DNA of 59,831 nt from IMG/VR virus record IMGVR_UViG_3300007345_000037, positions 1 to 59,831 of that record; one strand, 5' to 3'. The notes below the pieces were generated by a model. The model was not told the DNA's origin and did not search any database. It saw only the letters and a list, made by a program, of their open reading frames with translations. The DNA is from a virus. Shown here in pieces: positions 1 to 59,831 of this stretch. Numbering within the stretch: the stretch's first letter is position 1; every line of letters begins with the position of its first letter. Made by a program: the position numbers and the translations under genes.

Positions 1-234
1 GTTCCAATCGTGCAATTCTTTTTCATCATTAAACGAGTCACTGAAAGAATAAAACGCTACACTACGAGCCTGTTCCCTAATTCTTTCAATACTTCATAGG
101 TGTTTTAGTAAAGGCTCCTATCTTAGTTAATACTTCTTTTCTTAAACCTCTATGAAACAAAAAAAGAATTAACACATTTGGGCGCAGTACAGCGTTTATT
201 TCTTTCTCGCATTCCCAAATCAACAAAAACAAAG
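1..234. other. AT-rich upstream region without a recognised gene
   Basis: No ORF of useful length is seen in this stretch. Its one notable feature is the 15-mer at 184-198 (GCAGTACAGCGTTTA), an exact inverted copy of 54116-54130 in the repeat-rich region. It links this end of the window to the TTTAGTCG/ACTGCG repeat family described at 52-55 kb. Confidence 0.5.
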
Positions 235-245
235 CCCTTATAACC
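235..245 (+). promoter_or_regulatory. archaeal TATA-type promoter of the first operon
   Basis: The sequence CCCTTATAACC lies about 26 bases upstream of the ATG at 266, the usual TATA-to-start distance in archaea. The predicted transcript would begin at or within a few bases of the start codon, so the mRNA is probably leaderless. No Shine-Dalgarno is seen before 266, which agrees with this. Confidence 0.55.
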
Positions 246-265
246 CTACAAACCTACCATAAGAT

Positions 266-673
266 ATGGGCAAGCGAAACAACAACCGATTGGCAGAAAG
301 GGTATGGTCATTCATGGTCAACCACAACGATGCCATGACCACATCAACAATCCACCAGCACTACTCAGCAGTGTATGGCAACGAGTCTATACCTAAGCAA
401 CAGACCTTGACCCAAGTCCTTCTCAACTCCCGTATGTTCCGACGGGTCGGATGGTACAACGAAGTCACCAAGGAAACCTACCCGTTCACCGGAAGCATCA
501 GTGCGCTAAAACAATGGAAGGGTGTTCCAAGCACCAACCTCGTTTGTGTCTTAGAGGCCCGTACAATGGACGAAATCACGGCACCCTACCTCGACCCCAC
601 CCGTTCCCCAATCCGACGCTTAGACCGTATGCCAAAGTTCGTTAGAGAGTATGTCAAGGAGGCTTTACAATGA
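266..673 (+). CDS. winged-helix-like small protein
   Basis: This 135-aa protein has no family I can name with confidence. Residues 8-75 have the layout of a winged helix: a first helix (RLAERVWSFM), a recognition-type helix around QTLTQVLLNS, and a strand/wing ending near TYPF. The C-terminus is basic. The same layout is seen in the products at 4558-4962 and 14062-14397. It is the first gene of a long plus-strand operon and overlaps the next gene by 4 bases (ATGA). A DNA-binding or transcription role is inference. Confidence 0.5.
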   Translation: MGKRNNNRLAERVWSFMVNHNDAMTTSTIHQHYSAVYGNESIPKQQTLTQVLLNSRMFRRVGWYNEVTKETYPFTGSISALKQWKGVPSTNLVCVLEARTMDEITAPYLDPTRSPIRRLDRMPKFVREYVKEALQ

Positions 674-1425
674 GCGGACACATACAGTTCTTGGACATTG
701 ATGTTTTTCACAATGAATCGTTCACGATGTTCAACCCCAAGAAGGTGTACCTTTATGTCGAAGGTGAGTACGGCTTCATCCCTCTCATCTGTGGCAAGGC
801 TATCGAAGGCGACGGTACCGAAGTGGCGACAATCACTTCCCGATACCAAAACATTGAGGCATTCAACAGACTACCAAAGCCCAATGATATTGGGTGGCGC
901 ATCACACAAGTGACAGAAGATATTTGTTTTATCGCAATAACAAATTGGTACCCGAACAGTGACGGTAAAGGTGAACCCAACGCAGACCTTTGGAAGAACT
1001 CATACCCAATGATGTACAGTCTTTTGCGCTACTTGAAGATGGAGGGCTGTGAACAAATATGCACAATTACTTCGATGAACATTCTCGACGCAGAACAGAA
1101 TCCAGCCATCAATGTGCATACGAGTGACAATGATTGGGAGGGGCTGTTCTCCGACGAAGACTCATACCTCGCCCTGCCTGCGTGGGCCTTCCCAATGCTT
1201 GCCGATAAAATGGGTATGCAAGGCAAGGCCGTAGTAGCCTCGCAAGACGAAGGTCAATTCATCGACATTGAGGCTCTCAAGAAAATGACGATTTACCTAC
1301 AACTATCCGGCCTCCCGTGGTGCGATAAAGAAATGGAAAAAACAATCTCAACACTAATGTCTGTCGAAACCGAACTTTCAAGTCAAGGCTTTGACGAAGA
1401 CACATCAATGGGGGAGTTCCAATGA
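670..1425 (+). CDS. hypothetical acidic protein
   Basis: A 251-aa protein of unknown function. It is rich in Asp/Glu, lacks a signal peptide or membrane segment, and has an aromatic-rich central part (residues 60-110). It overlaps both neighbours by 4 bases and so is probably co-translated with the AAA+ ATPase downstream, which suggests a partner or regulator in the same process. No motif of a known enzyme family is visible. Confidence 0.6.
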   Translation: MSGHIQFLDIDVFHNESFTMFNPKKVYLYVEGEYGFIPLICGKAIEGDGTEVATITSRYQNIEAFNRLPKPNDIGWRITQVTEDICFIAITNWYPNSDGKGEPNADLWKNSYPMMYSLLRYLKMEGCEQICTITSMNILDAEQNPAINVHTSDNDWEGLFSDEDSYLALPAWAFPMLADKMGMQGKAVVASQDEGQFIDIEALKKMTIYLQLSGLPWCDKEMEKTISTLMSVETELSSQGFDEDTSMGEFQ

Positions 1426-2756
1426 CGAAGATTATTGACCGAATACTAAACTTCGCAAAGGCAAACTACTATGTCGATGTTGAAGACAAAATCCCAATCT
1501 TTGTCACTTCGATTGGCGCACACATCTTCAATGGTATCAACAAGTGTAGCCGGTGTGACTTTGACCCTTTGCACAACGCAGACTTCAACATTCCTAACTG
1601 TCCCATGCGACATTCCTTCGCACCGATTTACACACCAATGTCACAACTCGCCGACACACGAGTTCACATCTTGATGCGTGGTGAGAAGGGTTCCGGTAAA
1701 AGTATGCTCATCAATATGTTCCTCGCAGAAGGTACAGGTTTGCTTTACACACCAACAGCGTTTGAAGACGGCTCCGGCTTCCGCACAATGCTCGGTCCCA
1801 ACTCCGTCACCGAGGCCGGTATGTTCGGCTCCGTCGATGAAGACGGCAACATCACAGGTCGCCCGTTGGCTCGTGATATGTGCGGAGGGTTTCTCGGTTT
1901 TGAAGAATCATCATCGCTCACTGATGCAAACAAGAAAGACCACAGCGTTGACATGAAGAATCAACTTCTCACTTCCCTTGACAATGGTCGGGTTGAGAAG
2001 GCGATGAGGATGGGTCGTGTACGATATAATACCCGCTATACTATGTGGGGCGGAACACAGCCGAGCCGACTTGAGATGGAGTCCGGTCTTGACCGCCGTC
2101 TGTTTATCATCGACATTGAGATGAGTCCCGAAAAAGAAGCGGCGTACAAGACGGCCCAGCACAAGCAGGTCAACATGACCCGTGAAGACCGAGCCATGCT
2201 CGCCGAAGAAGTCATTCACATTCGCAATTGGATTAACACACGGATGCTCGACGCAATCTTCGACCCTCCAAGTGGTGTTCACTTCTCGGAAGAGTTGGGT
2301 GCTTGGCTTGACCGACCGGACATTCGTTCCTTTGAGTCCGACTTGTTCCGACGCATCGCAATCGGCTACGCCATGATGTGTGATGATTGGGTAGGAAATC
2401 AAGTGCTGAACATAAGTCTTGACGAAAAATTACTCAAGATTCTTGAAGCCGCTCTTGTCATGCGACGCTCGGTTATGGACTCCGATGCACGACTCATCAA
2501 GGATGCGTTTTGGATGCAAGACATTACCAAGTCCACCTTGCTTAAGGAAATCGCCCGCATCATAACTCGTGGTGACTACACAGCGGCAAAGCGATGGATT
2601 GACGACAACCTCGTCAACCAACCGTGGTACTGTGAATATACCCCCAAGACTAAGGGGCGTGGTCGCAAAGGTGTCATGTGTCGAATAGGAACCTTAACAG
2701 ACCCAGCCCAAGTGGTACAGAAGTGGGGAGGTGAATCGGATGAGAAGTCAGCGTGA
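1422..2756 (+). CDS. AAA+ ATPase, candidate MCM-like replicative helicase
   Basis: This 444-aa P-loop protein has Walker A GEKGSGKS near residues 87-94. A Walker B-like acidic segment (GGFLGFEES) lies near 154-162, followed by a sensor-1-like stretch (MWGGTQPSR) and an arginine-finger-like SGLDRRL near 225. This order is that of MCM/AAA+ helicases. A putative metal site (CSRC, then CPMRH) lies at about 42-66, before the ATPase domain. It sits in the replication half of the window, where no other helicase is recognised, so a replicative helicase role is likely but inferred. A motor or remodelling ATPase is the alternative. Confidence 0.6.
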   Translation: MTKIIDRILNFAKANYYVDVEDKIPIFVTSIGAHIFNGINKCSRCDFDPLHNADFNIPNCPMRHSFAPIYTPMSQLADTRVHILMRGEKGSGKSMLINMFLAEGTGLLYTPTAFEDGSGFRTMLGPNSVTEAGMFGSVDEDGNITGRPLARDMCGGFLGFEESSSLTDANKKDHSVDMKNQLLTSLDNGRVEKAMRMGRVRYNTRYTMWGGTQPSRLEMESGLDRRLFIIDIEMSPEKEAAYKTAQHKQVNMTREDRAMLAEEVIHIRNWINTRMLDAIFDPPSGVHFSEELGAWLDRPDIRSFESDLFRRIAIGYAMMCDDWVGNQVLNISLDEKLLKILEAALVMRRSVMDSDARLIKDAFWMQDITKSTLLKEIARIITRGDYTAAKRWIDDNLVNQPWYCEYTPKTKGRGRKGVMCRIGTLTDPAQVVQKWGGESDEKSA

Positions 2757-3363
2757 GATTGAACAACGGCTTGCCAGCGAAGGCAACGCACTGAACATCG
2801 AAACCCTACGGTGGGTTCTCGACACTCCCGACTGTCCCATGTGTGGCATCTCTACCCGAAAGGAACTTGAGGTCGAAGTCCATGCTGGTCATGTGAGTCC
2901 GGCTTACCTTGAAGAGAAATACGCTTGGCCGGTTGGTACTGTCATGGAACACATGGACAACCATGTGGACTACGACCCCGAAGAAGCGAAGCACATGGAG
3001 AATATGCGCTACGAGTCCATCAACACGCTCGATGCGGCACAGGACATTGTGAGCAGGCTTCTCGGATGGCTTGACGAACTTGAGTCCATGAAGGACAGTC
3101 AAGGCGGTATCACTTCCGAGTGGGTCACTGATGCGGCAAAGTTGGTCGCACAGGCCAACACCTCGCTCCGACTCGTCGGACAACTCAAGAAAGAGATTGG
3201 TGTTGACTCGCAACTATTGTTAGCACAAAAACAAATGGATGGGGTCATGGGTGTTCTCGTGAATACGCTTCGTGATGAGCCTAAGTTGCTCGACATGATT
3301 GAACTACAAGTGGCGGCGTTGAAACCACCGTCGCACACTGTCGATGTTGATTGGGAGGACTGA
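2740..3363 (+). CDS. DNA-binding-like protein, possible small terminase
   Basis: The ATG at 2740 is chosen because GGGGAGGTG lies 6-7 bases before it; the upstream GTG at 2731 is inside that site. The protein is 207 aa. Its N-terminus has a CPMCGIS element, then an HTH-like segment (AYLEEKYAWPVGTVMEHMDNH) ending in spaced histidines, and then long amphipathic helices. A metal-ligand HTH plus coiled coil of this size recalls small terminase subunits and other packaging or replication adaptors. It lies far from the large terminase (48.8 kb), so the assignment is weak. Confidence 0.4.
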   Translation: MRSQREIEQRLASEGNALNIETLRWVLDTPDCPMCGISTRKELEVEVHAGHVSPAYLEEKYAWPVGTVMEHMDNHVDYDPEEAKHMENMRYESINTLDAAQDIVSRLLGWLDELESMKDSQGGITSEWVTDAAKLVAQANTSLRLVGQLKKEIGVDSQLLLAQKQMDGVMGVLVNTLRDEPKLLDMIELQVAALKPPSHTVDVDWED

Positions 3364-3365
3364 AC

Positions 3366-3647
3366 ATGATTGAATGGAGAAAGGGTCCGAAGAATACGCT
3401 GTTCGCTCGTCGCATTGAAAAGAGCGAGTACCCACAACTCATCAAAGCGATGATGGAGCATGGTACAATTTGTCTTCTTGAAGACAAGCCGACTTGGTAT
3501 TATGGTCCCTATATTATTCAAAGCGTTGTTGTTAGAAAGGTGTGGGGTCTAAGTCACGCACAGATGAACAACCTTAGAACTCACATTTTGGAACACGACC
3601 CGTTTGGAGGGACGAGATATGAGGGGCATAATTATCTTGACGAGTGA
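3366..3647 (+). CDS. hypothetical protein
   Basis: The protein is 93 aa from the ATG at 3366, preceded by GGGAGGA. It is basic at the N-terminus with a conserved-looking C-terminal segment (HAQMNNLRTHILEHDPFGG). It overlaps the next gene by about 29 bases. No family is recognised. Confidence 0.5.
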   Translation: MIEWRKGPKNTLFARRIEKSEYPQLIKAMMEHGTICLLEDKPTWYYGPYIIQSVVVRKVWGLSHAQMNNLRTHILEHDPFGGTRYEGHNYLDE

Positions 3648-4290
3648 CGAAAGGGCGTATCGTATCGGTCAAGTTATCGAAACCCGTGGTATCGAATATG
3701 CACCGGTTGCTCCCGATACAACCTACATCATCCACGGTGTAAAGATTACCGAAAAAGAAATCAAGCGTTGGGTTGATGTTGTTTCCTATCGAATGGTTTT
3801 TGTCTTGGATAAGATGCCTAAATTGAGTAAAACAATTAAGGAACTAATAATCGTGGACAAGAGTCTTAAGGCTGGGCGTGATGGTTTCAAACGGGAAGTG
3901 GAGATGATGTTTCGCTGGGATGATAGGACGAGAGTGTTCAAGTCGATTCGTGGCGTATTACCAATCCCGCTTGCTCTCGCATTCCTCCGCCGCAATAAGA
4001 TTGAGGAAATAGAATTGTGGCGTATGTTGGCACAGACTTCGTACACGCTACCTGCCGAGTACACCGAATCGCTTTTGGCATACGGGTTGAAGTCTTCTCG
4101 TTCTCGTTGGGAGTGGCCCAAGAAGTCCAAGAAAAAGGAATCGCCGCCCGACGGGTTTCGTGAGAGTGACAAGTATTGGGAGAACATTATTGCCCTCGAT
4201 GGGAAGGTTCGCAACGACCTTCGCACTAAAGGAGAACCTCTCCCGAAGGGTGTCAAGAAAGGCAAGGAGAGTATCTTGGAATGGGTGTGA
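3619..4290 (+). CDS. hypothetical basic protein
   Basis: The ATG at 3619 is preceded by GGAGGGA; the product is 223 aa. The middle part (SLKAGRDGFKREVEMMFRWD, then SIRGVLPIPLALAFLRR) is helical and basic, and the C-terminus is Lys-rich. The all-helical middle could be a clamp-loader collar or helicase-loader type fold, but no motif supports naming it. Co-transcribed with the AAA+ ATPase upstream, so a replication accessory role is only a guess. Confidence 0.5.
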   Translation: MRGIIILTSDERAYRIGQVIETRGIEYAPVAPDTTYIIHGVKITEKEIKRWVDVVSYRMVFVLDKMPKLSKTIKELIIVDKSLKAGRDGFKREVEMMFRWDDRTRVFKSIRGVLPIPLALAFLRRNKIEEIELWRMLAQTSYTLPAEYTESLLAYGLKSSRSRWEWPKKSKKKESPPDGFRESDKYWENIIALDGKVRNDLRTKGEPLPKGVKKGKESILEWV

Positions 4291-4514
4291 TGGACTTCCT
4301 ACTGTTTGCCGTCTTGGTCGCCTCTTTGGGTATGAATGGGTACCTCATGCTACGGTTGATTGAGCAGTGGGCCATCATCGAAAGCCGCCGAATACACACG
4401 AGTCCACGACAGCGACCGACCTTCGCCAATACGAATCCACCACACATGGATGCTCAAGAAGATGCGACGATGGCGGCGCAGGCGATGGATGCGCTGATGT
4501 GGTATGACTCATAA
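4281..4514 (+). CDS. small single-span membrane protein
   Basis: A 77-aa protein whose first 25-30 residues form one hydrophobic helix (FLLFAVLVASLGMNGYLML), followed by a hydrophilic tail with many Met and Ala. The start could be 4281 or 4290. It overlaps the previous gene by 10 bases and is the last gene before a short gap. Function unknown; a membrane anchor is all the sequence supports. Confidence 0.5.
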   Translation: MGVMDFLLFAVLVASLGMNGYLMLRLIEQWAIIESRRIHTSPRQRPTFANTNPPHMDAQEDATMAAQAMDALMWYDS

Positions 4515-4557
4515 CTGTTAGGGCAACATTAAATAAAACACTTCCGTGGGACAGGAC

Positions 4558-4962
4558 ATGAGCGCAACGAATCGTCGTGTACGACGGGCTATTCTCGAAA
4601 TACTTTGGGAAGGCGGACCAATGACGAAAGAAGATGTTGCCGTCGCTCTCGGTGAAAAGAAGGGAGTCAATCACATTCCTTCACCTCATTCCCTTTCCGC
4701 ACTGCTGTGCAAGTCCCATTCGGTGATTACCGTTGGCAAACGCAAGGTTGAGAATATCCTCGGCCATCGTTCATCTCACGCACTTTACGATTTGGACCGT
4801 GAAGTAGTATTATCGAAAGACGAAATCAAGTTCATCCGTGAACCTTCGACCATGACTCCATCGGAGCGCAGGCAAGCCATGAAATGTGTGGCTTGTGGTC
4901 GAACTCGCATCTTTCCTCCGAACTCCGAGGAATGTTTGCATTGTGGTCGAATATCCGTTTAG
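4558..4962 (+). CDS. winged-helix / zinc-ribbon protein, candidate transcription regulator
   Basis: This 134-aa protein has a winged-helix-like N-terminus (RRAILEILWEGGPMTKEDVAVA, then SLSALLCK) and a C-terminal zinc ribbon (CVAC at about 107-110, CLHC at about 126-129). wHTH plus Zn ribbon is a common architecture for archaeal and viral transcription regulators. Its stop codon TAG lies inside a GTTTAGTCG element belonging to the next promoter, so the gene end and the operator are physically fused. It is one of several candidates for the protein that reads TTTAGTCG. ATG 4558 is preferred over GTG 4546 on start codon only. Confidence 0.5.
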   Translation: MSATNRRVRRAILEILWEGGPMTKEDVAVALGEKKGVNHIPSPHSLSALLCKSHSVITVGKRKVENILGHRSSHALYDLDREVVLSKDEIKFIREPSTMTPSERRQAMKCVACGRTRIFPPNSEECLHCGRISV

Positions 4963-4988
4963 TCGGACCACCACAACCTTTATAAGCC
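4957..4988 (+). promoter_or_regulatory. promoter with TTTAGTCG operator
   Basis: GTTTAGTCG (4957-4965) is followed after 13 bases by TTTATAAG (within 4977-4988). Transcription would start near 5007, 13 bases before the ATG at 5020. The spacing of the operator to the TATA box is the same, within one base, as in the promoters at 53452, 54885, 57708 and 59802 and in the minus-strand one at 53826. The operator overlaps the stop codon of the upstream gene. Confidence 0.7.
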
Positions 4989-5019
4989 CAGCCGTCTATG
5001 TATATTTAGAGGCAGGGAG

Positions 5020-5244
5020 ATGCGAGCAAAGACAGTACCACATGTTGAATACGAGATTTTGAAAGAGGTGTTAAACAACATACCTCTCGATGAAGTCGAG
5101 GCTAACATGGTGAACTGTCCGGTGACTGAAAAGCGTTTCACAACAGCGGCCAAGAATGTCGCTGTTTTGATTCGCAACCTTATGAACCGACGCCAGCATC
5201 GCCTGCCCCACACACACAATGATTACAAACAAAAGGAGGAATGA
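5020..5244 (+). CDS. hypothetical small protein
   Basis: 74 aa, starting 7 bases after a GGGAG site and about 13 bases after the predicted transcription start. It is helical, with a basic C-terminus (LIRNLMNRRQHRL). It is the first gene of an operon reaching to about 9 kb. No family recognised. Confidence 0.5.
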   Translation: MRAKTVPHVEYEILKEVLNNIPLDEVEANMVNCPVTEKRFTTAAKNVAVLIRNLMNRRQHRLPHTHNDYKQKEE

Positions 5245-5249
5245 AACAC

Positions 5250-5711
5250 ATGACAGAAACACAAACAGAAACACCGCTACACGCCTTTTCCGGCCAACGC
5301 TCGGAAGCCGCTTTTATCTGCGGCGAATGCTTCACAACAATGGTCTGCGATGAAGGGGAGCATTGGTTTCACCGTTCTTGCGCCCATTCCAAACTTGGAC
5401 AATTTACTCCAATCATCAATTGGAGGAACACAAGGGATTGGCTCGATGCGGTCGTTAATCACTACGACCTCGGCGACTGTACCTTGAAAGACGAAGTGAT
5501 ACTGCTTTCCCAACTTTTGACGAACGAAATTAGAACGCATAACGGATTACAGAAAGTGCTTGATAGTCAAACTGAGCATTCGGGTTCTTCTGTTCTCACA
5601 GCACTACCGCAAAATGTATTGAGGTTCGACCGACTTTTGTTGCTCGCAGAATCGTCGCACCAAAAAATCAAGACGCTGGAAGGCGCAATCAAGTTCGGGG
5701 TGAGCCAATGA
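5250..5711 (+). CDS. hypothetical protein with N-terminal Cys/His cluster
   Basis: ATG 5250 is chosen because GGAGGA (5235-5240) is 9 bases upstream; the ATG at 5241 abuts it. The product is 153 aa. Residues 20-48 carry CGEC, a further Cys, and HRSCAH, a likely zinc-binding motif. The rest is helical (EVILLSQLLTNEIRTH). It overlaps the next gene by 4 bases. Function unknown. Confidence 0.5.
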   Translation: MTETQTETPLHAFSGQRSEAAFICGECFTTMVCDEGEHWFHRSCAHSKLGQFTPIINWRNTRDWLDAVVNHYDLGDCTLKDEVILLSQLLTNEIRTHNGLQKVLDSQTEHSGSSVLTALPQNVLRFDRLLLLAESSHQKIKTLEGAIKFGVSQ

Positions 5712-6130
5712 GTGTCACACGAAGTCCATTCAAGGTCGGCGAGAAGTTGACCGTCGCCCAAATCAAGGAGTGTGCTGGTCGCACCGCTGTGCCATCCAAG
5801 ACCGGTGGTTTCATCGTCACCGCAGTTGTGCAAACAGCATACAAGTCCGGTGGGTACCTGTTCAACGCCGAGTCCGTGAGGGCTGTCAATGGTCGCAAGG
5901 TCGAAGTCGCTTGGCACCTCATACACCCACGCCGCCGAGCCAAGAACGGCAACCAAATGGTTTCAAGGAAACAATACTTCTCGGCCTTCCGTGTCATTGT
6001 ACCACAGGCAGAAGAGAAGCCTTATATGCCTCGCAGTGAAAGGGAACATGAAGCCCCCGTATCTAAGACGCAACCGGCTGGAACTCGTAAATACAAGGGT
6101 ATCGTACTCGCAGACTTTTTGGAGGAATGA
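5708..6130 (+). CDS. hypothetical beta-rich protein
   Basis: 140 aa. It has a beta-strand-rich middle (GGFIVTAVVQTAYKSGGYLF), basic patches (HPRRRAKNGN) and a flexible C-terminal tail ending in an acidic LADFLEE. The start is a 4-base overlap with the upstream gene. A short motif plus tail like this often mediates binding to a clamp or SSB, but this is inference; no family recognised. Confidence 0.5.
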   Translation: MSVTRSPFKVGEKLTVAQIKECAGRTAVPSKTGGFIVTAVVQTAYKSGGYLFNAESVRAVNGRKVEVAWHLIHPRRRAKNGNQMVSRKQYFSAFRVIVPQAEEKPYMPRSEREHEAPVSKTQPAGTRKYKGIVLADFLEE

Positions 6131-6132
6131 AC

Positions 6133-6282
6133 ATGAACATAACAGTAAAAATTGACCTTGACATTGACCTTGACATTGACATTGATGAACTAATGGATAA
6201 CACCTTGCGTGACATAATTAAGAATGAGATTGAATCATGCTACATGGAAGACATTCTTGACTGCATTGAGGTGAGCGAATGA
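6133..6282 (+). CDS. acidic microprotein with internal IDLD repeat
   Basis: 49 aa, too short for most ORF cut-offs. GGAGGA lies 6 bases before the ATG and the stop overlaps the next start by 4 bases. The N-terminus is built from a DNA-level tandem repeat, ATTGACCTTGAC repeated about 2.5 times, encoding an Ile-Asp/Leu-Asp strand. The tail is helical and acidic (net charge strongly negative). Such acidic microproteins can be DNA mimics or toxin partners, but nothing beyond charge supports that here. Confidence 0.5.
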   Translation: MNITVKIDLDIDLDIDIDELMDNTLRDIIKNEIESCYMEDILDCIEVSE

Positions 6283-6491
6283 GTTATTACACTATGATGG
6301 ACCTCGCTCTTTTCGTTGCTAACGATGTTTGGAAGTACGACCGTGATACTGTCGAACACATGTGTGATGAAAGTTCGTGCAAAGTAGTCATCGACTTCTT
6401 TGAAGCACACGAGGACAATTTCGCTTCCGACTGTTCCATGCAAATCAAATTCGCCGAACAATTTCAAGCACTTTTGGGGGCGGAAGAATGA
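6279..6491 (+). CDS. hypothetical protein, paralogue of the next gene
   Basis: 70 aa. It aligns along most of its length with residues 8-65 of the product at 6488-6931: both have a Cys-Asp pair, a VV..F segment, a His and a DCS-x-QI motif at the same spacing. It looks like half of a tandem duplication. It overlaps both neighbours by 4 bases. Function unknown. Confidence 0.5.
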   Translation: MSYYTMMDLALFVANDVWKYDRDTVEHMCDESSCKVVIDFFEAHEDNFASDCSMQIKFAEQFQALLGAEE

Positions 6492-6931
6492 GCGCAACAT
6501 TAAGTGATGCGTTGGGACTCGCCGCTGTTGTTGCGGCGCAGATAGGCAAGCGCATCCAATCCTCTCGACCGCTCATTGAGGAGTTGTGTGACGATTATGG
6601 CGTCGATACTGTCGTTTCATTCCTCGTGCATTGTGAACGGATTAACGGTTGGGACTGTTCCACGCAAATTGAATGGGCCAACAAAAGACGACCAAATAAC
6701 TTCTCCGCTCAAGTCACCAAAGTGCTTGAGGATTTGAAGTACCTCGGTCGCCTCGATTACAATACTTTTAAGAGTGTACTTTTCCCGCAGGCTACGGAAG
6801 ACTACCTTGACGAGAAGTGGCTTTTGTGGAACAAGGACAGGCTCGGATTCCTGTACTCGTGTTCTTCCGACAAGATACTGTTGCTTTGTGACTACATCGA
6901 AATCTGCAAGCATGGGGGGTGCGGTCAATGA
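6488..6931 (+). CDS. hypothetical protein, N-terminal half paralogous to previous gene
   Basis: 147 aa. The N-terminal 65 residues match the 70-aa product just upstream (shared CD, VV..F, H, DCS-x-QI). A unique C-terminal part with many Leu, Trp and Cys follows. It ends with GGCGQ and overlaps the next start. Function unknown; the duplication suggests a selected, rapidly changing interaction module. Confidence 0.5.
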   Translation: MSATLSDALGLAAVVAAQIGKRIQSSRPLIEELCDDYGVDTVVSFLVHCERINGWDCSTQIEWANKRRPNNFSAQVTKVLEDLKYLGRLDYNTFKSVLFPQATEDYLDEKWLLWNKDRLGFLYSCSSDKILLLCDYIEICKHGGCGQ

Positions 6932-7542
6932 TGCCGGAGATTCACTACAACACCTACACACAGGAAATCAAGCATCCTAAACCGTGGCAACTCGATGAAT
7001 ACGGTGAGCCGAATGTCAACGACTTTATCATCAGCGACCCTTGCTACTACATCAAGGACTCCGAATGGGGCGACTTCTGTGAGGTGTGGAACGCCGCCAC
7101 CGAAGGTCAAGGCTACGGCTCCAACATTGTCAAGTGGAAAGGCTTCGACCTCGTTATCCAATCGACGGGTGGCGACGGCTCATGGTCGTACAGCGGCTTG
7201 GAGCAGAAATTTTGGCATCGTGCTGGTACATCTCACTGTGCCGACACAGCATCCATTTGTTGCATCCCCTTTGCTCTTTGCGACACCGACCCCATGAAGA
7301 ATTACAAGGGCAACGGTATCATCGGTCACACTGACTACGGCATGGAAGACTACCCCGAAATCACTTGCGAGGGTGACTACACAGGAGTCGGTGAACCATT
7401 TGCTATTGACGGAAAAATACAGGATGGCTACACTCATTGTTGTGGTCAATATGTTGACGACGACCAATTTGAGTGGTGTGACAATGGTTCGTGCGAAGGC
7501 TGTTGGTCTTGCTTTGAATGCGACTGTGGGGATGATGAGTGA
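6928..7542 (+). CDS. Cys-rich protein with SDPCYY motif
   Basis: 204 aa from ATG 6928. Near the N-terminus it has IISDPCYYI, a motif shared by a broad set of phage-encoded proteins of unknown function. It has many Cys in the C-terminal 60 residues (THCCGQ, then CDNGSCEGCWSCFECDC), which would bind metal or form a compact Cys cluster. Asp/Glu are abundant. No signal peptide, so a cytoplasmic metal-binding role is more likely than disulfides. Confidence 0.55.
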   Translation: MMPEIHYNTYTQEIKHPKPWQLDEYGEPNVNDFIISDPCYYIKDSEWGDFCEVWNAATEGQGYGSNIVKWKGFDLVIQSTGGDGSWSYSGLEQKFWHRAGTSHCADTASICCIPFALCDTDPMKNYKGNGIIGHTDYGMEDYPEITCEGDYTGVGEPFAIDGKIQDGYTHCCGQYVDDDQFEWCDNGSCEGCWSCFECDCGDDE

Positions 7543-7697
7543 TGGCTGGAAAGGTAGTCAAGTTCTTTTTCAAGAGCGTACTGTCCTCTAAGGGACTCAT
7601 GCTTTGTCCGCTATGCGACGACGCTGTTATCGCAAAAGACGGTGAGCGAGCCTGCTACCACTGCACACTCGACGCATCTTGGGAAGTGGAAGTATGA
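7542..7697 (+). CDS. zinc-ribbon microprotein
   Basis: 51 aa, found by reading through the gap. The ATG shares its A with the TGA of the upstream gene and the stop overlaps the next start by 4 bases. CPLC (22-25) and CYHC (38-41) form a two-knuckle zinc ribbon. One of about ten such small proteins in the window. No specific role known. Confidence 0.55.
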   Translation: MAGKVVKFFFKSVLSSKGLMLCPLCDDAVIAKDGERACYHCTLDASWEVEV

Positions 7698-7903
7698 CCC
7701 GCTACAAGATTCTTGGACGCTGGACCGCTTGCTATCACTGCGGTAGGACTTATGAGTCGGGCCTACTTGGTCGTACAAAATGTCCTCACTGTGTCAAGTG
7801 TAAAACGCCCAACAAGTGCTTCCCTCAATTTGAGGCTAAACATCACTGCAAATTGTGCGCCGCACAGAAAGTGATTTACGATTTAACGGGGGAAGAAGAA
7901 TGA
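7694..7903 (+). CDS. multi-knuckle zinc-binding protein
   Basis: 69 aa from ATG 7694. It carries CYHC, CPHC, a separate CKTPNKC and HHCKLC: at least three Cys pairs, enough for two zinc sites. It ends with an acidic GEEE and overlaps both neighbours by 4 bases. Transcription-factor-like or RNA-polymerase-modulating roles are possible but not shown. Confidence 0.5.
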   Translation: MTRYKILGRWTACYHCGRTYESGLLGRTKCPHCVKCKTPNKCFPQFEAKHHCKLCAAQKVIYDLTGEEE

Positions 7904-8091
7904 TTGACACAGACAAATACGAAGGAAGCGAAGGCCGATACTTCACAGGTAAGATGGTTGATAACTACATGAACCTACAAGCAGAAGTCCAGCGGTTGCG
8001 TGAAGGTATCAAAGAGTTATCCGAAGATTGGCTACGATGGGATGAAAGAGGAATAAAGATGGCTAAAACACTAATGGAGTTGATTGAATGA
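7900..8091 (+). CDS. small coiled-coil protein
   Basis: 63 aa. The ATG at 7900 overlaps the upstream stop, and the gene overlaps the RFC gene by 4 bases. After a short N-terminal strand it forms one amphipathic helix (NLQAEVQRLREGIKELSEDW), probably a coiled coil. It is translated just before the clamp loader and could be its partner, but this is inference. Confidence 0.45.
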   Translation: MIDTDKYEGSEGRYFTGKMVDNYMNLQAEVQRLREGIKELSEDWLRWDERGIKMAKTLMELIE

Positions 8092-8990
8092 CCGTTTGGG
8101 CTACTCACCACCGACCAACAAGTCTTACGGGAATAGTAGGACAAGACCAACTCGTCGCTGAACTACATCAAGTGGTTGTCGGGGAAATGCCGATGCAACA
8201 CTACATCTTCTTCTCGCCAATGGCCGGTACAGGAAAGACCTCAATGGCTATCGCTCTCGCAAAGGACTTAGGTTGGCAAATCGTGACCTTCAACGCATCT
8301 TCCAAGAGAGAGCGTGGGATTGAGTTCATTGAAGAAGTCATTATACCAATGACCCGAAGTGGTGTTAAGGAAAGAATCTTTTTGCTTGACGAGGCCGACC
8401 AACTGACCGATGCCGCACAGTCTGCTCTCAAAGGCGTTATTGAAAACGCTAACGGTTATTTCATTCTCACCTGCAACCGTCTTCCGAAGGTTTCACGCTG
8501 GCTACAAAGCCGATGCCAAGTGCGTACTTTTAGCCCAATACCAAATGAGGATATGGTTCAACAATTGACTAAAATTGCTGTTCAACACGCTCCCGATATT
8601 TCCAAGACTGCTGTCGAAGTTATCGCAAAAGGTCACGAAGGTGACTTGCGAAATGCGATTGGAGCATTACAGACCTACTGTGGTATGACAGGCAGAAACG
8701 CCGAAGCATTCCTTGACAGCCTCACTGCGCCCCACATCGACTTCTCTAAAATGTTGATAGTATGTTTTCGGGAAAAGAATCTTGAAACAGCAGTCAAGAT
8801 GTTGAAGGGTGATGTTCGGTACCAAATACGAGCGTGTTTCCAATACGCTGTCGAATCACCGGCAAAAGCACAGTCCAAGATGAAAGTCATTGAAGCGGCA
8901 ATCACTGCCGAGCGTGACATAATCAACGGTGTGGATGAAGAGGTAGTGCGCTACAACTTCGTTCGTATGTTGGTCGGAGGGAGCCAATAA
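8088..8990 (+). CDS. rfcS: replication factor C small subunit (clamp loader ATPase)
   Basis: 300 aa, close to the usual 315-330 aa of archaeal RFC-S. It loads the PCNA clamp onto primer-template DNA. Walker A is SPMAGTGKTS (43-52), Walker B LLDEAD (99-104), and the diagnostic SRC arginine-finger motif lies at 141-143. A helical lid and collar follow. The nearby PCNA-like gene (13.1 kb) and PolB (16.1 kb) complete the polymerase-clamp system. No RFC large subunit is recognised, so it may act as a homopentamer or use the host large subunit. Confidence 0.93.
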   Translation: MTVWATHHRPTSLTGIVGQDQLVAELHQVVVGEMPMQHYIFFSPMAGTGKTSMAIALAKDLGWQIVTFNASSKRERGIEFIEEVIIPMTRSGVKERIFLLDEADQLTDAAQSALKGVIENANGYFILTCNRLPKVSRWLQSRCQVRTFSPIPNEDMVQQLTKIAVQHAPDISKTAVEVIAKGHEGDLRNAIGALQTYCGMTGRNAEAFLDSLTAPHIDFSKMLIVCFREKNLETAVKMLKGDVRYQIRACFQYAVESPAKAQSKMKVIEAAITAERDIINGVDEEVVRYNFVRMLVGGSQ

Positions 8991-8993
8991 CAA

Positions 8994-9004
8994 CCTTTAT
9001 ATCC
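8994..9004 (+). promoter_or_regulatory. archaeal TATA promoter
   Basis: CCTTTATATCC, preceded by AACAA. Predicted start of transcription is near 9025, about 15 bases before the ATG at 9040; AGGAGAA serves as ribosome-binding site. No TTTAGTCG element lies upstream. Confidence 0.65.
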
Positions 9005-9039
9005 CCACAACATGACGACAAAATACAGGAGAAATCTAC

Positions 9040-10266
9040 ATGGTAGCATACGAACAAATGATTGAAAAAGTGGCAACGCAAGTCGGAACTGACCCCAAGA
9101 CGCTATCGGCGAAAGCCGATGCAATCCTCGCCCAAGAAGGCGCAGGTTGGGAAGCATCCGGTAAGAACGAAGAACAACGCAAGACTCTTGCCCTACGAGT
9201 AGCGGCACGACAATTGGTGGCTGAAAAGGCAAAATTGACCCGCAGTGGCGCAACGATGTACGAAGGTATGTTCGTCAATGTCCCTCGTGAAAAGGATTGG
9301 GCTAAGATGGCCTACAACAAGATGAGCAAGACTCTCAAGTCGATGCCGGACATGGCACAACGCCTCGCTCTTGTTGGTCAAGGTGCGCTCATCATCTATG
9401 AGAACAACCACGACGGAACCTACACCCGTCACGCCAACCCTTCCTTGCTGAACCAGCAAGACTTCACCGAAGGTACTCGCTCGGATGAAATCAAAGAGAT
9501 TCCACCACGACATATTGCTCTTGATGCGAACACCTCGTTCTCACTCATTTGGGACAAAGCGACAACTCACTTCGCAAACGGCAAGCCGAACTTCAAGTAC
9601 GGCTCCGCTCGCCCACTTGAAGAACCCGACCGCTCGTGTCTGTTCTTGGGTCGCAAGGCTGGCTCCAACGACAGTCCGAGCCTACACTCCTTCCGGTACA
9701 ACGGCAACTTGGCAAAGCAATCTTGGCCTACCTTCGTCACCGGCACCATCGGTATGAAACCTGCCAACCGTGAAGGTATGGCATACGGTACAAAGGTCAC
9801 CGCCTTCACCACTGATGCTGAACTCTCATCCATCTTTACCGCACCACCTCTCATGGTTGACGAAAACGGTGCAAGTGGACTTATCGCTGATTGGCTCGGT
9901 GAAACGCTCATGCCTTCTCTCGACAAGTGTCACGAACACTACGGAACTCTTGACGACAAGGCAAAGTGGGACACCACCTACGCTACTGTTGTCGAAGTGG
10001 TTCACATCGACCCTCGTGAAAACGGTGGATTCATCGTGACCGTGGCTGATGCCGATATTATGTCGGAAACCCCACCAATCGAAGTCTATGTCGGTGCCTC
10101 CGAGGAAACCTCGGTTGACTTCGGCGTTGGTTCGGAACTCGTTGTTGTTGGCTCCCCGTGGGTCACTCGTGACGGCGAGGCTCGCTTTATGACCTCCGGC
10201 TGGTGGTGCATGAACCGCATCGCACCTCTCGCTGACACTGACGATGGCGAAGACGGCTGGGATTGA
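9040..10266 (+). CDS. probable single-stranded-DNA-binding protein
   Basis: 408 aa under its own strong promoter. The N-terminal 100 residues are helical and Ala-rich. The C-terminal third (about 300-390) is strand-rich with the pattern of an OB fold (ATVVEVVHIDP, GGFIVTVADADI, ELVVVGSPWV). The last ten residues are very acidic and end in Trp-Asp (DTDDGEDGWD), the hallmark of SSB/gp2.5-like proteins that recruit replication partners. It sits between RFC and the chaperonin in the replication module. Family identity is inferred from layout, not from a recognised signature. Confidence 0.5.
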   Translation: MVAYEQMIEKVATQVGTDPKTLSAKADAILAQEGAGWEASGKNEEQRKTLALRVAARQLVAEKAKLTRSGATMYEGMFVNVPREKDWAKMAYNKMSKTLKSMPDMAQRLALVGQGALIIYENNHDGTYTRHANPSLLNQQDFTEGTRSDEIKEIPPRHIALDANTSFSLIWDKATTHFANGKPNFKYGSARPLEEPDRSCLFLGRKAGSNDSPSLHSFRYNGNLAKQSWPTFVTGTIGMKPANREGMAYGTKVTAFTTDAELSSIFTAPPLMVDENGASGLIADWLGETLMPSLDKCHEHYGTLDDKAKWDTTYATVVEVVHIDPRENGGFIVTVADADIMSETPPIEVYVGASEETSVDFGVGSELVVVGSPWVTRDGEARFMTSGWWCMNRIAPLADTDDGEDGWD

Positions 10267-10294
10267 GTCGCAAATAACTTTGGGGGTAAAGTAA

Positions 10295-11878
10295 ATGTCG
10301 AATGTAGTCATGGGTGAAGAGGCGAAAGCCGCTTTCTTGGAGGCCATCAACCTTGTCGCTGATGCCGTTGAAGGTACGCTGGGACCGCAGGCGAGAACTG
10401 TTCTCGTCACGCATCCCGAACGACCACCAACGGTGTTGAACGACGGCGTGAAGATTGTTTCCTCCGTACAGTCCGAAAAGCCTGCTGTGCAAGCCGCAGT
10501 GCAACTGTTCCGACAGGCCGCACTTGAGGCTCAACAGGCTTCCGGTGACGGTACTACAACGGCAACACTACTTGCTCGTGCAATCTGCAACGCATACGCC
10601 GACCATCCCAACAAAGTCCGAGCCGCCCAAGAAATCGCTCAACTGACCGACGAAACCGTTGCATACATCGAACGACAAAGTGATGAGATTGATTTTGATG
10701 CACTCACTGACGATGATGATTGGGAAAAGTTAGAACAGCGGCTAAAGTTCGTGGCTTCTGTCGCCGCTAACAACGACGAATATCTTGGCGAACTCGTTGC
10801 TGAAATCTTCACGGAACTCGGCCCCGACGCTCTCGTCAATCTCAAGGTCGGCTCTCTTGACCATACGATTTGGTCGAAAGCCCTCGGAACAAGTGTTCCC
10901 ACAACATTCGTTTCTCCGATGTTCTGTAATACGAACAGGCGTACCGTCGAATACCACAACCCGTTGTTCCTTTTGACACAAACCGTGATTGAGGAATTTG
11001 AAGACTTGATGCCTGCGCTTGAGATTGCGGTTGAGAACAACCGACCGCTCATCGTTATATGTCAAGACATTAAGGGTGTTGCTCTATCGAACCTCATCGC
11101 CAATCATGTTGGTGGTGTTGTCAAGGCTTGTGCCATCAAGGTACCATACGCTGACCCTGTGACTTGGTTTGAAGACATTATAGCCCTTGTCGGTGGCAAG
11201 ATATTCTTCGACGCAGAAGGGCATACGGTTGCCGATGTTGTTGCCGGTAAAGGAATGCTCGGAACTGCTGACACAATTAGAATTAACGAAACAGAAACAG
11301 TTCTTATTGCTGGCTCTTCGGCTGTAAATACGCTGAACGACCACATCGCAGGTTTGCGAAAACAGGCGGAAGCGGCTGACCATTCTTTTGTAAAGGAAAA
11401 ACTACTCACTCGTATTGCTCGTTTGGATTCAAAGATTGCTAACATTCACATCGGAGGATTCAGCGAGGCTGAAATCCGTGAAACGAGGGAAAGGGTTGAC
11501 GATGCTGTCAACGCTACCCGACTCGCCATGAAGGGTGGTACCGTTCACGGTGCTGGCGTGACTCTCGCACGACGCACTTCCGTCACCGAGCGACCGGAAA
11601 GTCCACGCAACGAGCGGTGGGAGAAGGTTCTCCTTGAACCGGTTCGTGTGTTGACCAAGAACGCTGGTAGTGAGCAATCGCTCGCAGATATTAGGAAGTT
11701 ATTCCAACAAAGGCACTACTACAAGAACTTGCACACGGCGGAGTTCTACATCGAAACACAAGACACTGTTAATGTGTACGACGCTACTCTCGTGCTTGTC
11801 AACTCACTCAAAGCCGCCGCATCAATTGCTCGGCTCATGCTACTCACCGACCGAATCGTTTTGGTGGGCGAACAATAG
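10295..11878 (+). CDS. groEL: group I (GroEL-type) chaperonin
   Basis: 527 aa against 548 in E. coli GroEL. It is an ATP-driven ring that folds proteins, probably capsid or replication proteins. Visible motifs: TLGPQARTVL (28-37) and LNDGVKIV with D50; the P-loop-like GDGTTTATLL with D85; an apical-domain stretch (PLIVICQDIKG); and the late equatorial motif DDAVNATR, with the third catalytic Asp. These match group I rather than thermosome sequences. The usual GGG near 415 is GAG here, and the GGM tail is missing. No GroES gene is recognised, so a host or unrelated co-chaperonin would be needed. Confidence 0.9.
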   Translation: MSNVVMGEEAKAAFLEAINLVADAVEGTLGPQARTVLVTHPERPPTVLNDGVKIVSSVQSEKPAVQAAVQLFRQAALEAQQASGDGTTTATLLARAICNAYADHPNKVRAAQEIAQLTDETVAYIERQSDEIDFDALTDDDDWEKLEQRLKFVASVAANNDEYLGELVAEIFTELGPDALVNLKVGSLDHTIWSKALGTSVPTTFVSPMFCNTNRRTVEYHNPLFLLTQTVIEEFEDLMPALEIAVENNRPLIVICQDIKGVALSNLIANHVGGVVKACAIKVPYADPVTWFEDIIALVGGKIFFDAEGHTVADVVAGKGMLGTADTIRINETETVLIAGSSAVNTLNDHIAGLRKQAEAADHSFVKEKLLTRIARLDSKIANIHIGGFSEAEIRETRERVDDAVNATRLAMKGGTVHGAGVTLARRTSVTERPESPRNERWEKVLLEPVRVLTKNAGSEQSLADIRKLFQQRHYYKNLHTAEFYIETQDTVNVYDATLVLVNSLKAAASIARLMLLTDRIVLVGEQ

Positions 11879-11888
11879 GCAAAGCCAA

Positions 11889-11899
11889 CCTTTATATGG
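11889..11899 (+). promoter_or_regulatory. archaeal TATA promoter
   Basis: CCTTTATATGG, directly after the chaperonin stop codon. The ATG at 11896 lies inside this box and cannot be the gene start; the ATG at 11920 has GGAGGG just upstream and is used. Confidence 0.65.
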
Positions 11900-11919
11900 C
11901 TACAACAGGAGGGAATAAT

Positions 11920-12852
11920 ATGTCTTGGGGAACTAAAACAACAGAAGCGACCGTCACAAAAACGGGATTTGACAAGGACTACTACCGTGGTCTTTTTGAG
12001 AACAACACGGCACAATCGGTGCCTGTACGCATGGCACTAATCGGCAAGGAGAACTGTGCCAAAACCGGTACAGCCATCAGTATTTGCCGACAGGTGAAGC
12101 CGAAGGGTCACATCTATGTGTTCGATGTTGACAACTCGGCAAAGGCTACCATCGACTCCGCATACGCAGGTGATGATGAAATCACAGTCCTTCCACTTCT
12201 TGACGAGCGTGACGACAGCATCTTCAACGACGATGCTACCGTCAACTACGCTAACTTGATTGACAAGGTAAATTACTTCGTCAACATTGTTGCCGACAAG
12301 TCAAAGGAAGGAGAAGATATTGCCGGAATTGTATTCGACGGTGGTTCGACTTTCTTGAAATGGTGCGAGTTCGCCATGACTGATGTTCTGCTCCGAAAGG
12401 GTGTTATCAAGGAAGAAGGCGACTCCTTCAACCAAAAGGAATGGCGCACCCGCAACCAATTGTTCCGCCAAGTTATGACTCGACTTCACGGTCTTGCTGT
12501 GCCTTGTGTGTTCTTCACCTTCCATCTCAAAGATGTTTCCAACTATGTTGACAACGGCTCCGGTGGCAAAGTGCTAATGAAGGTCGGCGAGCGACCGGAA
12601 TGGGACAAGGGTACCATGCGCTTGTTCTCCCAACAAATCTTCTTGTCCCGCTACATGAAGCGGGCCGATACCGCCGCTGGTGTTAAGGCCGACCCCACAC
12701 TCAAGAACGACGACGATTGGATTGTCAAGGCTACCTTTGAGGAAATCAAAGGTAAGCACATGGAACACATCGGGCAGACCCACACCATCCTCGAAATTAT
12801 CAAGGGTAAAGTAAAATGGTTTGGACTGCCAATGCTAACATGGAGTGAGTGA
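11920..12852 (+). CDS. RecA/RadA-like P-loop ATPase, Sak4-type recombinase candidate
   Basis: 310 aa. A modified Walker A, GKENCAKTG (about 42-50), and a Walker B strand, AGIVFDGGSTF, give the RecA-fold core. The arrangement and length resemble the single-domain Sak4-like annealing/recombination ATPases of tailed viruses, which work with SSB. The Walker A is unusual: Ala-Lys-Thr where Gly-Lys-Thr is normal. Placement among SSB candidate, PCNA and PolB supports a recombination-dependent replication role. Confidence 0.6.
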   Translation: MSWGTKTTEATVTKTGFDKDYYRGLFENNTAQSVPVRMALIGKENCAKTGTAISICRQVKPKGHIYVFDVDNSAKATIDSAYAGDDEITVLPLLDERDDSIFNDDATVNYANLIDKVNYFVNIVADKSKEGEDIAGIVFDGGSTFLKWCEFAMTDVLLRKGVIKEEGDSFNQKEWRTRNQLFRQVMTRLHGLAVPCVFFTFHLKDVSNYVDNGSGGKVLMKVGERPEWDKGTMRLFSQQIFLSRYMKRADTAAGVKADPTLKNDDDWIVKATFEEIKGKHMEHIGQTHTILEIIKGKVKWFGLPMLTWSE

Positions 12853-12853
12853 A

Positions 12854-13075
12854 ATGGAAGCAGAATTAAATGAGATACTAAACCAAGCCCTCCAATGTTT
12901 CAAATCCGTTCAACGGCGCATTGAGGCCATCGAAACCCGCCTTGCTGATTTGGAGTTCACGCTCGATGAACTTCCCGAAGTGAGCAACATTGTCGCCGCA
13001 GTCAAAGAACTTCAAGACGAGCATGAAGCACCGGCCATGAAGTTCACACACTACATCTTGGGGGTCAAGCGATGA
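12854..13075 (+). CDS. small coiled-coil protein
   Basis: 73 aa. ATG 12854 is preceded by GGAGTGAG and is chosen over GTG 12845. Residues 10-55 form a heptad-rich helix (VQRRIEAIETRLADLEFTL). The stop overlaps the PCNA start by 4 bases. Function unknown. Confidence 0.5.
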   Translation: MEAELNEILNQALQCFKSVQRRIEAIETRLADLEFTLDELPEVSNIVAAVKELQDEHEAPAMKFTHYILGVKR

Positions 13076-13941
13076 GTTCCTCCGTTGAAATCACCAACGC
13101 CGACTTGACCCGCTTGCTCACCATTATGAAGCGCAAGCAGACTGTCAACGGAAAGCAACAGGCACAGGTTGAGTCACTACTCTTGACTTGTCTTAATGGC
13201 GAGTCGGGACAAGCCATCGCCAGCAGTCTAACAAGGGACTTGTCGGGGCTGACACAGGTCACAATGGCCTGCACAGTCAATGGTGAAGATGTATGCAATA
13301 TCCCAATCCAAAGCATCGACAATATGCTGGGAATCATCAAGTACCACGGTCAACTATTGACACTCGTTTTCGATAAAGAAAACAATCGCCTACGAATTAA
13401 AAGTAGGGGAAAACAAACCACGCTCGACGCATCGGGAGATGCTAAGGCGTTCTCTCACAGTCCCGACACTATCAGCGAGTTCCACAAGAAAGGTATTGAA
13501 CTCGTGAACCGTGTTTGGCACACAGACGGTGTGTACTACATCACCGGCAACGGTGACAAGATTAAACCTCTCGCAAAGTACACCGTGGATTCAACGGATA
13601 TGTACGAGGCTTTGCGTTGCGACACCATGAATGGACAGCGACTCAACAGATACACTTTGGGTGTGGAGTATGACTCGCACCACCTACAAGTCGAAGTAGG
13701 TGACTTTCACCTCGGACAGACCGTGACAGATGTTGCACTTAAAACAAAGGCAAAGGAAACATGGAAGTGGCAGTTCGACGGTGGGCTTGACGAAGTGTTC
13801 AAGCCTATGACCGGCTCTTGTGACATTTACATTTACGACTTCCGTGACTTCGGACAAGGTATGCGTCTTTACATTCATTGGCCTAATGTTATGGGTTCCA
13901 GCGAGTTCTTTGCTTTCCAAGCGGGAGTTCTTACTTATTGA
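13072..13941 (+). CDS. PCNA-like sliding clamp
   Basis: 289 aa, slightly longer than the 245-250 aa of archaeal PCNA. It would encircle DNA and tether PolB and nucleases. The fold pattern is visible in the N-terminal domain (helix, strand, IPIQSIDNMLGIIKYHG, then LLTLVFDKENNRLRIKS) and repeats in a second domain ending with YIYDFRDFGQGMRLYIHW, the paired C-terminal strands typical of clamps. Sequence is divergent and no single residue is decisive, but RFC-S and PolB in the same module make it very plausible. Confidence 0.65.
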   Translation: MSSSVEITNADLTRLLTIMKRKQTVNGKQQAQVESLLLTCLNGESGQAIASSLTRDLSGLTQVTMACTVNGEDVCNIPIQSIDNMLGIIKYHGQLLTLVFDKENNRLRIKSRGKQTTLDASGDAKAFSHSPDTISEFHKKGIELVNRVWHTDGVYYITGNGDKIKPLAKYTVDSTDMYEALRCDTMNGQRLNRYTLGVEYDSHHLQVEVGDFHLGQTVTDVALKTKAKETWKWQFDGGLDEVFKPMTGSCDIYIYDFRDFGQGMRLYIHWPNVMGSSEFFAFQAGVLTY

Positions 13942-14061
13942 TTACGACATGGTGGGGTTTGCGCCTCGAAAAAGGGTAAAAGTGTACCTCCAAAGCATGA
14001 GGGAGTGTTGTGTTTCTCTTCCGTACCCGCCCCGCCTCCGTCGTATTTTAACGGTGATAAT

Positions 14062-14397
14062 ATGACTGAACGAACTGTTATCAACACTCTTAATGGCAGT
14101 CTTAAGGAATTGACATTAGAACAGGTCAATGAGTTATACGAGTACACAGGTGGCAGACTCAAGGGTAGGAAGATTTACCTTAAGATTGCTGTACTTGCCG
14201 TGTTGAAATATCAAAGCCACGGCAGACCATTGACTGCTCGTGAAGTTAGGGATTTGGGACAACGATATATCCCTCGCAACCAACAGTGGTCGAACCAAGT
14301 GGTAGGTAGTATTCTCGGAATGTTATCTCGTATGAAATTGATTCAACGCTCTTACGACAAACCTTATCTTTATTGGTGGGAAAACAGTGGTATTTGA
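14062..14397 (+). CDS. winged-helix DNA-binding-like protein
   Basis: 111 aa from ATG 14062. Residues 35-105 form a winged-helix pattern: helix 1 (IAVLAVLKYQ), PLTAREVRDLGQRY, a recognition-type helix (VVGSILGMLSRMKLI) and a wing ending in YLYWW. This is the clearest of three proteins with this layout in the window. It overlaps the methyltransferase gene and may regulate it or belong to the same modification system. Regulation is inference. Confidence 0.5.
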   Translation: MTERTVINTLNGSLKELTLEQVNELYEYTGGRLKGRKIYLKIAVLAVLKYQSHGRPLTAREVRDLGQRYIPRNQQWSNQVVGSILGMLSRMKLIQRSYDKPYLYWWENSGI

Positions 14398-15532
14398 AAT
14401 ACGCACCGGCAACTGCGTCGAACTGATGGCGTACATGGATGATGAGTCCGTCGATATGTGCGTGACTTCCCCGCCGTATTGGGGTCTTCGTGACTACGGT
14501 GGTAGGGGCATTGTTTGGGGTCCACAAGAATGTATTGAGCGTGGAGAAGGTGATACTTCCCACGAATGGGAAGGATATACTCGACCCAGCGAAAATACCC
14601 GCAATAATAATAATTCACTACAACTCAAATCTGCGTATTGGGAACCCCAAGAGCAGGCGTTCTGCAAACACTGTGACGCATGGTTCGGTCAATTGGGACT
14701 TGAACCTACACCGGAACAGTATGTCAAGAACATGGTAGAAGTGTTCCGCGAAGTCAAGCGTGTACTCAAACCCGAAGGTACGCTGTGGCTCAACATCGGT
14801 GATTCGTATTGTGCTGGCTCTCGCAAGAGTGGCGTTGCGGACTCCGCAGGTGGCGAGCGTGGACTCCCTACTACCCAACGCAACCAAGCATCCGGCGACC
14901 TCAAGCAGAAGGATTTAGTTGGCATCCCGTGGATGCTCGCATTTGCCCTTCGTGCCGATGGTTGGTACTTGCGACAGGACATTATTTGGGCTAAACCAAA
15001 TTGTATGCCGGAATCTGTTCGTGACCGCTGTACGAAAAACCATGAGTATGTGTTTCTTTTATCGAAAAGTAAAGATTACTACTACGACAACGAGGCAATC
15101 AAGGAAGACACTGTTGGTAAGCCGGATAAGAACAAGTCAGCCAACAAGTACGCCGAGAATGAAGAATGGGCCGCAGGCGACCCCAACCGCACAAGCAAGG
15201 CGAAAGGAATCGCAGACGCTCGTGTAAAGAATTACGCTAAAAGAAACAAGCGTAGTGTTTGGTGGGTCGGTCCCAAGCCATTCCCCGAAGCGCATTTCGC
15301 AGTGTTTCCCGTCGAACTGATTGAGCCTTGCATCCTCGCTGGTTGCCCTCCTAACGGTACTGTGCTGGACCCTTTCGGGGGTGCTGGCACAACCGCCATC
15401 GCATCCATCAAGCATGGTCGCAAAGCGTTGCTTCTTGAGTACAGTGAGAAATACAGCGAGATAGCACACAAGCGAATCTTGGCGTATCGGGAAGAGATTG
15501 GGCTTGACAAAGCGAACAGGGAGTGGTTCTAA
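14387..15532 (+). CDS. site-specific DNA methyltransferase, beta class (N6-A or N4-C)
   Basis: 381 aa, GTG start overlapping the upstream gene by 11 bases. The catalytic motif IV TSPPYWGLRDYG (27-38) comes first and the AdoMet-binding motif DPFGGAGTT lies near the C-terminus, the order of beta-class amino methyltransferases. SPPY points to N4-cytosine or N6-adenine. A CxxC (CKHC, about 88-91) is inserted before the central domain. No restriction enzyme is adjacent, so this is an orphan enzyme likely to protect virus DNA. The ArdA-like protein at 58.2 kb would complement it. Confidence 0.88.
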   Translation: MVFEIRTGNCVELMAYMDDESVDMCVTSPPYWGLRDYGGRGIVWGPQECIERGEGDTSHEWEGYTRPSENTRNNNNSLQLKSAYWEPQEQAFCKHCDAWFGQLGLEPTPEQYVKNMVEVFREVKRVLKPEGTLWLNIGDSYCAGSRKSGVADSAGGERGLPTTQRNQASGDLKQKDLVGIPWMLAFALRADGWYLRQDIIWAKPNCMPESVRDRCTKNHEYVFLLSKSKDYYYDNEAIKEDTVGKPDKNKSANKYAENEEWAAGDPNRTSKAKGIADARVKNYAKRNKRSVWWVGPKPFPEAHFAVFPVELIEPCILAGCPPNGTVLDPFGGAGTTAIASIKHGRKALLLEYSEKYSEIAHKRILAYREEIGLDKANREWF

Positions 15533-15666
15533 TGGCAAGAAAGTGTTTGCGTAAATGTAATGGGTGTGGCAGGGTAGTCATGTCCGCTTCCACCAATCAT
15601 CGGATTAGTACCGGCGAGGCAAAAAGAAAGTATTGCGGAACGCAACGGGTAGTTCGTGACGATTGA
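15532..15666 (+). CDS. zinc-finger microprotein
   Basis: 44 aa, start overlapping the methyltransferase stop by one base. Cys at 5, 9, 12 and 35 make a plausible zinc site. The C-terminal part (YCG, three residues, RVVRDD) is repeated nearly exactly in the 49-aa protein at 48435-48584, so the two are paralogues 33 kb apart. Function unknown. Confidence 0.5.
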   Translation: MARKCLRKCNGCGRVVMSASTNHRISTGEAKRKYCGTQRVVRDD

Positions 15667-15691
15667 TTTGCGTTTATATGCCGCCACACTA

Positions 15692-15703
15692 CCTTTATAT
15701 CCC
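15692..15703 (+). promoter_or_regulatory. archaeal TATA promoter, leaderless type
   Basis: CCTTTATATCCC centred about 27 bases before the ATG at 15723, so transcription should begin at the start codon. No Shine-Dalgarno is seen. A second TATA-like GTTTATATGCC lies 20 bases further upstream. Confidence 0.6.
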
Positions 15704-15722
15704 TCGGCCCTAATTTAGTATC

Positions 15723-16052
15723 ATGGCGGAATACCCCCTAACCGACGCTCTCAAACAAAATCTAATTCTCAATACCATTAGAATGATGGATGCCGATGAA
15801 AATGCCAATCCGAATTGCGAAACAGAATTTCAATTCGATTATGGCGGTCGAACAATTGCTGCTTCGGTTAAAATTACCGAAATACCAAAGGAAAAATTGT
15901 ATCGGAATCACGATTGGCTGTACAACGAGTATATCAATGAAGGCAAGACTCTCAAGGAAATAGCATCTATGTTCAACATTACTCCGATGAGTATTCATCA
16001 GTGGCTTGTCAAATTAGGCATCCCTTCAAGACCTCGTGGTCGCCGTCAATAA
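15723..16052 (+). CDS. helix-turn-helix DNA-binding protein
   Basis: 109 aa. The C-terminal half carries a resolvase/sigma-like HTH: WLYNEYINEGKTLKEIASMF followed by NITPMSIHQWLVKLGIP and a basic RPRGRRQ tail. The N-terminal half is acidic. It has its own leaderless promoter directly before the DNA polymerase promoter, which suits a regulator of the replication operon. It is a good candidate for a virus transcription factor; its target is not known. Confidence 0.65.
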   Translation: MAEYPLTDALKQNLILNTIRMMDADENANPNCETEFQFDYGGRTIAASVKITEIPKEKLYRNHDWLYNEYINEGKTLKEIASMFNITPMSIHQWLVKLGIPSRPRGRRQ

Positions 16053-16064
16053 CCTTTATATGCC
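16053..16064 (+). promoter_or_regulatory. archaeal TATA promoter of the DNA polymerase gene
   Basis: CCTTTATATGCC, starting immediately at the stop codon of the HTH gene. Predicted transcription start is near 16084, about 10 bases before the ATG at 16095. Confidence 0.65.
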
Positions 16065-16094
16065 TACAATACAAGGGTATATTGAGGCAGACAG

Positions 16095-18344
16095 ATGATT
16101 GTTGAACAGAAAGGTAAGAACGATGTGGTCGTTCGCTATCGTGACAAAAACGACAAGCGACAGGAAACGGTAATCAAGAAGTATAATCCTTATTGCTATG
16201 TTAGCGAAGAGGATGCACAATACATTCATGGCTACAAGAAGACCGGTGGTTTCACAGGAGTCTTTGGTACGCGTGTCGTCAAAGTTGAAGGCTACGACAC
16301 TTGGAGCATTCGTGAACTCAACAAGACCGGTCACACATGGGAAGGCAACATTCCCTTCACAAACCAAGCATTGACGGCACGAGTCAAGTCCGGTGAGAAG
16401 CCGTTTGAATCATACAACCACAGGGTTTGGTACCTTGACGGTGAGTGGAAAATCAACAGTGGCGAAATCACAATGCTCTCGGTCTATGATTCTTTTACCG
16501 AAAGACTATACTCGTGGGCTGTCATGCCTAACATCGAAAAGGGAAAATACAAGCAAATGATTGATGCTAACCAAAACCGCTACACCTACGAAACCCCCGT
16601 TATCGTCTTTGACACCGAGGCTGAACTCTTGTCGCATTTCGTATCTTTCATGCGAAAGCATGACCCCGACATTATCACCGGTTGGTATGTCACAGGTGCG
16701 GACATAAAGCAAATCATCACACGCTGTCAAAAGGTTGGTGTTCGTGCCACCGCTATGTCGCCGATGAACAAGTTGCGCTACGAGTACAAGGATTGGTCGC
16801 AACCAATCGTCGGTCGGAACATTATCGACTTGCGCCTCGCATTCCCCAAGTTGTACGAGTTGAAGAATGGCAAGTTGCCGAACTACAAGTTGGATGATGT
16901 TGCTTGGGAAGCATTAGGGGAAAAGAAAGTCGAACTCAAGGACGGTCACGACACCTACTACACCGACCCCGTTCTGTATCTCCACTACAACCGCATAGAT
17001 GTTGAACTCCTTCCAAAGTTGGACAAGTTGGTCAACGCATTGGAATACTTCATCGCTGTACAGCACATCGCACAGTGCGAGATTCGCTCGACACCACACA
17101 TCACGCAGGTGTTTTCTTGCCTCGCTTTAAGCGACCCACAGTTCAAAAAACAACTGCCGAGTGAGCCACGGTTTGAAGCGCAGGCGTATGAAGGCGCGAT
17201 TGTGATGGATGGCGAGAAGGGTGTGTATGACGACATTGGTATTTTTGACATAAAAGCGATGTACCACAGTAATGTCGCCTTGCACAACATTTCGTGGGAC
17301 ACATTATACAAAGATGGTCAATTCGCCATTGATGTTCGGGACTGTGGGAATGGGACTCGTTTCATTCACGGGGCAGACAAGAAGGGTTTGCTTGTCCGAC
17401 AAATGGATAAAATGACTGTCTTGCGTGACCACTACAAGGGTTTGATGAAGCAGGCTACAACCGAAGCAGAAAGGGTGCGATACGACGCCTTACAGTACGC
17501 TACAAAGTCATTGGTGGCTTCCATGTACGGGGTGGCAGGCGATGCCAAATACGGGCTGTATCACCCCGAAATAGCATCAGCAATCACATACACCTCTCGT
17601 GCCACTTTGATGAAGTTGCGAGATGTTGCCGAGGACATGGGTCACCGTGTTGTGTACGGTCACACCGATTCGGTGATGTGCGAAGTGGAGTCGCCCGAAG
17701 TGGGGATTGAATCGGTCATTGAAATGAACAAGCGTATGCACCCAATCATCGTGCAATTTGAGAAGTGGTCGCAGTCATTCCTACTGATGGAGAAGAATCG
17801 GTACGCCGGTTTGGTGACTTGGGCCGATGGGGAATACCACGAACCCAAGCGTTATGTTAAGGGAATAGAAATGAAGCAAGCGAGGATGCCAAGCGTGATG
17901 AAAAATGCGATGGGACTCGTCATTGATTCGGTGCTAAGACACTATTGTTCCGATGATGTGAACGCTGAATTAGGAGAACTGATTGAGAATATTATGGAGG
18001 GTAAAGTTCCCGATGAAGACTTGTGTATGAAAGGTAAATTGACTAAGGACTTAGCAAAATATACGAGCGTTGCCGGACCAGCCGCAGGCGCACAGTGGGC
18101 CAACCGCACACTTGGCAAGGGCTACCGTGGAGGTGACTATTTCCTTTGTAGCATTGACGAAGAAGGCAATTACATCGCCTTCGACAGTCCATCCGAAATC
18201 GAAGGTATAAGCAAGATTGGTCGGCAGGTCATGGTCGAACGCTTCATTATCAAAAAGGTCTTACCTTATTACCAAGTGGCTAATTGGGACATATCACCGT
18301 TGCACCGAGCCATGAATGGTAAATCGAAGGTACAGTGGTTCTAA
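16095..18344 (+). CDS. polB: family B DNA polymerase with proofreading domain
   Basis: 749 aa, usual for archaeal PolB. Exonuclease: ExoI LDGE (D115, E117), ExoII with D203 in TGADIK but without the usual Asn, ExoIII YNRID (298-302). Polymerase: motif A DIKAMYHS (D385), motif B KSLVASMYG (471-479), motif C YGHTDS (521-526). In motif C the first acidic residue of the normal YGDTDS is His; the second Asp (D525), the catalytic one, is kept. The protein would copy the virus genome with the clamp and clamp loader encoded upstream. It has its own promoter. Confidence 0.95.
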   Translation: MIVEQKGKNDVVVRYRDKNDKRQETVIKKYNPYCYVSEEDAQYIHGYKKTGGFTGVFGTRVVKVEGYDTWSIRELNKTGHTWEGNIPFTNQALTARVKSGEKPFESYNHRVWYLDGEWKINSGEITMLSVYDSFTERLYSWAVMPNIEKGKYKQMIDANQNRYTYETPVIVFDTEAELLSHFVSFMRKHDPDIITGWYVTGADIKQIITRCQKVGVRATAMSPMNKLRYEYKDWSQPIVGRNIIDLRLAFPKLYELKNGKLPNYKLDDVAWEALGEKKVELKDGHDTYYTDPVLYLHYNRIDVELLPKLDKLVNALEYFIAVQHIAQCEIRSTPHITQVFSCLALSDPQFKKQLPSEPRFEAQAYEGAIVMDGEKGVYDDIGIFDIKAMYHSNVALHNISWDTLYKDGQFAIDVRDCGNGTRFIHGADKKGLLVRQMDKMTVLRDHYKGLMKQATTEAERVRYDALQYATKSLVASMYGVAGDAKYGLYHPEIASAITYTSRATLMKLRDVAEDMGHRVVYGHTDSVMCEVESPEVGIESVIEMNKRMHPIIVQFEKWSQSFLLMEKNRYAGLVTWADGEYHEPKRYVKGIEMKQARMPSVMKNAMGLVIDSVLRHYCSDDVNAELGELIENIMEGKVPDEDLCMKGKLTKDLAKYTSVAGPAAGAQWANRTLGKGYRGGDYFLCSIDEEGNYIAFDSPSEIEGISKIGRQVMVERFIIKKVLPYYQVANWDISPLHRAMNGKSKVQWF

Positions 18345-18357
18345 GCGGCGTTTAGAC

Positions 18358-18372
18358 AGGTTTATAAGAAGG
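18358..18372 (+). promoter_or_regulatory. TATA-like promoter
   Basis: AGGTTTATAAGAAGG, centred about 34 bases before the ATG at 18399. A partial GTTTAGAC lies just upstream but does not match the TTTAGTCG operator. Confidence 0.45.
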
Positions 18373-18398
18373 CGATACTTGGGAAGGGTTGATAGAGG

Positions 18399-18716
18399 AT
18401 GGCAAACGGCGTTCGCGGAATCAAAAAAATGAGCCAAAACCAATTGACGCAAGCGTTGGTTGAATTGAACGCACGAGTACACATGTTGTCCACCGCTGTC
18501 GGAAACGATATTCAGCGACTCAATGTTGTCATGTTCTCTCTCTTGAAAGCACTTGGGATGGCAGATGAAAAGAAGTGTCCTAACTGTGGTGTTGTAAATA
18601 TGCGACCTATACTTGACGGAATCGAAATCGACCCGCACTGTGTCGAATGTGGTCACAGGATTGACCCTCTCCCACAAGAAGCGTTTTCGGGCGAGATGAT
18701 TGACGACGACGAATAA
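18399..18716 (+). CDS. coiled-coil plus zinc-ribbon protein
   Basis: 105 aa. Residues 10-58 form an amphipathic helix (LVELNARVHMLSTAVGNDI), followed by a zinc ribbon with CPNC (about 61-64) and CVEC (about 80-83) and an acidic C-terminus (MIDDDE). The layout suggests a dimeric adaptor or transcription/replication accessory. No family recognised. Confidence 0.5.
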   Translation: MANGVRGIKKMSQNQLTQALVELNARVHMLSTAVGNDIQRLNVVMFSLLKALGMADEKKCPNCGVVNMRPILDGIEIDPHCVECGHRIDPLPQEAFSGEMIDDDE

Positions 18717-18747
18717 GTTAAACAACACTTTAGGGGTGAAACTAATT

Positions 18748-19020
18748 ATGCAATACATTGTGTGCAGTGATAAATTAAGCGATTTGACAAAAGCCGTTGA
18801 AGAACACGGTGTTGAAAATGTGTATTGGCTTGCCGATTCGACACGAAACCGTGAAGCGGATTCTCTCGGACTTCCAAACAGCCGTCTTCTCCCACTTCAA
18901 AAGTTCTCAAAGGAAAGCGTTCTCGCTCTATTCGGCGACAAGGCAACCGTTTGGGGAGAGAAGGCACCTGCCCCTAAGAAGGCACCTGCCAAAAAGTCTT
19001 CTCCTAAGAAGGAAGAGTGA
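18748..19020 (+). CDS. small protein with Lys/Ala/Pro-rich tail
   Basis: 90 aa from ATG 18748, which follows GGGGTGA. The N-terminal 65 residues form a small alpha/beta unit. The last 25 residues are a histone-H1-like basic tail (KKAPAKKSSPKKEE). Such tails bind DNA or nucleic-acid-protein complexes without sequence preference. The stop codon is one base before a TTTAGTCG promoter. Confidence 0.5.
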   Translation: MQYIVCSDKLSDLTKAVEEHGVENVYWLADSTRNREADSLGLPNSRLLPLQKFSKESVLALFGDKATVWGEKAPAPKKAPAKKSSPKKEE

Positions 19021-19049
19021 CTTTAGTCGCCCATAACAACCTTTATATG
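19021..19049 (+). promoter_or_regulatory. leaderless promoter with TTTAGTCG operator
   Basis: CTTTAGTCG (19021-19029) is followed after 12 bases by TTTATATG. The TATA centre is about 26 bases from the ATG at 19071, so the nuclease mRNA should be leaderless. The operator spacing is within one or two bases of the other six TTTAGTCG promoters. Confidence 0.65.
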
Positions 19050-19070
19050 CCTGCCCGTGTATGTATATAC

Positions 19071-19988
19071 ATGGGAGAGAAGAACTCAACATACGACCCT
19101 ACTAAGGTCACTGACGAATTGTGCTTGCGCGTTAGCAAGTCTTCGTACACACAGTATGCTATGTGTCCTCGACAGTATTGGTGGAACAAGATTGCTTTGC
19201 CGGACTTGGAGTTCAAGTCCAGCGACGCCGCTATTCGTGGTACTGCTATTCACCAAGTTATGGAGGATGGGCTACGAGAAGTATCTTTGGACAAGGAAAA
19301 GTCTATTGGCACCAATACACAAATGTACAATGTGTTCAACAAACACGCTGTCGCTCAAGGCGTTGAAACCGAAGTCGGTGTTGACGCTCTTATTGAGATT
19401 CTTGGCGAGGTCGCTGATGCTTGGGGCCACTTTGAAATCGTTGAACTTGAAGACAAGCACACCATTCCCCACACAATCGAAGTCTTGGTGCCTAACGAGG
19501 CCGAGGATGGCGTCGATACTGTTTCCTACCCTGTGGAACTTGTCGGCATGATTGACGGCGTTTTCCGCCACCCCGACGGTCACCTTGTAGTTGTCGAATT
19601 GAAGACCGGCAACGCCAACCAAAGCAAGTTGTCCCGCACCCGTGGGGAACTGTGCTACTACCGGAAGTTGTTGATGTTGGCAGGCTACGACGAGCCGACC
19701 CACTTCTTGACCATCTTCCCCGACGCAGACGATGCCGAGTTCATGCTTAAGTTGGAAGGGAAAAGAAACACTGAATTGTTTTATGGTCTTTCACAGGGTA
19801 TCGCTGTGTACGAAAAAGTCAACAAGCGCAGTATCTCTGCTATGGAGAAGAAGTTAAATAACTCCGTACACGGCATTATGACCCAAGAGTGGCCTATCAA
19901 GTGGAACGAATACTTCTGCACCCAATGGTGTGACTTCCACTTGTCGTGCAACGAAGAACTTATTGGAGTGGACAACGATGAACTGTAA
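19071..19988 (+). CDS. Cas4/RecB-like PD-(D/E)XK nuclease with Fe-S cysteines
   Basis: 305 aa. It should trim DNA ends during recombination or replication. Residues seen: CPRQYWW with C32, RGTAIH with H61, the catalytic IDG (D162) and VELKTG (E176, K178), and a following ELCYYRKL helix in place of QxxxY. C283, C287 and C293 in CTQWCDFHLSC complete, with C32, the four-cysteine iron-sulfur cage of Cas4/AddB enzymes. No cas1 or cas2 is nearby, so this is a replication or recombination enzyme, not a CRISPR component. Upstream in-frame codons lie in the promoter and are rejected. Confidence 0.85.
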   Translation: MGEKNSTYDPTKVTDELCLRVSKSSYTQYAMCPRQYWWNKIALPDLEFKSSDAAIRGTAIHQVMEDGLREVSLDKEKSIGTNTQMYNVFNKHAVAQGVETEVGVDALIEILGEVADAWGHFEIVELEDKHTIPHTIEVLVPNEAEDGVDTVSYPVELVGMIDGVFRHPDGHLVVVELKTGNANQSKLSRTRGELCYYRKLLMLAGYDEPTHFLTIFPDADDAEFMLKLEGKRNTELFYGLSQGIAVYEKVNKRSISAMEKKLNNSVHGIMTQEWPIKWNEYFCTQWCDFHLSCNEELIGVDNDEL

Positions 19989-20115
19989 AAAGTGTGAGAG
20001 TGGAAGAATTAAGACAGAAATAATGTGGCGGGTCACCGGACAAGAAGGCGACTCTCCCAAATCAATCGAAGTACACAAATGTGAAGGATGCGGGAACCAA
20101 TGGACAACCTCTTGA
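19978..20115 (+). CDS. zinc-ribbon microprotein
   Basis: 45 aa. The ATG overlaps the end of the nuclease gene and GGAGTGG is its ribosome site. CKKC (3-6) and CEGC (34-37) make a zinc ribbon. It overlaps the primase start by about 16 bases. Possible partner of nuclease or primase; not known. Confidence 0.5.
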   Translation: MNCKKCESGRIKTEIMWRVTGQEGDSPKSIEVHKCEGCGNQWTTS

Positions 20116-21107
20116 ATATGCCCCGTGAAATGGGTTTGAAGCGTAGTGCTTGCTCTTCTAAAAAACAACTAAAGGAGTACATAAATAAGTTGAATGGTAA
20201 AGCAAACCTTTACACTTCCTTGTACTCATTCCGTGACAAGGACGCTAATGCGCCGTGGAAGTATGACACTTCTTCTGCTATTATCGACCGAGCATGGTGG
20301 GACTTCGATGCTGGAAATAACGGCGGAATCGAGAAGGTCAAGAGTGAAGTATGTGTTCTTCTCTCTCGGTTGGCCGGAGATGTTAGAGTCGTGGCTACGG
20401 GTCGAGGGTTCCATATCCACCAACTGTTCTCCCGTTCTGTTATGGGCGGCGACTTCCACCGACATTTATCTCGCTATCAAAGATTGATGGCTGACGGACT
20501 CAAGACCCTTGATGGGGTTGCTTTCCCCGCTAAATTAACTCGCCTTCCAAACACATACAATGTGACCCGTGGCCGCTACGCAGTCGTCATTCCTCCGACG
20601 GCTTTGTTGGATGAGTCTTTCAAAATACCGAACAAACCACAGTCCTTGTGGGTTCAGTTCTGTCCCTTCTTTGGGGAACCAAACAACAGCGACTTTGACT
20701 TTGTTAAGTGGGTCGCTGACAACCCCGAACCAAAGGTTGAACTTCAAGAGTTCAATGGGGAAATCGAATTGGCAGGCGAAGTCCCAATCATGCCCTGTTT
20801 GCAGAAAGCGATTGCAGTTCAAAATCCGACACACCCAATCCGTGTGGCTCTTGTACAGCACATGGCTCAAGAACTACGCTGGTTTGCTGACCCAAAGAGC
20901 CTATCGAGGGAACAGCGAAAGTCAATTGAAGAAACGATTTTCCAATACATAAAATCGCTCAATTGGCGTGACTTCAACGAGTACCGGACTCGACAAGGTA
21001 TTAGGACTAATTTAAATTATGAAAACGCTCCATCCTGTCATTGGTACAACCTGCGTGGTATGTGTGAATCCAAGTGTTGGAAATATGACGGAACCATAGG
21101 TTCATAG
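20100..21107 (+). CDS. archaeo-eukaryotic primase with fused PriS-like and PriL-like parts
   Basis: 335 aa from ATG 20100 (20088 is an alternative). The N-terminal part has the AEP active site: WWDFDA with D68 and D70, then GRGFHIHQ (101-108), and RLPNTYN with R148. The C-terminal part has four cysteines in the PriL iron-sulfur arrangement: one in MPCLQKAI (about 230) and three in SCHWYNLRGMCESKC. So catalytic and Fe-S subunit functions are joined in a short chain. It makes the primers for PolB. Confidence 0.85.
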   Translation: MDNLLNMPREMGLKRSACSSKKQLKEYINKLNGKANLYTSLYSFRDKDANAPWKYDTSSAIIDRAWWDFDAGNNGGIEKVKSEVCVLLSRLAGDVRVVATGRGFHIHQLFSRSVMGGDFHRHLSRYQRLMADGLKTLDGVAFPAKLTRLPNTYNVTRGRYAVVIPPTALLDESFKIPNKPQSLWVQFCPFFGEPNNSDFDFVKWVADNPEPKVELQEFNGEIELAGEVPIMPCLQKAIAVQNPTHPIRVALVQHMAQELRWFADPKSLSREQRKSIEETIFQYIKSLNWRDFNEYRTRQGIRTNLNYENAPSCHWYNLRGMCESKCWKYDGTIGS

Positions 21108-21132
21108 ACCATTGGTAGGGTGGGACCAAGTA

Positions 21133-21849
21133 ATGCTTCTAATCGACCATCGTGAAAATCCTAAATTGATTCATAAGTTGCTTGTGAAGATGGGTAATGC
21201 CGACAACGATGAAAAGGGTGATGCAAGGGTTCTCACTATGAAGTCCGCTGATTATGTCATTGGTGAATGGGGAATTGAGGCAAAAGAAATCAATGACCTG
21301 TATCGTAGCATTCTCGGTATCGGTCGCTCTCGGACCATCGTCGGTCAATTGAAAGACTTGTGCGACACATACGAACGACCGTTTCTTGTCGTGTACAATA
21401 CGGAACTCAAGCCGTGGTTCCACGGAAGGAGGGCCACCGCTAAAGAACTGTCGCAAGAGCGAAAGAAGATGGCGGCTGTGATTAACTCATTCAAAATGAC
21501 GATGCACCAACGCTTTCCCAACCTACACTTTTTACAGTTGACAACTATGGACGACTTCGTTGAATGGTTGTACACCAACCATCGGCAGAATGTTATCGCA
21601 AAAATAAAACCACCTAAAGCACACATACCGAAGCAAGTAATCAATATCGAGGACGACGACAGAATCAAGTGTTTGATGGCCTGCGGAATCAGTAGGGAAC
21701 AGGCAACTGCGTTGCTCACGGAGTATGGTAGTATTCCCGCAATTCTAAGAAAGAAGACTCGACAGAAGGATATGGTTGCCTGTGCGAATATCACAAGCAA
21801 GCAAGCCAAGAAGGTCTTAGCGTTAAGGAAAGACTACACCCATCAGTAG
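21133..21849 (+). CDS. XPF/ERCC4-family structure-specific nuclease with HhH
   Basis: 238 aa from ATG 21133 (GGTGGGA upstream). The ERCC4 core reads LIDHREN (D5, R7, E8), D40 in SADYVIG, and E49-A-K51-x3-D55, the E-R-K-x3-D motif with Ala in place of Arg. A helix-hairpin-helix region follows (CGISREQATALLTEYGSI, then NITSKQAKKVLAL). It likely cleaves branched DNA during recombination or resolves replication intermediates, like Hef/Mus81. Its end overlaps the convergent tail gene by 7 bases. Confidence 0.85.
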   Translation: MLLIDHRENPKLIHKLLVKMGNADNDEKGDARVLTMKSADYVIGEWGIEAKEINDLYRSILGIGRSRTIVGQLKDLCDTYERPFLVVYNTELKPWFHGRRATAKELSQERKKMAAVINSFKMTMHQRFPNLHFLQLTTMDDFVEWLYTNHRQNVIAKIKPPKAHIPKQVINIEDDDRIKCLMACGISREQATALLTEYGSIPAILRKKTRQKDMVACANITSKQAKKVLALRKDYTHQ

Positions 21850-24800
21850 GGGTTAAGTCCGGTATCGCCAAGTCCCTTCATACTGTATCGTTGGAAGTTC
21901 ACCTTGATTGCGTGGATGACAAGTGACGAATACGATGCTGTGTCGTCACCCGTTCCCGGAGTTCTCTTCAACTCAATGTTGATAGTGTTGCCTTCGGTCG
22001 ATGCTCCCGTCAAGGTACTGCCTCCGAAGATTGCCACTGTTCTTCGGGTCGCTCCACCACTCAATGAGAAGGTGCGCGATATGGAGTTGCTTCCCAATTC
22101 TTCGGTTGCTGTCGCCGTTAGGACTGCCTTGCTACCTTGTACGCCGAGAGAGTAAATCGCAGTCACGCTGATAATCTCATCTGCAACATCGTCGGGTACC
22201 TTTACGGAAATGGTATGTGTCTGCGTATATCGGTCACTTGAGTCGGGGTCAACAATTCCTGTGAAGGTCATTCCTTCCGACGATACGACGGCTGTTGCTG
22301 ATGTGGCAGAAATGGCATCTCCCAGCCCATCTACGGCCCTTTGTGTGTTGAGGGGGGGTGCAACCCTTGCTTGACCAAGAAGGCCGTAAGAAGACCCGCT
22401 AACGCCGTTATTATTGAGGTTCATGCGACCGGTCATTCTCCCATGAACACCGGAGGCGAGCATATTGCTATTGATGGAAGAAGTAAATGTCCCACTTCCT
22501 TGATTGGGGAATCGCCCACCTTCTTGCTGTCCGGGTGTGACGGGGTTGGTACCTACGGGACCGCCTGTTGGTGGTAGCATTGGTGGTGGGGTTTGCGGTC
22601 TGTCGTTTGTACCCCCGTTTCCTACGGTACCACTTCCCGAACCTTGTCCACGACCACGGGCAACATTGGGGTAAAGATAAGACGCAAGTCCTCCGAGCGT
22701 TTTGGTTTGGTCACGCTCAAGGTTAAGGGAGAGTTGCTCCACATCTCGACCGCTGACCGACCATGTGACTTGTTGTATGACCATAGCCTCACTACTCAAA
22801 CCAAGTCCCGAATCTGTAAAGGTCACAGTGGTTGCTGGTCGCCAACGAACATCGGGAACGATATGGATTCGTGGACAGTAGTACACATTTCTCGCACCAT
22901 AGAGTCCCGACATACTATCGAATTTACGAAGCCCAAGAGGGAAGAGTGAATCTGCACTTGTCGCCGACCAAGCGGACGGGCCTGCTTCCGTTATGTTGTG
23001 AGCGTTGTGTAGGATGCCGGATGCCGTTGGGTCGCCACATCGGTGTCGAAGTAGGTCTTTGAGGTAATCCACATTTACGGAAATAGTAATTCGTGCGCCG
23101 GATGGTTGAGAAGCCCAATAGTTCGATGGGATTTCGATTTCGTAAAACCCGTTGCGCTTGACATTGACAGTCTTGAAAAACGCACTACCTGTCGAGTTGG
23201 CGTATGTCGGAGCGTAGCCCATATCCCCACCGCCGTTTGCTGTGAATAGGCTTGGCGGAGTGACATTGAAGGACGGGTCGGTGATACCGACTGTGAACTC
23301 GGCGTTATCAATATCCACCCCGCTTTGTCCGTCTTTTAGGGCAACCCAAATTCTCAAGTCGTCGGCACTGTTGTCGCTCGTCACAGGCATGTCCCTCGGT
23401 ATGTGGACAATACCGACAGCGTGGCTTACGCTGTGCGCTCCCCACCACCAATACGAATTGTCGTATGTGTGGGTAGTGTCTTTAGCCGTTGACGCTGGGG
23501 CTATGTAGCCTTTACCGTATCTATCGCGATTGAGATGGTCTGTACCGTCAACACCCAAATGTCCGTCGAGAGCGTTGCATTGACCGTTTGCCAACACACC
23601 ATTCATACCGGACCACTGTTGGTTGAAGTCGGAAGAAGGTGCTGGGTAGGCGGCCCCAAATGCGTACACCTGTGTGACACTTCTTTCTGCAAAACGAGTT
23701 GGGTCTGCGACATATCCGTAGCGACCGCCGACGAGCATTTTATCGTCATGCGTCAAATCTCGCATGATTTCTCCTTGTACCCTTATTGACTTTGTTTTTG
23801 CTTTATAGTATTCTTCTTGGGCCACGAGTTGCGCCTCTTCTTCTGTGCGTATTTCGGGACTTTCGACAATCTTCCATCGGTAGGTTTGATTGAGGGTAGG
23901 TGCTGGGAAGTCGGAAAAAGAGCCGCCGTTGGCATAATAGACTCGAACATTTGTTATCTGTTGGGCCATAGAAGCATCGAGTGAGTTGACAGTCATACTA
24001 TCCCTTGTCAATGCCTCGCCACTGTTGTATGTCGGTCGGATTTCTAATTTATTATCCCTTCCCATTTGGTAAGTCATACCCAATCTCTTGCTGTTGTCAC
24101 GACCTATGCCGCTTGACTCCGTTGACTCTCGGAGAATCGAGAGCAGTGATTTACCACCACGCCCGTCGTATATTCCACCAAACGAATCAAAGTCTGCGTC
24201 GGTTCCATCTCGTGTCATATTGTTGGTCTGTGGTATTGAGGAAATATCAAACCAGCAAGGACTTGCCGCTTGGGTTAGCCATGTATCGGAGAGCGTGAAC
24301 GCCCAAAGGAAACGAGCCTTGTCGTGTACCCAATAGGTTCCGAGGTTCGGACTTGTTGCATATCCTTCTGTCTTCATTAGGAAGCGTAGGGCATACCGTG
24401 GAGCCGCACTTCCGCTGATTATGACCTCATCGTAGGCACCGGTCGTTGTGCCTGCGCTTGGTAGGTTCACGGCTATTTCTGCGGTACTACCGTTGGCTTT
24501 GATAACCTCGTCCATTTGGATTCCTTCAAGTAGTTCTTCCGCCGCATCCCCTGTGTAGTTGGTAGCCGCATCCGACTGCGTGTAAATACCGTACAGTTGT
24601 TGTGGAATACTGATACTGTCGCTGATTGCCACATCAGTTCTCGTACTTCCTGTTTCGGCAGAAGGTAGCCCAACAATAACAATGGCTGTGGCGGTCACAC
24701 TTGCGATTTGGGCGACCCACTTAGCAGTCACATTTCGCACCCTCATACCGGCTTCGACCCCATCGTTCACGAAGTCTGCGCCGCTACAAGTAATTGTCAT

Positions 24801-27800
24801 TCCGCTACCGGAGGTTGCGCTCGTCGCCGCCTCCACAACACCGGTCGATAACTTGCCGTCGTAGGTGTACCAAAATATCTCCGTCGAAGGGTTCTGTCCA
24901 TCCGAATCCCGTGTACACTTAATTTTACCATAACCAAATGTAGGGAAGTCCGAAACCAAAGACGAGGATGGTTTGGTTTCAATCACAGTATCTCCTACTT
25001 CGATTGTTCGATTGAGTTCTGCGCTTGCGTTGACCCAGCGACGGAAGTTAGGGTTGAATCCGTATGGTGAAGCATTGTTGTTGTTGGTGCTTGTGGCTTG
25101 GACCCAATAATTGTCCATCAATACGGGGAAGCCATGATACTCGGTTTCGTATTCTCCGACGCTGATTGAACCGCCGCTTCTTTGGTTGAATGTACCCTTG
25201 TTGATAAAAGTATTGAGGTTAAAGAACTTTGAACAGTCGTACACCAGCAACGCTCCGGCCTGTTGGTCCCAACCTCGTAGGCTCGAAACCCGATGCTCGG
25301 CTTCCGCTTTTCGGACAAAGGGACCGGTCGCTGTGTATGCTTCCGTCGTAGTGTATGTGCTTGTCGAGCATGTTATTTCCTTTGTGCTACTACCTGTGAT
25401 TCCCGATATAGTGTGGATTCCGTCGTAATTATCACTGTTGAAGATAATCACTTTGTCACCAGCCGCCAAGTCCGATACTCCGGTGTCGCTGTTGAGAACT
25501 TTGAATTTTATACCTGTGCTACCGTCGCTTGCTATCGCTGTACCCGAATACCCATTGGTTATTTGGATTGTCGCTCCGCTACCGAGAGGGGTTGACCACG
25601 GTGCGTTTGTTGTCGGGTCAATGGTAGCGTCAAGTTCCCAAATATCCAAATCTTCTCCAATGTTCATGGAGATAAACGAATCGTATTCGCCTTGATTGTT
25701 GGTTTGGTCAGTGAAGGAGATTGAAACATTGTAGTTGTCTTTGACGGGCTTGAGTAATCCGAAAGACTTTTTGCGGAAGCCACCGTCTGCGTTAGCGTCA
25801 CCGTTGTTTCGCATATCGGCCCACTGCAACCAAAGGTGCTTGTAGTCCGTACCGGATGAAAGAGTGTACACATTCTCGCCGCTGGAATGGTCGATTGAAA
25901 GACCTTTGACTCCGACAAGATAGTGGTTGCCGTCGTCTGCTGGGCTGATGTACCCGTTGTAGGTGAAGGTGTCAACAAACCCTGCGCTGTTCACGACTTG
26001 ACCTACGCCGTGGCTTTCGGAAGAGTCAATGAATGACGAACTTACTTGGATAATGTCGGAGTCTGCTGTAAAAGAGGCTGATGCTGTTCCGGCATCAACA
26101 AATGAGAATCCATAAACCGCAAAGTGTTTCTTGAACCACGGCGACTTCGGGAGGTCACGCATCCAAATCGCGTGAGCGTCACGATGCGTTAGGTTTTCTG
26201 TTGTTCCCGAAATTTTACCTTGTTCAATGGTGTACTTTGCTGTCGAAAAAGTCACAGCCGTCAGTGGTCCGGTCGTTGTCAAAGTCTTAGCGTAAAAATA
26301 ACCATCCACTGTTTGAGTGGCAATAACCGTATGTACCTCGTCACGGAATGCACTACCGACCTGCGTTTCGCTTGCTGGGATTGTGACCAAATCACCGGTC
26401 GATAAGTATGAGCCGTCGTTGCGACTTGGTGCCGATGAAAAGCGTAGGTACAGGTAGCCGGATTCGGCACTTGTTCTTGGGGATGTTGATTGGTAGCCCG
26501 TGAAGTTCGCCGATGTTTCTGCCGTATAGGTCATACCGCTGATTGTGAGAAGTTGGCCGAAACCTGTCGGTCCCGAACCTACTGCGCTGATTGTCACGCC
26601 GTTCTCGTTGTGATTGTCAAACCCGAATAGGTCCGGTGTACTGCTTGTCGTGTAGGAGGTTCCAGCGTATCGCATAATGACCTGTGCGTCACCACTGCTT
26701 GTCGCTTGGGTGATACCGGCGACCTCGTACCCCAACCATCCATCTTCGACATTATTCGGTCCCGCCGCATCTTCGTTGTTGTACATTTGGATTGGGTGTC
26801 CCGAAAAAATGGTGGTGCGTTGCCCTTCAAGTTCTTTGTAGGAAGTCGAAGACTCAAAGCCGATAGACGGAAGACTGCTCTCCAATTGGGCCGCACCCAT
26901 AAACATTGTATCGGACAGCAAAGCCAACTCTTCCTTTCTCGCAAGAACTTGGTCGCCACTACCAAGACCGATTTGACCGACTTCCCAAGACGAAATCTGT
27001 CTGTCGAGAATCGAAAGAGAATCGCGAGCCGCTACTGTTATTTCCCTTGTTCTTGACGAAGCATCCTGTGCTAAAGAAACACCCTCGATGATACCGTTCC
27101 ACAGTGGTCGGTGAATGTTATCGTTGAACATCAACAACCGCCAATCTGTAATATCGTCGTTGAGGAACCACGGTGTCAAATTTTGTTCAGTGTCGTCGTC
27201 AAGTATTTTGATTGTTGCTGTACTGATTCCGTTCACCGGCATATCACAAGACCATTCTCCAACGGAAGACCTATCTCCACGATTGTCGGGCGTATCGGTC
27301 AACGGTCGGTAAAGAGCGAATCGGTCGATTAGTGTTGCGACAACACATTTGTTTGATGCACTACTGTTGGGAACAACAAACATTTCCCATCCCGTCAACT
27401 CGCTGGCCTTGAAAGCGGCGGAGGTGTCGGTATTGTTTGCCATAGCGTACCCTCCGTTGTCACCAGCAGTGTATGAGCCTGCTGTTGGGTTGGTGGCTGT
27501 CACTTCGGTCCCTTCGTGGTACACCTTGAACTTATTATTAGTGAAATCTAACTTGAAGTCTAAGTCGTACCACGGGTCGCGGTTTGGGTCACGCAAGTCC
27601 TGTTGTCCTAACCAATTAACATGGTAAAGACTTTCGTTCCCGCTTAGTCCTGTCCCGTCGTGAGGTACAAAAGTCCAATTGATTGCCGGTGTTCCTCCGC
27701 CTGCTCCGGTAGTACCGAATGTGGTTGAGGTTGGGAAGCCGACTTTCAAAGTGTATTTGACTTCCGCCCCCGATTCAACAGGGTCCGGGTTAGAAACAGT

Positions 27801-28679
27801 GGCATTTCCGAGCATCGCTTGGGAACACATACGGATTGTAAAAAAGTCACCGTCGGATTTACTGTTGAGATTAGCGGAGGATGCGATAACCGGTCGGTAT
27901 TGTCCGCTTGGTGCGACATTGTTGACTTGGTGTGCAGTGTCGTCTGCAAGATAGGTCGTGACAGCCAAGAATGTTTTTCCCGCATTACTTTTTATCGGAG
28001 AGAAAATTACTTCGGGAGTATCTTCGTAGGCTGTTGTTGCACCTGTCGTGGCGTTGTATGCGTTGCACTGAATCCTCTCACCCATCCATACACCTGTTAG
28101 TTGGGCGTGTTGCATAAAGTCGGGAAGTGTGCCGCTACTGATTCTGCCGGATTGTAGAGCGGGCCAATTCCGAGGATTCCAATTGTATTTTGTTGTTCGA
28201 CCGAAGGTGGGGTCGGTGTCACCGGAAGGAATGTAGTATCGGTTTGATGAATCGTAGGAAGACGACATGAGAAGGTAGGTATCGTCGCTGTTGCTATTGC
28301 CTGCTTTGTTGTATCTCACCCGATTAGCATTGACAAGAGTGTTAGGGTACTGTAATTGCGCTCTCCCACCCCAATTCTCGCCCTTTCCGAGCCGAATAGA
28401 GTCAAGGGTAGCCCAGCGAGAAATGCCGTCGTTAGAGGCTAAGTAATTGGTCGAATTTGAGAACTCGCTATTGTTGGCTCGGTCCCGAATACTCCATCGG
28501 TATCGAGGACTAAGCGTGGCTTCTCCGTTGAGAATGTTGCCGTGGTGGGTTTTGGTGGAGTCGTATGTCCCTGTGGTTGACGGTTGGTTGCCATCGTCTG
28601 CGATAACTTTGGAGCCGGACCAATCTTCGTAGGAGCCTGCGAGCCAAAACCCGTATTTGCTTGTTGCTGTTCTTGACAT
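21843..28679 (-). CDS. giant tail hub / baseplate protein
   Basis: 2278 aa, start ATG 28679 after AGTGAG (a GTG at 28688 is possible). It directly follows the tape measure, the position of the distal tail and hub proteins. Residues around 480-560 (GEWSCDMPVNGIS to LWNGIIEGVSLAQ and AARDSLSILDRQ) resemble the beta-barrel domain of gp27-like hub proteins. A second barrel-like part lies near 1580-1650. The rest is beta-rich, probably carbohydrate- or host-binding modules. A Gly/Pro-rich linker follows near 2000, then a final beta domain. It likely closes the tube and contacts the host. Exact family not recognised. Confidence 0.65.
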   Translation of the reverse strand: MSRTATSKYGFWLAGSYEDWSGSKVIADDGNQPSTTGTYDSTKTHHGNILNGEATLSPRYRWSIRDRANNSEFSNSTNYLASNDGISRWATLDSIRLGKGENWGGRAQLQYPNTLVNANRVRYNKAGNSNSDDTYLLMSSSYDSSNRYYIPSGDTDPTFGRTTKYNWNPRNWPALQSGRISSGTLPDFMQHAQLTGVWMGERIQCNAYNATTGATTAYEDTPEVIFSPIKSNAGKTFLAVTTYLADDTAHQVNNVAPSGQYRPVIASSANLNSKSDGDFFTIRMCSQAMLGNATVSNPDPVESGAEVKYTLKVGFPTSTTFGTTGAGGGTPAINWTFVPHDGTGLSGNESLYHVNWLGQQDLRDPNRDPWYDLDFKLDFTNNKFKVYHEGTEVTATNPTAGSYTAGDNGGYAMANNTDTSAAFKASELTGWEMFVVPNSSASNKCVVATLIDRFALYRPLTDTPDNRGDRSSVGEWSCDMPVNGISTATIKILDDDTEQNLTPWFLNDDITDWRLLMFNDNIHRPLWNGIIEGVSLAQDASSRTREITVAARDSLSILDRQISSWEVGQIGLGSGDQVLARKEELALLSDTMFMGAAQLESSLPSIGFESSTSYKELEGQRTTIFSGHPIQMYNNEDAAGPNNVEDGWLGYEVAGITQATSSGDAQVIMRYAGTSYTTSSTPDLFGFDNHNENGVTISAVGSGPTGFGQLLTISGMTYTAETSANFTGYQSTSPRTSAESGYLYLRFSSAPSRNDGSYLSTGDLVTIPASETQVGSAFRDEVHTVIATQTVDGYFYAKTLTTTGPLTAVTFSTAKYTIEQGKISGTTENLTHRDAHAIWMRDLPKSPWFKKHFAVYGFSFVDAGTASASFTADSDIIQVSSSFIDSSESHGVGQVVNSAGFVDTFTYNGYISPADDGNHYLVGVKGLSIDHSSGENVYTLSSGTDYKHLWLQWADMRNNGDANADGGFRKKSFGLLKPVKDNYNVSISFTDQTNNQGEYDSFISMNIGEDLDIWELDATIDPTTNAPWSTPLGSGATIQITNGYSGTAIASDGSTGIKFKVLNSDTGVSDLAAGDKVIIFNSDNYDGIHTISGITGSSTKEITCSTSTYTTTEAYTATGPFVRKAEAEHRVSSLRGWDQQAGALLVYDCSKFFNLNTFINKGTFNQRSGGSISVGEYETEYHGFPVLMDNYWVQATSTNNNNASPYGFNPNFRRWVNASAELNRTIEVGDTVIETKPSSSLVSDFPTFGYGKIKCTRDSDGQNPSTEIFWYTYDGKLSTGVVEAATSATSGSGMTITCSGADFVNDGVEAGMRVRNVTAKWVAQIASVTATAIVIVGLPSAETGSTRTDVAISDSISIPQQLYGIYTQSDAATNYTGDAAEELLEGIQMDEVIKANGSTAEIAVNLPSAGTTTGAYDEVIISGSAAPRYALRFLMKTEGYATSPNLGTYWVHDKARFLWAFTLSDTWLTQAASPCWFDISSIPQTNNMTRDGTDADFDSFGGIYDGRGGKSLLSILRESTESSGIGRDNSKRLGMTYQMGRDNKLEIRPTYNSGEALTRDSMTVNSLDASMAQQITNVRVYYANGGSFSDFPAPTLNQTYRWKIVESPEIRTEEEAQLVAQEEYYKAKTKSIRVQGEIMRDLTHDDKMLVGGRYGYVADPTRFAERSVTQVYAFGAAYPAPSSDFNQQWSGMNGVLANGQCNALDGHLGVDGTDHLNRDRYGKGYIAPASTAKDTTHTYDNSYWWWGAHSVSHAVGIVHIPRDMPVTSDNSADDLRIWVALKDGQSGVDIDNAEFTVGITDPSFNVTPPSLFTANGGGDMGYAPTYANSTGSAFFKTVNVKRNGFYEIEIPSNYWASQPSGARITISVNVDYLKDLLRHRCGDPTASGILHNAHNITEAGPSAWSATSADSLFPLGLRKFDSMSGLYGARNVYYCPRIHIVPDVRWRPATTVTFTDSGLGLSSEAMVIQQVTWSVSGRDVEQLSLNLERDQTKTLGGLASYLYPNVARGRGQGSGSGTVGNGGTNDRPQTPPPMLPPTGGPVGTNPVTPGQQEGGRFPNQGSGTFTSSINSNMLASGVHGRMTGRMNLNNNGVSGSSYGLLGQARVAPPLNTQRAVDGLGDAISATSATAVVSSEGMTFTGIVDPDSSDRYTQTHTISVKVPDDVADEIISVTAIYSLGVQGSKAVLTATATEELGSNSISRTFSLSGGATRRTVAIFGGSTLTGASTEGNTINIELKRTPGTGDDTASYSSLVIHAIKVNFQRYSMKGLGDTGLNPY

Positions 28680-28690
28680 TTTTCTCACTC

Positions 28691-31600
28691 TTACTGCGCT
28701 ATGTTCAAACCACGAGAGTTCAACTGTTGAATCACCTGCTTGGTAATCTCGTTTGCCGCTTGTCCCGTAGTCATGCCGTTGAAGTTGTTCGTCATAATCA
28801 CCTCGGTGGTGTTGATGAGCGTTTCAACTCCCTTGTTGACGACCTGCTTTACCATGTCGCCTGTAATGTTTCCTTTTGCCATACCGAAGAACATTTCTTC
28901 ACGGGCGTTGCTGAACTCAAACGCCGCTTCCTTTGCCGCTTCTATTGGGCCAATAATACTTTCTTGAATACCATCTGCGAAACCACCAAGACTCAATGCA
29001 CTCATGTCTGTTTCGATGAAATCGGTAAGGTCGGCCATGAAATCTTCTGCCGTTTCTGCTTCTTTGGCTAAGTCCATGATTGCTCCTTGGAACTCTTCGG
29101 GGATTGCCGCAAACGCATCTGCGTAAGCGTCTTCTAAGCCAAAAATCTCTTTTTGGGCACCACTGTACATCAAGTCTTCGTCGCCCATTGATGTAGCCCA
29201 TGTGTACTTGCTAAACAGGTTATCAAAGAATCCAAAGTTCTCTTCGGCTTGTGCCAAGTCTTGACCAGCCTGTTGATAATCCTTTACCAACCCAAATACT
29301 TCTTTAAGGGCGGCTTGGTCAGTCGTCAAGGTTTCTGCCGCAGTGAGATTTTCTATGTCTTTCAAGATAGCGTGTTCTTTCATCAAAATATCAAGTCTTG
29401 ATTGATATGCCTTCTTGACGGTTTCATCGCTTGCTTCGGCGATTTTTCTTTGTAGGTCTTCGATACCGTATTCCATTCGGTTTGTAGCATCGGAAAGACC
29501 CTTTAGGTCGTAGTCAAGATAGGTGTCCATCATATCTTCGTACTCTTCCTTAGTGTAGTTGATTGCCTGTCCAAAGTCCATCATAGCGTCGGCCATATCG
29601 TCGGTTTTGTCTTTTCCAGCGAATAGCCAAGCAAGCAACGCTGTACCACCAATGACAAGCGCACCAAGACCCGTCATCATAATTGCAGTCTTAAGACCTT
29701 TAAGGGAAAAAGTAAGATTATTTACTCCGCCTGCGGCGGCGTTTGCTCCTATCATAAGTCCGTGTGTCTGCTTGGTCAATGCAAACATTTGAATCATCGA
29801 AGGAATCATAGCAAGATTCATCAAAATCATGCTTGCTCTTGCCGACCTTTCGCTGTCGCTGAACATACTGAATCCCATTGATACTGCGCTTAGTATTCCC
29901 GAAGTCTTCATTAGCATGGCTTGCTGTCGCATAGAAGACTGTACCGTCAAATCCTGTTGTGTTTTCACCTGTGCAAATGTTTGAGCGAATAACTTCATCT
30001 TGGGAAGAATCTGCATAATCTCTTGTTCGTTGAGATTGTACGCCGCCGCCAACTGTTGTGCGGAAATCACCATAGCGTCAACAATTGCTTTGTTTTGCTG
30101 TTCGGTGTTTGACTTCATTTTGGTAATCTCGTTGAGTCTTGTGGAAGCCGCCGCAAGAATAATCTCGCCCTGCGTCTGTCCCTTTATTTCTGTTTCCATA
30201 GCGTTTGCCAGCAAGACTCTTTTACCTTCGTCGGAAATCAATTTGCTCATCAGTTGTGACTGTTGTTGCATTTGTTGTATTTGTTGTTCTCCTAAAAATA
30301 CTTCACCGGTTTTTGCGGCTTGATTTTCTTGTGTGTAAAAACCAAGCCGTTGCATTAGGATGCCACGATTCATTTCAATATCTTCCAATACCCTTGCATT
30401 TTCTATTTCGAGCATTTGCTCGGTCTTTTTCTTTGCCGCCGAGTTAGACATTACTTGGTCAACCTGTGTTATCCTCTTGAAGTGACCATCGTCAATTCTT
30501 TTTTGAGCCATTTCCTCAATGCTCATCAGTTGTATTTTGTCAAGTTGGTCTAATTTTTCTATTGTCGCTATTCTTGCGGTTTGGGTTCTTTGTGCGACTA
30601 TTCTTCTTTCTGCATCAGTCAAAGCGTTTGCTGTTTGTACACGGGTTTGTTCGGTTTGTAGTGTGATAATTTTAGTCTGCAAGTCTTGCTTGCTTGTTTG
30701 GGCCTGTTTCAATTCTTCCGTTGTCAATGCTCTTGACATTTGTGCGTTTGCCGACCGCATCATCATTTCTTGATTTTCCATTGAAATTTTCCCTATGCTT
30801 ATTTGGGTCAATTGTGACATTTTGGATAACTCGGCATCAAGCATATCCATAGAAATTCTTTGCATGGCGACCTGTCCACCGTATGCGCTTGACCTAACCA
30901 ATTGTTCGTTGTTCATAGCACGAGCAATTTGTTGTTGGGTTCGCATCGACACATTGAGGCTCATCATGTTAAGTTGCGCTTCCACAATAGGAGCGTATAA
31001 TTTTCCTAATTGTTGAGCCGTGAACATACCTTCGATTACGCCTCGATATATCTCATTTTCTTCTGCAAATTCAGCAAAGGCAAAGTTAAGGTCTGCCTGT
31101 GCTTTTGTCGCTCTAAGAACAGCGGGAGTAAAGACCGCACCAACTGCCGCCTTAGCGTTGACAAGTCTTGCTTCTTGCTCCTTCAATTGGAACGAAACAT
31201 CTGCCATTTTCTTGTTTAATTCTTCTTGTGCTGTGTCGAGTTCTCCAACCGCTTGAGTGTCTAATTTGACTACACGGCGGTGGTTTTCAAACAACTTGAT
31301 TGCACGAACATAGTGGTCGTTTCCAGCCATAGCCTGTGCGAGAGCCAATTTGTCAGCATCCTTGAGGTTGCCATATCGCATAGCAACATCGTTTAAAATA
31401 TCTTCCATGCTACGCAATTCGCCGTTAGCACCTTTGACTTCGATACCATACCTCTTAAGAACTTCTGCGTTGTTTCCTGTGTTGGCACCAAGACGGGCAT
31501 ACATCATCTTGAGCGCACGACCAGCCTTTCCTTGTTCTTCACCAGCCTCAATCAAAGTGGCGGACATAGCGGCCATGTAAGCCGTCGAATCACCAGCCAA

Positions 31601-32338
31601 TTTACCGGAAGATGCGAACTGATTCATAACATGGGTAATCTGTGACATGGTTGCCGCAGAACGGTTTTCGATTGTGTTCAGTTGGTTGAGCATCCGAATG
31701 CTGTTTGCTCGGACTACATTTGCTTTTTGCTCCGAGGTCATTCGGTCAAAGTTAGCCTTTTCCAAATCACCGTACATGAAGCCTGTCTGCTGTTGAAGCG
31801 AAATCATTTTCTTCATGGCGTCTTCTGTTTCCATGCCACCAATCATACCGAACTGCATACCAATCTCGGTAGCCGCAACAGTCGCTTTGCCACCACCAAC
31901 AATGTCGGATAACTGCGCCATCTTAGCACCAGCGACAAGGGCTTGGTCACCACTAAATGCGTATGTTTCACCGAGTTCTATGATTGCTTCTGTTGCCATA
32001 TCAACATCTGTAAAGTTGGCGAACTTTTCAAATTCAAGTCGGGCCGTGGCTATTTCTTGAGAAAGGGGAACTGTGCTATCAACAAGCGAATCCATTTGGT
32101 CGGAAATCAATTGGATGCTTTCGGTGATACCGGAAAGACCATCCAGCACAAGACTTTGCAGAACAGTAATTTTTGCCTGTGCGTCACCAATCAAACGGTT
32201 GGCTTGGAACGACCCGACAACATCGAAGAAAACACGGGATGCACCGGCTCGCAAAACGAGCATAGTGACCATCGCAAAAACAGCGACAATTGGTGCAAAG
32301 GAAAAAATAAGGCTTTGAATCACTCTCTCCACCTTCAC
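28691..32338 (-). CDS. tail tape measure protein
   Basis: 1215 aa, GTG start overlapping the upstream stop by 4 bases (a GTG at 32323 is an alternative). It sets tail length and is ejected with DNA. It has an N-terminal hydrophobic segment (FAPIVAVFAMVTMLVL), a long helical body rich in Gln/Met/Ala, the tape-measure core pattern (AGEEQGKAGRALKMMYARLG), and a second hydrophobic stretch near 920 (IMMTGLGALVIGGTALLAW). At about 0.15 nm per residue a tail near 180 nm is expected. No sheath gene is present, so the tail is probably non-contractile. Confidence 0.9.
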   Translation of the reverse strand: MKVERVIQSLIFSFAPIVAVFAMVTMLVLRAGASRVFFDVVGSFQANRLIGDAQAKITVLQSLVLDGLSGITESIQLISDQMDSLVDSTVPLSQEIATARLEFEKFANFTDVDMATEAIIELGETYAFSGDQALVAGAKMAQLSDIVGGGKATVAATEIGMQFGMIGGMETEDAMKKMISLQQQTGFMYGDLEKANFDRMTSEQKANVVRANSIRMLNQLNTIENRSAATMSQITHVMNQFASSGKLAGDSTAYMAAMSATLIEAGEEQGKAGRALKMMYARLGANTGNNAEVLKRYGIEVKGANGELRSMEDILNDVAMRYGNLKDADKLALAQAMAGNDHYVRAIKLFENHRRVVKLDTQAVGELDTAQEELNKKMADVSFQLKEQEARLVNAKAAVGAVFTPAVLRATKAQADLNFAFAEFAEENEIYRGVIEGMFTAQQLGKLYAPIVEAQLNMMSLNVSMRTQQQIARAMNNEQLVRSSAYGGQVAMQRISMDMLDAELSKMSQLTQISIGKISMENQEMMMRSANAQMSRALTTEELKQAQTSKQDLQTKIITLQTEQTRVQTANALTDAERRIVAQRTQTARIATIEKLDQLDKIQLMSIEEMAQKRIDDGHFKRITQVDQVMSNSAAKKKTEQMLEIENARVLEDIEMNRGILMQRLGFYTQENQAAKTGEVFLGEQQIQQMQQQSQLMSKLISDEGKRVLLANAMETEIKGQTQGEIILAAASTRLNEITKMKSNTEQQNKAIVDAMVISAQQLAAAYNLNEQEIMQILPKMKLFAQTFAQVKTQQDLTVQSSMRQQAMLMKTSGILSAVSMGFSMFSDSERSARASMILMNLAMIPSMIQMFALTKQTHGLMIGANAAAGGVNNLTFSLKGLKTAIMMTGLGALVIGGTALLAWLFAGKDKTDDMADAMMDFGQAINYTKEEYEDMMDTYLDYDLKGLSDATNRMEYGIEDLQRKIAEASDETVKKAYQSRLDILMKEHAILKDIENLTAAETLTTDQAALKEVFGLVKDYQQAGQDLAQAEENFGFFDNLFSKYTWATSMGDEDLMYSGAQKEIFGLEDAYADAFAAIPEEFQGAIMDLAKEAETAEDFMADLTDFIETDMSALSLGGFADGIQESIIGPIEAAKEAAFEFSNAREEMFFGMAKGNITGDMVKQVVNKGVETLINTTEVIMTNNFNGMTTGQAANEITKQVIQQLNSRGLNIAQ

Positions 32339-32601
32339 TCGCTACGCTTCGCTATGGGAACGCCAAGGCTCCTTAGCATGTCCATCCCTTCACTGTCACT
32401 TAACAGTTCTCGCTGGGCCTGTCTTTGTTTGCGTCGGGCTACCATTGATTTGCCGTCAGTCTTTTTTGCCTGTTTAGTGGCTTCTGCAATCCTATCTTGC
32501 ATATCCATAGCCACAAGCAAATCAAGAGTCAATAGGTCTTGACCGCCTTCGCAGTCATACTTGTCCCACAAATCCGAGGGTAGCGTACCTTTGTACGCCA
32601 T
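32335..32601 (-). CDS. tail assembly chaperone, downstream ORF (GT-like, frameshift extension)
   Basis: 88 aa if translated from its own ATG at 32601, but the frame is open back to 32691 and overlaps the end of the upstream ORF. The overlap contains a canonical -1 slippery heptamer. Slippage would yield a fusion of about 214 aa with the first ORF. The reading frame before the ATG (PFGQFFRVAPTLC) looks coding. Lys/Arg-rich helical C-terminus (VARRKQRQAQREL). Position directly before the tape measure is the conserved place of G/GT chaperones. Confidence 0.65.
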   Translation of the reverse strand: MAYKGTLPSDLWDKYDCEGGQDLLTLDLLVAMDMQDRIAEATKQAKKTDGKSMVARRKQRQAQRELLSDSEGMDMLRSLGVPIAKRSE

Positions 32602-32615
32602 GCACAGTGTTGGTG

Positions 32616-32978
32616 CTACTCGGAAGAATTGTCCAAAGGGATTGCACCCTCCGGGTCGTCGCCACGGACAAAGCCAAGAATCATTCGTAGTTCACTGCTT
32701 GTTAGGTTGTCGGCATCAAAATCTTTAGGGGAAATAATACTCATTGGCACCCATTCACGGATTTGGGATTCCATTCCAGCACCTTCTGTTTCGAGGGCTT
32801 CTGCAAATTGTGCTTGTTGTTCATCGGTCCAATTTGTCGGGTCAACACCAAAGTGGATATGGTCACGAAAAACCTTTGCTTGGATATTTTCGATTCGCAA
32901 TTTGGACATACCACCGGCTTGTCGCACAGTGATTTTTGTTCCATCATCAAGTTCAAATTCTTTTGTTAGTACGGGCAT
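32616..32978 (-). CDS. tail assembly chaperone, upstream ORF (G-like)
   Basis: 120 aa. It begins with a beta-hairpin (LTKEFELDDGTKITV) and is mostly helical and acidic afterwards. Its place between tail tube and tape measure, and the slippery site at codons 113-115, identify it as the short chaperone that coats the tape measure during tail assembly. RBS AAAGGAAAGAG lies upstream. Identity rests on synteny and the frameshift, not on a sequence signature. Confidence 0.65.
   Translation of the reverse strand: MPVLTKEFELDDGTKITVRQAGGMSKLRIENIQAKVFRDHIHFGVDPTNWTDEQQAQFAEALETEGAGMESQIREWVPMSIISPKDFDADNLTSSELRMILGFVRGDDPEGAIPLDNSSE
32634..32640 (-). promoter_or_regulatory. programmed -1 ribosomal frameshift site
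   Basis: On the minus strand the zero-frame codons ATC CCT TTG form the heptamer C CCT TTG, an exact X XXY YYZ slippery site. Both tRNAs can slip to CCC and TTT. The -1 frame is open from 32691 to the stop at 32335. The site lies 16 bases before the stop of the upstream ORF, as in other tailed viruses with G/GT chaperones. Confidence 0.65.
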
Positions 32979-33018
32979 CTTTTCTTCACTTCTCTTTCCT
33001 TTTGGGGGAATACTACTC

Positions 33019-33213
33019 TCATGCTATGATAGCAACAATGGTACAGGTTATGTGGTTGCTATCCTTTTTTCTCGTTGTTGAGCAATTGATGATAACATCA
33101 TCGTTTGCTATTGCGGCCCGTAGAGCCGTTTGTACTGCGGCGGCAGTACCTTCAAAATGCAAAACATTTAATTTTGTTTTGTCGGGAATGGTTGTTCCAC
33201 CGTTGTGTGCCAA
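33019..33213 (-). CDS. small hypothetical protein in tail module
   Basis: 64 aa, TTG start with GAGGTGA 5 bases upstream. It is beta/alpha mixed with a hydrophobic C-terminus (HITCTIVAIIA). It lies between the tube and chaperone genes and 41 bases from the latter. No family recognised. Confidence 0.5.
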   Translation of the reverse strand: MAHNGGTTIPDKTKLNVLHFEGTAAAVQTALRAAIANDDVIINCSTTRKKDSNHITCTIVAIIA

Positions 33214-33223
33214 CTAAATCACC

Positions 33224-34225
33224 TCAAGCACTGTATGCGGCGGCTCGGTCATTCTTAACAACAATGTCCATCATCTTATTGTCAACGCTGTCGTAAAGGG
33301 CCACAAACGGTACCGAGAAGGTTTGACTGTCACGACCGGACACATTTGCGTCGGGTGCTTCAAATCGAATCTTGTAAAAGTTGAATGTCACAAGGTCAGC
33401 GGTGGACTCGTCACCGAATTGACACTTTAGTTCAACACCGCTACCGGAGAACTCAAGACCGTCTGCGGAAACCAAAGCGGTATAGGTTGGGTTGCTTGCT
33501 CCGGCTCCGGTGAATAGGATTCGGTTGAACTCAATAGTTCCGCTAATCTCACGGCGTTGTGCTGGTGGAGCGCGAACATAGGTTGGGCTACCAAGACCGC
33601 AGGCCGCATCGCCATCACGGTTAAGGGTAATGTCAAACGAAATTGACTTCACAGCATCGGTTGCTGTTGTGTCACCGTTGAAAAAGACCTTTGCATCGGA
33701 GAAGTAAAGAGCAGGCTTTGTATCGGGGAATGCGGCAGTCAATCCGCTAAGTGCGCCTTGGCTGTCTTCCGACTTACCCATGAACGATGCGCTCACAGTA
33801 GCGTATTCGTTGATTGCGGCGTTAATACCCAAAGACTCAACAACCACACCCTTGTAGTAGTGAATCTTCTCTTCACGAGCAACTGCCATTTCAAGAGAGT
33901 GTCCTGTGCCTGCTTCTGTGAAAGTGTGAGAGTAAGGTGCGCCGGAGCCTGTCACAGTGTCGGTACCCATAAGTCCGAGAAGAAGCATACCGGTAAAGTT
34001 GTCGTTAATCAAGGCCATGTTAATGTCGCCTTCCATGTACTCTTTTCCTGTGACGGACTTTGAGGAACCGTAGCGGCTCATGTCCTCACGAGTAAGCAAG
34101 TCGTAGGAATGCTTGATTGTTTCGTCGTCAACTTCACCGTAAAAGTACGATGAGGACGAGGTTGTTCCGTATGAGTCTTCTTTTCCAATCGCCACATAGC
34201 GGTTGTTCATATCTTGGATTGCCAT
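33224..34225 (-). CDS. major tail tube protein
   Basis: 333 aa. Beta-rich, with the two-layer pattern of phage tube proteins (YMEGDINMALINDNFTGMLL; then SISFDITLNRDGDAACGLG and REISGTIEFNRILF). It polymerises in hexameric rings around the tape measure. GGTGATTTA is the ribosome site and a TATA-like ACATTTAATAATC lies about 45 bases upstream, so it may have its own promoter, as expected for an abundant protein. Position before the chaperone pair supports the call. Confidence 0.75.
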   Translation of the reverse strand: MAIQDMNNRYVAIGKEDSYGTTSSSSYFYGEVDDETIKHSYDLLTREDMSRYGSSKSVTGKEYMEGDINMALINDNFTGMLLLGLMGTDTVTGSGAPYSHTFTEAGTGHSLEMAVAREEKIHYYKGVVVESLGINAAINEYATVSASFMGKSEDSQGALSGLTAAFPDTKPALYFSDAKVFFNGDTTATDAVKSISFDITLNRDGDAACGLGSPTYVRAPPAQRREISGTIEFNRILFTGAGASNPTYTALVSADGLEFSGSGVELKCQFGDESTADLVTFNFYKIRFEAPDANVSGRDSQTFSVPFVALYDSVDNKMMDIVVKNDRAAAYSA

Positions 34226-34277
34226 ATTAAATCACCTTCCGATGCCTTTTTCACCTTCGAGTTGATTATTAAATGTT

Positions 34278-35336
34278 TCATCGGTGTCGCATATTTATTC
34301 GGCGAGAATAGGTCAATGTCAGTAGATGGGTACATATTGTGACCTCATCATCTAATTTGGATTGAAGTTCTAAGTCGTACTCGTAAAGACTGTCAGTTGT
34401 TCCGTTTAGACCTGTTGTGGTGTAAAGTTCATCGAAAATCTCGCCGGTGATATTGAGGCACTGTCGGTACGCATCTTCGTATGTTGTGCCACGGCTGGTA
34501 ATGTAAATAAGAACATCATACTCTTGGTCGATTCTGCCACCACCAAGAGCCGCAAATGTTGGCGAAGAAAGTCTTCGCAAAATAACATTTACGAATGGAG
34601 GCACCATCTTCGACAGCATTGTGTTTGAAATGTCGTACCCGTACTTGATTGAGCCAGCATCCAAATGAGTCTTAAGGTAAAACCTTTTGCTGTTGCGTAG
34701 TGCTTGTACTACCGAAAGACCCATGCGAATCAAAGTGTCTGTTGTCAAATCCGAAGGTGCCAACTCGTCGGGACTAAAAGCCCCTGTATCGGTAGCATAA
34801 ACGCTGGCCCACTTTACATTCCCACTTCCATTTCCCCACTTGATAGTTCTTGTTCCACTGCTTGATGCGCCAGCAACGCTAAGGTACGCTGTTTCTGCGG
34901 AGTCGTCTTCGATAAGTTCTCGGAAGTACAGTCGAGCGTTTCCCGATGCGTCAAGAGTTAATCTCAAGATAAGAGGTGTTGGGTTTTCTTCAAGCATTGA
35001 AATATCCAAATCATCACTTGTCACTGTTGTTGCGCCAACCAACTGAACTTTTTGACCAAGAGCCTTAACTTCGACTTTCTTTGTTCCGTTATCAAGCGTA
35101 AGCAAAGTATGACCATCGGTAGGAGCAGTAGTGTATTGTATTCCGGCAAAAATAGTGTAGGCGTTTGTGGTTGGTTGGACATGGTATTGGCTATTTGTCA
35201 CCACCCAATAATCGTCGGAAGCAGTACCATAATCATTGTTTCTTGACCAAGCACCATTGTTTGTTCCTACGGGGGCAGTAGGGTCTTCACCGTTTAGTCG
35301 GTAATTCCAAAATTCAGTCGTTGTCGCTATTGCCAT
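34278..35336 (-). CDS. tail terminator with N-terminal LamG-like domain
   Basis: 352 aa. The C-terminal half (about 200-350) has the alpha/beta pattern of tail-completion/terminator proteins: NVILRRLSSPTF, EYDVLIYITSRGTTYEDAYR and a final LLTLTYSRR strand. The first 190 residues are a separate beta sandwich resembling LamG/concanavalin folds (YTIFAGIQYTTAPTDGHTLL; PLILRLTLDASGNARLYF), unusual in a terminator. It may decorate the neck. Start codon overlaps the upstream gene region closely (1-base gap). Confidence 0.6.
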   Translation of the reverse strand: MAIATTTEFWNYRLNGEDPTAPVGTNNGAWSRNNDYGTASDDYWVVTNSQYHVQPTTNAYTIFAGIQYTTAPTDGHTLLTLDNGTKKVEVKALGQKVQLVGATTVTSDDLDISMLEENPTPLILRLTLDASGNARLYFRELIEDDSAETAYLSVAGASSSGTRTIKWGNGSGNVKWASVYATDTGAFSPDELAPSDLTTDTLIRMGLSVVQALRNSKRFYLKTHLDAGSIKYGYDISNTMLSKMVPPFVNVILRRLSSPTFAALGGGRIDQEYDVLIYITSRGTTYEDAYRQCLNITGEIFDELYTTTGLNGTTDSLYEYDLELQSKLDDEVTICTHLLTLTYSRRINMRHR

Positions 35337-35337
35337 A

Positions 35338-35964
35338 TCAAAGCCTCTTTTTTAGTTCGTACTTCATTCGTGTTGGGAATCTTGCTTCAAACCTGTCTTC
35401 TGCCACAGTAAGGTAATCAATAGCAAGATAACCATAAAAATAACCTTCACCGCCATTACCGTACCAAGCAGTATTTCCGGTAGCCGAACCTATTTGGCGA
35501 CCATATTGTTTCGCTCCTAATGCTGTATTGGCAAATCGAGAACGCCTTCCTTTAAATTTAAAAGGTCCGGCATCTCGACCTTCCTGTAAAGCCGCACCTA
35601 TGTTGTACCTTTCTTCGTTATCGTCGGGGTCAGTATGCACACCTACGCCTATGTCGCCACTTCGACCATCCGGCCCCTTGCTTCCAAAAATAGCATTAAG
35701 TTCCACATCATCATTTTTTGATGTCACGGTTCTTTCGTAGCCAAGAGAGTTAGCGACTTCTCGTGCCTGTGGGTGCATACCCATAAATCCTCGAAGATGC
35801 TTGTATGCGTGGTCTTTGGCGGCACTAAGAGCATAACCACTTGCATACATCATAGCCTTTTCCACTGCTTCTTGAATTTCGTGAAACGCTCGGTTAAAAG
35901 AATCATTGTCAATGTTGATACTCATTCCTTTTGCGGAGCGATTACGAATGTGAAACGCTGGCAT
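35338..35964 (-). CDS. neck / head-tail joining protein (HK97 gp10-like candidate)
   Basis: 208 aa with an N-terminal helix (FNRAFHEIQEAVEKAMMYAS) and a Gly-rich middle (FKGRRSRFANTALGAKQYG). Size, helix-plus-loop layout and position between the connector and the tail terminator match gp10-like neck proteins. It overlaps the previous gene by one base. Confidence 0.55.
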   Translation of the reverse strand: MPAFHIRNRSAKGMSINIDNDSFNRAFHEIQEAVEKAMMYASGYALSAAKDHAYKHLRGFMGMHPQAREVANSLGYERTVTSKNDDVELNAIFGSKGPDGRSGDIGVGVHTDPDDNEERYNIGAALQEGRDAGPFKFKGRRSRFANTALGAKQYGRQIGSATGNTAWYGNGGEGYFYGYLAIDYLTVAEDRFEARFPTRMKYELKKRL

Positions 35965-36500
35965 TAGTCAACACTTCCTAAGTGAGCAAGTCGCTTGAGA
36001 TTATCCATGCCACGCTCACGAAGGTTGTTGCCACGGATTGTTCCGTGGGTGCTTGCCGTTTGAAAAATCGCTTCGTCTTCAAAGTAATATGCGGCGGCAA
36101 TATCAGCACAAATTTCACGAAGAACATGTGCCTGCTCCCCTTCTTGTACTGTGACACCGGAGGCATGGTCAAAAGAAATACCTGTGACTCCTGTGAGGTC
36201 ATTGGTGGACTTACCCGTCCATACAAACGAATCACCGTCTATATTGCCGTTTCCAGCACTGCTAAAGCCCGTTCCGCTTGTTAGGGTCACTGTGGTAGCC
36301 CCAGCCGAAATAGCACCGTTAAGGGTGGTTTCTGCGATTGATTTGCTGGGTACATCTCGACCGTAGTCACGGTACATTTGGTCAATGTCAATCGTTGCAC
36401 GACGAATTGCGCTTGTCAATCGAGTCCCTGCTCTTGTTCGCTGGGTACTGTCAAGCCCAAGACGGGAGCCTACATCGCTTGTTGAACAATAGTACACCAT
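35964..36500 (-). CDS. head-tail connector (adaptor) protein with inserted beta domain
   Basis: 178 aa from ATG 36500. Helical ends (TRLTSAIRRATIDIDQMY; ICADIAAAYYFEDEAIF) are typical of gp6/gp15-like adaptors that bind the portal. A 60-residue beta-rich insertion (TLNGAISAGATTVTLTSG) lies between. It is followed by the neck gene with a one-base overlap. Confidence 0.6.
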   Translation of the reverse strand: MVYYCSTSDVGSRLGLDSTQRTRAGTRLTSAIRRATIDIDQMYRDYGRDVPSKSIAETTLNGAISAGATTVTLTSGTGFSSAGNGNIDGDSFVWTGKSTNDLTGVTGISFDHASGVTVQEGEQAHVLREICADIAAAYYFEDEAIFQTASTHGTIRGNNLRERGMDNLKRLAHLGSVD

Positions 36501-36658
36501 CACATCAACCCCTGCACATCAACACCGAGCGATGCAACCATCGCAAAAAAAGCATACTTCAAGTATTTTGCCATAACGGACAACTCAAACACTGCTTGTT
36601 CAAGCAGTTGTACTCGCTGGTCCAAAGACTCGACTTGTTGTTCAAGATTTTTGCTCAT
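36500..36658 (-). CDS. small coiled-coil protein with hydrophobic end
   Basis: 52 aa, below the usual ORF threshold. Residues 1-28 form a heptad-rich helix (LEQQVESLDQRVQLLEQAV), followed by a hydrophobic stretch (YLKYAFFAMVASLGV). The TGA shares its last base with the next start codon, and the ATG lies within the upstream gene. Size and layout recall small accessory membrane proteins of the head-tail region; function unknown. Confidence 0.5.
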   Translation of the reverse strand: MSKNLEQQVESLDQRVQLLEQAVFELSVMAKYLKYAFFAMVASLGVDVQGLM

Positions 36659-36947
36659 CCTCAATCACCTGCTTTGCTTCTTCAAGACGGGAAATGAGGT
36701 CTGCCTTTGTTCCGTCAACGGCAAGTCCGTTTTCGTTAGCAAGTTCAATTAACTCCGCCTTTTTCATTTTCTTAATCGAAGATAGGGAAGGTAATTTTGA
36801 GGCAATATCTTTTAGGTCGTCAGCCAAGTCAATTACTTCATCAAGTGTAATCTTGCCATCGGCCATCAATTTTTTGTATGTTTTGTAGCCAGCAAGCCCA
36901 AGACCCACTGCAATTGCGGCAAGTAGTATAATCATTTCAATATCCAT
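36642..36947 (-). CDS. membrane-anchored SAP-domain protein
   Basis: 101 aa from ATG 36947 (AAAGGTGA upstream). Residues 1-22 are a transmembrane helix (MIILLAAIAVGLGLAGY). The C-terminal 40 residues (IKKMKKAELIELANENGLAV, then KADLISRLEEA) fit a SAP motif, a helix-extended loop-helix fold that binds DNA. A membrane-tethered DNA-binding protein within a virion block is unusual; it could link DNA to the envelope or ejection site. The SAP call is by pattern only. Confidence 0.55.
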   Translation of the reverse strand: MDIEMIILLAAIAVGLGLAGYKTYKKLMADGKITLDEVIDLADDLKDIASKLPSLSSIKKMKKAELIELANENGLAVDGTKADLISRLEEAKQVIEDEQKS

Positions 36948-36948
36948 T

Positions 36949-37122
36949 TTATTCACCTTTGTTGTATAGAACTTCTTTTACGGCTGATAGCGGAATAACG
37001 GTAAAGTGCCTACTTTCGCCCACCCGATAAATCTTGTAGCCGTGGGGTGTTTCTTCAATGTTCACATTCGTGTAGCACCTTTCGGGAGGATGATACACTA
37101 TTTTTCCTTTTCTTTTTGTCAT
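36949..37122 (-). CDS. small basic hypothetical protein
   Basis: 57 aa read from the gap between two annotated genes. It starts with a basic run (MTKRKGKIVYHPP) and is followed by beta-strands (GYKIYRVGESRHFTVIPL). One base separates its stop from the next start. No family recognised. Confidence 0.5.
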   Translation of the reverse strand: MTKRKGKIVYHPPERCYTNVNIEETPHGYKIYRVGESRHFTVIPLSAVKEVLYNKGE

Positions 37123-37124
37123 AT

Positions 37125-37313
37125 TTAACTCTCCAAAAACGCTTTAATTTCACTTGAAGTCATTTCAGCCAAGTCCGAAGGCCACATATCGGGACTAACT
37201 CCATAAACACCCTTTGAATACCAAAAAACAGGTTGCTCTCCATCAGCCCCACTATCAATGTGCGACCAATCCTCATCGGGGTATCGTGCTTCCAATTTTG
37301 CTTTTATGCTCAC
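37125..37313 (-). CDS. small acidic hypothetical protein
   Basis: 62 aa, overlapping the fibre gene by 4 bases. It is aromatic-rich (WSHIDSGADGEQPVFWYSKG) with a helical tail (LAEMTSSEIKAFLES). Possibly a fibre assembly factor because of the coupling to the fibre gene; this is inference. Confidence 0.5.
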   Translation of the reverse strand: MSIKAKLEARYPDEDWSHIDSGADGEQPVFWYSKGVYGVSPDMWPSDLAEMTSSEIKAFLES

Positions 37314-39322
37314 GATGTAGACGCTCCTATTCGTGTGATTGTAATGTTGGTTCGATTGTTGTCATACGCCTTAACTGTAAAATCAGCACCATTGACATAA
37401 GGAATAACATACACTTTTTCATCCGAACCTGTGCTTGCTACATCAATAATGACGGTTTTTTGCATATTGACGGCTGAATCAGCCGACGATGGGGAGGGGG
37501 CGCGTTTAATTCTAAAAGTTCCCCAATTTCGCCGTTCAGCGTTGCTTGATGTTCCGTTGCCTAATTGTAGCCAAAAATCCTGTGCGGCAGTATTGGCACT
37601 TGTAAATACTTCAACAGAAGCAACAACCATATACATTCCACCCGCTTTTAAAACCACATAGTCTTGAGCGGCGGCGGTTGCGACGATGTTTGTTGTGTTG
37701 CCTGTGTTAGAAAAATCACTTGTGTTTGCCAAGTCAAGATAATAATTGGTTCCCGAACTTTGACTTCCCAATGAGTTGTTTGTAAGAGCAAGACGGACAT
37801 GCTCAAATGGGCTTGCTAAAGCATCTAATTTTGCTTCTTGCGTATCGGTCATAAACCGTTTGTTGCTTGCATCAGTCATGTTTGTGGTGGTAAAGGTTGG
37901 GGATGCGCCGCTTACAACTGATTGATTCAATGCTTTGACATCGGCAAGAGAAGCACATTCGCTATCCATAAGCGCACCTGCGGCTGTGACATTAGCAGTA
38001 TCGGTCACATCTGCCGATGCCTCAATAGCATCTAATTTTGTTTTGTCAGCACCCGACATAGAACCTGCGGCACTTGTTGTGGCCGCACTAAGACTTAGTG
38101 TGACTGCTCCCGAAGTTGCTCCGCCTGTTATTGGGGCATTTGTATTGACGGCTGTTATATCTCCACTACCGCCACCACCAACTTCGCTTGAGCCGTGATA
38201 CAACTTGTTGCTATCCCCACTGTTAAGCCAAAGCGTGTTAGCGGCTACTCCACCCGGATTTGAACTAACAGGGTCTAATTCTAAACCGGTAGGGTCAATC
38301 AAACCATCAACATTTAGTTTTCCCGTAATATGAACATTTCCATTGATAAGGTCGATTGGGCCGGAAGCGTGACGAGGGCTACGATACATACCCGGACTAA
38401 TTTGACTATACGACCAAGTGCCTCTTATTTTTGGTGTGACAATACTTCTTACCTCGGAGCCTTGTGCTGTAAGAGTTGTTGGTCCCTTGAGAATACACCC
38501 GTCTTGTATTTCAAATTCTTCCACTGAAACAAATGTGTTATCGGCTAACAGGATTTTGTGACCTGCTGTTGCGGCTTTGAGAATTATTTTTCGATAGTAT
38601 GCTTGGAAGGTGGAAGAATATCCTGTGGCGTTGTGTGTTGGTAGTACAACACCACCACTTGACCCTGTAAATTCAACTGTCGATAATCCAAAGTTCACAC
38701 TATTTACTGCTGTGGCATCAAATACTGTAAAATCAAAAATTTTCAATCGGTCATTATCCGAAAATGCACTTTCGGGAGTAAAAGTCCCACCAGCAATAGT
38801 CATAGAAGTAAAAGATGCTTTCTTGCTTGTACCTGTTGGTGTTTCGTAGTCCGGTGCAAAATTTCCGCTTTGTATTCGCACTGCTGGGTGTTGACCATCA
38901 TCAAATTTTGTTATCGGTGATGAAGACCCAACCAAAGAAAAGGTATTACTACCCACATAGGCCGCATTATCGCCGATAAGAATAAATCTTTCAGCGTATG
39001 ATTTGTAGGTACCAAAATAATTGGGCGCACTACCATGCTTAAACGAAATAGCACCTGCTGAACCAGCATTTAGTGTGCCGTTGATAAAAAGACCTTTGAT
39101 TGTTGGTTGTGCGTTAAGAATAACTTGGTGGTCAAATGTACTTTCTATTACGATTTCATCAACAGTGACAGGACTTCCACCTGTCAAAGTCCACGCACAG
39201 TCTGCAAGTCCTTCATTGTCAAACAGCGCAACATCGCCAGCAGTAGGGATTGCGCCACCTTTCCAATTTGCGGCAGTGGAAGATGCGGTCGATGTACCGC
39301 CAAGCCATTTTATTGTTGCCAT
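37310..39322 (-). CDS. tail-fibre or head-fibre receptor-binding protein
   Basis: 670 aa from ATG 39322 (a GTG at 39331 overlaps the upstream stop). The first 330 residues are repeated short strands with Gly/Thr/Ser, resembling a pectate-lyase-like beta helix. A fibre linker follows (NVHITGKLNVDGLIDPTG; a Gly-rich turn near 385). Then comes a coiled or triple-helix part with repeats (TKLDAIEASADVT and AKLDALASPFEH), and a C-terminal C1q/TNF-like beta sandwich. The layout is that of trimeric receptor-binding fibres. It lies in the capsid-to-connector segment. Confidence 0.6.
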   Translation of the reverse strand: MATIKWLGGTSTASSTAANWKGGAIPTAGDVALFDNEGLADCAWTLTGGSPVTVDEIVIESTFDHQVILNAQPTIKGLFINGTLNAGSAGAISFKHGSAPNYFGTYKSYAERFILIGDNAAYVGSNTFSLVGSSSPITKFDDGQHPAVRIQSGNFAPDYETPTGTSKKASFTSMTIAGGTFTPESAFSDNDRLKIFDFTVFDATAVNSVNFGLSTVEFTGSSGGVVLPTHNATGYSSTFQAYYRKIILKAATAGHKILLADNTFVSVEEFEIQDGCILKGPTTLTAQGSEVRSIVTPKIRGTWSYSQISPGMYRSPRHASGPIDLINGNVHITGKLNVDGLIDPTGLELDPVSSNPGGVAANTLWLNSGDSNKLYHGSSEVGGGGSGDITAVNTNAPITGGATSGAVTLSLSAATTSAAGSMSGADKTKLDAIEASADVTDTANVTAAGALMDSECASLADVKALNQSVVSGASPTFTTTNMTDASNKRFMTDTQEAKLDALASPFEHVRLALTNNSLGSQSSGTNYYLDLANTSDFSNTGNTTNIVATAAAQDYVVLKAGGMYMVVASVEVFTSANTAAQDFWLQLGNGTSSNAERRNWGTFRIKRAPSPSSADSAVNMQKTVIIDVASTGSDEKVYVIPYVNGADFTVKAYDNNRTNITITRIGASTS

Positions 39323-39327
39323 AATAC

Positions 39328-39717
39328 TCACACTAATTTCGTTTTGGTTGAAGTGACCTTAACAGCCGTTCCACCTTTTTCCGAAACAAGAGCGAGTAAA
39401 TCTTGACCTCTTTGGATAAAACCCCTTAGTTGGGCCGTCAAACGAATATCTTGTTCTTTTCTCTCGCTCTCGTTGACATAGGAAGGTAAGGTATCAATCA
39501 TAACTTGTAGGCAGTCTGCACACACAAGTGCTTTGATTGCTGATTCTTTTTGTGCTGTTGTGACAACATTGGTGGAGTCGTCTGCAAGGAAAGCAGTATT
39601 TCTTGCGGACTTGTTGACTTGTTCTGTACGCATACTGATGTATTCAGTAATGGTGCCTTCGTTAAGACCCCGTGGGCGGTTTAACAAATCCCGAATGTTG
39701 TCAGTAGTGACTGTCAT
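39328..39717 (-). CDS. hypothetical head-module protein
   Basis: 129 aa, helical, RBS GGGTGA. It has a short Cys pair (ALVCADCLQV) and many Gln/Arg. It overlaps the upstream gene by 4 bases. Located between the capsid genes and the fibre; a head completion role is possible but nothing in the sequence proves it. Confidence 0.5.
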   Translation of the reverse strand: MTVTTDNIRDLLNRPRGLNEGTITEYISMRTEQVNKSARNTAFLADDSTNVVTTAQKESAIKALVCADCLQVMIDTLPSYVNESERKEQDIRLTAQLRGFIQRGQDLLALVSEKGGTAVKVTSTKTKLV

Positions 39718-40067
39718 TCTTCTTCACCCAAACCGTTCACAGGCCACCTGTCGTTATAGTCTTTCGGTACTGCTATTGTAGCAGTATTCTTAGGTGGCGT
39801 TGAACAGCGACCAAGAATAACCACTAATTGTGTTTTGACAATATCGTGTGCCATACGGCTGTCGGGCAACCAATATGTTTCTCGGTCGGGAAGAAGTGTT
39901 GCTGGACTGTTTGGTCTTCGGCTACTTGGTCGTACAAGACGAACAAGCCAACCGTTGCCACTTATCCAATGCTTTTGTCGGTGACGCATATCAGTCACCT
40001 TTGCATCTTTCGGCACCGGAATGCCCTTTTCCCTAAGTTGCTTTGCCAATTTGGTGCGCTCACTCAT
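39714..40067 (-). CDS. hypothetical basic protein
   Basis: 117 aa. It has an N-terminal helix (TKLAKQLREKGIPVP) with LEM/HeH-like appearance, an Arg/Trp-rich middle (WISGNGWLVRLVRPSSRRP) and an acidic end. It overlaps both neighbours by 4 bases. No family is recognised with confidence. Confidence 0.5.
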   Translation of the reverse strand: MSERTKLAKQLREKGIPVPKDAKVTDMRHRQKHWISGNGWLVRLVRPSSRRPNSPATLLPDRETYWLPDSRMAHDIVKTQLVVILGRCSTPPKNTATIAVPKDYNDRWPVNGLGEEE

Positions 40068-40210
40068 TCGTCAGCCACCTTTTTCTTGGATTGCTTTTTA
40101 GCAGGCTTCTTAGCCTTCTTAGCAGGGGGGATAACATCATAGTTTCCTTCGGAGTTAAGCCGATAGATTGTACCATCGGCTTCTGTCCATTCTTTGATTG
40201 AATCACTCAA
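40064..40210 (-). CDS. small protein with histone-like Lys tail
   Basis: 48 aa, TTG start with GAGGTGATT upstream; too short for most ORF lists. Its first 25 residues are a small strand-rich unit (EADGTIYRLNSEGNYDVI). The C-terminus is PAKKAKKPAKKQSKKK, a basic repeat like that of the protein at 18748-19020. It may bind packaged DNA. The next gene overlaps it by 4 bases. Confidence 0.5.
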   Translation of the reverse strand: MSDSIKEWTEADGTIYRLNSEGNYDVIPPAKKAKKPAKKQSKKKVADE

Positions 40211-40221
40211 AGTGAATCACC

Positions 40222-40713
40222 TCAAAGAGTTTCGATGTAGTTGATGTACACAGATGCTCCACCAGCGGTAAGTGCGGCGGTAGCAATTGTTAGCAAAACG
40301 CTTGATTCCGAATTGATAATAGAAGTACCGGAAGGTCGCTTAAAGTGCGAAGTTGCACGAACAACTGCGGCGTTGTCAAAAGCAGTAGCACCCAAGAAAG
40401 CATCAGCGGTTCCTGTGATTCCCAAAGCAACTGTTGCGGAGCCGGAGGATGCAAAGGGAACATCAGCATCAAGCATAAAGTCAACGACGATTGCGCCAGC
40501 AGGTAGTGTTTGTGCAGTTCCCGTTGGGCTGGTGAGCGTTTTTGCTCCTGTGGTTAGACTGCTACCGTCAAACACGAATTTGAGGGTGTGGATTTGTTGT
40601 CCGCCAACCTTTGGTTCGGTGACTGCGTTGTCTGCAATCTTTACTGTGCTAACTGCTCCTGTTTGGAGCATATTAGTTTCGATGAAGTCTTGGAATTTAC
40701 GGTTTTGTGCCAA
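40222..40713 (-). CDS. structural beta-rich protein (head fibre or minor capsid candidate)
   Basis: 163 aa from the TTG at 40713, which has GAGGTGATT at the right distance; the upstream in-frame codons belong to the capsid intergenic region. After a short helix (FQDFIETNMLQTGAV) the chain is almost all beta (AGAIVVDFMLDADVPF; SATVALGITGTADAFLG). Directly downstream of the major capsid gene with the same TTG start arrangement as 33213. Likely a trimeric decoration protein on the head. Confidence 0.55.
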   Translation of the reverse strand: MAQNRKFQDFIETNMLQTGAVSTVKIADNAVTEPKVGGQQIHTLKFVFDGSSLTTGAKTLTSPTGTAQTLPAGAIVVDFMLDADVPFASSGSATVALGITGTADAFLGATAFDNAAVVRATSHFKRPSGTSIINSESSVLLTIATAALTAGGASVYINYIETL

Positions 40714-40723
40714 GTAAATCACC

Positions 40724-41659
40724 TCAAACGACGCCGGTAATCTTGGCGATTCTGTTCGAGGTACCTGCACCTGCACCGTCTTGGTGTTGGTGAACAACGC
40801 TTCCCATGTAGCCGGTTAGGAGCCAATCGAATCCAACGCCCGGAAGACGGGTAAGTTCGGTTTCTTGGTAGCCTGCACCGTTGTAGGTAAAGAACTCGGC
40901 TGTTTCTGCGCCCGGAATGAGCAAGAGAGCGTCGTCTTCGATTGCGCCTGCGGTATCGGTTGGGAGCAAGGACTTTCCACCGGTGAAGTCACGGGTGTAG
41001 TAAATGCTCATCTTTGCGATTCGAGCCATGTGGTCTTGAAGGGACTCCACGACATTTCCGTAAAGTTGGGTGTTCAAGAGCGCACTGCGGGTTGAAGCAG
41101 GGAGGACAAGAGCCATTGCTTCATCTCCCGACACACGACCGTTTGCGAAAATCTTGTCCATTGTAGCCAAGAGGTCGCTTTCTTCGTCAGCAGATGCGCT
41201 ACCAAAGGTTGCAGTTGCGGCTTGGGTTTGTCCAGCACCACCGTGAAGGGTGGAAAGAATGTTGTTGTCGATAACATCGGCTCGTCCACGGACGATTGCG
41301 AGTTGTTGTCGGTCAATGTTCTCAAAGGATTCGCCACGGAGTCGCACAGTGTCAAGGAAGACACAGCGGCCTTGACCCTTCTGCAACTTCACAGTGTAGT
41401 TGGAAGTTCCAATCTTTGTAGGGTCAACAGTTGCGGCATCATCGAGTGGGTAGGAGAAAGTTCCTTCAACACCGGTGTACCACTTGAACTCAAGCCAAGG
41501 GACTGTTCGGGTTCCGACGATTTGTGTTCCGACTGCAATTCGAGTGGATTGTAGTTGGATAAAGTCACGGAGGGTTTGTTCGAGAACTGCGTCACCGGTA
41601 CCAAAAGGCCCAGCGGCGGCAGATGCGTTCATAATTTGTTCGAGGGATTCGTTTGCCAT
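40724..41659 (-). CDS. major capsid protein (HK97 fold)
   Basis: 311 aa from ATG 41659 (GGAAGTGA upstream; ATG 41674 is less likely). It has the layout of HK97-type shells: an N-terminal arm (LEQTLRDFIQLQ), the E-loop and spine region (FLDTVRLRGESFENIDRQQL), a long central helix region, and a C-terminal A domain with glycine turns (AEFFTYNGAGYQETELTRLP). It sits between the protease/scaffold and decoration genes and the connector genes, as in other tailed viruses. It forms the icosahedral head. Confidence 0.8.
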   Translation of the reverse strand: MANESLEQIMNASAAAGPFGTGDAVLEQTLRDFIQLQSTRIAVGTQIVGTRTVPWLEFKWYTGVEGTFSYPLDDAATVDPTKIGTSNYTVKLQKGQGRCVFLDTVRLRGESFENIDRQQLAIVRGRADVIDNNILSTLHGGAGQTQAATATFGSASADEESDLLATMDKIFANGRVSGDEAMALVLPASTRSALLNTQLYGNVVESLQDHMARIAKMSIYYTRDFTGGKSLLPTDTAGAIEDDALLLIPGAETAEFFTYNGAGYQETELTRLPGVGFDWLLTGYMGSVVHQHQDGAGAGTSNRIAKITGVV

Positions 41660-41688
41660 CTTATTCACTTCCATTTATTTTTTTGTTA

Positions 41689-42105
41689 TCAAGCCGTTGC
41701 ACATTGAGTTGTGTTGACCGGAATTAGTTCACCTGCTGATGTAGTTGCTTGTCCTTCACCGACATAAACACCGACGAGTTTGTCCGAACCTGCTGTTTTA
41801 TTGACAAGGCCGCTACCCTTAAGGTACACCAAATCGCCGGTTTCGTATGTAATTGAATTTTGGGAGGCAATCATGTGAACGCCACCCATTGGGAAGTAGG
41901 AGCAAGTTGCGCCTGTGGTTTCAAAAACAAGGTCTGCATCACGGCTGGATTCGCCAGCGGAAACACCCAAAGGCACATTTGTTGCGGCTCCAACTTGGAG
42001 TTTGTTTGCGTCTGAAGACTTTGCGAGAACAAGGCCAACACCGCTTACGGTTTGTGCGTCTTTCAAAATTGCGTTGCGGGGGTCGTTGCCTGTAAATGCT
42101 ACCAT
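41689..42105 (-). CDS. capsid decoration/stabilisation protein
   Basis: 138 aa, strong GGAGATGA ribosome site. Beta-rich, with the repeated Val/Gly strands of head-decoration proteins (GDLVYLKGSGLVNK; GVYVGEGQATTSAGELIPV). Its place between protease/scaffold and major capsid genes is where such proteins usually lie. It would stabilise the expanded head. Family by pattern only. Confidence 0.65.
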   Translation of the reverse strand: MVAFTGNDPRNAILKDAQTVSGVGLVLAKSSDANKLQVGAATNVPLGVSAGESSRDADLVFETTGATCSYFPMGGVHMIASQNSITYETGDLVYLKGSGLVNKTAGSDKLVGVYVGEGQATTSAGELIPVNTTQCATA

Positions 42106-44349
42106 TCAAATCATCTCCTTCATTTCTTCAAAGTTGGGTGCGCTGATGCGCTGGTCATTACGCTCGGTTCCGCTTAGGGTTTTGTTCCAAGAAGAAGCCC
42201 AAGCATTCCATGCTTGTGCGTATAGACTTTGTGGGGTTTCGACAACTTTACCGTTTAGGTAGTTGGCGACAACAGGTTCAGCGGTCTTGCTTTCTTTGGA
42301 AGCGACGGCTGATTCGGATGCTGGAACTGCTGGGGTCATTTCGACCACAGGTTCAGCAGGGTGGGATGCTTCCCAAGATGCGATGAGGTTGGTAAGGGTG
42401 TCCGAAGAAAGGTCTTCGTGTCCCTTAAGTCCAAGTTCGGTTGCGGAAGCAACGAGTCCAAGTCGGACTTCTTCTGTTTGAGCGGCTTCGTGAGCCTTCA
42501 TCTCTTCAAGTTCTGCACGAGCAAGAACCAATTCTGCTTGTAGTGCTTCCATCTCACTTGCGGAAACATTTTCTTCAATAATTTCTTCATCGGACATATT
42601 CGTTATCTCCTTTCGGTAATCTTGCCGAGATGCCGATTGACTTATGAAGGTTTCTTCGATGGAGGCAGTTCTTTTAGCACGAGGATGCCCTTTGGGAAGT
42701 AGGTCATTGTCTTGCTTGTAATTGGGATTTGATGGCCTTCCGGTACGAAGGAGATATAGGAATGCGTTGACTCTTGCCACTCCCCAGCCATTTCTTGACA
42801 TATTGGGTGCGTGGCTTGTGCTAAAAGCACCAGCACCACGACGGAATACAGTAAGGAGTGCGCCCATAGATGCTTTACTACCTTTTCCTTTTTTGTTGTG
42901 TTCTTGCATTTTGTTCTGCAAGGTTTTGCGAGTAGCGGGAGAAACAACAATTGACTTGTTTGGTTTTTTAGCGGAACCGGGTGGGTTTTTCTTAGACCCT
43001 TTTCGTCGCTCGTCGGGTTTAGCGGGAGTCTTTCTTGGGTCGTTCTTTCCGGGTTTGCCATGCTGTCCACCATGTTTTGCTTCTGCGTTTTCTTTAACCT
43101 TTTCAACAGATTCTATTGTCGCTCGGTTGTACGCTGGCTTATGAACTATTGCCAAGTGGTCAAAGGTAAAGTCATTGTCAAACACCATACCTGTTTCACT
43201 TGCGGCGATAGGGATTCCATAGCCACCAATGCTAACACCATATTCGGGTTTTAACCATAGACCGGATTCAAGAGCCTCAAACAATTCTTCTCGATACACA
43301 TGGGCCGCATACCGCACTTCGTACTTTTCTTTGTCGGGATAACTTATTGTTGCGGAAATAACCTTTCCTACATTTGCTTCATTTACGCCACCGTCCATGT
43401 TGCGCTCAAAACCAACATCTTTTGCTTTAGGGTGGTTAAGTGTTAAATCAGCACCTATCATTTGGTCAAGTACCTTTTCTGCACCACGCTTAGTAATAGC
43501 CCAACGGTTTTTGTTGTAGCCTTCGTGGAATGCAACACCTTTGATTTCAAGAATGTTTTTGCCTGTTGATGCTTCAACTTTAGCAACTATTTCCTCAACA
43601 GTAATTTCCATAGTGACATTTACAGGTTGACAAGAACCGGCAACCATTTCTTCACCAATAGGACAAGAGGCTGATGCTTCTGCAAATTCGTGACCTTTGT
43701 GTGCGGCCATACATTGTTCTTTACTGTACCCTGCCTCTTGGCAACGGGACATATACTCACCATGCGTTTCGCTTTCTTTTGGTTTTGGTTCTGCGGCTTC
43801 TGCGTGTTCAGCACAGCCTCCGCAACATGGTTTGTCTTCGGAAGCCTCAATAACTTCTTCGATGCCTTCAATGACTTCGCCTTCATTAGAAGACCATAGT
43901 TCATCGTAGGATGCTTCGACTTTGTTAGTTGACCATTGTCGGCAAGACCAATAACCGGGTGTGGTTCGGTCTTTCTTTTCCGAGCAACTGTGTCGGTCAC
44001 GGAATGCCTTGCGTCGCTTAGGGTCGTCACGCTTGATTTCCATGTTTGGGTCGCCAAAACGCACAATGACTACTTTGCCACTTGAGTTCTGCACATAAAC
44101 AGCAAATTTCTTAGGTCCGCCTTGTGTACGGAATGGTTTGTTGAGTGTCACCTTTTTACCTTGATATTCTGCGGCTTCAACGGTTTCTTCGTCTTCATCA
44201 TCATCGTAAGACGCTTCTTTACCCTCATACATAGAGTTGCACACAGCCGCTCGCTGTGCTGGATTTGGGTACTCGTCAGCAGTCTTGCTGTCACCCATAC
44301 ACCTGTCCATGTAATCGTCTTTCGACTCACCTTCTTGAACATCGGGCAT
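42106..44349 (-). CDS. prohead protease fused to Cys-rich module and scaffold
   Basis: 747 aa. Residues about 1-60 and 195-245 carry two related Cys-rich pieces (DDYMDRCMGDS and HGEYMSRCQEAG). Residues about 70-145 carry a Cys-containing module (GDPNMEIKRDDPKRR; GYWSCRQW). The protease-like part is about 245-420 (NHPKAKDVGFER; FDNDFTFDHLAIVHKPAYN). A basic module (ATRKTLQNKMQEHNK; RNGWGVARVNAFLYLLRTG) follows. The end is acidic coiled coil like a scaffold. It would guide and trim the capsid during assembly. The insertions are unusual; catalytic residues cannot be assigned by eye. Confidence 0.65.
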   Translation of the reverse strand: MPDVQEGESKDDYMDRCMGDSKTADEYPNPAQRAAVCNSMYEGKEASYDDDEDEETVEAAEYQGKKVTLNKPFRTQGGPKKFAVYVQNSSGKVVIVRFGDPNMEIKRDDPKRRKAFRDRHSCSEKKDRTTPGYWSCRQWSTNKVEASYDELWSSNEGEVIEGIEEVIEASEDKPCCGGCAEHAEAAEPKPKESETHGEYMSRCQEAGYSKEQCMAAHKGHEFAEASASCPIGEEMVAGSCQPVNVTMEITVEEIVAKVEASTGKNILEIKGVAFHEGYNKNRWAITKRGAEKVLDQMIGADLTLNHPKAKDVGFERNMDGGVNEANVGKVISATISYPDKEKYEVRYAAHVYREELFEALESGLWLKPEYGVSIGGYGIPIAASETGMVFDNDFTFDHLAIVHKPAYNRATIESVEKVKENAEAKHGGQHGKPGKNDPRKTPAKPDERRKGSKKNPPGSAKKPNKSIVVSPATRKTLQNKMQEHNKKGKGSKASMGALLTVFRRGAGAFSTSHAPNMSRNGWGVARVNAFLYLLRTGRPSNPNYKQDNDLLPKGHPRAKRTASIEETFISQSASRQDYRKEITNMSDEEIIEENVSASEMEALQAELVLARAELEEMKAHEAAQTEEVRLGLVASATELGLKGHEDLSSDTLTNLIASWEASHPAEPVVEMTPAVPASESAVASKESKTAEPVVANYLNGKVVETPQSLYAQAWNAWASSWNKTLSGTERNDQRISAPNFEEMKEMI

Positions 44350-44374
44350 GGTACTGCGACAGGCGGAGTGACTT

Positions 44375-44821
44375 TTAATCCATTCGCCAAATCTGTTGAC
44401 TTTCGTTTAAAATGTCTTCGTAAAGTGACAGTGACATAATGTTTTGAACATCATAGTATGACTCCACTTTGGTATATCCAAGAGATATTACGGTCTTAAC
44501 AAGTGATTCCATTTTTATTTGCTCTATGGGATTCAATACTGTGACCTTCGGTATATCACGCAATACATAACTATTGTTTCTTTCTTCTAACAAAAATGGG
44601 TGATACTTATTTTTTCGGTATTTCTTTTTGACATAGGTATTACCAACAAATGCGAACTCTTCAAGAATCAAAGAGCCGGTGTACGCTACCGGTTCATCAT
44701 CAACAAAGAGTACCCAATAATCCATGTTATCAAAAATTTGAGGATAACCCTTTTCGCTTGGGAATGGTAAATTGGGCCAAATCAACTCAAGTTCTTTGCG
44801 CTCAAGACACTCAACTATCAT
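44375..44821 (-). CDS. GNAT-like acyltransferase candidate
   Basis: 148 aa from ATG 44821, preceded by GGGG. The core (DYWVLFVDDEPVAYTGSLIL, then EFAFVGNTYVKKKYRKNKY) has the strand-strand-beta-bulge pattern of GNAT N-acetyltransferases, though the acetyl-CoA loop is not clearly seen. It overlaps the small membrane protein gene upstream. It could modify a virion or host protein; confidence is low. Confidence 0.4.
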   Translation of the reverse strand: MIVECLERKELELIWPNLPFPSEKGYPQIFDNMDYWVLFVDDEPVAYTGSLILEEFAFVGNTYVKKKYRKNKYHPFLLEERNNSYVLRDIPKVTVLNPIEQIKMESLVKTVISLGYTKVESYYDVQNIMSLSLYEDILNESQQIWRMD

Positions 44822-44918
44822 TTTTACCCCATCTTTTCCAAGCAACTTTTGCGACAAAAACCCAAAAAAGAACTTCAAGAACTACCAATAGGAATGTGCC
44901 AACAACTACCCATTCCAT
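44811..44918 (-). CDS. tiny single-span membrane protein
   Basis: 35 aa. Residues 1-24 are a hydrophobic helix (VVVGTFLLVVLEVLFWVFVA), followed by a short basic end (KRWGKNDS). It overlaps the next gene by 11 bases. Small spans of this type occur as holin-related or membrane-anchoring proteins in viruses; no function can be assigned. Confidence 0.45.
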   Translation of the reverse strand: MEWVVVGTFLLVVLEVLFWVFVAKVAWKRWGKNDS

Positions 44919-44927
44919 ATAGTACCC

Positions 44928-45344
44928 TCATTTTTTATTTTCTTCTTCTCCAACAGGTTTTATGGGGGTAATTGTTGTCATTCCAGCATCGTGCTTTTTG
45001 ATTTCATGCACATGGTCTTGTGCAGACTTTTCCAAAAACATCTTGTGGTCATGTTCTTCGGAGTCACGGTCACGCTCGTGCTTAAGTTCTTGGGGAATGT
45101 TATCAATTTCAATGGTTTGTTCGGATTCCCACATACGGAGAACAGTATTCATAGCCGGACCTGCAACACCACCAATAATAGCAATAAGAGCGATAAAACC
45201 ATCCAAGTTAGCAAGAACAACATCGGGTTTCCAAATACCCATACCTACTACTGCGCCGCTTGCGAGAAGCCATAGGTAAATTGCCGGTATTACAGTACGC
45301 TGTACCATTTTGTCGTTAAACGAATTTGGGTTTTTTTTACTCAT
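44928..45344 (-). CDS. two-span membrane protein, holin-like
   Basis: 138 aa. It has two transmembrane helices (AIYLWLLASGAVVGMGIW and FIALIAIIGGVAGPAMNTVL) and an acidic, charged His-rich C-terminal tail (about 75-138). This is the size and topology of class II-type holins, but it lies in the head module with no lysis enzyme next to it. It overlaps the portal gene by 8 bases. Lysis, ejection-pore or assembly roles are all possible. Confidence 0.5.
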   Translation of the reverse strand: MSKKNPNSFNDKMVQRTVIPAIYLWLLASGAVVGMGIWKPDVVLANLDGFIALIAIIGGVAGPAMNTVLRMWESEQTIEIDNIPQELKHERDRDSEEHDHKMFLEKSAQDHVHEIKKHDAGMTTITPIKPVGEEENKK

Positions 45345-46701
45345 CTTTCATCCCCTCTTGTTGGTTTGTTCTTGGAAGTTCGCCGGTTTTTCCTTTAGTC
45401 CCTTCTTTGCGATTGGTACCTGCCGATTCCGGTTGCATACCAATAACTTCGAGTGTTTGATTAAGTGTTAGGATGCCTGCATCATAACCAAGAACGGCTC
45501 TTTTCATAGAGTCCATAGGCGACTCTTCTGCAATAGGTTCAAAGTGGAACTCCGGTAAATCTTTCATTTCATGCTTGATACCTTTAAGTTCTAATTGTTT
45601 TGAGAATAATTCCATAATACCTTGCTTAACAATTGATTGAAGGCGAGAGATGGCCGTATTAGCCCACATATTTGCGTTGTAGGTAGCGGCAAAGGTTGAA
45701 CCCTTTTCTTGCCCTGCGGCGACACGAGGGACATGAAGAACGGCGGCTACATTGGCACCAACCATATCAAGGAAACCACTGTTGTCGGGAATTGTGTTTT
45801 TGAGGTCAACATGGTGTAGTGTCACATAGGAAGGTAGGATTGGCATTTGGTCGCCTCGCAAACCTTCAAACAATTTGATAACTTCATCCATGATAATTCC
45901 AAGCCTTTCTTGTTGCTCGTCGGGGTCTTGGATATGTTCAATGGCCGACTTATCAATTGTAATGAATTGCTTGGTTAGCACATCTTCAAGAGCAATACGG
46001 TTGTTCATTGTGTTGTACTTAACACGCACTACTTGCTCAAGTGAAGAAAATCGGGATTGACCCCACACACCATAGGTTTGACGCAATTTTGTGTCTTCGT
46101 ACCAATTGCTTCGGAAGTCTGTTCGGAAGTGTACGATTTCGCTACGAGGGAATACCATAGTGTCAATGCCTTGTTCTCGCAAGATGTAAAAGTCATTTGT
46201 CATAATTGGACTGTTTTCGTCGGCTGTGAATGGTAATCCGTTTGCCCCACGGTTGTCAACAATAGTAATCTGTCGGATAGGAAGGCTTTGAATGTTGGTA
46301 ATACCTACACCGGTACGACCAACTAATTTGTTAATGTCGTTGCCATACACTTGTAGGTTGCGTAGTGCGTTGATAAGAAAGTCGTCAAAGTCAACACGGT
46401 CAACCATTTCCATGATTGCGTTGCGTATTGAGCCATTCTTAGCCTTCTTGTAGTCAATGCGGTAGTTGTTAGCAGTGAGCGACACACTGCGTACAGCACC
46501 ATTGAGTTCGGGGTCTAACTTGACCATGTTGTCGTACAAGTCAAATTTGTTAAGGAAGTTCGATTCCTTTTGGAACTTTTCTGTTTCGGAAAAAATATCC
46601 GGCAAACCTGCGGCAACTGACAGTGGTACATTACTACCGACCCGATGAACGATTTTTTCTTCGGCGACGGCGTTGCGTCGAAACCTATCAAAGATACCCA
46701 T
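45337..46701 (-). CDS. portal protein
   Basis: 454 aa. It forms the dodecameric ring at the head vertex through which DNA enters and leaves. Visible features: an N-terminal basic segment (FDRFRRN), the stem/wing pattern (LRNLQVYGNDINKLVGRTG; YILREQGIDTMVFPRSEIVH), and the characteristic helix-rich crown (PRVAAGQEKGSTFAATYNAN). The start has no Shine-Dalgarno and lies about 26 bases after a TATA-like box (minus strand, about 46720-46735), so the mRNA is probably leaderless. It begins the virion operon, opposite the terminase operon. Confidence 0.85.
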   Translation of the reverse strand: MGIFDRFRRNAVAEEKIVHRVGSNVPLSVAAGLPDIFSETEKFQKESNFLNKFDLYDNMVKLDPELNGAVRSVSLTANNYRIDYKKAKNGSIRNAIMEMVDRVDFDDFLINALRNLQVYGNDINKLVGRTGVGITNIQSLPIRQITIVDNRGANGLPFTADENSPIMTNDFYILREQGIDTMVFPRSEIVHFRTDFRSNWYEDTKLRQTYGVWGQSRFSSLEQVVRVKYNTMNNRIALEDVLTKQFITIDKSAIEHIQDPDEQQERLGIIMDEVIKLFEGLRGDQMPILPSYVTLHHVDLKNTIPDNSGFLDMVGANVAAVLHVPRVAAGQEKGSTFAATYNANMWANTAISRLQSIVKQGIMELFSKQLELKGIKHEMKDLPEFHFEPIAEESPMDSMKRAVLGYDAGILTLNQTLEVIGMQPESAGTNRKEGTKGKTGELPRTNQQEGMKDE

Positions 46702-46998
46702 GTTAGGGGGAGATGTGGGATGATTTATGAAGGTAGCGATTTATTTTTGTTTATTGTTTCTTTTTTTACAAAAATAATTAAATCGAACGACATATATCGG
46801 TTTTGCTTAATTCTTTTATTGTTTCAAAGGCGTTTAAGAAAAAGAAGTAATAAGCAATATCAGTGGGGCATAAAACATCTATGAATAAATGAAAGAATAC
46901 TATGTTTGGTCTTTGAGTACATCGTTTTATTCTTTTTGTTGGTGCTAAATCAACAGAAAGATAAATGTTCATAAAGGGTTTCCTCTTGGAGTATATTG
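46702..46998. promoter_or_regulatory. AT-rich divergent promoter region
   Basis: This 297-bp gap separates the virion operon (minus) from the terminase operon (plus). A minus-strand TATA-like TTCATAAATC near 46720-46735 serves the portal gene. On the plus strand, GATAAATGTTCATAAAG lies near 46960-46975 and GGAG precedes ATG 46999. AT content is clearly higher than in genes. No TTTAGTCG element was found, so this late-type region is outside that regulon. Confidence 0.55.
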
Positions 46999-48438
46999 AT
47001 GCGAGCCTCTCCGAACTACGGTAGCGATTTGATTGCTGAACAATTTAAAGAAGGTGAGGCTGTTCTTAGTCTTGCCCGAAGGTTAAACAAGATTGACCCT
47101 AAAAAATCAGTTAAGGGTTGGGAAATGTCAATTTACCGTTGGAAAAATAATGAAAAGCCAGCACCTAAACCCGAAAAAGAGCCTGTTATTGAAAATGAAC
47201 TTGAGGCTGTAAAGCAATCTTATCACTATGACTCGACAAAAGACGAATACTACACTTTCTTGCGAGTTGCAGACCAAATGATTTGTGTTGACGGTGACAA
47301 ACATAGAGCCATGAAAGAAGCATACTCAAACATGGTAGGAAAACCTGCATCTATGAATGAAATTTGTAGGGAGTTTGGTATTCCTCGTGCGTGGTTTGAT
47401 GAATACCGACGACGGCATGGATGGACGCATGATATGTCGCCATACACCGATGAAGAAATTACCACAAAAGATGTGGATATGCTTGTTGATGATTTGGTGA
47501 CAAGGAGAAAACACCAACTGCACAAGAAATTTGAGCGAGCCAAGTGGAAGTCTATTGAAGAATCAGCAGAAAAGTACAATATGTTTGAGGAAAAAATACT
47601 TAACGAGTTCCGACAAATTGTTTCCGAAGCACCAAAAACCACACCTCTAATGGCTATGGTTGAAGATTCTCTTGAGTATGCGCTTGTTATTAGTCCTACT
47701 GACTTCCATTGGGGTAAATACGGGTGGGTTGACGAAGTTGGAGAAACCTACAATTTTGATGAGGCAAGAAAGCGTTTGATGGAAAAGACGCAAGAATTAA
47801 TTTGCCGCCTTCCTTCTCGACCGGAAAAGATTATTTTGGCTACCGGTAGCGATTGGTTTCATGTTGATACTGATGCTGGCACAACAACAAAAGGTACACC
47901 GCAAGACATGTGTGGTAGCCCTGCTGAAATCCTAATGACAGGTTGCCAAATGGCACGAGAGCATATTGAACTGCTTAGACAAGTTGCTCCTGTTGAGGTA
48001 GTGTTTATGCCGGGTAATCACGACCGCATGAGTGCTATTGCGTTAATGATGTACCTTAGTGCGGCTTATGAAAATGTCGAAGACTGTGAAGTTATTGTGA
48101 GTCCTTCCACTCGACAGTATGTTCAGTATGGCAACAACTTGCTTGGTTTTATTCATGGTGACGGTGCAAGGAACCTTGTTGAGTTAATGAGCAACGAAAA
48201 GCGAGAACTGTGGGGAGAATGTCAACACCACACATGGTTCCACGGTCACCTACACCATCGACAGGTTGTTGAAAAGGGTGGTTGTTTAATTGTACAACTT
48301 CCTTCGCTTGCTGGACATGACAGGTATCATGCTCGACAAGGCTACACAACAAGTATGGCTGGTTTGTCTGCACACTTTATTGACAAAGACAAAGGACTTG
48401 TTGGTACATTGTTTGCTCCTGTGGAGGGTGAACATTGA
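46999..48438 (+). CDS. HTH-metallophosphoesterase fusion
   Basis: 479 aa. The N-terminal half holds two HTH-like segments (LIAEQFKEGEAVLSLARRL, 11-29; MNEICREFGIPRAWFDEYRR, 119-138) and helices up to 215. The C-terminal half is a calcineurin-like phosphoesterase: DFHW (235-238), GSDWFHVD (283-290), GNHD (339-342) and GHLHHR later. It could be a nuclease or phosphatase acting on DNA ends. The HTH half resembles small terminases, so it may couple DNA recognition and packaging with the large terminase downstream. Confidence 0.75.
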   Translation: MRASPNYGSDLIAEQFKEGEAVLSLARRLNKIDPKKSVKGWEMSIYRWKNNEKPAPKPEKEPVIENELEAVKQSYHYDSTKDEYYTFLRVADQMICVDGDKHRAMKEAYSNMVGKPASMNEICREFGIPRAWFDEYRRRHGWTHDMSPYTDEEITTKDVDMLVDDLVTRRKHQLHKKFERAKWKSIEESAEKYNMFEEKILNEFRQIVSEAPKTTPLMAMVEDSLEYALVISPTDFHWGKYGWVDEVGETYNFDEARKRLMEKTQELICRLPSRPEKIILATGSDWFHVDTDAGTTTKGTPQDMCGSPAEILMTGCQMAREHIELLRQVAPVEVVFMPGNHDRMSAIALMMYLSAAYENVEDCEVIVSPSTRQYVQYGNNLLGFIHGDGARNLVELMSNEKRELWGECQHHTWFHGHLHHRQVVEKGGCLIVQLPSLAGHDRYHARQGYTTSMAGLSAHFIDKDKGLVGTLFAPVEGEH

Positions 48439-48584
48439 CAAACCCACAAATCAAAAAATTAAGAGAATGTCAAAAGTGTGGTCATAAATGTTATTCCCGT
48501 TATACTTCTCACAAAAAGTGGTGTAAGGAAACAAAAAAAATGGTGTACTGCGGTTGCTTAAGGGTGGTAAGAGATGAAGCGTGA
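48435..48584 (+). CDS. zinc-binding microprotein, paralogue of 15532-15666
   Basis: 49 aa with a TTG start that overlaps the upstream stop by 4 bases; GGAGGGTG is 4-5 bases before it. Cys at 12, 15, 19, 30, 39 and 41. The C-terminal YCG...RVVRDE matches the end of the 44-aa protein at 15532-15666. Its function is unknown, but a protein of this kind placed just before the terminase may regulate packaging. Confidence 0.5.
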   Translation: MTNPQIKKLRECQKCGHKCYSRYTSHKKWCKETKKMVYCGCLRVVRDEA

Positions 48585-48693
48585 ACATGTTGTTTGTACG
48601 GCTTGCGGTTGGGAAAGTAAGTACCTTTCTCAAGCAAAGGCTTTTACGAGAATCTGTCCGTATTGTGGCTTACGCACTTTGCGACCGTGGTGA
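48574..48693 (+). CDS. zinc-ribbon microprotein
   Basis: 39 aa, overlapping the upstream gene by 11 bases. CTAC (8-11) and CPYC (28-31) form a compact zinc ribbon, with basic residues at the ends. Function unknown. Confidence 0.45.
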   Translation: MKREHVVCTACGWESKYLSQAKAFTRICPYCGLRTLRPW

Positions 48694-48697
48694 AATT

Positions 48698-48769
48698 ATG
48701 AACATAAAAAAAGATATTTATTGGACTTTTCCGATTAGAATGTATGTGATGCCGAATGTCAAGAATTAA
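48698..48769 (+). CDS. possible 23-aa leader peptide
   Basis: A short reading frame (MNIKKDIYWTFPIRMYVMPN...) directly before the large terminase and overlapping it by 14 bases. There is no clear ribosome-binding site. It may be a translational coupling leader or chance; listed with low confidence. Confidence 0.2.
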   Translation: MNIKKDIYWTFPIRMYVMPNVKN

Positions 48770-50246
48770 ACAAGCATTAGCGTTTGAACGAGCAAGAAAT
48801 GATGTTTCCTATTTTTACCGATGGCTTGGCTACTCTTGGGGCAACCACATCGGAGAATGGATGGATATTTACACTGACAGGAAGGAAGCGCATGTTCACC
48901 GTGTTTGTATTATTGCTCCGAGAAGTCACTCAAAAAGTACGACGCTTGGTGTAAAATTGCTACACATGTGTTTGTTTCAAAAATTTAATGGCAAACCTAT
49001 GGACATTTGGTTGTTTTCTGCCAGCCAAGACACAGCAGTTCGACGGTTGGCTGAAATACGCAAGGATTTGACAAGTCACAAAGAGTTAGCCCGATACATT
49101 GACCCCAAAAAAGGTGGTAAAAGAGAACTATGGCTAAACAACGGAGCAGTAATTCGCTGTTCTTCCGTTGGCAGTGCTATTCGTGGTGACCACCCTGCTG
49201 TTGTTGCACTTGATGATGTGTTGCTTGATGCTAAAAAAGAACTAAACAACGAGCAGTTGCGGCATTGGCTACGAAAGGTTGTCATGCCGATGCTTGACCC
49301 CGGTTCGTTTCTTTACTGTGTTGGAACACCAATGGCTATGACTGACTTGTACCACACTGAAATGCTTGATAACGACCAATGGAAAACAGGCATTTGGAGT
49401 GCTATTCCTAATTGGGATGAAAACAAGCATGAGCCGGAAAAATTAGAAGCACTTTGGCCGGAGTTCCGACCATTGGACTTTTTGCTTGAACAGAAAAAAG
49501 TGACCGGTGAATTAGAATTTGCTCAAGAATTTTTGTGCAAGGTTATTGACGATGAAGCGGCTGTGTACCCTCGTAAATTTACACGGGCCAATATGGACTT
49601 AGAGCAGGTGTTTGACAAGGAAAAGCGTGATGGCTGTAAATATGTTATTGGTTTTGACCCGTCACAAGGATTAGGGAAAGACTATTCTGTTTTAGTGGCT
49701 GTTCGCCAAGAATCCGATGGCTCATTAGCAATTGCCAACATTTGGAGAAGGAATGACTTTTCCCCCGATAGGCAGGCTGACATGATTGGCGAGTGGTGTA
49801 AAAAGTACAGCGCACCTCTTGCGGCAGAAGATGTAGGTTTCCAACGCTTGTTCAAGTCTTTGTTGGAGGCTAAGGGTATTGGCGTTGAATATCGAGAGTC
49901 AAAAGTTAGCAATAAAGGATTAAAGCAAGGATTGCTAAACCGATTGCGTGTTTGGTTTGAACGGGGCAAGATTCAATTCCCCTATGGCAACGATGCAACA
50001 AGGCGAGTTGTCAATGAAATGTTGGAAGAATTGGAGTCACACGCTTGGAAATCCGGTGACATTGTTGATACGGGCAAACACAATGACTTGGTAATGGCTT
50101 TGGCACACGCAATTGACCAATTCTCGTTTAAATCCGATGTTGTCCCATTTGCTGGCCGGTCTATGGCTAAAGGTGCATGGCAAGGTGGCAAGTCAAAAAG
50201 TCGTGGCAGAAGTAAAATCTTTAGAGCGGTGAGTCGTCGTTTATAA
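48756..50246 (+). CDS. terL: large terminase subunit (packaging ATPase/nuclease)
   Basis: 496 aa. It cuts concatemeric DNA and drives it into the head through the portal. Walker A-like APRSHSKST (54-62) and Walker B VVALDDV near 150 mark the ATPase. The RNase H-like nuclease begins at YVIGFDPSQG (about 294-303), and a late acidic motif lies in KHNDLVMALAHAI (about 446). The end is basic (SKSRGRSKIFRAVSRRL). The gene is on the strand opposite to the portal operon and shares a divergent promoter region with it. Confidence 0.92.
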   Translation: MSRIKQALAFERARNDVSYFYRWLGYSWGNHIGEWMDIYTDRKEAHVHRVCIIAPRSHSKSTTLGVKLLHMCLFQKFNGKPMDIWLFSASQDTAVRRLAEIRKDLTSHKELARYIDPKKGGKRELWLNNGAVIRCSSVGSAIRGDHPAVVALDDVLLDAKKELNNEQLRHWLRKVVMPMLDPGSFLYCVGTPMAMTDLYHTEMLDNDQWKTGIWSAIPNWDENKHEPEKLEALWPEFRPLDFLLEQKKVTGELEFAQEFLCKVIDDEAAVYPRKFTRANMDLEQVFDKEKRDGCKYVIGFDPSQGLGKDYSVLVAVRQESDGSLAIANIWRRNDFSPDRQADMIGEWCKKYSAPLAAEDVGFQRLFKSLLEAKGIGVEYRESKVSNKGLKQGLLNRLRVWFERGKIQFPYGNDATRRVVNEMLEELESHAWKSGDIVDTGKHNDLVMALAHAIDQFSFKSDVVPFAGRSMAKGAWQGGKSKSRGRSKIFRAVSRRL

Positions 50247-50685
50247 AGAAGGTTTTGAAAAATTTTTCTGCGAATTTTTGAGGGTACTAAGCAACGCTGT
50301 GTAGGCGGCGTGCGTCGATTTTTGGAGGCAAGACCGCCGCAGATGGACCCGCACCCAATCCAGCAGATGCCCATTCTTGATGCCATACATGGCCTGTACG
50401 GGCCGTTCGTGGGTGCTGGGCGGTATGGGTAGCACCGCACCCCCTTGCGTGCGCTGTAGGGGTGTCTACGGGCTTGTTTTCGATTTCAGCCCCAGCCGAG
50501 CAGGGCGGCACCTGCTGAACAGGCTCGCAGTACCCCGAAAATTGACATAAAAAAAAACATCCCGCTGGCCCACTCCACGACCGGCACAGGATGAGAACCG
50601 GTCGCTGTTGTTGTTTCGTTTGCTTGTCAATACCTCCGCAGTGTGTCGTTCGTCGTTCGTTCTTCGTTCAGTTCATCGGTCGCAT
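50247..50685. other. GC-rich intergenic region, possible terminator and tiny ORF
   Basis: After the terminase stop, runs of T (50261-50278) could terminate transcription. From 50300 the base composition becomes GC-rich, unlike the genes to the left. A short plus-strand frame, GTG 50310 to TAG 50399 (29-30 aa, ending FVGAGRYG), is open upstream and might be real. A stem of GGGTGC with GCACCC lies at 50409-50440. Nothing else is recognised. Confidence 0.35.
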
Positions 50686-51867
50686 TCAAGCCTTGAAGCG
50701 TCGCTCAAGAGCGATGCCCAAAAGGGTGACTTGCTCGCCATCCACTGCCACTTCAAAGGCACATGGGACAACATCGAAGTCCATCTTGCTCCACTTGCCA
50801 CCCTCAATTCGGGTGCTAAATCGGGATGCGTCGCCGTCGTTGGTCATGCAATCGGCCATGAGTTGGGCCGGTGTGATTTGGCCACGGTGAGCCATCACAA
50901 CACGGTTGAACAGGGCCTTCGTGATGCGGCAAGCCTTGAAGTGGACTCGGTGGCCGCCGTAGGTCTTGAGGCCAGCGTTCACCTTGTCCAAGACCGGTAG
51001 GTGCATGGTCACGCTGTTGTATCCAAGGTTGCGCTTCGGGGTACCGCAAGCAGGGCAGGCGTTGGCTCGGCTCACTTGCTGGTGTCCCCATGCCTTGCGA
51101 CAGTCGGAGCAGTACCGCTGGGCGGCGTGGCCGTTGTTGGTCCAATCAAGCACCGTTTCGGCGTTGATGGCAAGGTGTGCCTTTAGGCAGTCCACGCCAT
51201 CGCCTTGAAGGGCGTAGCGGTGGACGGTGGAGCCTTCAACACGGTTGCGAGTGTCGAGGGCAAGGTCACCCTTTCGCTTGTCATTCAGTTGCTTCAAGGT
51301 GTCCATTCCGTCACGGATGAGGGCCTTGCTGTCAACCGGCACATATCGCACCATATCGCCTTCAATGAGGCCGAAGGCTTGCATCATTTCGGGGGTGGCT
51401 TCCATCAAGTCGAGGTCGATGGCTTCGGCTGACTGACCGGACTTCTCAACGGCGTGGCGGTTGGCGTCACGGTATGCCTTGAGGCTGACCAAAGCGGCCA
51501 AGGCTCGGCGGACTGCTGGCTTCATCACGAGGTCGGTGGCGTCGAGTTCGCCAAGGTCGTAGGTTCGTGGTTGTTGGTTTGGTCGGATGGTCTTGACCGG
51601 TCGGAATCCAGCGGCCTTGATGGCCGCCATGCTTGGGTTCTTGATGCCCATCTCGTCGTTTAGCCCCTTGAGTACCGTGGCTGGTACGGTGTCCTTCGCT
51701 TGGTACTTGTTGACCCGTCGGGTCATGGCTCGGTTGGCGTTGCTGTGCTTTGACACAGCCTCCACCAATGTGACCATGATAACCTCATGGGGGTTTTCGG
51801 TTCCGTTGATGAACTGCTTCATCATGCTTGCTTCGTTTGCGTTTTGTGTGTTTTCGCTGTTTTGCAT
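50686..51867 (-). CDS. hypothetical zinc-ribbon protein, highly expressed context
   Basis: 393 aa from ATG 51867, preceded by GGAGGG. Helical N-terminal half (residues 20-190), a zinc ribbon near 260-285 (CSDCRKAW; CPACGTPKR), and a C-terminal alpha/beta part. Codon usage is GC-rich, unlike the replication module. It lies alone between two non-coding stretches. No family recognised; a nucleic-acid-binding role is plausible from the zinc ribbon only. Confidence 0.6.
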   Translation of the reverse strand: MQNSENTQNANEASMMKQFINGTENPHEVIMVTLVEAVSKHSNANRAMTRRVNKYQAKDTVPATVLKGLNDEMGIKNPSMAAIKAAGFRPVKTIRPNQQPRTYDLGELDATDLVMKPAVRRALAALVSLKAYRDANRHAVEKSGQSAEAIDLDLMEATPEMMQAFGLIEGDMVRYVPVDSKALIRDGMDTLKQLNDKRKGDLALDTRNRVEGSTVHRYALQGDGVDCLKAHLAINAETVLDWTNNGHAAQRYCSDCRKAWGHQQVSRANACPACGTPKRNLGYNSVTMHLPVLDKVNAGLKTYGGHRVHFKACRITKALFNRVVMAHRGQITPAQLMADCMTNDGDASRFSTRIEGGKWSKMDFDVVPCAFEVAVDGEQVTLLGIALERRFKA

Positions 51868-51904
51868 TTGGTTTCCCTCCTGTATTCCCACCGGAGTTCT
51901 CCCT

Positions 51905-51914
51905 CCTATATGAG
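51905..51914 (-). promoter_or_regulatory. TATA-like promoter of the 393-aa gene
   Basis: On the minus strand CTCATATAGG precedes the ATG at 51867 by about 40 bases; transcription would start near 51884. Two GGAGGG motifs lie in the leader. Confidence 0.4.
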
Positions 51915-52242
51915 CATTTGACGACTAATCCATGAAATTCGGCTGTTTTGGGGGTTTTTGGTTTGCTCCGGCTCGGCCTGCCACCGGCCCGACAATGTGC
52001 CTAAACGGGCTGGAATCGCACTTTTCATTCATGTTTTGGTTCATGTTTTGGGTTTGGGTCAACTAAACGATGCACTGCGAGGCGGTGGCCCCTGTTTCGC
52101 CAGCCTGTTTCGACCCGAACATGAATCATTCTTGTTCACTTTTCGGCTCGGAAGTGGTCCGACGGCGCACCGGAGCCGAGGCGGACAATGTTGGAATTTG
52201 AGCCAATTTCGCACTTTGAACCCGGATATGAGCGTTCGGCGT
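51915..52242. other. GC-rich intergenic region with repeat copy
   Basis: No convincing gene. At 52061-52080 the sequence AACTAAACGATGCACTGCGA is a degraded member of the CGACTAAAC..ACTGCG repeat family found at 54.0-54.5 kb. GGCTC/GAGCC inverted repeats lie at about 52144-52180. Otherwise no recognisable feature. Confidence 0.35.
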
Positions 52243-52258
52243 TTTAGGGTGCCCTAAA
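52243..52258. repeat. TTTAGGG-type palindrome (first copy)
   Basis: TTTAGGGTGCCCTAAA, a near-perfect 16-bp inverted repeat. It has the same outer bases (TTTAG..CTAAA) as the TTTAGTCG sites but a GGG core. It lies 53 bp before the phased cluster starting at 52296. Confidence 0.7.
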
Positions 52259-52295
52259 TCTCCGATTTGCCGAAATGCACATGAAGCGTTCATGT

Positions 52296-52370
52296 TTTAG
52301 GGCCGCCTAAACATTTTTAGGGCGACCTAAATTTTTTTAGGGCAACCTAAATCATTTAGTCGCGACTAAA
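52296..52370. repeat. phased operator cluster: three TTTAGGG palindromes plus TTTAGTCGCGACTAAA
   Basis: Four 16-bp inverted repeats at 52296-52311, 52316-52331, 52336-52351 and 52355-52370. Their centres are 20, 20 and 19 bp apart, near two helical turns, so bound proteins would lie on one DNA face. The first three have GGGC cores; the last is the perfect palindrome TTTAGTCGCGACTAAA, the element repeated through the next 2.5 kb. Confidence 0.8.
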
Positions 52371-52390
52371 TCCGAAAACGCAAATCAAAA

Positions 52391-52524
52391 TTTAGTCGGT
52401 ATCCAGGACATTAAAATAGAAAATTTAGTCGAAAATTATCGAAAATAAAAATAGACCAAATTTAGTCGGTATCGAATTAGTCGAAAAGAGGATTTTTAAT
52501 TAGTCGGCATCGAAATTTTAGTCG
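52391..52524. repeat. TTTAGTCG repeats, left block
   Basis: Six TTTAGTCG/ATTAGTCG copies at 52391, 52424, 52461, 52476, 52499 and 52517, all in the same orientation and spaced 15-37 bp apart, in AT-rich DNA. They lie downstream of the minus-strand operon at 52629-53153. Confidence 0.75.
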
Positions 52525-52580
52525 AGGGGTGGCCCCCGCCTGCAACACACGCAGACGAGGACCGGAGGGGTGAGCGTGAA

Positions 52581-52616
52581 GGGTGGTCCCAGCCCGTAGG
52601 CTGGGAATCGCCACCC
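52581..52616. terminator. extended GC-rich hairpin after a minus-strand operon
   Basis: CCCAGCC-CGTA-GGCTGGG (52588-52605) is a perfect 7-bp stem with a 4-base loop, extended outward by GGGTGG (52581-52586) and CCACCC (52611-52616). It lies 13 bases past the stop of the minus-strand gene at 52629-52820. It could terminate or stabilise that transcript; archaeal terminators normally need T-runs, which are weak here. Confidence 0.45.
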
Positions 52617-52628
52617 GTGGGGTGCTGG

Positions 52629-52820
52629 TCACAGCAGTGCTTGGCAGTGCGGGCAGACAGGTGTACGAGGTGCGCCGGTGTTGGCAAGGGTGGTGTATCG
52701 ACCTTGCTTTTCGGACCACACGCCCGCTTCACGGGCAAGGTCGGAAGGCGACCAAGCGGAGTGCTTGGCACCACACAGGGCGAGAGGTTGACCGGAGAGG
52801 CGAATGTGAAGGATAGCCAT
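52629..52820 (-). CDS. small zinc-ribbon-like protein
   Basis: 63 aa. LALCGAKHSAW near the N-terminus and CPHC at the end make a probable zinc site. Its ATG follows directly on the stop of the upstream gene (TGA ATG). It is part of a two-gene operon inside the repeat-rich region. No family recognised. Confidence 0.45.
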   Translation of the reverse strand: MAILHIRLSGQPLALCGAKHSAWSPSDLAREAGVWSEKQGRYTTLANTGAPRTPVCPHCQALL

Positions 52821-53153
52821 TCAAGCCACCGCCGGAATTTCGTGCATCACAATGTCGCTGTTTGGGCACATGATGATGAGGCGGTCGAGGGTTGCGTCGA
52901 TGAGGTAGCGAGGGACATAGGTCGGGACGGCGATGTCGGGTGTGGCGGTGTAGGAGGCGGCGGCGAGGGAGTAGCCATGCGAACCGAGCAGGGTTTCGAT
53001 GGTGTCGCTGAATTGGTTGAGTAGGTCGTCAACATTCGGCGAGTTGTAGTCAAAGCAGACCTCATGGTACATCTGTACCACGGTGTCGAGAACCGCAGGG
53101 TTCACGGGGTAGGTCGGCAGTCGGGCTTCGGGGGTTATGGTTTGTTGTGCCAT
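52821..53153 (-). CDS. hypothetical protein
   Basis: 110 aa, mostly helical (LDTVVQMYHEVCFDYNSP; VDDLLNQFSDTIETLLGS). A TATA-like CCTTTAAGG (minus strand, about 53175-53186) lies 26 bases from the ATG, suggesting a leaderless mRNA, with a TTTAGTCG copy 16 bp further upstream in reversed orientation. First gene of a two-gene operon flanked by repeats. No family recognised. Confidence 0.5.
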   Translation of the reverse strand: MAQQTITPEARLPTYPVNPAVLDTVVQMYHEVCFDYNSPNVDDLLNQFSDTIETLLGSHGYSLAAASYTATPDIAVPTYVPRYLIDATLDRLIIMCPNSDIVMHEIPAVA

Positions 53154-53201
53154 GTTTGTACCATAGTCACTCTCCCCTTAAAGGCATCGGTGATAGGCGG
53201 T

Positions 53202-53460
53202 TTTAGTCGGCAAAGTCGGCCACAGGTGGCCCCTACTTGGGGGCCGCAGGCCCAATAATCGACTAAACGGGGGAGTAATAATTTATCTTTAGTCGCGACT
53301 AATTCAAGTGCTTTGTTATTTTTTAGTCGTTATCGGAACGATTTTTTTATTTAGTCGAAATTTAAAAAACGATAAAATTTAGTCGAAAATCAAAGACAAT
53401 AAAATTTAGTCGAAATCAAAAATTATCGAAATTTTAGTCGGCCAAAATCATGTTTAGTCG
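53202..53460. repeat. TTTAGTCG repeats, middle block
   Basis: Copies at 53202, 53260 (reversed), 53288 (palindromic), 53322, 53350, 53378, 53405, 53433 and 53453. Between 53322 and 53453 they recur every 20-28 bp in one orientation, often followed by AAA or AATTATCGAAA. A GC-rich hairpin (GGCCCC..GGGGCC) lies at about 53227-53245. No gene is seen in this stretch (53154-53559). Confidence 0.8.
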
Positions 53461-53482
53461 CTAAGAAAGAAAAGTATATAAG
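53452..53482 (+). promoter_or_regulatory. TTTAGTCG promoter directed into the 53.6-kb gene (antisense)
   Basis: GTTTAGTCG (53452-53460) followed at the standard spacing by TATATAAG (53475-53482). The predicted start is near 53503. No plus-strand gene follows; the transcript would run antisense through the minus-strand gene at 53560-53763. Two alternative GC hairpins (CCCCGC/GCGGGG and CCGAA/TTCGG) overlap at 53496-53520. Confidence 0.5.
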
Positions 53483-53559
53483 GGGTAGCCCAGCCCCCCG
53501 CCGAAGCGGGGTTCGGGCGGCTCCGGCTCGTGGCCGTATTTAGTCGGTGAGTTAGTCGC

Positions 53560-53763
53560 TCAAACAATCATTGTCCACTTGAACACGATGAAATTGTTTT
53601 CCTTCCTGTTTGTGAACACGCAGACAGTGAAGGTTTCAAATGACTCTTCAAGGTCTTCATCGTACACGGTTTCCAACTTGCCGCCGGGATAATACATTGG
53701 CAGGTCGTTCCATTGTTCTTCGTTCTCGTGTGTTAGTGCAGTGTTTATTATCATGTAGTCCAT
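53560..53763 (-). CDS. small hypothetical protein
   Basis: 67 aa, GGAGG 9 bases upstream. It has an acidic middle (ETVYDEDLEESFETFTV) and a hydrophobic end (NFIVFKWTMIV). Its promoter carries the TTTAGTCG element and an antisense promoter of the same class faces it. That arrangement is seen around small regulators or antitoxin-like genes, but the function is unknown. Confidence 0.45.
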   Translation of the reverse strand: MDYMIINTALTHENEEQWNDLPMYYPGGKLETVYDEDLEESFETFTVCVFTNRKENNFIVFKWTMIV

Positions 53764-53792
53764 GTTTTTGCCTCCATCTGTTGCTCGCCTCG

Positions 53793-53826
53793 CTACTATT
53801 TAAGTTTATGGGAGGGGCGACTAAAC
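53793..53826 (-). promoter_or_regulatory. TTTAGTCG promoter of the 67-aa gene
   Basis: Read on the minus strand: GTTTAGTCG (53826-53818), 13-14 bases, then CTTAAATAGTAG (53804-53793). Predicted transcription start is about 53773, ten bases before the ATG at 53763. The TATA region is nearly identical to those at 54905 and 57728. Confidence 0.7.
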
Positions 53827-54884
53827 GCCGATTTTATCATTATACCTTAGTCGTGACTAACTCGCAGGGGATTTGGGGAATTAAGGAACCCATCTAGTCG
53901 GGACTAATTAGTCGCGACTAATTTATTACTCCCCCATCGGCGCATTCGGGAAGCGGCACCCCACTCCTATGAGTATGTGGGGGTATATAACCTTTGCTTT
54001 GAGGCGAATTTTTAGTCGCGACTAATTTTATGGGGCGCAGTTGTTTGTTTAGTCGTTATTTGGCTTCGTCGGCTTCGAGTAGGGGGTAGTGGCGACCCTG
54101 TTCACTTTAACCGACTAAACGCTGTACTGCGGACTGATACTTTAGTCGAAATTTAAAAATTAGTCGCGACTAAAAAAATGGGGTGCAGTGATGCGTTTAG
54201 TCGAAATTTAGCATCGGGATGCCTCGGCCTCTATCCCGAAGGGTACCACATTGAAATACCGACTAAACAGTGTACTGCGAGGCAGAAATTTAGTCGGGAC
54301 TAAACAGTGCTACGGGGTGCGTTTAGTTGCGACTAGAAAAATGCCTTTCAGTGGTGCGTTTAGTCGAATTAAACCGCCATAAGACTCCACCGCCCTACTC
54401 AGCCATCGAAATTCTAAAGCACGACTAAACGGTGTACTGCGTGATAGAAAATTAGTCGCTACTAAAGGCATCACTGCGTTTTGGGGGGCGACTAAAGATT
54501 ATTGACTACAAAAAAACGAATAACGACTAACGAGCCAAGTCAAATCCCGGATATTGACCACCGATAATTTAGTCGAAAGTGCAAAAGTTCAAAAATGCGA
54601 TGAAATTTTAGTCGTTATCGAAATCCTGAAAAACCGTTATTGTAGTCAATAATTTAGTCACGACTAAGTATCAGGGGCACCGCCCGCTCCGCCGGTTTCT
54701 GTGGGGTTTATTTAGTCGAAATTATTTCCGGCAAAAATTGAACGACAATTTAGTCGAAAAAAATAACAGCCGAAAAATCAGCAAATCCGACCGTAGCAGT
54801 TAGTCGAAAATCGAAAAAACCAGCCGATTTAGTCGCCCGTCCCAATCCGGCCCTCTTTAATAATACACTACGCACAAGATAAGC
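53827..54884. repeat. TTTAGTCG array, right block, with CGACTAAAC..ACTGCG repeats
   Basis: This gene-free kilobase holds about 25 copies in both orientations. Palindromic pairs lie at 53846, 53907, 54011, 54159, 54289, 54322, 54451 and 54653. A longer relative reads CGACTAAAC, two bases, TG, pyrimidine, ACTGCG: copies at 54112-54131, 54260-54280 and 54422-54441, with inverted or partial copies near 54032-54055, 54180-54203, 54342-54366 and 54461-54478. A lone TATA (GGTATATAACC, 53974-53984) points rightward with no gene after it. Operator array, origin or segregation site are the options. Confidence 0.8.
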
Positions 54885-54918
54885 GTTTAGTCGGGGTACC
54901 GGAAACTTTAAATAGTAG
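54885..54918 (+). promoter_or_regulatory. TTTAGTCG promoter of the right accessory operon
   Basis: GTTTAGTCG (54885-54893), 13 bases, then TTTAAATAGTAG. Predicted start near 54938, about 20 bases before the ATG at 54959. A second TATA (TATATAAG, 54931-54938) lies closer to the gene. The operon runs to 57697. Confidence 0.7.
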
Positions 54919-54958
54919 TACATCTATGGGTATATAAGACCCGAAGGAGATACCCCAA

Positions 54959-55111
54959 ATGAGCCGAACCAACCCAACTGAAACCCTAAGCGTGAAAGGC
55001 GTCGCATGTCAAAAATGCGGTTGCCGTAAATTCCGACCGATAGGGCATTCCCTTGAGAATGTCCGATGTGTCCACTGTGGCACATTCACTTTCCTGTGGG
55101 GTGCTGTTTGA
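54959..55111 (+). CDS. zinc-ribbon microprotein
   Basis: 50 aa, with GGAGATA upstream. CQKCGC (17-22) and CVHC (37-40) form a zinc ribbon; the end is aromatic/hydrophobic (TFLWGAV). First gene of the operon under the TTTAGTCG promoter. A regulator role is possible but unproven. Confidence 0.55.
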   Translation: MSRTNPTETLSVKGVACQKCGCRKFRPIGHSLENVRCVHCGTFTFLWGAV

Positions 55112-55266
55112 TGGTTGACCTCACCGTTGACGATTGTATCGCTATCGCCGCCGCATTGGAAATGTACGCAGGCAAAATCATGCGAACCCACCCTCACCAA
55201 TCCGCTGAAAACCTCGACCTTGTGCGAAAAATCTGGTGGGCGATTGATATGGAGGCTGAATTGTGA
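55111..55266 (+). CDS. small helical hypothetical protein
   Basis: 51 aa. Its ATG overlaps the upstream stop by one base. It is almost entirely helical (DDCIAIAAALEMYAGKIM; LDLVRKIWWAIDMEAEL). The stop overlaps the next start by 4 bases. No family recognised. Confidence 0.5.
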   Translation: MVDLTVDDCIAIAAALEMYAGKIMRTHPHQSAENLDLVRKIWWAIDMEAEL

Positions 55267-55478
55267 CCGCCTTCCCCCACACCATTGAGTTCCGTGGCTA
55301 CGATTACGACTTCCATAAGATTTACGGATGCCCCGACCAAGCCGCTCTTGAAGCCTCGCTGGTCCGACAGTACGGCATCATCGGCCACGCCCACTATCAC
55401 CGCCGGTCCAAGATTCGGGCCTTCGTCAAAAAATTCCCTCAAGGCTTCGTCGTGTACACCCGTGAGGTGAGTTGGTGA
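55263..55478 (+). CDS. hypothetical protein
   Basis: 71 aa, GTG start overlapping the upstream gene. Contains His-rich GHAHYHRRSKIRAF and aromatic residues. It overlaps the next gene by 4 bases. Function unknown. Confidence 0.45.
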   Translation: MTAFPHTIEFRGYDYDFHKIYGCPDQAALEASLVRQYGIIGHAHYHRRSKIRAFVKKFPQGFVVYTREVSW

Positions 55479-55606
55479 GCATCGACAAATGGCCCCACCG
55501 ACCCTGCCAGCACTGCGGCAAATCCGCTGATGAGATTCGGCAGATTCCCACCATGCACATCGTCCTCGCCTGCAAGAATTGCCTTGAATCATGGAGGACT
55601 CAATGA
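55475..55606 (+). CDS. zinc-ribbon microprotein
   Basis: 43 aa with a GTG start. CQHC (11-14) and CKNC (33-36) form a zinc ribbon. The stop overlaps the start of the large downstream gene. Function unknown. Confidence 0.5.
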   Translation: MSIDKWPHRPCQHCGKSADEIRQIPTMHIVLACKNCLESWRTQ

Positions 55607-57051
55607 TGGTCACTGTCACTTCCCGCCTGTTCTCGCCGTACCTCCGTGACCGAGCCGAGTCGTACCTCAAAAAGTTCGCCAAGCGAGCCAAGACCCAAAC
55701 GCCCGTCGAATGGCGCATCGACGAAAAGACGCTCACCGGCAAAGTATTTCGGAAAAACCAATCCGGCACATTCCTTGACACCGACGGCACCCGCTACTCG
55801 CTGGCGAAAACGCCCCGAATGATTCGGCTCACCAGCAGCACGCTGACCCACGCTGAACTCACCGCCCTCAATCATCGGCGACCGCTTCCACCGGAAACCT
55901 TCGATGCTCGATACCTTCCGCACCCGATGCTTCAAATTGTCGTGGACTACGAGCCACCCAGCGATTGGCAGGTGGTCGCCGTGTGTGACCCCTCCGACCC
56001 CAACGAGCCGACCGGCTCCCCTGCGATTTGGACTCCGATGTTCGGCGAAAAATTGCCCGAAAGAATCGGTAGGCGCAAATTGCCCGAAAAATTCATCGAC
56101 CACTGCGACCACTGCACCAGCGGTCCACGGCGGCGAAAACGAACCCTCATCGTCCGCTCGCCGAAAGGTCAAACGAAAATCGTTGGTTCGACCTGCCTGC
56201 TCTCGTACACCGGGATATCGCCGGACGACCTCGAAAAATTGATGAATATCGCGACTCGCCCACCTCCCGAAGAGGCTGGCGGCGGGTACTTCGGAGGTCG
56301 TGCCTACACGACCACTCACCCGACCTCGGTCCTCAACGACTTGGTGGCGGCATACGCTCTCAAAAATCGCAACTACCGCTCCGGCATGGGGAGCCTGCTT
56401 CTCAACGGCGTTGCCGAGTTCCACGGCGATGAAGTCGCTGTCGGCGTTGTCCACATGGAAACGAAAAAGTTCACCGAAACCTTCCGCATCGCAAATGTGT
56501 GGCCGAAACGGTTCAAGGGTCGGTACAACATGGAAGACCTCGCCTACCTCGTGGAACCCACGCCCGATTCTCAAATGCTCGCACTGTCCTTCGCCTCGGC
56601 CATCGAAGCGATGAAAGACGACCGGCCCAGCGAATTTTCTCGAAAAGTTCTATCGGTTGCCGAGTCCGGCATGGTGTACAAGAAAACTTGGAATGTGTAC
56701 GCTGGCGCATCATCCCGCTGGCTCAAGACCGTTCACGCTGAATGGTTCGATGCCGTCGAAGAGGCGAAGCCAAAGGAAACCACCAAACGCCTCCCGCATG
56801 ATGTGGGCGAGCGCATCACGGTGAAATGCCGATTCGTTGAACAGCGCATCACACGCAACGGCTACACGCTCACGGAGTTCGTCACCGACAAAAACGAGGC
56901 GATTGTGTCCTTCGGAAAATTCGATTACAAACGCCACGGCCTCAAACCCAACGACCGCATCACGCTCACGGGTACCGTCAAGCGACACGGCTCCTTCAAA
57001 GACAACGAATCCACAACCCTCAACCGGTTGACCGTGGAGGCGAAAGAATGA
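55603..57051 (+). CDS. zinc-binding protein with C-terminal OB-like domain
   Basis: 482 aa from ATG 55603, preceded by GGAGGA. The middle has a distinctive metal site: HCDHC near 168-172 and, about 30 residues later, VGSTCLLSYTG. This pairing is found in conserved phage and plasmid proteins of unknown function. The last 90 residues are strand-rich (ITVKCRFVEQRIT; DRITLTGTVKRHGS) and look like an OB fold. It may bind single-stranded nucleic acid. No catalytic motif is seen. Confidence 0.6.
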   Translation: MMVTVTSRLFSPYLRDRAESYLKKFAKRAKTQTPVEWRIDEKTLTGKVFRKNQSGTFLDTDGTRYSLAKTPRMIRLTSSTLTHAELTALNHRRPLPPETFDARYLPHPMLQIVVDYEPPSDWQVVAVCDPSDPNEPTGSPAIWTPMFGEKLPERIGRRKLPEKFIDHCDHCTSGPRRRKRTLIVRSPKGQTKIVGSTCLLSYTGISPDDLEKLMNIATRPPPEEAGGGYFGGRAYTTTHPTSVLNDLVAAYALKNRNYRSGMGSLLLNGVAEFHGDEVAVGVVHMETKKFTETFRIANVWPKRFKGRYNMEDLAYLVEPTPDSQMLALSFASAIEAMKDDRPSEFSRKVLSVAESGMVYKKTWNVYAGASSRWLKTVHAEWFDAVEEAKPKETTKRLPHDVGERITVKCRFVEQRITRNGYTLTEFVTDKNEAIVSFGKFDYKRHGLKPNDRITLTGTVKRHGSFKDNESTTLNRLTVEAKE

Positions 57052-57179
57052 ACGAAACAGAAATGATTGAAGAAGCAACACAACGGGCCTTACTGAACCC
57101 CATCCTCCATGTCTTGGAGGCTGATGTAGACTACTACCTCGATGAAGTAAAGCGAGAACAAATGGAGGCGGAAGAATGA
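57048..57179 (+). CDS. acidic helical microprotein
   Basis: 43 aa, rich in Glu (MNETEMIEEATQRALL; VKREQMEAEE). It overlaps both neighbours by 4 bases. Translation is coupled to the OB-like protein upstream. Function unknown. Confidence 0.45.
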   Translation: MNETEMIEEATQRALLNPILHVLEADVDYYLDEVKREQMEAEE

Positions 57180-57697
57180 GTTATCGGGAAACCCAAATCA
57201 AGAAGTCCAACAACGAAGACAACCCGAACCAAAACAAATGCGCCCAAGCGGTCGCAAAATGGTTGGGCGTTGCCGACAAGGTGCGGTACCTGCACAACAT
57301 GGAAGACCTCGTGCGGGCCTCACGCAAGAGATTTACAGTCCGCAGTCGCTTGAGCGAAGCCAAAAAGTTATTACCGAAAAAGAAACTCACCGTTTCACAA
57401 TTCCGAAAAATCGCACAGGACATATCCGACAAGGCGTATGGTGGCGAAGTCCGCAAGGCTGAATACTATTGTCCCGATAGTGAAAAGTGGTGGATTCAAG
57501 AAACCCGCACCTGCTACGACCCTGCGGCGTTCATCATTCGCACCCCCGACCACGCCCTCGGCCTTGACAGTACAGGCAAGGTCATGGTTGACACATCTCC
57601 CCGAAAGTCCGACAGGCGAACCGTCACGCATGTGTACATGGTTTGCTGGGGCGAGCCGACGAAGACCGAACTCTTTGGAGGTTTTGTCGAAGAATGA
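57176..57697 (+). CDS. hypothetical basic protein
   Basis: 173 aa. The N-terminal part (QNKCAQAVAKWLGVADKVRY) is followed by basic helices (RKRFTVRSRLSEAKKLLPKK) and a strand-rich C-terminus ending in VYMVCWGEP. Last gene before the next TTTAGTCG promoter. No family recognised. Confidence 0.5.
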   Translation: MSYRETQIKKSNNEDNPNQNKCAQAVAKWLGVADKVRYLHNMEDLVRASRKRFTVRSRLSEAKKLLPKKKLTVSQFRKIAQDISDKAYGGEVRKAEYYCPDSEKWWIQETRTCYDPAAFIIRTPDHALGLDSTGKVMVDTSPRKSDRRTVTHVYMVCWGEPTKTELFGGFVEE

Positions 57698-57707
57698 GGG
57701 TAGTAGT

Positions 57708-57741
57708 GTTTAGTCGGGCCACCAGAAACTTTAAATAGTAG
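57708..57741 (+). promoter_or_regulatory. TTTAGTCG promoter of the ArdA operon
   Basis: GTTTAGTCG (57708-57716), 13 bases, then TTTAAATAGTAG. Predicted start is near 57761, about 65 bases before the ATG at 57827. The A-rich leader (57768-57826) holds no other gene. Confidence 0.7.
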
Positions 57742-57826
57742 GACATGGTACTCTATTTGTAAGCGGACAAAGCCGACAACACACCGAAAAAAACAAACAC
57801 TGAAAAAAAACATGGAAGGAATTATT

Positions 57827-58207
57827 ATGACAAGAAAAATACAGATACCGGAAAACATTGAAGACGAATTTTGGGAGGTCACAGACCCCACCCAATTTGT
57901 GAGAACATACAACGCCCTGCGACGACGACGCAACGATACATTTGACTACCCGAATCGGGCAAGCAACAGCGTACAAATCTCGCTTGGTCACGGCCACTCA
58001 TCCGACGGCTATTGGTTTGACATGACGAACAAGCAGACCGAAGAATTGCTCACCAAACACGCCAACGCAAAACCGAACTCCTTCGCAAATTGCGTTTCAA
58101 ATCCCGCCGTTCGATTCAAGATTTCCCGATGGGACATTTCCGTTTGGCCGTACCACAAAGCCGATTTCACGCTCAACAAGGACAACAATTGGGGGCGTGA
58201 CGAATGA
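57827..58207 (+). CDS. hypothetical protein before ardA
   Basis: 126 aa from ATG 57827 (GGAAGGA upstream; ATG 57812 is less likely). It is acidic/aromatic with strand-rich ends (SNSVQISLGHGHSSDGYWF; FKISRWDISVWPYH). It overlaps the ArdA-like gene by 4 bases. It may act with ArdA; no family recognised. Confidence 0.5.
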   Translation: MTRKIQIPENIEDEFWEVTDPTQFVRTYNALRRRRNDTFDYPNRASNSVQISLGHGHSSDGYWFDMTNKQTEELLTKHANAKPNSFANCVSNPAVRFKISRWDISVWPYHKADFTLNKDNNWGRDE

Positions 58208-58737
58208 GCGAGCCAAAAGTGTACATGGCCTGTTTGGGATGCTACAACGAAGGAAGGCTTCACGGCTCATGGATGGATGCCGACCAATTGGAGGAACGGT
58301 GGGACTACGCCGAAGAACACGACCGCCAAGACAGGGCGGGACACTTCAACAAATGCTCCCGACCTTTCCACGACGAATGGGCGATTCACGATTATGACGG
58401 CGTTCCCAACATGGGCGAGCATCCCGACATTGAGTTCCTCATCGAAGTCATGCGTTGCATCGAAGAACACGGCGACGCATTCTTCCGATGGTTTGAACAC
58501 GACTCATGGAATATGTCGCATCTCAAAGGTGAACTTGAAGACCATTTCCGAGAACAATACTACGGAAAATATGACTCACCCAAAGCGTTTGCCGAAGAGT
58601 ACGCCATCGAAGCCGGTTGGCTCTCAAACAACAACAACAACCCACTGTTCCGCTATGTGGACTTTGAGTGGTATTGGAACGCCGACCTGCGCCACTCTTT
58701 CACCTACTCCAACGGCCATGTGTGGTGTTGCGAATGA
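58204..58737 (+). CDS. ardA: ArdA-like antirestriction protein
   Basis: 177 aa, near the usual 165-170 aa. ArdA mimics bent B-form DNA and blocks type I restriction enzymes. Family-like features: the opening YMACLGCYNEGRLHGSWMDA (about 7-26), EWAIHDYDGVP (about 58-68), IEEHGDAFFRWF, and YYGKYDSPKAFAEEY near the end. It is strongly acidic, as a DNA mimic must be. Together with the virus methyltransferase it would protect DNA on entry. The TTTAGTCG promoter suggests early or controlled expression. Confidence 0.8.
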   Translation: MSEPKVYMACLGCYNEGRLHGSWMDADQLEERWDYAEEHDRQDRAGHFNKCSRPFHDEWAIHDYDGVPNMGEHPDIEFLIEVMRCIEEHGDAFFRWFEHDSWNMSHLKGELEDHFREQYYGKYDSPKAFAEEYAIEAGWLSNNNNNPLFRYVDFEWYWNADLRHSFTYSNGHVWCCE

Positions 58738-59078
58738 TTCACATTCACGCCATCAAAACCCTCGGTCAAAACGAAGACAGGGCAGTGTTTCGTGCGCTCC
58801 CCGCACCCGCCGGAGCGGGTCAACTCTTTGACTCCATCATACGGCTGTACAACGACGAAGACCACATCATCGACCTTGAACAAGCCATGAATCAAGTCCT
58901 CGGACTCAGCACCGACAAAGAAACAAAGATTTTCTATTGGTACAAAGTTGACCTTGAGAGCGAGTTCCAATACTCCGCCTTCATCGCCGTCAAAAGTCTT
59001 TCCGAAGCCGACCACAATTGGGCCAAGCAAGAAGCAAGATACCGAAGATGGACTTCCGTGGGAGCGTGTACCCGATGA
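58734..59078 (+). CDS. hypothetical protein
   Basis: 114 aa from the ATG at 58734, overlapping ardA by 4 bases. It has an acidic middle (LYNDEDHIIDLEQAMNQVLG) and aromatic strands (KIFYWYKVDLESEFQY). The next gene overlaps it by 4 bases. Function unknown. Confidence 0.5.
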   Translation: MIHIHAIKTLGQNEDRAVFRALPAPAGAGQLFDSIIRLYNDEDHIIDLEQAMNQVLGLSTDKETKIFYWYKVDLESEFQYSAFIAVKSLSEADHNWAKQEARYRRWTSVGACTR

Positions 59079-59374
59079 ACGGAAGAAAGGATTTGACGAT
59101 TGATATTCTCGAAAAAGTAATTTCCGAGATGATTGGTCCCGAAACCAGCGACGACGGGGTGTACCTGTCCGACCGCAAGATGTGGGTTTCACAGGTCAAC
59201 ATCATACGCATGACATGCCAAACATGCGGCACCGAATTTGTCGGGCCGGACTACAATGTGTATCACATGCTCGCCACGCACGACTTCGGCCACCGCAAGG
59301 AAATGGAAATGGCAGAACTCAACGCTGTGATGGGTGACGACGACGAACCACAAGAAGGGGGTGCAATACTTTGA
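59075..59374 (+). CDS. C2H2-type zinc-finger protein
   Basis: 99 aa from ATG 59075 (an ATG at 59048 would overlap more). A CQTC pair is followed 12-16 residues later by His residues (VYHMLATHDFGH), matching a C2H2 zinc finger. The tail is acidic (MGDDDEPQEGG). Candidate DNA-binding protein in a TTTAGTCG-controlled operon. Confidence 0.55.
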   Translation: MNGRKDLTIDILEKVISEMIGPETSDDGVYLSDRKMWVSQVNIIRMTCQTCGTEFVGPDYNVYHMLATHDFGHRKEMEMAELNAVMGDDDEPQEGGAIL

Positions 59375-59787
59375 CGACAAAATTAACTTCAAGGTGCATG
59401 GATGAAATGTTCAAACTGATGCGCTACCATTCACGAATCGGGTGCAAGCCCGTACCCTTCACACGCGACGAATTGTACAATTTGATGGAGAAGGTTTGGC
59501 CGTATGTGTCAAAAACGCCACTACGCAACCACTTTCCAACAAACGCAGTGTGGGCGCAGTTCACACGCAAGCAGAACAGCATCATGGCCGACGCCGCCGC
59601 AAATGCTCTCGCCCTTCCCGCCGCCTCCGCCGCCGCCCTCGCCGCTGGCAAGCCAGCCAGCACAAGAATTGTTCCGACAAAACAATGGCGAACAGAATAC
59701 GACGACGGAGTAAAAGTACAACGCCAAACCATTCGCTGGGCAGTCCACCTGCCCCCACATTATAGGGGGCATGGAGGCTCGCAGTGA
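59371..59787 (+). CDS. hypothetical protein with Ala-rich linker
   Basis: 138 aa, TTG start with AGGGGG upstream and a 4-base overlap. A helical N-terminus (RDELYNLMEKVWPYVS) is followed by an Ala-rich low-complexity segment (about 72-95) and a basic/aromatic end (TIRWAVHLPPHYRGHGG). No family recognised. Confidence 0.45.
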   Translation: MTTKLTSRCMDEMFKLMRYHSRIGCKPVPFTRDELYNLMEKVWPYVSKTPLRNHFPTNAVWAQFTRKQNSIMADAAANALALPAASAAALAAGKPASTRIVPTKQWRTEYDDGVKVQRQTIRWAVHLPPHYRGHGGSQ

Positions 59788-59801
59788 AGTGGTGTGTGTG
59801 T

Positions 59802-59831
59802 GTTTAGTCGCCCTACCAGAAGACTTAAATA
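59802..59831 (+). promoter_or_regulatory. TTTAGTCG promoter cut by the window end
   Basis: GTTTAGTCG (59802-59810), then ACTTAAATA at the same spacing as the other promoters. The gene it drives lies beyond the window. Confidence 0.65.

Follow-up and report, generated by a model that had tools for sequence, protein, structure and literature searches.

A conserved operator array with a structured core and a lineage-specific code in tailed viruses that probably infect marine archaea

The window, by which we mean the whole stretch of 59,831 nt analysed here, is the IMG/VR virus record IMGVR_UViG_3300007345_000037, whose ends are bridged by near-identical contigs in a circular map of ~65.6 kb. The genome has opposed modules and its own PolB, portal and terminase (TerL), and further encodes a clamp-loader-like AAA protein, a GroEL-like chaperonin and ArdA; the structural operon runs leftward. 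Its HTH-type proteins include one that combines a wHTH with a zinc ribbon (4,546-4,962) and an HTH protein (15,723-16,052), and a HARE-HTH-like protein is represented among the lineages by homologues of L102:13617-13970. The operator array described below is flanked on its left by TerL and P401, a fast-evolving zinc-ribbon protein encoded between TerL and the array (50,686-51,891, minus strand), and on its right by a rightward run of small genes, the first of which encodes a 49-aa zinc-ribbon protein (54,962-55,111, plus strand). Because the top full-length matches of PolB in a phage collection are haloviruses (22-23% identity) and the promoters carry archaeal-type TATA boxes, a marine archaeon is the likely host, of the magrovirus kind, and the virus family is probably a marine, archaea-infecting one. 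The map of ~65.6 kb compares with 90-110 kb in the published description of the order Magrovirales (PMC12999244). A TerL search of genome contigs returned no host or provirus. The viral chaperonin (10,295-11,878), for which GroEL (group I) models give the highest scores, diverges fast, with about 33-86% identity among related viruses. The ArdA antirestriction homologue lies in the right arm (58,204-58,737); viruses of the GTTAGACG lineage include one with a related protein (L102:7688-8323).

The array (52,355-54,893) comprises 47 TTAGTCG half-sites, 34 of them TTTAGTCG, and five TTAGTCGCGACTAA palindromes. The window holds 39 copies of TTTAGTCG, 34 of which fall in the array; the mean after shuffling is 1.83, and 39 was reached in none of 100 shuffles. 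The 7-mer TTAGTCG occurs 53 times in the window, with 47 occurrences in 52,296-54,900 (34 on the plus strand, 13 on the minus), which agrees with the dense array of about 45 sites reported in an earlier note made from the sequence alone. That note had the array spanning 52,296-54,884, where it does lie, and it reaches slightly further, to the promoter site at 54,886. The sites form three intergenic clusters (52,355-52,524, 53,202-53,556 and 53,818-54,893), and all of them are outside two small minus-strand ORFs (52,821-53,153 and 53,560-53,763), so the array is indeed, as claimed, largely between genes. As to the description of the sites as both single and palindromic, the 14-bp form TTAGTCGCGACTAA is present in five exact copies, with imperfect dyads besides, but the full 16-bp palindrome TTTAGTCGCGACTAAA occurs exactly only once, at 52,355. 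Spacings run from under 10 to over 100 bp and the 8-bp sites stand in both orientations, which upholds the view that this is not CRISPR. In frequency matrices made for each virus, a strong 8-bp half-site is followed downstream by weaker letters of an inverted partner, a flank signal that comes partly from full palindromes. An Rfam scan of 50,300-55,600 gave no match, nor did a comparison of the array DNA with phage and plasmid collections. Just to the left of the array (52,243-52,352) are four palindromes of type TTTAGGG(C/T)NNCCTAAA, possibly a variant operator. Near its right end, TTGACTACAA is found in inverted orientation at 54,502 and 54,640, and several other lineages show similar elements (TTGACTACAAAAA...TTTTGACTACAA).

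The same operator marks promoters, as had been observed earlier. On the plus strand, TTTAGTCG stands 13 nt before TTTAAATA both at the promoter of the zinc-ribbon gene next to the array (54,886-54,914) and at 57,709-57,737; 13 nt before CTTAAATA at the window end (59,803-59,831); 13 nt before TTTATAAG at 4,958-4,986; and 12 nt before TTTATATG at 19,022-19,049. All five lie 12-14 nt upstream of TATA boxes. By direct reading of the sequence, a minus-strand operator promoter (TTTAGTCG...CTTAAATA, 53,795-53,825) also precedes the 67-aa ORF at 53,560-53,763. Upstream of P401, an operator of the ATTAGTCG type accompanies a TATA-like CATATAGG (51,896-51,929, minus strand). This P401 operator was seen only in the window's own lineage, and constant operator control of P401 was rejected.

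Approximately 60 related contigs were collected by searches with TerL, the flanking genes and the protein encoded at 1,422-2,756. Wherever a relative's contig extends far enough, the array begins 1.3-2.2 kb downstream of TerL. Viruses with the array carry 20-60 copies of an 8-letter site in one gene-poor stretch, and the letters differ by lineage: TTTAGTCG in lineage A, to which we add CTTAGTCG (B), GTTAGTCG (C), GTTAGACG (D), GTTAGCCG (E), AATAGTCG (F), ATTAGTCG (H) and RATAGTCG (R). The code of more distant relatives is TTTGTAGT; in these viruses (TerL near 59%) the array keeps the same position. The array is missing from several viruses whose TerL identity is near 57%. Counting exact 8-mers over 26 contigs with arrays produces an almost diagonal table, in which neighbouring codes overlap somewhat. 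Promoter sites outside the arrays follow the code of their own contig in 4/4 and 3/3 cases in A, 3/3 and 3/4 in B, 2/3 in C, 3/4 in F, 9/10 in H and 4/4 in R. Each of two D contigs has its own code in 2/4 promoter sites, the remainder being variants at a position that is likewise degenerate in the D array. The clearest instance is the zinc-ribbon gene promoter, which is orthologous in six lineages and bears the lineage's own code in each (TTTAGTCG, CTTAGTCG, GTTAGTCG, GTTAGACG, GTTAGCCG and ATTAGTCG). Array and promoters therefore covary, and the expectation that close relatives keep both was borne out in all those long enough to tell. Within lineages, operator columns are 94-100% conserved, compared with 70-93% for other array columns. 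Sample 3300030105 contributed two contigs, G003 and G007, that may both belong to a single virus close to the window. Of these, G003 has the RATAGTCG code despite proteins up to 92% identical to those of the window, which suggests that its change of code was recent.

The distance from operator to TATA falls into two classes, about 10-14 or 21-23 nt, one helical turn apart. It is 12-14 nt in lineages A, B, C and R and 21-23 nt in D, E and F; both occur in H, where promoters have two operators 11 bp apart. In promoters of the H-type contigs L113 and L114, for instance at L114:2558-2595, such a ATTAGTCG pair links the short- and long-spacing classes. Archaeal activators usually sit just upstream of BRE/TATA, and the fixed placing of the operator upstream of TATA is that of archaeal activator sites. 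Solely because of this position of the promoter sites, activation is preferred over repression, and the regulator is probably an activator.

The earlier note had seen no uniform spacer, and none is constant over the whole array; what escaped it is a fixed sub-architecture, a recurring 37-56-37 bp pattern in the distances between site centres. The resulting dyad modules measure ~145 bp, with outward 37-bp arms around a centre of 55-57 bp. Three are present in the window: module 1 at 54,011-54,156 (37-56-37 bp; inner sites 54,048-54,055 on the plus strand and 54,112-54,119 on the minus), module 2 at 54,159-54,304 (inner sites 54,196-54,203, plus, and 54,260-54,267, minus), which contains ACTGCGAGGC at 54,274, and module 3 at 54,322-54,466 (37-55-37 bp; inner sites 54,359-54,366, plus, and 54,422-54,429, minus). 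Most other lineages have one to three; in a strict module search of G013 and G018 none passed. When sites were moved by up to 30 bp, a mean of 0.000-0.005 modules per array was obtained against the 2-3 observed, and for every one of the six genomes tested the observed number was reached in 0 of 2,000 trials; both the definition of a module and the compared pairs were picked after the pattern had been seen, and this jitter test gauges the strength of a noticed pattern, not a prediction. Aligned arms read CGACTAA-N-C...ACTGcgagcc...TTAGTCG, and the majority of the 48 arms contain ACTG. The inner ACTG(CGAG) element and the geometry are kept across lineages whose operators differ. A simple operator array leaves both unexplained.

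A second operator type, ATTCTTT/AAAGAAT, is found in module-like elements at two promoters elsewhere, one upstream of the operon of a winged-helix (wHTH) protein (40-235) and the other at the divergent promoter between the portal operon (minus) and the exonuclease-TerL operon (plus; 46,760-46,960). These have a dyad layout like that of the array modules, including an ACTG-type element, with CATAGG/CCTATG inner repeats. Their ATTCTTT/AAAGAAT letters are identical in lineages with differing array codes. Since elements of this kind, with a lineage-invariant ATTCTTT, sit at two promoters, a role in transcription is favoured for the module type, and the presence of two regulators is suggested.

To our knowledge, next to nothing has been learned about how uncultured tailed viruses of marine archaea regulate their genes. 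The locus described here is a genuine and conserved operator array that has a structured core and a code specific to the lineage. Our preferred reading, held with reasonable though far from complete confidence, is that the array consists of the predicted sites of a virus-encoded regulator and forms a cis-regulatory hub coupled to early promoters. The array, its conserved position, its covariation with the promoters, the spacing classes, the module geometry and the stronger conservation of sites than of flanks are observed; we infer protein binding, the viral origin of the binder, activation as its sign and the function as a hub. A sequence-specific viral DNA-binding protein that recognises half-sites of 8 bp, paired in a 16-bp dyad, would occupy the array, and the same protein would act at the rightward promoters of the early/replication region, contacting one site, or two sites 11 bp apart, just upstream of BRE/TATA. 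With dozens of array sites filled, among them up to three dyad modules of fixed geometry whose ACTG element may recruit a second factor, a large nucleoprotein complex would form and control the flanking transcription units; titration of the regulator by the array would be unavoidable. As the specificity of the regulator shifted between lineages, array and promoters would shift along with it, giving orthogonal systems.

The most serious alternative is a replication origin, or a combined origin/enhancer with a logic like that of the Epstein-Barr virus (EBV) oriP, in which a viral protein on the modules starts or regulates replication and also serves the promoters. The repeated modules of strict geometry, the dozens of sites and the conserved genome position all fit such a role, as do the additional conserved non-coding elements, of which TTGACTACAA near the right end is an example. 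There is also a precedent in EBV oriP, where one viral protein, EBNA1, uses a large cluster of sites (the family of repeats) together with a dyad symmetry element, and its dual roles in transcription and replication are a possible model for the array (PMC2654434). The two systems share no homology, the present one belonging to a tailed virus and not a herpesvirus, and the array differs in its up to three modules, many irregular sites and single promoter-proximal sites. An origin had also been among the options offered earlier, with GC skew as a check. At four-fold sites the skew tracks gene orientation and has no array-specific switch, so that base skew, a weak test here, lends the idea no support. 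The module-like elements at two promoters elsewhere also speak against an origin, and models of MCM and Cdc6_C had no match in seven related records (possibly incomplete), although PolB and clamp-loader-like genes do exist. We regard an origin as possible but unlikely. Held just as tentatively is a broader proposal in which enhancer and replication origin share one locus, a conserved scaffold (37-56-37, ACTG) being addressed by an interchangeable 8-bp code; some 50 sites switched at once could then define mutually orthogonal groups, regulatory or replicon, with exclusion between viruses infecting the same cell as a possible driving force.

If the array were a decoy, its sites would merely soak up the regulator and set the threshold of the early promoters. 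The excess of about 45 array sites over the handful at promoters is what a decoy would need, but neither the 37-56-37 geometry nor the ACTG element nor a fixed place in the genome is, and titration as the sole function is improbable. Slightly less credit goes to stoperators, proposed earlier as the nearest precedent, by which repressor molecules on many sites halt elongation and confer superinfection immunity. That comparison was apt in one respect. Cluster A mycobacteriophages (L5, Bxb1, Trixie) likewise have tens of short sites per genome and a lineage-specific code that is common to promoter operators and other sites and diverges between relatives (PMC6550527, PMC9283540), just as the code here changes by lineage in step with the promoters. 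In other respects it failed. The 20-30 cluster A stoperators are asymmetric 13-bp sites that lie scattered over the genome, follow the direction of transcription and are bound by an immunity repressor (PMC6550527), whereas the array sites are clustered, intergenic, bidirectional and set in dyad modules of fixed geometry, with the promoter sites upstream of TATA. The phage integrase family PF00589 had no match in seven related records (possibly incomplete). If the array served some viral protein as a packaging (pac) site or a centromere-like partition site, its constant place 1.3-2.2 kb downstream of TerL would make sense, and pac would be compatible with headful packaging of the ~65.6 kb circular map. 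Still, the same operator stands at many promoters away from TerL, and the ParA-type ATPase of partition systems (AAA_31, PF13614) had no match in seven related records (possibly incomplete), which makes this reading very improbable. Least probable of all is a host transcription factor, with viruses differing since their hosts differ: seven or more codes in one virus clade would require equally many host factor specificities, and matches to the promoter pattern in genome contigs are scattered over many phyla, with no Poseidoniales among the matches listed.

Two archaeal systems also invite comparison. HF1-like haloviruses, again archaeal tailed viruses, have repeated AT-rich intergenic elements (class I/II repeats), for which promoter activity and strategic positions relative to transcripts have been reported; by description these are long, promoter-holding and at separate places (PMC7230728), whereas in the present viruses a single array concentrates an 8-bp operator whose letters vary from one lineage to another. 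F55 of a Sulfolobus spindle-shaped virus is an archaeal virus regulator that also uses short repeated sites at several early promoters, in its case two tandem-repeat sites per promoter that overlap TSS/BRE (repression), with no array (PMC5569661). The combination seen here is absent from these nearest precedents (stoperators, oriP, halovirus intergenic repeats and F55), and a literature search of limited range found no matching description.

Orthologous promoters and arrays that bear different codes in related viruses amount to a natural experiment. The regulator becomes findable by matching proteins to codes, and the joint change in specificity of a regulator and some fifty sites becomes a directly testable question. 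Should the codes set exclusion groups, these would be an archaeal parallel to the immunity groups of mycobacteriophages, in viruses without an evident integrase. One candidate binder of the operator is P401, which adjoins nearly all arrays and has invariant zinc-ribbon cysteines. In several comparisons between viruses that differ in code it ranks last or next to last in conservation among the shared genes, a divergence confounded with the overall distance between viruses. In a counter-example, G046 and G027 have the same code and yet P401 proteins only 28% identical. A P401 model (pLDDT 74) gave no fold match, and neither a family search nor a comparison with phages produced a match to its sequence. 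A second candidate regulator is the winged-helix protein encoded at 266-673 (plus strand; overlapping the gene at 670-1,425 by four bases), which is conserved in array viruses. Its model (pLDDT 90) has weakly wHTH-like fold matches, none with E below 0.001. As reader of the code it is not favoured, because its recognition region differs between viruses that share a code and is alike in viruses whose codes differ. Further HTH-like proteins are encoded besides these two.
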